Source: Gamsiella multidivaricata
Taxonomy: Eukaryota; Mortierellomycota; Mortierellomycetes; Mortierellales; Mortierellaceae
Reading direction: 5' to 3'
Assembly: GCF_025024155.1 (NCBI RefSeq)
Contig: NW_026251857.1
Location: forward strand, 1 to 36,740
DNA length: 36,740 nt
Shown piece by piece: positions 1 to 36,740 of the stretch. Position 1 is the first letter of the stretch. The number at the start of each line of letters is the position of its first letter. The position numbers were made by a program, and so were the translations under genes. The notes under the pieces were generated by a model. That model ran no database searches and was not told the DNA's origin. It saw only the letters and a program-made list of their open reading frames with translations.

Positions 1-200
1 CACTGAGCAATAAGTAATTGCTCAGTCGCTGTAATTAAAGATCCCTCTCTTGTTCTCATTGACTCTCTGGACAGTTATATTTCTCACCGAGTCAAGTTTT
101 ATTCACATATAAAAGACATAACTAGCTGCCATAATCAAACCTCAGTCTGCAATAAAATACTTTCCTGCCCTGTACTCACTCTTGCTCTTACATTCTCCAC
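1..200. other. Left-edge sequence, no gene seen
   Basis: No coding region can be supported here. A short perfect hairpin (GAGCAAT, 5-nt loop, ATTGCTC) lies at about 5-23. A pyrimidine-rich run ends in CCAG near 211 and could be an intron acceptor for the following ORF, because that ORF has no ATG near its open 5' end. Confidence 0.4.
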
Positions 201-869
201 TTGCCTGCCAGTCCAGATCTTGACAGAGCTGCAACGACCGCATACAACAAGAACAGCAAGAAGCAGCAAGAGCGTGATAGGATCCGCGCTGGAGCCGCCG
301 CTGCTGCACCGAAACCCATTCGATGGGTTTGTCCTAACAACGAGACCCACATCCGAGGTCTATCCTGTATTGCCGGGACCCGATCAATGCTCAAAGGTGA
401 CGAGTATTATGACCGCTCTCCGGATCTGACCTGGAGCATCAGCGATTTATGCCGTGGCATCACACCAGTCAGCCTTATCAAGGAGTGGGGCAGTCTATTT
501 ACCTCGCCATCGTCGATTGCGCGCCAGGTCATTCACAAGTTCGTCGGCTTTATTGAGGAGAAAGCTACGGAGCTGATCTGGAAACCACGCTGCAAGGCCA
601 CCATTGCTCGAGAGCGAGAATGGGGGATCACAGCCAAGATGAAACGAACTCCATACAAGGGACCGAGAGGGGACTGGAGTGATGGGTATGGATACATTAG
701 CGACGACGACCAATGTCCGTGTGGTGCATTACTCGCTGACCATGTAAATGGGAACTGCCCTGGCCCCGTGCTTGACCCAGACGCAGCGGATCGGACGCTG
801 CTGGATTGCCTGCAAGGGAGGAGGCGGTTGACAACCATGGAGGGGATGGGGAAGATACCCTTCTTGTAA
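201..869 (+). pseudogene. ORF fragment, possibly the C-terminal part of a retroelement-type protein
   Basis: An open frame of about 220 codons ends at TAA 867-869. It has no ATG at its 5' end: the first in-frame ATG is at 387, so the frame is either the last exon of a longer gene or a truncated copy. The product has an Ala-rich stretch, an IWKPRC motif around residues 126-131, a GPRGDW motif and a small Cys/His cluster (CPCG, ADH, GNCPG). IWKPRC-type motifs followed by Cys-rich tails recall C-termini of fungal non-LTR retroelement polyproteins, but no reverse transcriptase is visible, so this assignment is from memory and weak. The neighbourhood of repeats fits a retroelement remnant. It could equally be a lineage-specific gene. 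Confidence 0.4.
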
Positions 870-985
870 CAAGGTGTTTTCAGCTTTTAACACACTGATG
901 AGGTGTGGCAATTGTTGCGCAGGCCCTAGGGGCAGGCCCGGGGAATGTGACCTGTCTTTTGGCGACTGTGGATCGGTTCCGCTTT

Positions 986-1496
986 GGGGGTCGTTCCAGA
1001 TCTGAAGGGCAGTCCAAGAACACTCGCACAGTCCGGTTTCCAGAGGGCCATTCGCGTGGTACATCTTTTTAAAAACAGCCCCTGTCTATCCGGCGACACT
1101 GGATCGCTGTGAGGTAACAAGTCACGTCTCGTCTTTCTAACCTAGCAAGCTAGGCCCGCATTAAAAACTAAAGCTTGGCTTCTTCACAGACCGCCCCACA
1201 AAACCCATTCACTAAATCAGGGGCACTGTGCTTAGTCTGGTTGCCTCAACAGTTTTATAAACGTGCCGCTGAATCACGTTCACCCGATACGGTCTTAATG
1301 GTGTGCTGAGTCAACAGGGGTGGAACTACCTAGTGTTCCCGTCCTTTACTCCCTCGCTAACCATCTAAGTGATGTGTGACGAGCCAGACCTGGAACAGCT
1401 CTTATTTGTTGGCTGTCGTTTCGATTGCGGCTGTAGCCACAAGCCATCGAACAGTCTGAAGGGCAGTCAGATTCCATCAGACCGAGAACAACCCCC
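986..1496 (+). mobile_element. Repeat R copy 1: Harbinger-like MITE (uninterrupted, 511 bp)
   Basis: The unit starts GGGGGTCGTTCCAG and ends GAACAACCCCC, giving imperfect terminal inverted repeats (GGGGGTYGTTC, with matches continuing inward). The 14-mer TCTGAAGGGCAGTC occurs in direct orientation near both ends (1001-1014 and 1455-1468). A CCTAGC/GCTAGG hairpin lies near 1141. TTT flanks both ends, a possible 3-bp target duplication. The same sequence recurs almost unchanged at 10723-12419, where it is interrupted. It has no coding capacity. The G-rich ends, 3-bp duplication and nearby DDE_Tnp_4-type transposase suggest a non-autonomous PIF/Harbinger-type element, but that family call is inference. 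Confidence 0.6.
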
Positions 1497-1683
1497 TTTT
1501 TCGAAGCAAATACTGCAACAGGTGTAAGTATCTGGATATCCGCCTTGCACACCACTTGTTCGCGCCGATGGAAAAGACAACAGTAGCAATGTGCATTTTT
1601 TCAAGTTTATGTGAGCATCGCGAAGTATAAGCGCTAGAAAAACTCGACAGAGTCAAGTTTTCTGCTTGGTACTCGGGAGTCAA

Positions 1684-1820
1684 CCCCTCTCTTATTGACG
1701 ACACTCTCTTATTGGGCGGTGGGTAGTTTTTCAGATATCTGTTATTCTTAGATAGCAACTCGGAATTCTACCCACCGCGCAATAAGAGAGGGTTGGTAAG
1801 GTTGGTCATTAAGAGAGGGG
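1684..1820 (+). repeat. Left terminal module: palindrome with CCCTCTCTTATTG iterons
   Basis: Two iterons (1684-1697, 1701-1714) point rightwards into GCGGTGGGTAG. About 41 bp of AT-rich spacer follows, containing the perfect palindrome CAGATATCTG. Then come the complementary arm CTACCCACCGC (1768-1778) and two leftward-pointing iterons (1780-1792, 1807-1820). The layout of inverted binding-site-like boxes around an AT-rich centre resembles herpesvirus-type origins bound by UL9-like proteins. That resemblance, together with the helicase gene beside it, is the basis for suspecting an origin. Confidence 0.7.
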
Positions 1821-1892
1821 TAGTATTACTTATTTGTCTTGCTAACCTTTTTTTTAAAAAACAGCGGTTATACAAGGGTATACAACGGAACT

Positions 1893-4800
1893 TCATGGAT
1901 CCTGCCCTACACTTTCTATAAACATGTACCGGAAGTCCTTAGACCCTACGTTGGTGTAGTGCTCCAATTTATATCGTCCACTGCGTTTGTTGATAGCCTT
2001 GATTTTGACCCCAAGCACATCTCCCAATACGATGTTCAGGAACGACAACCTGTTTTTGAACACGTTCCATTGGCCGTGCGGCGGCTTCTTCCGTTCGAGT
2101 GTAATGCACATGTTGTCCATCTCAGGCATGATGCTATCCCATATTGTTTCGACCGCTGCTTTGAGGGCAGCCGCTGATACCACTTCGTCCGAAAACGGAT
2201 GTGCAAACCCACACGGATCCAGGATGTCCACGGCGTACTTGAGTCGGATGTACCGCGACTCCAACATTTTGTGCATTGCCTTAACTGGGAGCCCATTCTC
2301 CGCACAAAATCGTACCGAGCGGTACAGCTGCATCCGGGCATGGTCTAGTCTGGTTCTCATGGTGCCTCCATCGTCATTATCGTCAATCAATAGGTCACGT
2401 ATATTCTTGTATGTCTCTATCTCTTTCACGTTGTCGAGTGCCTTGACGAACTCAGGAGTGATGAGCTCTGGTCTTGTGATGTCGTATGCATCTTTTAGTA
2501 TATATTTGGATACAGCATGATGGTCTTCTGTGGTCAGGTCCGGGTTGTTGTCGAGCTCGGTGAAAGCTTCGTACGTGAGATCCCTTGCATTGGCAACTTG
2601 ATGGGCATGCTCGTCTTCAATCATGCGTTGCTGGTGTTCGGTGGTCACCGTCATCTCCTTCAGCTCTTTCTTTATAGACTTGATCTCATCCTTACTGGAG
2701 CCCTCGGCAAACCGCTGTACGCCCTTGATAATACATCCGGCGTCTGACATCTTGTGGTGTAGTAAATGAGAATCAGTTGGTTGTTCTTGCAAAGTTAATA
2801 TTAGATCACGGGGAAGAGCACCGCCCCCAGAATAAAAGAATAAACGGTCTGGTACCTGAACCAGAGTCTTCTTTCCACCAAAATCATTTGTATCACACAT
2901 TGTATTCGTCCAGATTGTCCGGATAACACCGCATCAACGACAGGTACTGACTACCACCGTCAGCAACCCATGCAACGAGATACAATCAACAGGAAATGCC
3001 GATCCTGATCATTCGCCACCTTTGCGCCGTCAATCGCTCTTATTTTAGACATTGTACTTGCCCCGCAGCGCTTCCCCGATTACCGATCGTCTCATTGAGC
3101 ATCCGTCATCGGCCCACCCTCGTGAAACGGCATTATAAAGGTACAACGGAGGCCTGATCAGCAACTATTGGCATACAACGACTCCAGAGGGGTGGACTTC
3201 ATTGTCACGACTCCTCACCTCATCGGACATCACAATATGCGAACTCCTTGCAACTACCCCAGTCATTCCCAAAGGAATATAGTCCTAGCTCGCACCATTT
3301 AGCTAAACAGATCCCCATATTTATTCCTTTCCATTTACGTCTAGTCTATTTTACCTTTGTGTTCTTACATTCCGATCTAAAGGAGGACCCTGCACCACGA
3401 ACCAGTAAGTGACCGAAGCACAGCCTTGCCGAAGTCCTATTCGCGTGGTAACTCCCGTTGTAAATAGAACTAATGGTAGAAGTTATAGAACCCGTTAGTA
3501 GACCCCCTACACCGCAATCTGCATAATGAACCGCTTTCTGAAGCCGTTCTTCGACAAATGTTTCTTGATGCGTGCGTTGATGTACAGGCGGCTGTAGAAG
3601 CTGTCTGGTAGTATGTAGCCTCTTCCACGTACATACTGCAACCCTAGACCTGATACCCCATGCACATGGTTCTTCTGATTGCAGATCCAATCCTGGAGAG
3701 CACAAGTTGTAGTGGGAAGTTTATTTGTTGCGCCGTCGACATGGACCATGTATGTCTTTGATTTGACGTGACGGACACGCCGCAACATCTGTCTGCATGT
3801 CTCCACTGTGACACCGCTTTGCGTGCTGAAGAAGCCTACCACATATTCAACATGATTCTCGATATTACAGTCGATGCCGACACTGATAGTTGGTGTGTGG
3901 ATGAAATAATCGACGTCGGCGATAACTGTTGATATTCTCGGCTACATAGCGCTTCTCACTCTCAGGTATGTTCCTTGTTATACACATCCCACGGTAGCCT
4001 TTGCTCGCGAGGTCTCTGTGTATCGCCATGGATCGCTTGGCGCTGAGAGTGCTCGATATCCAAATTCGATTCCCTTTACACATCAGATCACATATCTCGA
4101 CCTGGAGCTGTGGTTTAGTCTCGTACATCATTACGTTATCGCCATCCTGTGGTTTCGCCATATTGTGGATAACTTGCACGTCATCGCGCAGACTTTTCAC
4201 GAGTTGCACATCCTCATTCGTAAGATCAGCGTCGAAACAGACGACCCGGGCCACGCCCTCGATCAATGCATTCAGAGCGACGTTGTTCATGTCATGCTTG
4301 TCTCCCATAGTAGATTTGCTAGTCATCTGGTCAAAGAGCGAGCTAACTTCATCGAGGATCAAGATGACATCGTTGTCTAGATAGAAATCCAAGTCAAGTC
4401 TCCACAATGACTCTGCTTGGATCATAATTCTATCCTCTGTAATAATCGGCTTGCGAATATCTTGATAGTTTGGGATGTCGTGGCGCTGTCCATTGGCGTT
4501 TGCCAACGACTTTTTGCAGGTGACGCAAACGATTTGGCGTCCTGGATTTGCCTTGACGAGCGCATCAATATACATTGTTTTTCCTGTTCCTGTGGCAGAA
4601 CAAAACATCAGGCTTGGTAACTTTTCCCTGGCTGCGTTGAGCTTGCCATTACCGAGTTTCAACGACGGAAGTCCAGGTGCCAGCAGTTCGTGTTTGATGT
4701 ATTTTTCGATGTATGTGATTGCTCCATCCAGAGGAACGGACGGTCGTTGTTTACATGCCATGGCACAAAGCTCGATTACGGCACTAAAGCCAAGCTTATC

Positions 4801-5868
4801 CAAGAGTACACCTACTTTTCTAGCGGACCTGTGACAGTGTAGGTGAATTTCGCCATTCGTCCACAGCTGTAGATACGCATGGTCGCTTGTATGGCAACGC
4901 TTGCATATATCACAATGACCCGAACATTTGCGTTTCAGCTTAAAGATCATGCCGCCTTCATAGTGCACTGCATACTGGTCCGCGTGCTTATACTTCAAGT
5001 ATCTGTTACGTACAGAATCAACAATATGAGTAGGTAAAGCGATTTGTTGCTGGGTTGAAAATGCCGCGCTGGTCTGCTCGGCTTGCCGAATGCGAGGGCG
5101 ATTTTTCGAGGGTGTGTTGGCTATAGGCATGTCGACTTCAATGCTGCCAGGACGGAGGTTGGTGATATAGAACTCTGCATCCTCTGCATTCACAGATGCC
5201 TCATGCCATTCAGCACGCACAAAACGTCGGTGCATCTGATTGCGCTTGCGACTTCCGAGGATCCGGATGTTCCTGTTCTTGCTGTAGACACTCATGTCGA
5301 TGTAGCTGCAAAGTCCACTGTTCGGCCCTTGATCCTGAGCTGACCTCGCACGCTCAAAGTCGAGCATGAATGCATGCATGTGCTTGTTGTTGTTCTTGAA
5401 GGCGTACGTTGGTATGATGATGTGCAGCGACACCTTCGAGCCGGACGATGCACTCAAGACTCGACACTGGTCAATTGTCACTGGGTATTGCGGTGCAAAT
5501 TCATTGCGCGCAATAAGGAACGCCGCAAACATCTATTGCTCCCGCTGCTCACTCGATTCAGTATCGTCTTGGACTGATTCGAGACTCCAATCAACATCAT
5601 AGTACTCCGAACAGGCGTGGCCATCCCTGAGAAGCTCCCCGAAGAACCGGTCCTTGGCTGGTATGTCGGCATATGCTTGCAGAAATGCAGACAAGTTTTT
5701 GTAGCTCGCATGTTCGTAGAACGGGCTTCCTTTCTTGGATACCCCCGCCATGTACGCCACAAAGAACGTATTGGAGTTCTTGTCGGCTTGGGCAAAGGAT
5801 CTCGCTTGCGGACCCAAGGTCTGGCCCTTTTCAGTAGCAAAGTATACGGATCCGAATTTACTGGACAT
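1893..5868 (-). pseudogene. PrimPol / Zn-finger / replication-origin-binding helicase, disrupted
   Basis: Transcribed leftwards from an ATG at 5868 (an in-frame ATG at 5943 is an alternative) to TGA at 1893-1895. Order of domains: an archaeo-eukaryotic primase with EYYDVDW (catalytic DxD), SGSKVSLHIIIP (motif II, SxH) and DMSVYSKNRNIRILGSRK (motif III); a Cys/His cluster (CSGHCDICKRCH ... HCH) like the UL52-type zinc finger; then an SF2 helicase with Walker A SATGTGKT, Walker B ILILDEVSS and a late motif TPTISVGID. The C-terminal ITPEFVKALDN region is typical of fungal and mimivirus origin-binding-like proteins. Three lesions break it: an in-frame TAG at 5533-5535 directly followed by ATG, a one-base frame change near 3927, and a 764-bp insertion at 2753-3516. 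It would prime and unwind DNA for replication of the element. It is decayed unless recoded. Confidence 0.8.
2753..3516. mobile_element. MITE-like insertion inside the helicase gene
   Basis: The insert is bounded by TGTGGTGTAG (2753-2762) and CTACACCGCA (3507-3516), which are 10-bp inverted repeats with one mismatch. It is flanked on both sides by ATCT (2749-2752 and 3517-3520), a 4-bp target duplication. Removing the insert plus one ATCT joins the two helicase frames without a shift and gives the local residues RFIMQMSDAGC. The insert has no recognisable gene. The first ~49 residues of the downstream frame (from 2900) are insert-derived. A reading as a long GT-AG intron was considered and is less economical. 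Confidence 0.7.
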
Positions 5869-6199
5869 TTGGCTGTTTGTGTCGTCGATTCCTGATAAAT
5901 GGTGTGTAGTTTGTGTTATATATGTTAGGAAGCAACAGATCATTTTATCTGTCAGTTTCTGCCCACTGCTTTTGAGCTGCGCAAGCTTGTGACTTGCATT
6001 TTTTATGACTGCGTGAAATTCTGGACATTCACAAGCGCACTACGTCTCCATCCGCACACAACACCGAACCTTTTTTTGACGCTGGTGCTCTCTCTGCTCT
6101 TTACTCCCTCCCTCCGCTCGCACACACCCCACATTCACAGGCGCATTGCTTCTCCATTTACACGTGCCTCGTTTCTCCATTACCAAAAAACATCCATCC
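5869..6199. promoter_or_regulatory. Divergent promoter between helicase and Crinkler genes
   Basis: This 331-bp gap separates two genes read in opposite directions and so probably holds both promoters. The Crinkler side is rich in pyrimidines and short CT/CA runs (about 6060-6190), as is common upstream of fungal start codons. No convincing TATA box or operator was picked out. Confidence 0.4.
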
Positions 6200-7933
6200 A
6201 TGGCGGCAAATACACTCTCCCTATTCTGTCTCGTTAGCGGCGACCCCTCATCGAGTGCGTTTCCCGTGAAGATATCTTCAGACGAGACCGTCGGCCAGCT
6301 CAAGGACGCAATCAAGGCCAAACAAACACCCGCCTTCGACGACATTACCGCCAAGGACCTGGTGCTCTGGCGTGTCACGATTCCTGTCGACGCCGACGAC
6401 GATGACGATGAACAGCCCATCGTACTTGACAACGTGTCTGAGAAAAAGAAACTCAAGGCAACCACCGACCTTTCTGACGTCTTTGAAGAGGCACCGCCGA
6501 AGAAAACTATCCACATCTTCATCGAGCGACCCAAAGGTACATCCCGGCTAAACCCAGTTTTACCGGTGGCCAGAATCCCATATTTATATTGAGAAAGACT
6601 GGCATTCTGGCCACGCCCCTGTGACCCGTGCGCGCTCCAAGCCTGCTTACTAATCAACTGGATTTTATTTAAAAAAATAAAATAAAAAAAAATAGCTACG
6701 AGCACGCCACACACTCTCGACCTTCATCCCGAGGTGGCTGCATTACGCAAACAGTTGTCCGAGCTGGAACAGCTCAACGTGGATCTGAGAAGCACTTCCA
6801 TTTGTAAGTGAGAATGGTCCCGGCGAGCTGAATTACGAAGTCCTTGAAACCAGCAAGCTAATTTTATTTGTTTTTTTTCGGTAGCAATGGCAATCATGGA
6901 CAAAAGAAGTGGAGGAAACAGGAAAATTTGCCAATACGTGGCCGACACAGTGACATCAACTCTTGAGGAACTGCGACAACTCCTTCGGCCGCATTTTGAG
7001 CAGTTTGAAGGAGACGACTACGTACAAATTTATTTGTATCAACCCGGGTGTGCAAAACCTGTTTTGGTTAGCCACGACGACGTGCTCCGCTCTTGTTTGA
7101 AAATAGCCAAGGACAATGGCCACAAGAACTTCACCATATCTTTGGATAGCCCGGCCAAGAAGTTCTCGTCGTACACCTGGAAGGATGCACAGATCCAGTA
7201 TGGAGTCCGAGAGTTTGAACTCATGCCAGCGTTCGATATTCAGCCAAAGTCATTGCTGGAAGACGAGAAAACGATATTGAAGCACGTCGTTGAGGACTGT
7301 ATTTTCAAGAACAAGGCGTACCTGCTTGGTCCGGGTGCAAGCGAGGCAACGAAGTCATCGGTTGTCGATACATTCATGGTTGGAGCCATGCAATCCTACG
7401 GTTCCGAGATGTTCCTGGCACAACAACGGCCAATGAGCGGTATGCGTGGTCACGGGGCCGTCGACTTTGCTGTTGTCGACCGAGTACATCAGTCGCAAGT
7501 TCTTGGTGTTACGGAAGTCAAGAAGGAGGATTATGCGCAAGGCCTAGCTCAAAATATGGCGGAACTCGATGTGGCCGTGCAACAAAAGAAACGAAAACGA
7601 ATTGACGAAGTGGACGAGGACAGCGGAGAGAGAATACCAGCTCGCTTCAAGTCGTATGGGATTGTGACGGACTCATTCAAGTGGACACTTGTGGAATGTA
7701 CATTGGACGAGGGCGACGTCTTGTCGTTTCGAGTGAAGGACATCCCAGGCGTTCTTGACTTGAAGCAGACCAAGAAGGAAGACGTGGAAAAGGACTGTGA
7801 GAAAGTCTTTAGCTATGTTCTTGCCCTGTACCAGTTGATGAAGGCTGAGATTGTGAACAGGAGCGCTTATGGCAGTCCTTCGTCTGACACCCCACCAAGC
7901 AAGAGAGTGGCGACTGGTTCACCTCGTTCATAG
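6200..7933 (+). CDS. Crinkler (CRN) protein with PD-(D/E)XK nuclease-like C-terminus
   Basis: Three exons are supported: 6200-6536, 6696-6803 and 6885-7933 (GT-AG introns, the second with GTAAGT). Together they encode 497 residues in a continuous frame. The N-terminus is a CRN ubiquitin-like header: LSLFCLVSGDPSSSAFPVKI near the start, a DETVGQLKDAIKAK helix, then KKTIHIFIERPKG closing the header around residue 110. A short helical linker follows (AALRKQLSELEQLNVDL). The C-terminal domain shows D342 (GHGAVDFAVV), E359-x-K361 (LGVTEVKKED) and a following Q (GLAQN), the active-site pattern of PD-(D/E)XK nucleases. A basic KKRKRIDE stretch follows and may direct nuclear entry. CRN proteins with such nuclease domains are known in fungi and oomycetes (CR-toxins of Zhang and colleagues). 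The role, whether effector, conflict or element maintenance, is not determined. The reading frame is intact, unlike its neighbour. Confidence 0.85.
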
Positions 7934-8287
7934 TGGTTAGTGCCTTCCGACGGAAATACTCTGTATTTTGCTCATATAAACTGTTGCTGTTGCTACACCT
8001 GTTGATTTATTTTTATCGGGAAGGACGTGTTCCCAGTACAATACCAGCCTTAATTTGCAACCCCTCCTTATTTGACTGGACCAGGTGGATCAGGATTGGT
8101 GCATCTTTTTAAAAAAAGCAATCACAATCTCATCTGTCGCATCTCATCTCATCTCTCCCATGTCCACCCCGATGCTGCGGCACCCATGCCCTACAAATGG
8201 GCTTGCCAACCCCATTTCATTCCCTTCATCCTCTCCTTCCTTCCTTCACCCATTCACCCAGTCCTTTTTTTCCTGCTTTCCTCCACC
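7934..8287. other. Gap between Crinkler and DUF3627-like genes
   Basis: No gene is seen. The first part is the 3' flank of the Crinkler gene. The last 150 bp is CT-rich (TTCCTTCC, CACCCATTCACC) and runs up to the next ATG, consistent with a fungal promoter and leader. Confidence 0.4.
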
Positions 8288-8995
8288 ATGACCGTCAGTA
8301 TGTCCTGCATTTCGAGCATAACACACCGACCTGCATGCGATTGACCTTTGCAACCGCGTACTGAAGCACACCTGCCAACCATTGTTCCTCCATTCGTAGA
8401 CAAGCCGAAGTCAGAGGAGTCTATTGAGGCACTACGCAGGAAGCTGGAGGCTGTTTCACTGGACCTCAGGAACACACAGCGGGACCTCCTGGAGGCTAAC
8501 GACAGCCTTGCGTCAACACAGGAAGAGCTTGAGGACACTGAGACCAAGCTCGAAGAGACTCAACTCGAGCTGCAGAACACTCGTGATGCTCTTGCCAACA
8601 CCGAGCGTGCGCGCCAGGCAGCCAACCTCGACCGTGTCCTCGCGCGGCCAGCCAGACAGCAGGAGGTCTTTGTTGTCTTGAAGTTCCGGTCGCCCCAGCC
8701 ATTGCCCGTCGGTGGATACCAACTTTTCACGCGGCAGCAAAAGGATGTTGAGCGCAGCTTGAAGCGATTTATTGCTGACAATCCGGAGCTCGATGCCGTT
8801 GTGATGGACAAGTTGCGATTCGATCGCTCTCCTCGAGGGCACCGTGTCTACCAGCGCATCAAGGACGACAAGGATACACCGATCGAGTTCAGTCGCCGCA
8901 ACTTCGCGCTCAAGAAAGGCCACTCCGAGGACGACATGATTGAGTATATCGCCAGTGTCTTCAACACTCATACTCAGGACCAGGAGAACATGTAG
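8288..8995 (+). CDS. Coiled-coil protein with DUF3627-like C-terminal domain
   Basis: Exon 1 is only 10 nt (8288-8297). It is followed by an intron with a consensus GTATGT donor (8298-8399), then exon 2 at 8400-8995, giving 201 residues that start MTVNKPKSEES. If the splice is wrong, the frame still opens at 8348. Residues ~10-80 form a heptad-rich coiled coil (LEAVSLDLRNTQRDL, TQEELEDTETKLEETQLEL). The C-terminal ~100 residues have the pattern of DUF3627, a domain found in iridovirus and other large-DNA-virus proteins, often after KilA-N or MSV199: GGYQLFTRQQKDVERSLKR, then RGHRVYQRIKDDKD and PIEFSRRNFAL. No KilA-N domain is present. Function is unknown. A link to DNA binding or oligomerisation is only inferred from the viral relatives. 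It is intact and lies co-oriented downstream of the Crinkler gene. Confidence 0.6.
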
Positions 8996-9139
8996 CTCTA
9001 GGCTCGCCAGCTCTCTAGCATTTTAAAAAAATCTAGGATTCAATGAAGATTGACTATTAAAAAGGTGCCATTTTTCACCTGGTATATTTAAATAGCACAG
9101 GCATTCACCAAGAGAATGGCATGGTATATCTCTGACGGA

Positions 9140-9288
9140 CTCTCCTATTGACAACCCTCTCTTATTGGCGACCCTCTCTTATTGCGCGGTGGGTAGAATT
9201 CCGAGTCGCTATCTAAGAATAACAGATATCTGAAAAACTACCCACCACGCAATAAGAGAGGGTTCAATACTCAGTCAAATAAAGAGGG
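9140..9288 (-). repeat. Right terminal module: inverted copy of the palindrome/iteron block
   Basis: Iterons at 9140-9150 (degenerate), 9155-9167 and 9172-9184 point rightwards into GCGGTGGGTAG. After a 41-bp centre containing CAGATATCTG, the arm CTACCCACC leads into leftward iterons at 9250-9262 and 9276-9288 (degenerate). The block is the reverse complement of the left module. The iteron count differs from the left end, so the arrays have expanded or decayed independently. Confidence 0.7.
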
Positions 9289-9403
9289 TTGAAAAACAGA
9301 GAGGGCTGAACGTGCTAAATGTACGGATGGCCATGTTTGCATGTCGGCCCACCGTGCTACTAATAAATGAATCGACCCAATGCTTGTTTGAAGCAACGGA
9401 ATC

Positions 9404-10714
9404 ATGGATGAGGCTCTTGAATACGATGCCATCGTGCAGAATCACTGGAAGTTCTTACACAAGGACTGGCCTATCATCGACAGAGTGAAGCATCACCGCA
9501 CAGAGATCGCTGTTGTGAATAACATTGACAGTATCAAGACGTTTGTGCTGAATCGCCTGGGTGTTATACCTGTATCCTTCTTCTTGACCGTGATCTTTGG
9601 CACTAGAGCATACTCTTGCCCGTACAGGAATGTCGAGAAGGGCGTCATGCTGCTTTATGTGCTTGTGAAAGGGGTTTCCTTGAGTGATATGGCACAATAC
9701 ATGCCGAAGACATCCTTCCACACAATCCACAAGGAGTTCTACATGTATAATCTTTCCGCACTAAGCCGCCTTTTAACCACGATGTTGTCTGAGATGTTCT
9801 CTACATTGAAGTCGCGTCATCTCGCTGCCGAAAGAAACCCTGACCCCTTCAAGAACGTGACACTCAACTTGGATGGCCATGATTCTAGGATCATCTATGT
9901 GAACGCAGACAAAGCTAGTCTGTATTCATACAAGCTTAAGAAGTCTGGGTTCCGTGTGCAGGTGTGCACAGACATGAATAACATGGTCTATTTTGTGTCT
10001 GCACCCGCGCCATGCCGTGACTACAACGATGGGACCATGCTCCTCCGAATGGGCATCCAAAACAAGATCCACAAGCTGGACTGTGTTGCGTTGGATAACG
10101 GATACACTCTGTTTATCGGCAAGCTACTAGAAAGTGCGGACGAGCTCCAGTACGAGAACTTCTGCTACCCAATCCGCAAAAGGCGCGGAATTGCACTGAC
10201 TGAGGAAGAGAAGGCTTACAATGAGATCTTCGGGAGCTTCCGTTCTCGTATTGAGAGCTACTTCGGGGAGATGCAGTCGACGTTCACAAAGTTCAGTCAT
10301 ACAGTTGTGAACAAGGTGGCAGAGAAAGAGATGTTTGGCGTTCAGTACAATCTGGCATGCCTCCTGATGAACATCAAAAGGTTCGTTGCACTCAGGAATA
10401 TCTCCACTGAACAACATCACACTTTGTGGCTTCAGGACGGCTTTGACTACTCCAACAAGGCAGAGCAAGAGACCATGTACACTCTTCCGAACATCTAAGT
10501 TAAGCTGCCACAGAGCAAGGATTTGCTTGCCACACGGAAGGCGTTCTTCGACATGGCTATTTCCATTCACACGGTGGCCGATGATGACATGGAAGATGGA
10601 AACGAAGTGAGGATCACTGGTCGCCGCGGAGAAGGCAAAGAGAGAGAGTATCAGATCCTTCAGGACAAGATGAAACTCGTTGAGTACTTAAAATCCGCTC
10701 AAAGCTTTGATTAG
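9404..10714 (+). pseudogene. Harbinger/DDE_Tnp_4-type transposase with one in-frame stop
   Basis: The frame opens at ATG 9404 and runs 364 codons to TAA at 10496-10498. It then continues in the same frame for 71 more codons to TAG 10712-10714, with protein-like sequence (KDLLATRKAFFDMAISIH). The DDE triad can be placed at D157 or D160 (NLDGHDSRI), D231 (LDCVALDNGYT) and E284 (FRSRIESYFGEM), typical of DDE superfamily endonucleases of the Tnp_4/Harbinger group. The N-terminal half is helical with an HTH-like segment (VSLSDMAQYMPKTSFHTIHKE). The stop lies after the catalytic core, so a truncated but active protein is conceivable. It lies 8 bp before repeat R2, and R may be its non-autonomous substrate. 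No terminal repeats enclosing the transposase itself were found. Confidence 0.75.
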
Positions 10715-11203
10715 CTCCATAAGGGGGTCGTTCCAGCTCTGAAGGGCAGTCCAAGAACACTCGCACAGTCCGGTTTCCAGAGGGCCATTCGCGTGGTACA
10801 TTTTTTTAAAAACAGCCCCTGTCTATCCGGCGACACTGGATCGCTGTGAGGTAACAAGTCACGTCTCGTCTTTCTAACCTAGCAAGCTAGGCCCGCATTA
10901 AAAACTAAAGCTTGGCTTCTTCACAGACCGCCCCACATGAGATATTTTTGGGATTCAGAATAAGTGAGAAAGAGATGTGGCTCCACACACCACACCGATT
11001 AGGTATTTATTTGTATTAAATATAATAGTGAGCTGGAGGTACACTTGTTAAACTAAATATACAGTGAACTCTGGTGAAATATGCGACAGCTCCCCCTCCC
11101 CTTGGAGAACGAGGCACGAGTTCCAGGATTTTGTATGGCATATGAGGCAGAGTGAGTTGTACTGCAGAGATTTTGAATCGCGTAAATTAGGTTGATTGTG
11201 CAT

Positions 11204-11206
<3 letters not shown>

Positions 11207-11235
<29 letters not shown>
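11207..11235 (+). repeat. Poly(T) tract, 29 nt
   Basis: An uninterrupted T run lies upstream of the ORF in the R2 insert. It could be the reverse of a retroposed poly(A) tail or a promoter dA:dT element. Confidence 0.8.
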
Positions 11236-11351
11236 CGTGACATCATACAGTCAAGATCATCTGATCAAAATTGTGAGATCATCTGATGTCCCATGGACCA
11301 ATGAGATGATGCGGATGGGAATGAGTGATGGATGGATGTCCAAGGTGAGAG

Positions 11352-12047
11352 ATGAACGAGGTTGATTCCTCATTCTTTCTTTCTCATTCACCTGCCCAAC
11401 ACAAACACTTTCCTACAAATTTTCACAATATTTTTCATTATGTCCCATCTTGTCCTATCATCGACTTGCGTGAAGCTAGGCGTGAAGCTAAGCGCCTTGC
11501 TGCGCTGAAAAGACAGCAGGAGGAGGAATCCACTTCGACGGCGAAGCCAGTGGGGGTATTGTCGGAGGAGACGGTACCTTTTACACAGGTACCGAAGGAA
11601 GATTGGTCTCCGACTTTTCCTTCGGACGTGGCACTAGGCAAGCGTGCATTGGCGAAGCCTGAATATGTGCCAGCATCACAACCTGACGAGGAGGAGGATG
11701 ATTTGCCCCAGGGTTAGGGTGCCACAGGCGAGGATTATGAGACTCAGCCCCTCGAGGAAGATGATGATTCGCCACAGGATCAGGGTGGCACGGACGAGGA
11801 TTATGAGGCTCAACTCATCGCAGCTCATCTGGAAATCGAGGAACTTCGCAGTACCCTGAAACGTGAGCGGGATATAATTTACAAGGATGAAGGCACTCAG
11901 GTGGATCGAAAGACAGCAGAGCAGGGGGTTCAAGTTGAAGCGGAGGACGATAGCAGGAAAGAGCAACGTCCTCGTAAGAGGCGTAGAAAGGCCAGGACTA
12001 ACATTATAGTCCTCAATTTTGATAAGCAGACTAATTACTTTAGTTAG
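11352..12047 (+). pseudogene. Acidic-repeat protein ORF with a nonsense codon
   Basis: An ATG at 11352 opens a frame of 121 codons to TAG 11715-11717. The same frame resumes and stays open to TAG 12045-12047 (231 residues in all, including the break). The product starts with an Arg/Lys/Ala helix (REARREAKRLAALKRQQEEE). It then carries two tandem acidic segments of similar sequence (DDLPQG-stop-GATGEDYETQ and DDSPQDQGGTDEDYEAQ), a short coiled coil, and a basic KRRRKAR stretch that could be a nuclear localisation signal. Aligning the two repeats puts the stop where the second copy has Gln, so a CAG-to-TAG mutation is likely. The family is not recognised. It is not visibly a Myb/SANT protein of the kind that accompanies Harbinger transposases. 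Confidence 0.45.
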
Positions 12048-12419
12048 CTGAATGCAAATAAAGGATTCTAGCCATTCTATTTGTCGCAGAACCATTCGAA
12101 TGTAATGCTCATTGTATACCACAAAACCCATTCACTAAATCAGGGGCACTGTGCTTAGTCTGGTTGCCTCAACAGTTTTATAAACGTGCCGCTGAATCAC
12201 GTTCACCCGATACGGTCTTAATGGTGTGCTGAGTCAACAGGGGTGGAACTACCTAGTGTTCCCGTCCTTTACTCCCTCGCTAACCATCTAAGTGATGTGT
12301 GACGAGCCAGACCTGGAACAGCTCTTATTTGTTGGCTGTCGTTTCGATTGCGGCTGTAGCCACAAGCCATCGAACAGTCTGAAGGGCAGTCAGAGTCCAT
12401 CAGACCGAGAACAACCCCC

Positions 12420-13404
12420 TTTGGTGGTGAGGACAGCGATAGTAGATCTTTGCTAGTTAGTCTGATAGATTCGCAGAGTCAATTGACTCGAGAGACAAGT
12501 TGTTATAAAAAAAAAAAAAAAAAAAAAAAGCTCGTTCCTTAAGTGCAAGGATTTATGCTGTCTCGTGCTCATGGGGATTTATGTTAATAAAAAAAAAATC
12601 GTTCCTTGGTCAATACTCTTTTTGCAATATACCATTCTACACGCCTTCTGGTCAAGATATTTCAAGTTTTACTTTTATTGATACGCCTTCTTGGTTTGGT
12701 GTTGGCTCATTCTCAATCGTGTTCATTCCTTCCGGTCACCCTTGACTTCCATGACGCTTGCAATTGTTCACTATTGAACTATCTCAAGACTGCAGCATAC
12801 ACGGGATAGTTCTTGCGCAAAGACTTTCCTTGCTTCATAATTCTTTATCATTCAGTTCTATTTTTTTTGAGGCTCAAAGGCCTACTACCGGATACCATTA
12901 AGGATAGATGTTCATTATTTTGCTTGTAAGGATTGTAAAAAGTAGAGATTTCGCCGCGGAAGACGACAATTCACTCCATTTGGATCGAAGGAAAAGAGAT
13001 ATTGCGGTAGTCTTTGATCTTGCGACTGCCAGCCAAAGCGTTCGAGACAGGGCAGCAAGACCCAGAATTAGTCCCAAAACATATGTGCTGGTAAGACGCG
13101 TCGAAAGTTGAAAAAACCAATTTTCCGTGACTGGTGCGGATTTAAAAGCACAAGGGGACTGTCTCAGGGGAGGTTACCTCGGGCATCTTGGCTGGGACCC
13201 AATTCTTCGTCTTGAAAGTATTATTTGCTCCAGGAAGAGCAAATTGACACTCTTCCTGGAATCAATTGCACAGTCACCCTCCAACTTGACGCGACAACGA
13301 ACACAGCCTTTCCTTTTTCTTTTCTTCGACAAGAGACTTATCTCTGTGGACTCTTCAGGACAGGACTTAGCAGGAGGTTTATCATTACTCGACAACTATA
13401 CAGG
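12420..13404. other. Intergenic stretch with poly(A) tract, no gene seen
   Basis: About 1 kb separates the mobile island from SEH1. It has a 23-nt poly(A) at 12507-12529 followed by CTCGTTCCTT, and a shorter A run near 12589 followed by TCGTTCCTT, so a small A-tract/CGTTCCTT unit is duplicated. A TATTATTTGCTCCAGGAAGAGCAAA hairpin-like segment lies near 13218-13250. The SEH1 promoter should lie in the last few hundred bases. Open frames here have no recognisable protein signature. Confidence 0.4.
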
Positions 13405-15176
13405 ATGAACCAGGTGACAAAGTTCGACGGCACCCACGAGGATCTCATCCACGATGTTGCATTCAACTACTACGGAAACCGACTTGGTAATGACAGGGCT
13501 TTGCTTTTGCTGATGCAAGTTTTGTCTCACCACGCAAAGACAGCCAGAAGAACCAGGCGCACTTTGACTCAACAGTCCTCTCCATTGTTTCTACTGCAAC
13601 AGCGACCTGCTCGTCGGATCAGAAAATCAAGATCTGGGACTACAACGAAACGGATGGCATTTGGGAATCAACCATCTCATTCAAGGCAAGCAATACTCAG
13701 AACCGCTCCAAGGCCGTAACAGTGTCACAGTAACCGTCAAGCAGTGGTTCTAATCAATATGGGGCATTTTTTTTTTTTCTTTTTGACTTGTTATCATGTT
13801 GTTTTGTAGGCCCACTCATGCGCAGTTTTGAAGACATCGTGGGCCCATCCAGAGTATGGCCAGGTGCTCGCGTCGTGTTCTTTTGATCGAAGCGTCATTG
13901 TCTGGGAAGAGAGCTATCACGGTAAGCAGGACTTTAGGGGAATAGCTTAGTCATTTCACACTCGATGCATAAGTAGTATTGAACGCACCTTCTTTCCTCC
14001 TCTCACACACACGCATCTTTGTCGTTGATAGATGCGACCAAAAAATGGACGCCAGTTGCGACTTTGAGAGACGGAAACGGAACTGTCCAGGATGTTGAAT
14101 TCGCACCCAACCACCTGGGTCTTCGCTTGGTATGAAAGGATCAAACAGGATCATTTAAGACACTCGCAGTCTGAAGAGCGCTGGCCGCAAACACCACATT
14201 TACAAGGGGGGGAAAAAGGCGACAAGGTGGCTGATCATGGTTCTCGTTCACGATTTTTAGGCCATTGTTGCTGCAGATGGATTGGTCAAGATCTACGAGG
14301 CTATGGATGTGACAAGTCTCGCACACTGGACTATGATCGACTCGTTTCCTGTAGGGGAGGGCCCCAGCAAGGATGAGGAAGGAAACCACTGCCTGTCCTG
14401 GTGCACATCAAAATTCACGGCTCAGATGATGGTCGTAGGCTGTGCGAAGGACAAAATTGCAAAGGTCGGTCTAAGAGTCCGGGAAAACACAACGGATTTT
14501 GATGATATGAACAGTAAAATGCTGAACAAGGTCTGATTTTTCGTCATGGCTGGATAGATCTTTAGACAGGATTTGAACAACAAATGGCAGGCGTGCGAGC
14601 TTTTGGACGGACATAGAGATGTGGTTCATGATGTGAGCTGGGCGCCCAATATGGGGAGGTGAGTAAAAATCTTTATTCGTGTGCGAAGGGTGGTTATCAA
14701 ATTGCGGATCAAACAATTGACAAAGTTATTCTTATATTTGCACTATCCTCTATGTATACAACTGGTATTGCAGGAGTTATCACTTGATTGCAACAGCATG
14801 CAAAGACGGACATGTCAGGATATTCAAGTTGACGGACGATCGTGAGGAAGGAGCACTAGTTGGTGGATGGACCCGTAAGCTGTTCCATGTGGAGTGTATT
14901 GCCGACTTTGCAGATCACAATGCCGAGGTGAGTGTGTGATCAGGAACCGGTGGTTGAGTGGCAATTGAGGATACAACTTGTGCAGCACTAACTGGTACCC
15001 GATGTTGTTGCTTTTCGATATAACAGGTGTGGCGTGTCGAGTGGAATGTTACTGGAACGATTTTGTCGTCGTCAGGAGACGATGGGAAAGTTCGCCTGTG
15101 GAAAGGTGCGGACTCGGGGGCCGATGAGCTATTGCGTGGTGCGATACAGAACAGGATGACACGTCCAGATCACTAA
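13405..15176 (+). CDS. SEH1: SEH1-type WD40 nucleoporin
   Basis: Eight exons: 13405-13486, 13603-13685, 13810-13921, 14032-14129, 14261-14464, 14558-14658, 14774-14927 and 15027-15176. They join in one frame to give 327 residues. The protein starts [20 protein letters not shown] and continues with WD40 blades ([66 protein letters not shown]). The order and wording match SEH1 rather than SEC13, and the length fits the family (~350). SEH1 belongs to the Nup84/Nup107 nuclear pore subcomplex and to the SEACIT/GATOR complex acting on TORC1. Intron 2 (13686-13809) has a GC-AG boundary (GCAAGC donor). No GT donor nearby preserves the conserved sequence. Confidence 0.9.
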
Positions 15177-15764
15177 TACTTTTTATCTGTTTCTTGCGGT
15201 GTATTTAATAGCGACATATACTAAGGAGTGGAGATGCATGAGTGTTGTATCAGCAGAGGATGGCCCCAGCGCGTTCCAGAGATAGTGGTCGAGGCTCAGT
15301 CAAAGAAAGAAAAATAAAAAAAATATACATAGGACTAGACTCGGTGTATGAAGATGGATTCCTGTGTTCCCCGACAGAGAGACAGCGACGCGTGGGTCAG
15401 TCTGGGCAAAGTTGCCAGAACCCTCTTTGCCTCGGTGGTCGAAGTTGGCTCCCTGCGGGCAGTATGAATTTATTCGCACAATTGTGGTGCGAGCGAATAA
15501 GAAGCCGACCCCATTCCACCGAGTCAACTTTGAAAAAGAAAATTTGCTCTCCGTTCCTTCTTCGTGCCCTGACCTCTGTCCCATTTTCTCACCAAGAGAC
15601 CATTATCATTGGGGGTAACCAGCGGCCGGCCTTTCTTCCTCTCTTCCTTCTTCATCATCTTCTCCTTCTCCTTCTTTCTCCTCTCCAGATTTTCTTCCCC
15701 TCGCTACCCTCTCCATTCTTTCCCGCCTTCGCAATCACCCCGTCTTCTCTCATATCCAATAATC
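15177..15764. promoter_or_regulatory. SEH1 3' flank and GCV1 promoter region
   Basis: No gene is seen. The last ~130 bp before the GCV1 start is almost pure pyrimidine (CTTCTTCATCATCTTCTCC), as found at many fungal transcription starts. Open frames through here are composition effects. Confidence 0.4.
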
Positions 15765-17548
15765 ATGCTGTCTGCCCTCAGGTTCGCCAGATCACTCCCC
15801 GCTGCCTCGAGCGTTGCCCGCTCCACCCAGCGCGCCTACTCGGCCGCTGCTACCGGCGAGGTAAGGACTTTGCTTCAGGATGCGAGAAATAGTGTTGGTT
15901 TGTGAATGAGGAATGACTCAACATGCCATTCGTTCGTTTCTTTGTCAGACTGCTATTGGAGCATTGAACAAATTGCAAGATATGAATGGACACTTGGATA
16001 TGTTGAGATGCATGCCAGGGGACCATCGGCATACTGTGGAGTGGCATGAACATTGACCGAATGCTTGTAGTGGATCTTTCAGCATGCATATGTGAAGACT
16101 AGGCGACGATCAGACAGAAGCAGATCAGAGTATTGTAAAAGAGCCAGAGCAATTGCATCTAACAGCGAATTTTGGCTTGATACCTGGCATGATGCTTTTT
16201 TTAGGCCCTCAAGAAGACTGTGTTGCACGACTATCACGTTGAGAACGGTGGTAAGATGGTTCCGTTTGCTGGCTGGTCCATGCCCGTCCAGTACTCCAAC
16301 CTCGGTGTCGGAGCCTCCCATAACTGGACTCGTCAGAATGCCTCCGTGTTTGATGTCAGCCACATGTTGGCAACCAGGTAAGAGAACGAAAGAATACACG
16401 CACATTGGCCGACGTTTTCGATCGTAACGACATCCTTCCTGTCTCCTAACCACCCTATTGTTTTTTTATATCCTTTTTGACCTATTCGTCCATATGTAGA
16501 ATCACGGGTAAGGACCGCGTCAAGTTCTACGAGAGCTTGACCGTTGCCGATATCGAGAACCTCCCCGTCGGTTCCTCGACTCTTTCGGTCTTCACGAATG
16601 AAGAGGGAGGCATCATTGACGACACTATCATCTGCAAGCATGAGGATTCGCTCTATGTCGTCTCGAACGCCGGCTGTGCCGATAAGGATCTGGCTCATAT
16701 CCGCTCCCATCTCAAGGAGTTTCAGAACAAGGGTGGGGATGTGGACCTGAAGATCATTGACGACCACGCACTCGTGGCCCTTCAGGGCCCCAAGGCTGCT
16801 GCGGTCCTTGAGGAGTTGGTTGGAAAGGATTTGAGGGATTTCCCGTTCATGGATGGGCGGTTCATGACGATCAAGGGTATTGAATGCCATGTTGCTCGCT
16901 CCGGATACACGGGCGAGGATGGTTTTGAGGTATGTCACTAAACGACGCCTGCACTGGAATGTTTGCTGATTGCAAGGTCCGGAGCAACCGATTCTAATGA
17001 GTTTACTTGTCGCCATTGAAAAAAAAATTATGTAGATCTCAGTCCCTAACAGCGACGCCGTTGAGTTCACGAAGCTTCTCATCGCAGATCCTCGCGTCGA
17101 ACTTGCAGGTCTGGGTGCTCGTGACAGCTTGCGTCTCGAGGCTGGCTTGTGCCTCTATGGCCACGATCTGGACGAGACCATCACTCCAGTCGAGGCCGGT
17201 CTGACCTGGACCATCGGCAAACGCCGCCGTGCCGAGGGCGGCTTCTTGGGTGCGGCCAAGATCCTGGATCAGCTCAAGAACGGCGTTAGCAAACGTCGTA
17301 TCGGACTCGTCGTCCAGGGCGCGCCCGCTCGTGAGGGTGCTCAGATTCTCAATGCTGAGGGAGAGTTGGTCGGCAAGATCACGTCTGGTTGCCCATCGCC
17401 CTCGACGAAGAAGAACGTGGCGATGGGATATGTGAAGAATGGGCTCCACAAGTCCGGAACGGAGCTTCAGGTTGAGGTCCGTGGACGCAAGCAGAAGGCC
17501 ACGGTCACGAAGATGCCGTTCGTCCCTGCCGGCTACCACAAGGTTTAA
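15765..17548 (+). CDS. GCV1: Aminomethyltransferase, glycine cleavage T-protein (mitochondrial)
   Basis: Four exons: 15765-15860, 16205-16377, 16500-16929 and 17036-17548, encoding 403 residues. Residues 1-~28 are rich in Arg, Ser and Ala ([20 protein letters not shown]) and look like a mitochondrial presequence. The mature part starts [20 protein letters not shown] and has the T-protein landmarks [17 protein letters not shown], a conserved [11 protein letters not shown] segment, [19 protein letters not shown] and a GCV_T_C domain ending [11 protein letters not shown]. The enzyme transfers the aminomethyl carbon from lipoylated H-protein to tetrahydrofolate, releasing ammonia, in mitochondrial glycine breakdown. 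The first intron (344 nt) is long for this locus. Confidence 0.93.
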
Positions 17549-17820
17549 AAAGCATCCTTTTGAACTGTGAGCCATGGGCATGGCACTTACGAATACCACT
17601 TTTTTTTTCTTTTTTTCCTTCACACCGCAACGCTTGTACATTCATCTTTCACTTCATTCACTCTGCAGTCATCTCATAGACAGAGAAAAGAATATAAAAA
17701 AAACTAATAAGTCGTTCGATTACACATAAAAAATGGCGTGAACGGCTTGACTGTCTCTTCGCTTTTGTATATGCAATAATAAATGCTTTCTGCAAAAAAA
17801 TGTAAACGCTCTGCTTCCTC

Positions 17821-20731
17821 CTACGTGTACGATCCAAGCGAAAGACCGAAGGATTCGCCCATGTAGTCAATATCATCATCATACAACTCTGCTGGCAAAT
17901 CAGTCAGCATGTATGTGTACTCATTTCGATCGCGATCTTGAAGCGTAACTTGGCGATGGATCAACGTTCCCACTTCTTGTGAATACCGAGGCGGAGGGTC
18001 GTAAACACTGATCTCGTTGTCAAACACATCTCCCTCGTGCGCACAGTCGATATGCTGCACCAGGTTACCTCGCATAACGACATCGGACTCACGCGCTTGC
18101 TGGCCCTTGGATGATGCCTCAGAAGGGCGATACCGTCGAACAGTGTGCGCGCAAATTTTCAAGCTGATCACAGTCAGGAGGCCCTGCAGGAATGACATCC
18201 GGAACGGCAATCTTTCACAGCCAATGGAAGCGAGGATTGACAACACTACGAGTAGCACTGTATAATAAATGGTCAGCCGTTGCCAGAGACTCGTGCTGTT
18301 GAATTAATGGTACACTCAACGATCCGGGGCTTACAGGCTGCCCTGATACCGCTAATCAGAAAGACTGCGCCGAGGATCGCGACCGACGCTGCGAGTTCAA
18401 CTATAGACATTCTCTCCACTGCAGCACCTATGTTATATCATACCGCATCATATGGTAATCGTAAAGCAAGGAAAACCATTAGCTATTGACGACCGATGGT
18501 CGACAATGCTGATCAACCATTACGAGGACCTTCACCTGTAAGAAATCTCCAGGTCCCGTGAATGGTCTGCAGCTGCCAAAGGACGTCTCCCTGTTTCGTC
18601 TGGAACTCATTGACCATTCGATTGAGCTCCTCAATCTTCTCCTGCGAAGTCGTGGCCATGTGTCCAATGTCTGACATGGTCTCCTCCATCGCCGTCGACA
18701 CTTCTGCATGGAGTTTTGTGCTCCCGGCCCTGAGACTGTCCATCATATGATGCCATGAAACTTGGCTATGGGACTCGAGTGCGTCGAGCGTTGCGATCAG
18801 ATTGGAGAGCGACGCTTGTGTTGTCAAATTCATCTCTTTGGCGGCTGTGTCTTGGATATTCACAAGGGACCATGTGCCATTGAAGGCTGCTGTTCTAAGG
18901 TCCTCCAGATAGCCCTTGACCTCACCAATATGACTCACGACGCCGTCCAAACTCTCACTTGACTCTAAGATTTTAGACTGACAAACGTATGAGAATGAAC
19001 ATAGGACCTACCTGCGTCAAGCGGTATGAAATATGCAATTGAAAATGGGTCCACCGATTTTACCATAGAATCTTCATGCCATCGGCGTATCGCCTGCGAC
19101 ATAAATCTCAACGTCTATGTATACACCGTCAGATTGAACATCAGTTTACAGCGCATAGCCGATCCAGCCCTTGAAAGACGATCCCTGGGTACATAAATGA
19201 TATATACCTCTTCCATGCTGCCTTGATACGCTTTCAATATCTGACCATTCATTTCCTGCAGACTGGTCAGTGCGTTGCTCTGCTGAGCTGCTCCTTCTTT
19301 GCTATGGCGCACTATATTGGACACATCGTCAAAGATCGTGCCCAGAGTATTCCGGACCGCACCTGCCGACGACTATTATGGGTTTCGAAAAAAAAAAGTT
19401 CAGGCAAGGATAAGAGAAGTTATTATACTGAGCTGCATCAACAGGTCAGAGAGAAGAAAGCAAATGATTCTTACCAGCATAGAATTTACTTCTTGCGAAA
19501 TCGTTGAGTGCAAATCCAGGATTTCTTTCAAGCGCGTTGTCTCGACTCGATGGGTCTCTTCCAGCTCCCGTCGCTGCTCTCTCAATAATTTTATCTGATC
19601 CACATGCGACTGCGTGAGATTCCTCTGCAAGCTGCGAAGATCATCTAGTTATTTATTTATTCTCAAGGTAGGTCATCGGAGCACGAGTAAACACGATTTT
19701 AATTCCGTAAACGAATTCTTTGTTTTTCGAGATGCCTTACCATGCTCGAGAGAATACCTGACCGCCAGACACATCACTCTGACCTCGCGAAAGTATCCCG
19801 AATACGATGTCCACAGCTGAGGAACCCGTCCAAGAGATCTATGCATTTATGGTTAGGACATTTTCGAATAACGCGAAACCCAAACAACGCGTCTCGATAC
19901 AAGGTTTTTCAAGCATAAAACTTACTGCACGCAGTGCGCAATCTCAGATGCGGATACCTTGTTGTCCTGCCGACCTTCTAACGAACTGATCGCTCGACAT
20001 TCGACCGGCACAGGCATATTGGCCGTTGATATCTCGCACCCCGTCAGACGTATCGCATCTGAGATGAGGAAATATAAAGGCGTGAGAATGAATGTCGTTG
20101 TCATTGTCCTTGTCTGCAAATGAGGTCATTCCAGCTATGGTATGTATTATTGTCGTGATATTTACATTTTGTTTTTTCATCTTCGTCCGTGTCGATATTT
20201 TTGCAACCCTGGCGCAAGGCGCGGGCAGCCTTTTTGAAGCAGTTGGGCTTGTAATCGTACGCTTTCAGCGCATCTAGATCAGGGGAATGTCGATGCTATG
20301 AGCTGCGAAGGACTATAGTACACGTATCTGCCGCCAAGCATCTAGCGATTATTCGAAGGAAAAAGTAGAGAGCACCTGATGCTTGTTGCATGATTGAATA
20401 TTCCTCTGTAGCTGCAGCCTCGTCCCATTTGGATGAATCTATTATGGTGGCAAGCAACATCAATGCTATCAATAAAACTCGTGTGGTTCAGCTGTTGTGT
20501 TTTGATGCAGCAGGTCTTACACAGTCGATTCGAGTCAAGTGGAGATACAGTGTCTTGTAGACTCTGATGGAGAGGAGGTTCTTCGCGTCGATCCTCGTCG
20601 ACGGCGGATGCGGATGCTGATTTCCATCGTAGGATGGAAGTGCATGGTCTTGCTAGCAGCAAGAAGATTCCGAGAAGAAGGAGCAAGAGGTAGCCCGAAC
20701 AAGCTGCAGGAGATGGTGACGCAAGGAACAT
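17821..20731 (-). CDS. KAR5: Nuclear fusion protein KAR5/Tht1 family
   Basis: Eleven exons on the minus strand, in order of transcription: 20521-20731, 20376-20438, 20166-20273, 19926-20058, 19741-19838, 19475-19644, 19208-19372, 19012-19114, 18536-18964, 18335-18427, 17821-18257. All phases agree and give 669 residues. A signal peptide (LLLLLLGIFLLLA) opens the protein. The family's Cys-bearing core follows: NCFKKAARALRQGCKNID, DEDEKTK joined to YAIRLTGCEI, then LGRVPQLWTSYSGYFREVRV. A long helical, coiled-coil-like middle comes next (~240-490). Two or three membrane spans lie near the C-terminus (from ~residue 502, ELAASVAILGAVFLISG, then LLVVLSILASIG), with an acidic tail. KAR5/Tht1/GEX1 proteins sit in the ER/nuclear envelope and are needed for nuclear fusion after mating. 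It is divergent from the BTB gene. Confidence 0.88.
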
Positions 20732-20925
20732 GCTGAACTGAGGACGAGGCCAGAAAGAGAAGGAAGAATAGATATCAGACGTGTCTTTGAAGATAAAGAA
20801 ATGCAGGTCAGCAGCGATCACTCGATGTCTCGGTGATTGTGGACACCATACATCATTCATATTGCTTCCATGTATGTCGCCAGCCTCATCCTCCGTTCAC
20901 TCTTTCTTCCTATCCCTTTCAAACG
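20732..20925. promoter_or_regulatory. Divergent promoter between KAR5 and the BTB gene
   Basis: A 194-bp gap separates two genes read away from each other, so they probably share this regulatory region. A pyrimidine-rich stretch precedes the BTB start (CTTTCTTCCTATCCCTTTC). Confidence 0.45.
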
Positions 20926-22153
20926 ATGACCTCAACCATGGCGCACGATATCCGCATTCTCCACTTTCGCATCCCATACCAAGCAACGCTTGAACTGCAG
21001 ACGCAAGACCAGACTGGAACGATCGCCAAGACTGGGATCCACGACTGGATGTGCCAACTGTCGATCCTCGAGGACAAATCCACGATCCGAGGTGCCCTAG
21101 GACCCTTGCCATCCACAGTGGCCAACCGCGTTGACTTCCTTCTCTGCTGCAGTTTTCAAATCATCCCATCGCTTGATCAAGACCCCGAAGGCACGGAAGT
21201 ATTGCTGAGTAAGAAGATCAAAAGCGATGATCTCTTCAAGCGTGGTATCGAGTGTAAGTATCTCTCCATTTTTGGTAGCAGGAAAGCGGATCAAGACCAC
21301 ACAGAGATCCTAACACAAAGAAAAAAAAGTTTACCTAGATCGCGAAGACATTTGGATCGACGGTCACTACGAGTTCCGCATCATCCTATCCTCTTACCCA
21401 CTCAAACTCCTCGGTCCACCAGACGGCTCGCATTGGACCCACACCCTAACACTCTCAGAATGTGATCCCGTCGCACGGAACATCGACCCCCTCGTCGAGA
21501 TGATGACCCAATTCGAACACCACATCCCGACCTCCGATGTCGAGTTCCGGTTCCTCTCCAAGGCCGGCATGGTCCTCGACCGCCTCCGAGCTCATCACGC
21601 CGTTCTATCCATATTCCCAGTCTTCTCTCAAATGATGGCCCAAGCCCAGAGCAACCCTTATCAACGTGCCCTTACTACCGTCCTCAGAGCAACCATCGAT
21701 CTGCGCCCAGCTTTCGAACGAATGCTTGGCTTTATCTATTCCGGTCGTCTGCCACAAGAGGGCTTTGTCCCCCGAAGCGAGCAATGGCGCGCCTCATTCC
21801 TGCTCTCAAGAGAATACGGGCTCGATAAATGTGCGAGTTCGATTGTGTGGATGGAGTGGCATCTGTGTGAGTTGGAGCAGGTCGTGACGGACGAGAATGT
21901 GTTGGAGATATACTTTGGATGGGGGCGAGAGTTTGCGAGCGTGGCTCAGATGTGTGTGAGGCATGTGGCAGAGAGGTCCCAGGTGCCGTTTCGGGGGGTG
22001 GATTTGGGAAGTTATGTGATGGAGGTCTTGAAAGGGCGATTCCAGGGACAGAGGGGGTGCTTTGAGTTCCAGGAGGCCTTGGTCGCAATGCTGATGAAGA
22101 TGTATGCGGATCAACAACATCAGCAGAGGACAAAGACCCAAGGTCGCCATTAG
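20926..22153 (+). CDS. BTB/POZ domain protein (MATH-like N-terminus)
   Basis: Two exons: 20926-21253 and 21330-22153 (GTAAGT donor), encoding 383 residues from MTSTMAHDIRILHF. The first ~190 residues look like a beta-rich MATH-type domain (IPYQATLELQTQ, HYEFRIILSSYPLKL). A BTB/POZ fold follows: SDVEFRFLSKAGMVLDRLRA, AHHAVLSIFPVFSQMM, then RATIDLRPAFERMLGFIYSG near residue 260. A BACK-like helical region finishes the protein. Proteins of this layout commonly act as substrate adaptors for Cullin-3 ubiquitin ligases. Neither a partner nor a substrate can be read from the sequence, and the MATH call is tentative. Confidence 0.75.
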
Positions 22154-23620
22154 GGCGGTCAAGCAGACAGGAATATCAACTAGCACCATTGCTGAGAGCA
22201 TTACCATCGCATTGTCTATCGTTGCACATTTGTTTCACGCTCAATTTACAGACCGCATGCACTGAGAGGATCGTAGGATTGTTATGATGCAGGCACCGAT
22301 AAGATATGAAAGATCTACCAATCATTTTGTCCCAAAGGGTTTATCTCGTCAATTAAAGTTTTCGAGATGAAAACATCTCAGGCCAGGAACAACTGAGGTT
22401 TCCCTCTTTAATAAACCAAAGCAACAGTACCAAGAAGGCGCCCCATCTTCTTCTTCCCTAAAACATGCTAGTCTACACATCGGCGGAAAACTATGAGAAA
22501 AAAGTGAGAAGGAACAAGCAGAAGTTATGGAGTGCTGATCAATCTGATCATTGATTATTTTTTTTTGTTTGTCGCCAACAAAACAAGCATGAATCATGGA
22601 TCTCACGGCTTCGACTCCTTCGGAGAGGTATGCCGCTGGATGTGGAGAGGACTGTGTGCATATTAGGCAAAGATCAGGAGTTGTATTTCGGCTCAAGTTC
22701 CATCCGAATTGTTGCACAGGTGCGCCCATTTATGTTATTGATTTGATCAACACTAGGTGAGAAACAATCACACAGACACCGGGGATGCATGCGCGTTATC
22801 GGGCGCGATCACACCTTCATACATGTATCTCTGTGAGCGAATGGGTAGCAGAAGCCAGTCAACTCTTCGATGCGTAGGGTGGGGACAAACAAAGAAAGGA
22901 GGGAAGAGCATTGTTTGTGGAGAGGAAGAGGAAACAGCGTTTGAGACCGTTGCTATCGATCCGTTTGTTCTCTAGCCAACACATTTCTATTTGGACATCC
23001 GTTTGTCCTTTTTCCTCATTGATTCTACCATTTCTACGGCACCTGAATGTTAATAGGAGTTTGTCTAGATCAAAGTAACATCGGATGTAGAGGTCGACAC
23101 CGTGATGCCCCCAAAAGACCAACTGAAGGCTTTGATGCGGATCGCTGCTGTTTACAGCTTCCGACTGTGAGACTTGATTATGCAAACCCTAGGGTAGATA
23201 CCCTTTCCATTCCCATAATTCTCGAGGTAATCTGATGACTTGAAAGGAGGAGGAAGAGTCGTGTGGGGGAGGGCCTTATTTTGTATTGTTGCTGTCTACC
23301 GCTTGGTCTGTTCTCCACAACAAAGACACGACATGATTAAAGAAGAACGGTAGGACGTAAAAGGTGTAGTGGCCATTTAAAGAATGAAAAAAAAAAGGCT
23401 TCCTCATGAGAACAGAGATAAGATTACGTTGTGTGTCCGTCCAATGAGGAGCTGCGGAGGGGAGTGGGGATCTCAGCGTTATAAAGGTGTTCTGTTCTTT
23501 CCCTCTTTCCTTTCACCCCAACCTTTCTCTGTCATTGCTTCTTCACAATAACACGTCTTTTTTGCAACTTCACCAATTACTCTTGTTACCACTGAATAAC
23601 CGCAGCGGCCGACGAACATC
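22154..23620. other. Intergenic region between BTB and hexokinase genes
   Basis: About 1.47 kb with no supported gene: frames on both strands are short and lack conserved motifs. The right end is the hexokinase promoter. It has a TATA-like TATAAAG near 23480 and then a pyrimidine run (TTTCCCTCTTTCCTTTC) before the start codon. Confidence 0.45.
23480..23486 (+). promoter_or_regulatory. TATA-like box of the hexokinase gene
   Basis: TATAAAG lies about 140 bp upstream of the hexokinase ATG and directly before a CT-rich stretch that often marks fungal transcription starts. It is assigned by sequence only. Confidence 0.4.
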
Positions 23621-25143
23621 ATGACTATCTCTACATTTCAAGACACCGTCAATGCGTTTGTGCTCTCAAAGAAGCAGGTCCAGAAGATTATCGATGGTCT
23701 GACCGAGGAACTCGTCGAGGGTCTCAGCACAAAGGATCTCAAGAATATCACCCAGCAGCCATCCTTCATCACCCACCTACCCACCGGCAAGGAGACCGGC
23801 CTCTACCTGGCCATCGACATGGGTGGAACCAACCTTCGTACCGCGGCTGTGCATCTGCTCGGAGACGGCCAGGTTGGCGTCACGATGGAGAAACACGAGA
23901 TCACTCAGGAGCTCAAGACCGGCACGGGCGAGGCCATGTTTGACTGGATCGCTGACTGCACTGCAACACTGCTCAAAAACGTCGCTGTCGATATGGGCGA
24001 TTCGCAACTTCACATGGGTGTAACCTTTTCCTTTGCACTACAGTAAGTCGTCAGACAAGAAGGACTGGGTCGATTTGAAGGGCGCGATTTTAAGCACATT
24101 CTGTTTTTCTCATTCAATGTCCGAACTACGTCCCCTCCGGCTCCAAGACAGAGTATACTAAACATCGCGTTTTTTCTCCGATCTCTAGCCAGACTGCAGT
24201 GAACAGAGGAAAGGTGTTGGCCATGGGCAAGGGCTTTGATCTCTCGAATGTGATGGGCAAAGACCTTAAGGACCTGATGGAGGACGGATTCAAGCGCAAG
24301 AACGTGCCCGTCGTAGTCTCGGCCATCATCAACGACACCGTTGGTACCTTGGTCTCGCATGCGTATGTTTCACCTTCGACCAAGATCGGCGTCATCCTCG
24401 CCACAGGCACCAATGCCGCCTACATAGAGCGCGCCTGCGAGGTCTCAAAATACGAGGGCCCATCCTGCGACCAGATGATCCTCAACACCGAGTGGGATGC
24501 CATGGGCAAGGCCGCCTATCTGCCTCAGACCCAATACGACAAGGACATCGACGCTTTTTCGCTCGTGCCCAAATTCCAGGAGTTCGAGAAGATGGTCTCG
24601 GGTCTGTACCTGGGCGAGCTCTTCCGCCGAGCACTTGTGGACTTGATCGAACGTCGCGCCCTCTTTGAGTTCCTGGACGGCCAAGTTCCCGAGTTGCTCA
24701 CGGTTGAAAAGTCATTTAAGACCCTGTTCATGTCTACGATCGAGTCTGATAACAGTTCCGAGCACGCTGCCGTGGCCCGTGTCTTCAAGACCAGCTTTGC
24801 GATTGAGGGTCTTTCCACGAAAGATTGCTCCAAGGTTTATGAGCTCGTGCATGCGATCGGCCAGCGGTCGGCCGTCATGGTTGCTGCTGCGTGTACGGCG
24901 TTGTTGTACAAGGCGAACGGAAGCTCTGTCCATCTAGACGATCCTAGCGAGATTACGACAATCGGCATTGACGGATCTGTGTTTGAAAAATACCCACACT
25001 TTTCGCGTTCGATGATGAATGCGTTGACGCAGATCCTGGGTGCTGATCGTGCCTCGCGTGTGCGCCTGGAGCTCGCGCGTGATGGAGGATGCATCGGTGC
25101 TGCTCTTGTTGCCATGGTCTCTCAAAGGGGTGGAGCTGTCTAA
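23621..25143 (+). CDS. Hexokinase-family sugar kinase
   Basis: Two exons: 23621-24042 and 24189-25143, encoding 458 residues (typical hexokinases have ~480). The N-terminal phosphate loop is LAIDMGGTNLR (D66-R73). Further family motifs are MGVTFSF, the catalytic-base segment IINDTVGTLVSHAY (D190), IGVILATGTNAAYIE, NTEWDAMG, and a C-terminal ITTIGIDGSVFEKYP with GADRASRVRLELARDGGCIGAA. It phosphorylates hexoses at the expense of ATP in the cytosol. The segment usually reading SGTLIRWTKGF is here NRGKVLAMGKGF, so the conserved Thr beside Lys is a Gly. The substrate may therefore differ (glucose, GlcNAc or a regulatory role), although the catalytic Asp is kept. The stop codon is followed at once by an A-rich microsatellite. 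Confidence 0.88.
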
Positions 25144-25199
25144 AAGAAAAAAGAAAAAAGAAAAAAGAAAAAAGAAAAAAGAAAAAAGAAAAAGAAAAG
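25144..25199 (+). repeat. (GAAAAAA)n microsatellite in the hexokinase 3' flank
   Basis: A G recurs every seven bases from 25146 to 25188 (about six units), then the period shortens. The repeat starts within three bases of the stop codon, so it would be part of the 3' UTR. Confidence 0.85.
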
Positions 25200-26922
25200 A
25201 GGCTACTTTGTTTCGTCCGCAATCATGTCCTTATGTACTATAGACTGATACTTTGTCAATTAAAGCCAGTAGACGTCAATTAGTTTTGCTGGCCTAGGAT
25301 TATTAGCAGGTGTGCTATTTGTTGAGATCATTTCGTTTATATTCAATGGTTGCCACCGACTCCGATACTCTCGTTTTGCATCAAATTTAATGGATCACTG
25401 TTATATGTATACGGTTACAAGACGAACCATCGACACGAAGGTTGGAGTACACCATGGACGTATCGCCACAGCTATGATCTGTGAAGAGAAATAAAGATAC
25501 ATGGGCGCAGCTCTACCCATCATCGCAGCATGCGGTCCGCCTTGAAAGAGAAAAGGAACCCAGTGTCGCGACCCCGGCCAGGTTGCTTAGCCCAGACAGG
25601 GGTGTGTCAGGAACCAATTTCCTCTGTCCAGTCTGGGCTAGGGGTATCCAGCACGACACCCCTCGTCTCGCTTTGTCTGTCTTGCCTTTACCAATGCGTA
25701 TCTTATCCTGTCTGTATAAAAGGAAGCAATACGTACCACAGTAGAACCTCATCTAGCAACTTGACATTATCTCTACACATATCTTGAATAAACACAGTAA
25801 ACATATCCGAACCCCCTCGTGCCCTTGTCCCTGTTGTTGATCGAAGGATCACTCTGCTTTGCCCAGCCTGAGGTCTCGATGCCCAGTTTGATCGACAGAA
25901 AGAAGGTACCTCAATGTTACCGGAAATACGTTGTTCGCAGGCACACCTTTGCTCTGGGAAAAATGTTGCGTCGGATCGGTTGTCTTTATTTTTGTCCTTA
26001 TGCTCCTGATGCAGGTTGTTCCCTGCGCATCTTTGTATGTAGGGATCATTGTTATTGGATCTCAGCGAACGCAGAGCAGGGATCGCTGTGATTAGTAAAA
26101 TGACATGCAGCCATGCGATATGGTATAAAAAGAAAAAGACTAGGGGGCAAGACCTTTACGCAATTAAAAAAGGAGCTGAAATACGTCCAATCCGTCGGTA
26201 ATTGTAGCTGTTGCAGGTTACCTTCCTGGACTTCCACCCGTTTATCCTTGTGCTCACAGGAAAAAAAAAAACCTTGACTATTCATATGTCCACGTAGAGT
26301 TGAGCATTATTTTGATGCGCAAAGCACAAATGGGATTGATAGACATCTGTTCAACGACAACAACGAGGGCTCTCGAGAGCAGAGCACCTTCCCCTCTCCA
26401 CTCGCATTCCAGCTCAAGGTGCTGCTTCAGATGTGTGTGTTACCATGAAGACGAAAGAGGATGGGCAACATTGCTGTTTATCGCACCAGTGATAAAAAAG
26501 ACAGCAGGTTCTTGTACACTGTAGGAGTGGTTCATAGCGGTTAGCGCGTGAAGGTAATATTGATTCCATATTGATGCCAAAGAGCTTCTTCTTTACCGCT
26601 CAGTCAAAGTCCTTTCTCTCTTTCTCTCTCATCTTAATCCCTCATTCATTCGTTCATTTCATTCGTCCCTTTCTTCCTCATTCCTTCTGTACGACCCTCT
26701 CCAATAGATTCGCTCTCTCTATTCTCTTTATCGCGCATAGTTACACATTATTGCATACCTATTCAAACCAGCCCAACTTATCTTCTTCCTCCTTTGCATA
26801 CTTGTTTAACTCATTACCTCGTCGCTGGTATTGTTCATCTCGACCTTGCATGTGTTGATTCCCAATTCCACGATTCCTCTTCTACCTTGCCTTCCCCCTG
26901 ATTCCCACTCAAGCCCTTTTTC
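25200..26922. other. Intergenic stretch between hexokinase and SLC41 genes
   Basis: No gene is supported. It holds a possible solo-LTR-like remnant (25564-25803, listed separately). From about 26600 it becomes strongly pyrimidine-rich (TTTCTCTCTTTCTCTCTC), leading into the SLC41 promoter. The remaining open frames are short and lack motifs. Confidence 0.4.
25564..25803 (+). repeat. Possible solo LTR or promoter-bearing repeat remnant
   Basis: The stretch starts TGTCGCGACCCCGG and can end ...AAACA. It holds a perfect 10-bp hairpin (TAGCCCAGAC at 25588-25597 with GTCTGGGCTA at 25631-25640), a TATAAAAG box at 25715-25722 and AATAAA at 25787-25792, in the order expected of an LTR (U3, R, U5). 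No target duplication, primer-binding site or second copy was found, so this is tentative. Confidence 0.3.
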
Positions 26923-26929
26923 TATAAAA
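26923..26929 (+). promoter_or_regulatory. TATA box of the SLC41 gene
   Basis: TATAAAA lies about 300 bp before the ATG at 27223, after a long CT-rich tract. This implies a leader of roughly 250-270 nt. Confidence 0.45.
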
Positions 26930-27222
26930 TACTTCCCTCCCACTAGTGCCGATTTGTTCGTTTGTACCAGTGCCTGAACACCTTATTTGTCTTACCTTTC
27001 CTACGCGTTAAGATACGATCAACAAACTATACTGCAGCTGCACACAATTCGATCCCTACTTGCGACTTTCTGCTTTCTATAGCAGATCCCTTCTTGCAAT
27101 CCAGCACCCCTCCTGGACTCGTTCGCTCCCCTTCACCCCGAAGGATAGCAAACGCGCAACAGAGAACCAGCTCGCCTTTAGTCTTAGTCCTTTTTAATAC
27201 ACACCAAAGCCGGTTTAGCATC

Positions 27223-30059
27223 ATGTCCAAACTTTTTGCTTCCTCCTCACCGTTCTCCCAGACGAACTACAGTCCATTACGGAACACACAAGAACATAGC
27301 CAGGGCGACGACGATCCCGACACTAGCAATACCAGCAGTGGGAACAGCGGTCATCCCAGTCCTCTCTCCAATCGGCAGCATTATCACTCCCCTCAACAGA
27401 ATGTCAATTACCGACACTTCCGGCATCGATCCCAAAGTCAGAGCAGCATCCGATCCATCCTTTCGATGCCTGATCAGCCATCTCTTCCCACTGTCTTTGC
27501 AGAAGGGGAAGACGAATCAGGAGCGGACTCTCCTATACAGCATCACCACCAACAACGCTTCTCGCACAAGAGGACGTCACTAGGAATTGTGGCCGCATCG
27601 CCTTCAGGAGCGACCACAACGGCGAGTGCGACTGTCATTGATCGGTCAACGTGGAGGATCAGTGCCAACATTCGTCCGCAATCGGTCTCTGGTGGCAATG
27701 CTACGGCTATGGTGGCTGTCGAGACGTCGTCCCCGCTTTTGCGAGGAGGAGATTATGCAGAAAAGGAGTTATCACATCCACCGAAATACACCGCAGAGGA
27801 TATGGAGTATTCTGAACCGGAACGACGATCCTTTGGTCGAGACGAGGAAGAAGCAGGGACGGGATACTATGGCGGAGAGGACGGACAAGGAGATGGACTG
27901 TTGATGCAGGTAAGAGAAAACCTCCCAGGAAAGGCCCCATTATCATCACCCCTGCACAACCTATTTTCTATATTTATCAAAGGCGAAAGGCTATGAGAAG
28001 ACGCGGAATGGACCATTGGATTAGTGCACATGCCTGATGACTGGTAGTCGATGGGCTGGAGCGTAGAATCACTACCCACACTGCGGTTCGCAGTGGTGTT
28101 CTTGTGGGCCATAGATATAGGGCTGGAAGAATGATTTCAGTGCAAATCTGATTCCCGATCTCAATTGCCCAAAGCTATTTATGGGGACATCACCGACACG
28201 CAGACAGACAAGAAGGATCTGTGGCATGAGTGACATTCAGCAATATGGACAGGAGCACATGGACAACGTCAATGTACCCCTCTTTTTTTATTTTTTACTA
28301 ACTACGTTATAACTTTTTGCGTCCTCTAGGCGTCAACAACTTTGGTCTTGGCTGTCGCTGGCCTCATCTGCGCGGGATGGCTGCTCGATGTGATCCAGGT
28401 ACGGATAGTAACAGCGACATATATATGAGGTCAATGCATGGAAAAGGTCGCAAACCTATCTAACAAAAAAACTACCTTTCATATCCGTCTTCTTTTCTAT
28501 GTAAACAAACAGCATTGGCCAGTGTTTGAAAACATCTCGGAGCTTATTATCCTCATCCCCATCCTGCTCAACCTCAAAGGGAACCTCGAGATGAATCTGG
28601 CCAGTCGACTCTCTACTGCTGTAAGGAGCAAACACTCTTTTTTTTTTTTTTTTTTTTTTCCCCCTTGAATACAAAGTAACAGTACATTGGGCTCACTCAT
28701 CAAACTTGGTTTTCTACCCAAATTTTAGGCCAATATGGGACTTTTGGACCAGCGGGTGTCGCGTAATGCGTTTATCAAAGGAAACTTGGCATTGCTCCAA
28801 TTACAGAGTCTGGCGGTGGGATCCGTTGCTGGTCTGTTTTCGTTTGGACTCGGAATGATAGTTCATTCTACGACGAACAACTTCAGCGAGATCGCGTTGA
28901 TGATCACGGCGAGTATGGTCTGTGCAGCCATGAGTAGTTTTGTACTGGGCGGGTTCATGTGTGGACTTGTCCTGGTCTGTCGTCAGTATAAGATTAATCC
29001 TGGTAAGTGATGAAAGTCTGGGGAGAAAAAATGTTTTTTTTTTTTTTTTTTTTTTTTTTGTTTTATCTCTGGCTGATTAAGAAAAATGCTTAATGAGAAG
29101 AGTTACTGGTTCCTGTCCGTGCGCCGTAGATAATATTGCTTGTCCGCTGGCATCGTCATTCGGAGATCTGGTGACACTGGTCATTTTAGCAGGGTGCTCT
29201 GTCGTGCTGCAAAAGTTCATTGGTAAGAATTCAATGTCGGTAAATCTGTACAGCAACAGCTTCACAAGAGGAATGTCGCGTTCGTTCTTTTATTCATACT
29301 CATTTCCCCCCCTTTCTTTTCATTTTCACTCGATTCTTGATAACAACCAGATACAGCACTGCCAGCGATCATGCTGGCCATTTTGCTGGCGCTCATCCCC
29401 GCGTGGATCGTATACGTACGCCGGAACAAATATGTCGCCGAGGTGGCCAAGGAGGGCTGGAGTCCTGTGTTTGCTGCGATGGTGATCGCTAGTACTGCAG
29501 GACTGACCCTGGAGCAATACATCGACGATTATCCCGGGATGGCGTTGGTCTCCCCGGTCTTGAATGGGTTGACGGGCAATATTGGATCGATCTACGCGAG
29601 TCGGATCAGCACGTCGTTGCATGTGAACATCAAGGAGAACTACCGGGAGACGGAGAAGACGCTGTTTTTGGTGCATATCCCGATCCAGATCTTGTTCCTG
29701 GTGATCATTGGAGTGCTGGGGCTGGGACATATGCATTGGAGCGGCGCGTTGGTGTTGGGTTATTCAATTGTGGCACTGAGTCTGGTGGTGATCTCGTTGG
29801 CGATGGCGAGGTGGATCACGCATCTGTTCTGGAGGTGGGGATATGACCCGGACAACTATGCCTTGCCAATTTTGTAAGTCTACTCAGACTTTTCCAAATT
29901 TGTCGAAGCATGTTCATGTAGATGTAATAATGGGGTTTCTAAACTATCTTTCTTGTTCTTGTCATGTATAATAATAGGACGTCGCTGATCGATGTAATCG
30001 GAACGGTGTTCTTGGTCGCCGGATTCTGGGCCCTTCACTATGGAAACTACGATGCGTAG
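27223..30059 (+). CDS. SLC41/MgtE-type divalent cation transporter
   Basis: Exons: 27223-27909, 28208-28273 (provisional), 28330-28398, 28513-28620, 28729-29002, 29130-29222, 29351-29873 and 29978-30059. The phases agree and give about 633 residues. The start is the first in-frame ATG. Residues 1-~230 are a Ser/His/Gln-rich, probably disordered cytosolic region. The rest has about ten membrane segments in two SLC41 repeats, each with its signature: [20 protein letters not shown] with ASRLSTAANMG, and later [20 protein letters not shown]. These GN motifs line the MgtE/SLC41 ion path. Members move Mg2+ or other divalent cations at the plasma membrane or organelles. The region between 27910 and 28329 is poorly resolved, and another small exon could exist there. 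Two introns carry long poly(T) tracts. Confidence 0.85.
28638..28659 (+). repeat. Poly(T) tract in an SLC41 intron
   Basis: 22 T in a row just after the 5' splice site of the intron at 28621-28728, followed by a C run. Length is likely to vary between strains. Confidence 0.8.
29034..29059 (+). repeat. Poly(T) tract in the next SLC41 intron
   Basis: 26 T in a row within the intron at 29003-29129. It resembles the tract in the preceding intron. Confidence 0.8.
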
Positions 30060-31126
30060 ACCCCCAATACAACCTATCCATTGTAAAATAAATAAATAAA
30101 TAAATAACAATAATAACAATTGTTACTCTTTACCCATATAACGCGTTTGCGATGTGACGAGTTCAACGTACGGACGTATTCATACCCAAGTGACGTGTTT
30201 AGATTTATTTGTTGAACTGAATCAAGGATGAAATAAACTTTATTTCTGAAACCTATCGCTGAACGTGGCTAGTGCGCAAAAGGAAATCATGATGACCTCA
30301 AAGGCCTGCCTGTGATGATCATACTTGAGTTCCGAGCACATCGTTGCGGCCGCCACCCATCGGAGGATGGATGAGATCCTTAGACTGCTACAGGCTGTTC
30401 CAAGTGCCCTTTGTAAGGGACTAAAGGATCGAAGGGATGATAAGGAGCTGGAACAAAAGACTCACGCGAGACGACATGTCCAAGATCAGATCGACCGATT
30501 TGTTCTTTATTCTGAAGAGACCATTGGAGAGTCATTTCTGCTGTTGCGTTTCTTTAAAAAAAAAGATGCTAGTGGACAATGGGCAGAAGAAAGAGGAGGA
30601 GAAGGCAGATCGAAGAACAAACGGGATGGACCGTGGTTGTTCCCATGAACCAATCGGACAATAAGGGGAGCAAAACCACACATGGGCTGAGGATGGCGCC
30701 AGTGCGCTGTTTCCCCCCACCCCTTAGGAAGGAAGAGAAAAAGAATAGGCAAGCTGGCTTTTTCTGTACGAGGGCGGGGACCAAGGACGATGACGATCCA
30801 TTATTGGTCCATCCTGAGTGCAGGTGCAGGGTTGGAGGAGGCACCTGGACGCATTGTCACAGGCTGGAAAATCTCTTGAAGCCTTCATCCTCCCTTACGT
30901 CGTATTTCTCTTTTCCTTCTCTTCCCTCCTTTTCCTTCTCGTCCTTCTTCCTCATCTCCATTCCTTCTCATTCCTTCGTCGAATCACCCACTCACCTCCA
31001 CTTTCCTATTCAGCTGAACAAGCACCCTATTTTTTATTTTCATTTTATTTTTATTGCTTTACTGAGAGCCCTTTTCTTTACTTCCTCTGTCTGCGTGTGT
31101 GTGTATCCAAACATACTTACTTAATC
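30060..31126. promoter_or_regulatory. SLC41 3' flank and trehalase promoter
   Basis: The stretch begins with an (AAAT)n run at 30085-30107. No gene is supported. Towards trehalase there are AGGGG (30664-30668) and CCCCT (30720-30724), which match the stress response element core bound by Msn2/4-type factors in yeast. A CCAAT sequence lies near 30650 and a long pyrimidine tract at about 30890-31010. Stress control of neutral trehalase is known in yeast. Here it is only suggested by these short motifs. Confidence 0.35.
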
Positions 31127-34100
31127 ATGAACTTGACAGAGAAGTTCACCAGCATGAGGATGTCAGACGGCACCCCAGGACTGCCCATCCCTCCCTCTGC
31201 TACATCCGTCCCAGCAAACGAGTACTATGCCAATGCAAACTACGTCTCCCGCCACCGGACCCTTAGCAGCGTAAGTGACTTGGTTTCTAATGATCTGGAT
31301 CTGTTTTATTTTTGGGGCCGGCGATGTGTTTTGTTTCACAGCTCTGTTGGAAAAGAGCCATATTTGGAGGGTGAGGGTTTGTTCTTTCGCCCCACCCCTT
31401 TGTAGCCGCATCCAAGGAGATTATCGGCCTGGGGATGTCTGGGAGAGGAGAGGGCAGCAAAAGGACCTTTTGCCCTTTGGACAAATGACGATCAGAACGT
31501 CAGCAAAAATGGAAACTCGTGTTTGTCGCTCCCGTTTATTTGATTCGTCCTTCTGCTCCATCTGCATGCAAACCAAGCATGACTGGGCTCTTGCGCATGC
31601 TATATTCATGCAGGGCTTATCTCGTTCTGAATTATTTGCTGTCGATGCTTCTATCCCTTCCCTCCGATCCTTTTAGTCGCCAATTGACATGCATGATAAT
31701 CGTTTTGTGGTTGCGCGGCGCGAACTCAAAGGACACTATTTCAAAGGAACTAACTCCATCCTATCTTTCCGGTTATTTTTTTATTTTGTTTTTCTGTCCG
31801 TACCTTTCCAATTTGATTGACTCTACCAGTCCAGCAAGCCTGCAAGCCAGACCACCGAGAACGCCGCAAATCCGCTAACGGGTGCTGGCACCACAAAGTA
31901 CAGGCGACAGCGACGAGGCTCGCATGGTAAGTTCATCATTTTGTAAATGTCTTGGATGACGCCGTGGAGGCGGATCATCACCATGAAAATGTTGCAGTAT
32001 TGTAGCATACGGAACGATTCTGATAAGTATATCTGTTTTTTCGTGTGTGTGTGGTTTTTTTTTAAATCGAATGCAGACGACAAGGCCATCAAACCACGAC
32101 GATTTCTCATTGATGTGGAAGAGACACAGCGACTGATCCTGGAGCAGGAAGACACCGACGGAGACTTTCAGATCACGGTCAATGATATCGGGCCAAAGGT
32201 GATCACCCTCGGAACCGCCGATTCAGCAGGGTTCAACAAGTATGATGTCCGCGGCACCTACATGCTCAGTAACCTCCTTCAGGAACTCTCACTGGCACAG
32301 GACTACGGCCGAAAGTACGTAGTCTTGGACGAGGCGCGGCTGAACGAGAACCCTGTTGATCGACTGTCTCGCATGATTCGACATCATTTTTGGGATGGTC
32401 TGACTCGACGAATCGATGCCGAAGGACTGGAGATGATCTCGAATGATCCCAAGAACCGGTCCAAGAACACAGCTCCGCGGATCTACGTTCCTTATGGTGA
32501 GGATGAGGTTCTGGAGTACTACAACAGTGTAAAGATTACCAAGCCGAATCTGCAGTTGCAGGTAGAACAGCTTCCTAAGGACATTACCCCAAAATATGTC
32601 CAGTCAATTAACGAGAAGCCCGGGATCTTGGCTTTGGCGATGACGAAGCATGTGGATGAGGATGGACATGAGACCTTGAAGGGTGTGCCGTTTGTGGTGC
32701 CTGGTGGTCGGTTCAACGAGATGTACGGCTGGGACTCGTATTTTGAGTCGCTCGGTTTGTTGGTGGACGGTCGTTTGGAGTTGGCCAAGGGTATGGTCGA
32801 CAATTTCGTGTACGAGATCCAGCACTATGGCAAGATCCTGAACGCCAACCGCAGTTACTATTTGACAAGAACACAGCCACCCTTCCTGACGGACATGATG
32901 CTCAAGGTTTATGACCGTCTTCCGCCGAGTCTAGAGGATGAGAACAAGCAATGGCTCGCGGTGGCATTGACGGCCTCGATTAAGGAGTATTTCACGGTTT
33001 GGATGTCGGAGCCTCGCCTTGATCCCGAAACAGGTCTATCGAGATTCTATAGCGAGGGAATCGGCATGCCACCAGAGACGGAAGCGACGCACTTTGACCA
33101 TGTCATCAAACCGTTTGCGGATGCGATGGGGTTGTCGATCGAGGAATACAGCCACATGTATAACGAGGGCACGGTGATTGAACCGGCCTTGGATACGTAC
33201 TTCAAGCACGACCGCGCGGTTCGGGAGTCCGGACACGATACAACTTACCGACTAGACAACTGTTGTGCGGATATCGCGACTGTTGATTTGAACGCACTTT
33301 TGTACAAGTACGAAATGGATATTGCGGATACGATCCAGACGATCTTTGGAGACTCGTTCGAGGCTCCGTTCTTTGAGAGCTACGAGACTGTGGAGTTGGA
33401 CACGAAGGATCGGCCCGCGACGGTGGTCCATAAAGCTGCAGAATGGCTTGAGCGAGCGCGCGTACGTCAGGAAAAATTGAACCAATATTGCTGGAACGAA
33501 GAGCGAGGGATGTTCTTTGATTATGACACCCGGTTGAAGGCGATGGGTACGTACGAGAGCGTCACGACATTCTATACCATGTGGGCTGGATGTGCAGATC
33601 GTGAGAAAGCTGAGAGGATGATGTAAGTATTTTGTGTACATGCTAATGCTTATCTTTCGGTCGCCTTGTTCAGTTGGTTTCGCTATCGAGCCGCGTCATA
33701 TCTAACCATTCTAATATTATGCATGCGCGTGTTATCGCTGGCGTTTTCTGTGTAAATAGGACCTCGGCGTTACCGTTGTTTGAGGTGACGGGAGGATTGG
33801 TCTCGGGCACAGAATCGTCCCGCGGCTTTATTACCCTGGCACGGCCTAACCGTCAGTGGGACTTTCCTTTCGGATGGGCACCTCACCAGATCATTTCCTG
33901 GATTGGGTTTGAACGTTATGGCTTTATCGAAGAGGCCAGGCGCACTTGCTACAGGTGGTTGTACACGTAAGTTCTCTTCCATACCATTCTGTTGTATGAA
34001 TCTGATTTTACGAGTGATGTATGAAATTATGGAGGCGCAACTAACATGCTTTTATTTGTTGGTCTGCAATGCACAATTGTTTATTTTTTTGGTGGATCCT

Positions 34101-34442
34101 AATAGTATCACAAAGTCATTTGTGGACTTTAACGGAGTGGTTCCCGAAAAGTTCGACATTGTGAAGATGACACACAAGGTCCAGGTCGAGTATGGAAACG
34201 TTGGTGTGGACTTCAAGTTTATCCCACGTGAGGGGTTCGGGTGGATGAATGCCAGTTACCAAGTTGGATTGGGATACATGGATCGAGGCTTGAGACGAGC
34301 CCTTGGTGCGGTGATGGATCCAAACATTGTGTTCAAGTCGCGAGAATTAGAGATGAGCAAGAAGAAGGACCTCCACAACAAGAGCTTTGTGGAACAGCCG
34401 CCAGATGTCACGACGCGTCTTGTTCGACCCCATCGAACGTAG
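31127..34442 (+). CDS. NTH1: Neutral trehalase
   Basis: Five exons: 31127-31270, 31830-31926, 32077-33622, 33760-33966 and 34106-34442, encoding 776 residues, the usual length for neutral trehalases. There is no signal peptide, fitting a cytosolic enzyme. An RRGS site (S79) in a basic stretch matches protein kinase A targets. Next comes the calcium-binding loop DTDGDFQITVND (D106, D108, D110, Q112). The GH37 catalytic domain carries trehalase signature 1, PGGRFNEMYGWDSYF (289-303), and signature 2, QWDFPFGWAPHQ (from 628). It hydrolyses trehalose to two glucose when activated by phosphorylation, with 14-3-3 binding in yeast. The first intron is 559 nt, far longer than the others. The adjacent hexokinase-family gene could use the glucose released. 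Confidence 0.93.
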
Positions 34443-34690
34443 ATCAATGCATATGTATAGTTGCGTTTTCTTGCCTCCTTTTTTTTTTTTTTCTTTTCTT
34501 CATAACTGCATTATATATCTTTTCCCTTTCTTTTCGCGGTATTCAAGTAAAACTCGACAAACCAATTCATAAAGACCAAACAAACTAGGTTGTAAATTGA
34601 CAAGGAGGTTTAGTTTTCTCTATTGACTGATTCTTAATGAGCCTTTACTACATGTGCATGAACTCAACAGGCATCGACCAGTGTTGTGTT

Positions 34691-36253
34691 CTACTGTCTC
34701 TTCTTTGTTGACGATCCCTGAATAGCAGGCTGAGAGCTGGTGCTACCGCCGCCGGTTGAGAATTTGGCGAGTGTGGCGGCAATATCAGGCATTTCAAAAT
34801 TCGGCATCTGAGTGGCCTCCTGCATCCCTTGCATCTCCTCCATCGCCTCGGAGTCTAACAGCAAAAAAAAAAAAAAAAAAAAGCATTAGCGACGGGTTTT
34901 GATGACAAACATCCTATGCGCCAATATAACCGATTCCAATTTGATTTGGTGGATATACTTACCCATGTTGGCCATCAGCTTGGGCATGATAAAGAGCTAT
35001 TTACAATCAAAGGGGAAAAGTGCGAGAATGCGAGAGTGAGGGTTGGTATCCGAAGATGAGTGGCGGGAATAGCAAATATAGCAAACGATCTTGAGGGACC
35101 AATCATTTACCATCAAGACACTGAAGCCCATCATGAGCATCATGGGGTTAGCGAACAAATGCGACAGCTTGAATCCTTCGCGGGGCTATCAAATCGAGTC
35201 ATAGCATTGTCATATATAATACGGTAGGAGATGGTGTTAATCCATGCTAAGTCAGACTTTGATGATCCCTTCCCATAATGTTCTGGTTGACGATCTCCCA
35301 AACAAAAACAACAACAAAAGAAAAATGAGACGTACGATAAAGTAAGAGGCGGGAGCGCGAGGGTTCAATGTGAGAGGGATCTGGAGCACGTTGTCGTTGT
35401 TGGACCAGTCGGTTCCCAGACTGACGAGATATGCCTTCGAGTCATTTCCAGAGACGATCACCTTGACCTATTATGGAGTAAAGTTCCCGGACGGAGGTGT
35501 AAAAGAGGTTTTTAAGGAGTTTGAGTGAATCGAGTCTATTATCCTGAGGGTGCTGGTGATAAACGTCGAGATGATGTGTGGAAGTTGTTAGAGGATAAAG
35601 CGTACAGTTGGGTAGATGTATTGTGGACTCTGAACTTCCAGAAGATAGCTTCCTGCAGCGACGTCAGGGCTAAGGACAAATAATCAAAGAAAGAAGATAG
35701 TCGATCGAACGAGACGATATTAGGATGTCAGTTAGGTGTTGCTTGCTGGGTTGCAAGATCATCCATTGAAGCGAGTTTCGTTTTGTGAGGTTGAGAGGTA
35801 GAGGAAACTTACAAGACGAACTTGCCATCCTTTGTGATCATGGCAGAGTACTGGCCGCCACTGAGAATAACACGCGTCCTACCTGAGATATCTATACGTT
35901 GCAGGGATATGATTGAGTAACGGAATCATGATCGTCTGCCGTTACTGTTGCAGCTGTATTTATCCGATTTGGGTATAGATGGGTGAGTTACCTCGAGGGT
36001 GAGGATTCTCGCCGGCGCCATTGAGGACTCCATAGACCTGTGCAGCCGAGGCGGTAGTGGCGGTTAAGCTGAAGAGAGAAGAACGAGTAAAGAAAGACGA
36101 AGGGTGTCAGCGGCGTGTCCTGTGAGATTTGGTTTAACCAGACAAGTGTAGGAAGCCCCAGGGTTCCTGTTTCCCTTGTTCCTGATGGTACCTGATGAGA
36201 GTTGCGATGGTGGCAGCGAAGGTGATGATGCTGCGGGTGAATGAGTTCCTCAT
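34691..36253 (-). CDS. EMC7: ER membrane protein complex subunit 7
   Basis: Eight exons on the minus strand, in order of transcription: 36192-36253, 35992-36068, 35813-35891, 35606-35669, 35336-35467, 35111-35185, 34963-34996, 34691-34854. They give 228 residues in one frame, close to the family's ~240. A signal peptide (SIITFAATIATLI, cleaved near AAQVYG) is followed by the beta-sandwich EMC7 domain: ISGRTRVILSGGQYSAMITK, DGKFVFPDVAAGSYLLEV, then LTLNPRAPASYF. A single membrane segment comes next (NPMMLMMGFSVLMLFIMPKL), with a Met/Gln-rich cytosolic tail (MEEMQGMQEATQMPNF). EMC7 is a lumenal subunit of the complex that inserts membrane proteins in the ER. It is convergent with trehalase, 248 bp apart. 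Confidence 0.92.

Positions 36254-36740
<487 letters not shown>

What the first reader, a model, noticed from the sequence alone, without database searches (positions are those of the whole stretch)
1684..9288. Replicon-like element: PrimPol-helicase plus Crinkler nuclease between inverted origin-like ends
Seen: two near-identical modules in inverted orientation enclose a PrimPol/Zn-finger/SF2 helicase gene, a CRN gene with a PD-(D/E)XK pattern and a DUF3627-like gene. Known: Herpes_ori_bp-type helicases and DUF3627 occur in large DNA viruses, and CRN C-terminal domains have been traced to transposons. Inference: this is one mobile or viral-like unit that replicates through its own PrimPol-helicase and carries CRN cargo. 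No such unit with these ends is known to me.
Basis: partly seen in the sequence, partly recalled or inferred. Interest (0 to 1): 0.88.

Follow-up and report, generated by a model that had tools for sequence, protein, structure and literature searches.

The report
Self-replicating transposon carrying a Crinkler nuclease
This stretch of a fungal genome holds a decayed copy of a transposon that carries a transposase gene, a giant-virus-like primase-helicase gene predicted to copy the element's DNA, and a Crinkler gene whose product is predicted to cut DNA, so such elements would be vehicles that spread Crinkler effectors.

Summary
The inverted modules are real but internal, not ends. A 3-bp duplication (TTT) flanks it, and the joined flanks align to a related site elsewhere in the genome that lacks the unit. 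Host: very probably Gamsiella multidivaricata. The gene order recurs in a ~98%-identical copy (C99, cut at its left end by the contig edge) and a copy 36-74% identical in protein (C105); partial linkages occur in other Mortierellomycota. A palindrome sits just before the transposase in 6 of 8 copies, with three different arm sequences. In two divergent pairs the copies part at the end of the terminal segment. Models of relatives match HSV UL9 and viral PrimPol-helicases, and a PD-(D/E)XK nuclease. 'DUF3627' was not confirmed. The window's helicase and transposase genes are broken. Shown: one inserted unit, recurring gene set, terminal direct repeats (in this copy). Inferred: self-replication from the palindromes, circle or concatemer, Crinkler as cargo.

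The parts
983..985 (.). left target-site duplication TTT
   Evidence: GGTTCCGC-TTT | unit | TTT-GGTGG; related empty site has 3 bases (ACT) there, placed by eye
986..1496 (+). left 511-bp terminal segment (direct copy), own short inverted termini GGGGGTCGTTCC / GGGGGTTGTTCT
1497..1683 (.). 187-bp spacer between terminal segment and module L; relatives not searched for
   Evidence: sequence
1684..1830 (.). module L: palindrome (23-nt arms, 41-nt AT-rich centre) with CTCTCTTATTG repeats
1893..5943 (-). PrimPol-Zn-SF2 (UL9/Herpes_ori_bp-type) helicase gene, broken here (in-frame stop, frameshift, insertion); 1090-aa frame up to the contig edge in C99
   Evidence: models of relative P0003:
2753..3516 (.). 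764-bp secondary insertion inside the helicase gene (3-bp duplication ATC, own inverted termini), absent from C99
6200..7933 (+). Crinkler gene: ubiquitin-like header (6200-6535 region), linker, PB1-like and PD-(D/E)XK C-terminus (6887-7930); introns inferred, header and C-terminus are one protein in annotated relatives
   Evidence: model of relative P0140:
9138..9288 (.). module R: palindrome (26-nt arms, 41-nt AT-rich centre) with three 17-bp-spaced CTCTCYTATTG repeats at 9140, 9157, 9174
9404..10714 (+). DDE_Tnp_4 transposase gene, stopped early at 10498 here; 436 aa in C99
10723..10937 (+). right 511-bp terminal segment, first part
10938..12118 (.). 1181-bp secondary insertion in the right terminal segment (5-bp duplication CCACA)
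12119..12419 (+). right 511-bp terminal segment, second part; right end of the unit
12420..12422 (.). right target-site duplication TTT

Best explanation
The window carries an inserted DNA transposon (986-12419, 3-bp target duplication) that encodes a DDE_Tnp_4 transposase, a PrimPol-UL9-type helicase that likely replicates it from palindromic origin-like modules, and a Crinkler protein predicted to be a PD-(D/E)XK nuclease that likely travels as cargo. Proposed cycle: the helicase's C-terminal part would bind the palindromes (module R before the transposase, module L at the helicase's 3' end), unwind them as UL9 does at oriS, and the PrimPol domain would prime copying of an excised circle or head-to-tail concatemer. 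The transposase would cut at the outer inverted termini of two successive 511-bp segments and insert '511 - unit - 511' with a 3-bp duplication, which leaves direct terminal repeats; recombination between them, or movement of the segment alone, would leave the solitary 511-bp copies seen elsewhere. Shown: unit limits in the window, target duplication, related empty site, gene content and order, right-end position in two families, recurring palindrome position, broken state of this copy. Inferred: replication, circle or concatemer, nuclease activity, cargo role.
Confidence: 0.68

Rival explanations
1. An ordinary PIF/IS5-like cut-and-paste transposon that picked up a viral-type helicase and a Crinkler gene as passengers; it does not replicate itself and the palindromes are promoters or transposase sites.
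For: DDE_Tnp_4, 3-bp duplications, short inverted termini and short solitary copies are what such transposons show (pattern recalled). Transposase relatives are far more numerous (228 at E<=0.001) than helicase relatives (17). Replication is not shown.
Against: The 1000-aa helicase stays with the transposase across families (44% and 54-59% protein identity) and probably in L. hyalina. Helicase C99-C105 gives dN 0.48, dS 2.3, near saturation. Palindromes keep position but not sequence.
Confidence: 0.2
2. A fragment of an endogenous giant virus or other DNA virus, into which transposons later inserted.
For: The best named structural matches of the helicase are giant-virus origin-binding helicases.
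Against: No capsid, packaging or DNA polymerase match among the proteins scanned (not every small ORF was scanned); the one IMG/VR scan gave 4 loci at 21-24% identity over the helicase core; the whole unit has one 3-bp target duplication and a related empty site.
Confidence: 0.06
3. Campbell-type integration: a circular replicon with one 511-bp segment recombined into a solitary 511-bp copy already in the chromosome.
For: Predicts the same direct repeats, solitary copies, and a duplication outside the pair; the left segment alone is also flanked by TTT.
Against: The two window segments are closer to each other (3 mismatches) than to C99's (6-7), expected for one recent source but not decisive.
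Confidence: 0.2
4. One reading: 1684-9288 bounded by the inverted modules.
For: The modules do bracket the three genes.
Against: Transposase outside them recurs with the other genes; insertion limits at 986 and 12419.
Confidence: 0.02

Closest known systems
Teratorn (piggyBac-herpesvirus fusion of teleost fish)
   Same: A cut-and-paste transposase joined to herpes-type replication genes; a published model has the viral genome cut out of a concatemer between two copies of the transposon (PMC10175614, abstract and passages seen), which is the model used here for '511 - unit - 511'.
   Different: Teratorn is 180 kb with piggyBac and a herpesvirus gene set (same passages); this unit is about 9.5 kb without its two insertions, has DDE_Tnp_4, no capsid or packaging match among the proteins scanned, one PrimPol-helicase and a Crinkler gene.
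PIF/Harbinger and IS5-like transposons (DDE_Tnp_4)
   Same: Transposase family, short inverted termini, 3-bp duplications.
   Different: No Myb/SANT match found; carries a replication-type protein and a Crinkler gene; ends are 511-bp direct segments.
HSV UL9 / giant-virus PrimPol-origin-binding helicases
   Same: SF2 core and part of the C-terminal half superpose on UL9 (model of P0003); PrimPol-helicase architecture also in giant viruses such as Clandestinovirus.
   Different: Sits in a fungal transposon; origin binding not tested.
Polintons/Mavericks (self-synthesizing transposons)
   Same: A eukaryotic transposon that would copy itself with its own enzyme.
   Different: No family B polymerase, retroviral-type integrase or capsid match among the proteins scanned; PrimPol-UL9 enzyme instead.
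Crinkler/CR effectors ('Transposons to toxins', Zhang et al. 2016; that paper is not held, known here through passages of the review PMC5289972)
   Same: Ubiquitin-like header plus REase-fold C-terminus; the review reports that NTPase-REase domains are linked with transposable elements in prokaryotes.
   Different: Here a complete Crinkler gene lies inside a defined eukaryotic transposon with its ends and target duplication.

Membership tests
PIF/Harbinger-type transposon | DDE_Tnp_4 transposase | tested here: met
   E 2.1e-8, 34.4 bits over cut-off 24.8; the three DDE patterns found in all 6 copies examined, C3 altered just after the first
PIF/Harbinger-type transposon | 3-bp target duplication, usually TWA (recalled) | tested here: inconclusive
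   3 bp: TTT (window), TAA, TAC, TAT; only TAA fits TWA; C110 and C104 show none
PIF/Harbinger-type transposon | second Myb/SANT-like gene (recalled) | tested here: not met
   no Myb/SANT match among the proteins of the four genes in Pfam at E<=1
Teratorn | piggyBac-type transposase | tested here: not met
   transposase is DDE_Tnp_4
Teratorn | herpesvirus structural and packaging genes | tested here: not met
   no such match among the proteins of the four genes; small ORFs not scanned
Polinton/Maverick | protein-primed PolB, retroviral-like integrase | tested here: not met
   no such Pfam match among the proteins of the four genes
Starship | tyrosine recombinase captain | tested here: not met
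   no such Pfam match among the proteins of the four genes
Crinkler/CR protein | PF20147 header | tested here: met
   100.7 bits, cut-off 24.6
Crinkler/CR protein | toxin-type C-terminus (here PD-(D/E)XK) | tested here: met
Crinkler/CR protein | secretion and action on another cell | not testable with these tools
   sequence only
UL9-type origin-binding helicase | Herpes_ori_bp SF2 helicase | tested here: met
UL9-type origin-binding helicase | binds a palindromic origin | not testable with these tools
   palindromes present beside the gene set
AEP PrimPol | catalytic motifs DxD/E, SxH, VYxxNRxxR and Zn knuckle (recalled) | tested here: met
   D116, S172, H174, D216, V219, Y220, R224 invariant in 14 sequences; CDIC..H..C in C99, the knuckle region is missing from three of the 14 rows
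AEP PrimPol | fold of a solved PrimPol | tested here: inconclusive
   profile best matches pox D5 0.012 and human PrimPol 0.057; model poorly resolved there
DUF3627 | Pfam DUF3627 profile match | tested here: inconclusive
   no match at E<=1 or at E<=10 in 4 members; HMMER filters drop weak matches

The most novel reading that the evidence does not exclude
A new class of eukaryotic mobile element: a PrimPol-UL9 replicon that makes circles or head-to-tail concatemers from paired palindromic origins and inserts them by a DDE transposase acting on two successive copies of its own 511-bp terminal mini-transposon, and that serves as the vehicle on which Crinkler nuclease effectors are carried, swapped and spread through the Mortierellomycota.
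Probability: 0.42. Interest if true: 0.9.

Novelty: new variant of a known kind. Interest (0 to 1): 0.8.

Why it matters
Crinkler C-termini have been linked to transposons on sequence grounds (review passages); here a whole Crinkler gene sits inside a transposon with defined ends, so the link can be tested on real elements. A review (PMC6431247, passage seen) foresaw that a nucleic acid-primed polymerase combined with a primase and a suitable integrase could make new transposons; this unit pairs a predicted primase-polymerase-helicase with a DDE transposase in about 9.5 kb. If it replicates itself, it would be another case, after Teratorn, of a virus-type replicon joined to a cut-and-paste transposase, in fungi and with no capsid gene found.

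Tried and rejected
Modules as ends: rejected, see above. 511-bp repeats as stray MITEs: rejected as the only explanation because such a segment directly follows the transposase stop in three divergent families (C56/C99, C43, C105) and marks the right end in two pairs, though solitary copies show that it also occurs alone. Viral relatives in IMG/VR: one scan with two peptide patterns, 4 distant loci, not followed. The Crinkler model's Foldseek list was filled by ubiquitin-like folds, so a second look was used for the nuclease part. PrimPol fold could not be tested with the model. A flip of the transposase segment between inverted modules was considered for L. exigua (P0015, P0029) but rests on two gene models only. 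dN/dS for the Crinkler C-terminus C99-C56 rests on 5 changes and says nothing. Nine searches of the open PMC library listed no title or abstract start that describes such an element; only the listings were seen, in several searches 10 to 20 of many papers, and subscription papers and preprints are mostly not held.

Full report
What is in the window. The window is a whole contig (C56, 36,740 bp) of a 37.48-Mb genome in 180 contigs. The host is very probably Gamsiella multidivaricata (Mortierellomycota): contig C31 is 78,648 bp, the same length as the contig that carries the G. multidivaricata protein P0064, and a G. multidivaricata protein is 99% identical to the Crinkler C-terminus of the sister copy (P0138). 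The two inverted modules are real: 93-nt arms, 96% complementary, 7,377 nt apart. A genome search with module L finds that sequence at three places: both modules here and one on contig C99 (counts of repeats are lower bounds).

The gene set is larger than reported. Left to right: module L; a helicase gene on the minus strand; a Crinkler gene; a coiled-coil gene; module R; a DDE_Tnp_4 transposase. In sister copy C99 (97-99% identical in its main pieces) the helicase is one open frame of 1090 aa up to the contig edge, and the transposase has 436 aa. In the window the helicase carries an in-frame stop, a frameshift and a 764-bp insertion, and the transposase stops early. This copy is therefore decayed.

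Recurring order. In C105 all four genes stand in the same order at lower identity (protein: helicase 45-49%, Crinkler header 48%, Crinkler C-terminus 36%, transposase 54%, coiled-coil protein 74%). C3 has helicase and transposase without a Crinkler match; C112 has helicase and Crinkler header, and no transposase match; C114 has a helicase piece, Crinkler headers and transposase; C31 has the helicase C-terminus and transposase tail to tail; C43 has the coiled-coil gene and, 6 kb away, the transposase. C114, C31 and C43 were fetched because of the transposase, so they are not an unbiased sample. Of the 5 helicase places found genome-wide with a 555-aa piece, 4 have a transposase within 10 kb and 4 a Crinkler header within 5 kb. 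Chance expectation is about 0.02 and 0.09 places (my arithmetic from 9 transposase places and 65 header matches in 37.5 Mb). At most 6 of the 65 header matches lie near a helicase piece that I found, so most Crinkler genes are not now in such units.

Other species. Of the 17 helicase relatives found, 15 are named after Mortierellomycota fungi (classification recalled) and 2 are unnamed JGI proteins (only the 7,995 candidates sharing most words were scored). In Linnemannia hyalina helicase KI688_005279 and transposase KI688_005276 both list a contig of 1,261,107 bp; in Dissophora globulifera Crinkler BGZ98_001034 and transposase BGZ98_001035 both list one of 9,804 bp (nearness is inferred from locus tags and contig lengths). 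Gene models also join coiled-coil protein and transposase (P0026), Crinkler header and transposase (P0022), and, in L. exigua, helicase C-terminus and transposase on the same strand (P0015, P0029). The L. exigua order differs from the window.

Ends and insertion. A 511-bp segment with short inverted termini (GGGGGTCGTTCC / GGGGGTTGTTCT) stands at 986-1496 and, interrupted by a 1181-bp insertion with a 5-bp duplication, at 10723-12419, in direct orientation. The two copies differ by 3 mismatches and one indel, and from C99's copy by 6 and 7 mismatches. C56 and C99 part within 1-2 bases of the right end of this segment, and so do C105a and C105b at the end of a ~514-bp segment of different sequence in the same place after the transposase stop. 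Solitary copies were read at both edges in five places: C24, C164 and C134 show 3-bp duplications (TAA, TAC, TAT), C110 and C104 do not. A sixth, short match (C172) was not read. The bases outside 986 and 12419 are TTT on both sides; the left segment alone is also followed by TTT, so this pair alone does not settle the order of events. When the flanks are joined, they align over 678 columns (66% with gaps; 71% and 81% in the two main pieces) to C99 9055-9647 reversed, which has no insertion and 3 bases at the junction (the 3 bases placed by eye). So the whole of 986-12419, both terminal segments included, was added to a repeat-family sequence that also exists without it. Limits: the empty site is a paralogue, and the left segment is seen in this copy only, because the C99 and C3 contigs begin inside the helicase gene and C105 is truncated there.

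Palindromes. Just upstream of the transposase start a palindrome occurs in 6 of 8 copies (C56, C99, C43, C105a, C105b, C3); 0 to 3 of 200 dinucleotide shuffles reach the observed score. Its centre is 64-80% AT in five of them and 46% in C105b. C56/C99, C43/C105a and C105b/C3 have three different arm sequences. C114 and C31 have none there (27 and 104 of 200 shuffles reach the score), and the palindromes after their transposase are not significant (13 and 21 of 100). CTCTCTTATTG-type repeats stand beside the palindromes in C56 and C99 and, in the opposite orientation, in C43 and C105a. The layout, inverted sites around an AT-rich centre, recalls the herpesvirus oriS bound by UL9 (recalled, not tested).

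Selection. Transposase C99-C43 dN/dS 0.11, C105-C3 0.12; coiled-coil protein 0.30 (C56-C105) and about 0.5 (against C43); helicase C99-C105 0.20 and Crinkler C-terminus 0.30, both with dS above 2 and unreliable; C56-C99 pairs give 0.6-1.2, most from few changes. The transposase was under constraint; for the others the evidence is weaker.

How it likely works. I take the Teratorn authors' concatemer model (PMC10175614, passages): a transposon sitting in a replicating genome lets the transposase cut one genome out of a concatemer with a transposon copy at each end. Here the 511-bp segment would be that transposon remnant, kept next to its transposase, and the PrimPol-UL9 protein would copy the circle from the palindromes. 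The Campbell route, a circle recombining into a solitary segment, fits the same data. Self-replication is inferred from protein type, linkage and palindromes; no replication product was looked for.

Novelty. Nine searches of the open PMC library listed no such element (listings only). Its parts are known kinds; the combination with these ends is new to me. I class it as a new variant of a known kind (virus-type replicon joined to a cut-and-paste transposase), with a real chance that it deserves a class of its own.

Noticed in passing
window 10938-12118: 1181-bp insertion in the right terminal segment with a 5-bp duplication (CCACA), perhaps a solitary LTR or similar; its first 152 bp are 97% identical to a stretch in C112.
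   Followed up: partly
window 2753-3516: 764-bp insertion in the helicase gene with 3-bp duplication ATC and inverted termini TTGTGGTGTAG/TTGCGGTGTAG; a 92% copy lies beside the decayed helicase of C112.
   Followed up: partly
window 6200-6535 vs C99 3603-3938: The Crinkler header differs by 17% in protein between C56 and C99 while other genes of the two copies are 95-99% identical: perhaps a patch exchanged by recombination or gene conversion.
   Followed up: no
L044 311-2045 (C112) and L048 5635-6813 (C114): Crinkler genes beside or near the decayed units in C112 and C114 have different C-termini with a P-loop pattern, so the Crinkler cargo seems to vary.
   Followed up: partly
L041 842-1300 minus strand (C105): ORF with a Zn-ribbon like that of TnpB/Fanzor (PF07282, E 0.009, below cut-off) just beyond the right end of the C105 unit; a similar piece in C112 (L044 3009-3281).
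   Followed up: partly
P0015 and P0029 (Linnemannia exigua): Two gene models join the helicase C-terminus to a transposase on the same strand, with two different transposase subfamilies: the transposase segment seems flipped compared with C31.
   Followed up: no
P0032 and many others: Many of the 120 listed transposase relatives carry a chromodomain (PF00385), C-terminal in P0032; P0018 shows a sub-threshold remnant.
   Followed up: no
window 387-869; C99 9231-9647: Repeat family with a short ORF (no Pfam match) that served as target of the insertion; C99's own unit sits beside another copy of it.
   Followed up: partly
L007 start (C99) and L038 start (C3): Both contigs begin inside the helicase gene not far from where module L would be, so the assembly seems to break at the left end of the unit.
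   Followed up: no
C105 267202-268915 and 273459-275381: A second, partial transposase with its own palindrome and terminal segment lies about 5 kb beyond the C105 unit in the same orientation.
   Followed up: partly
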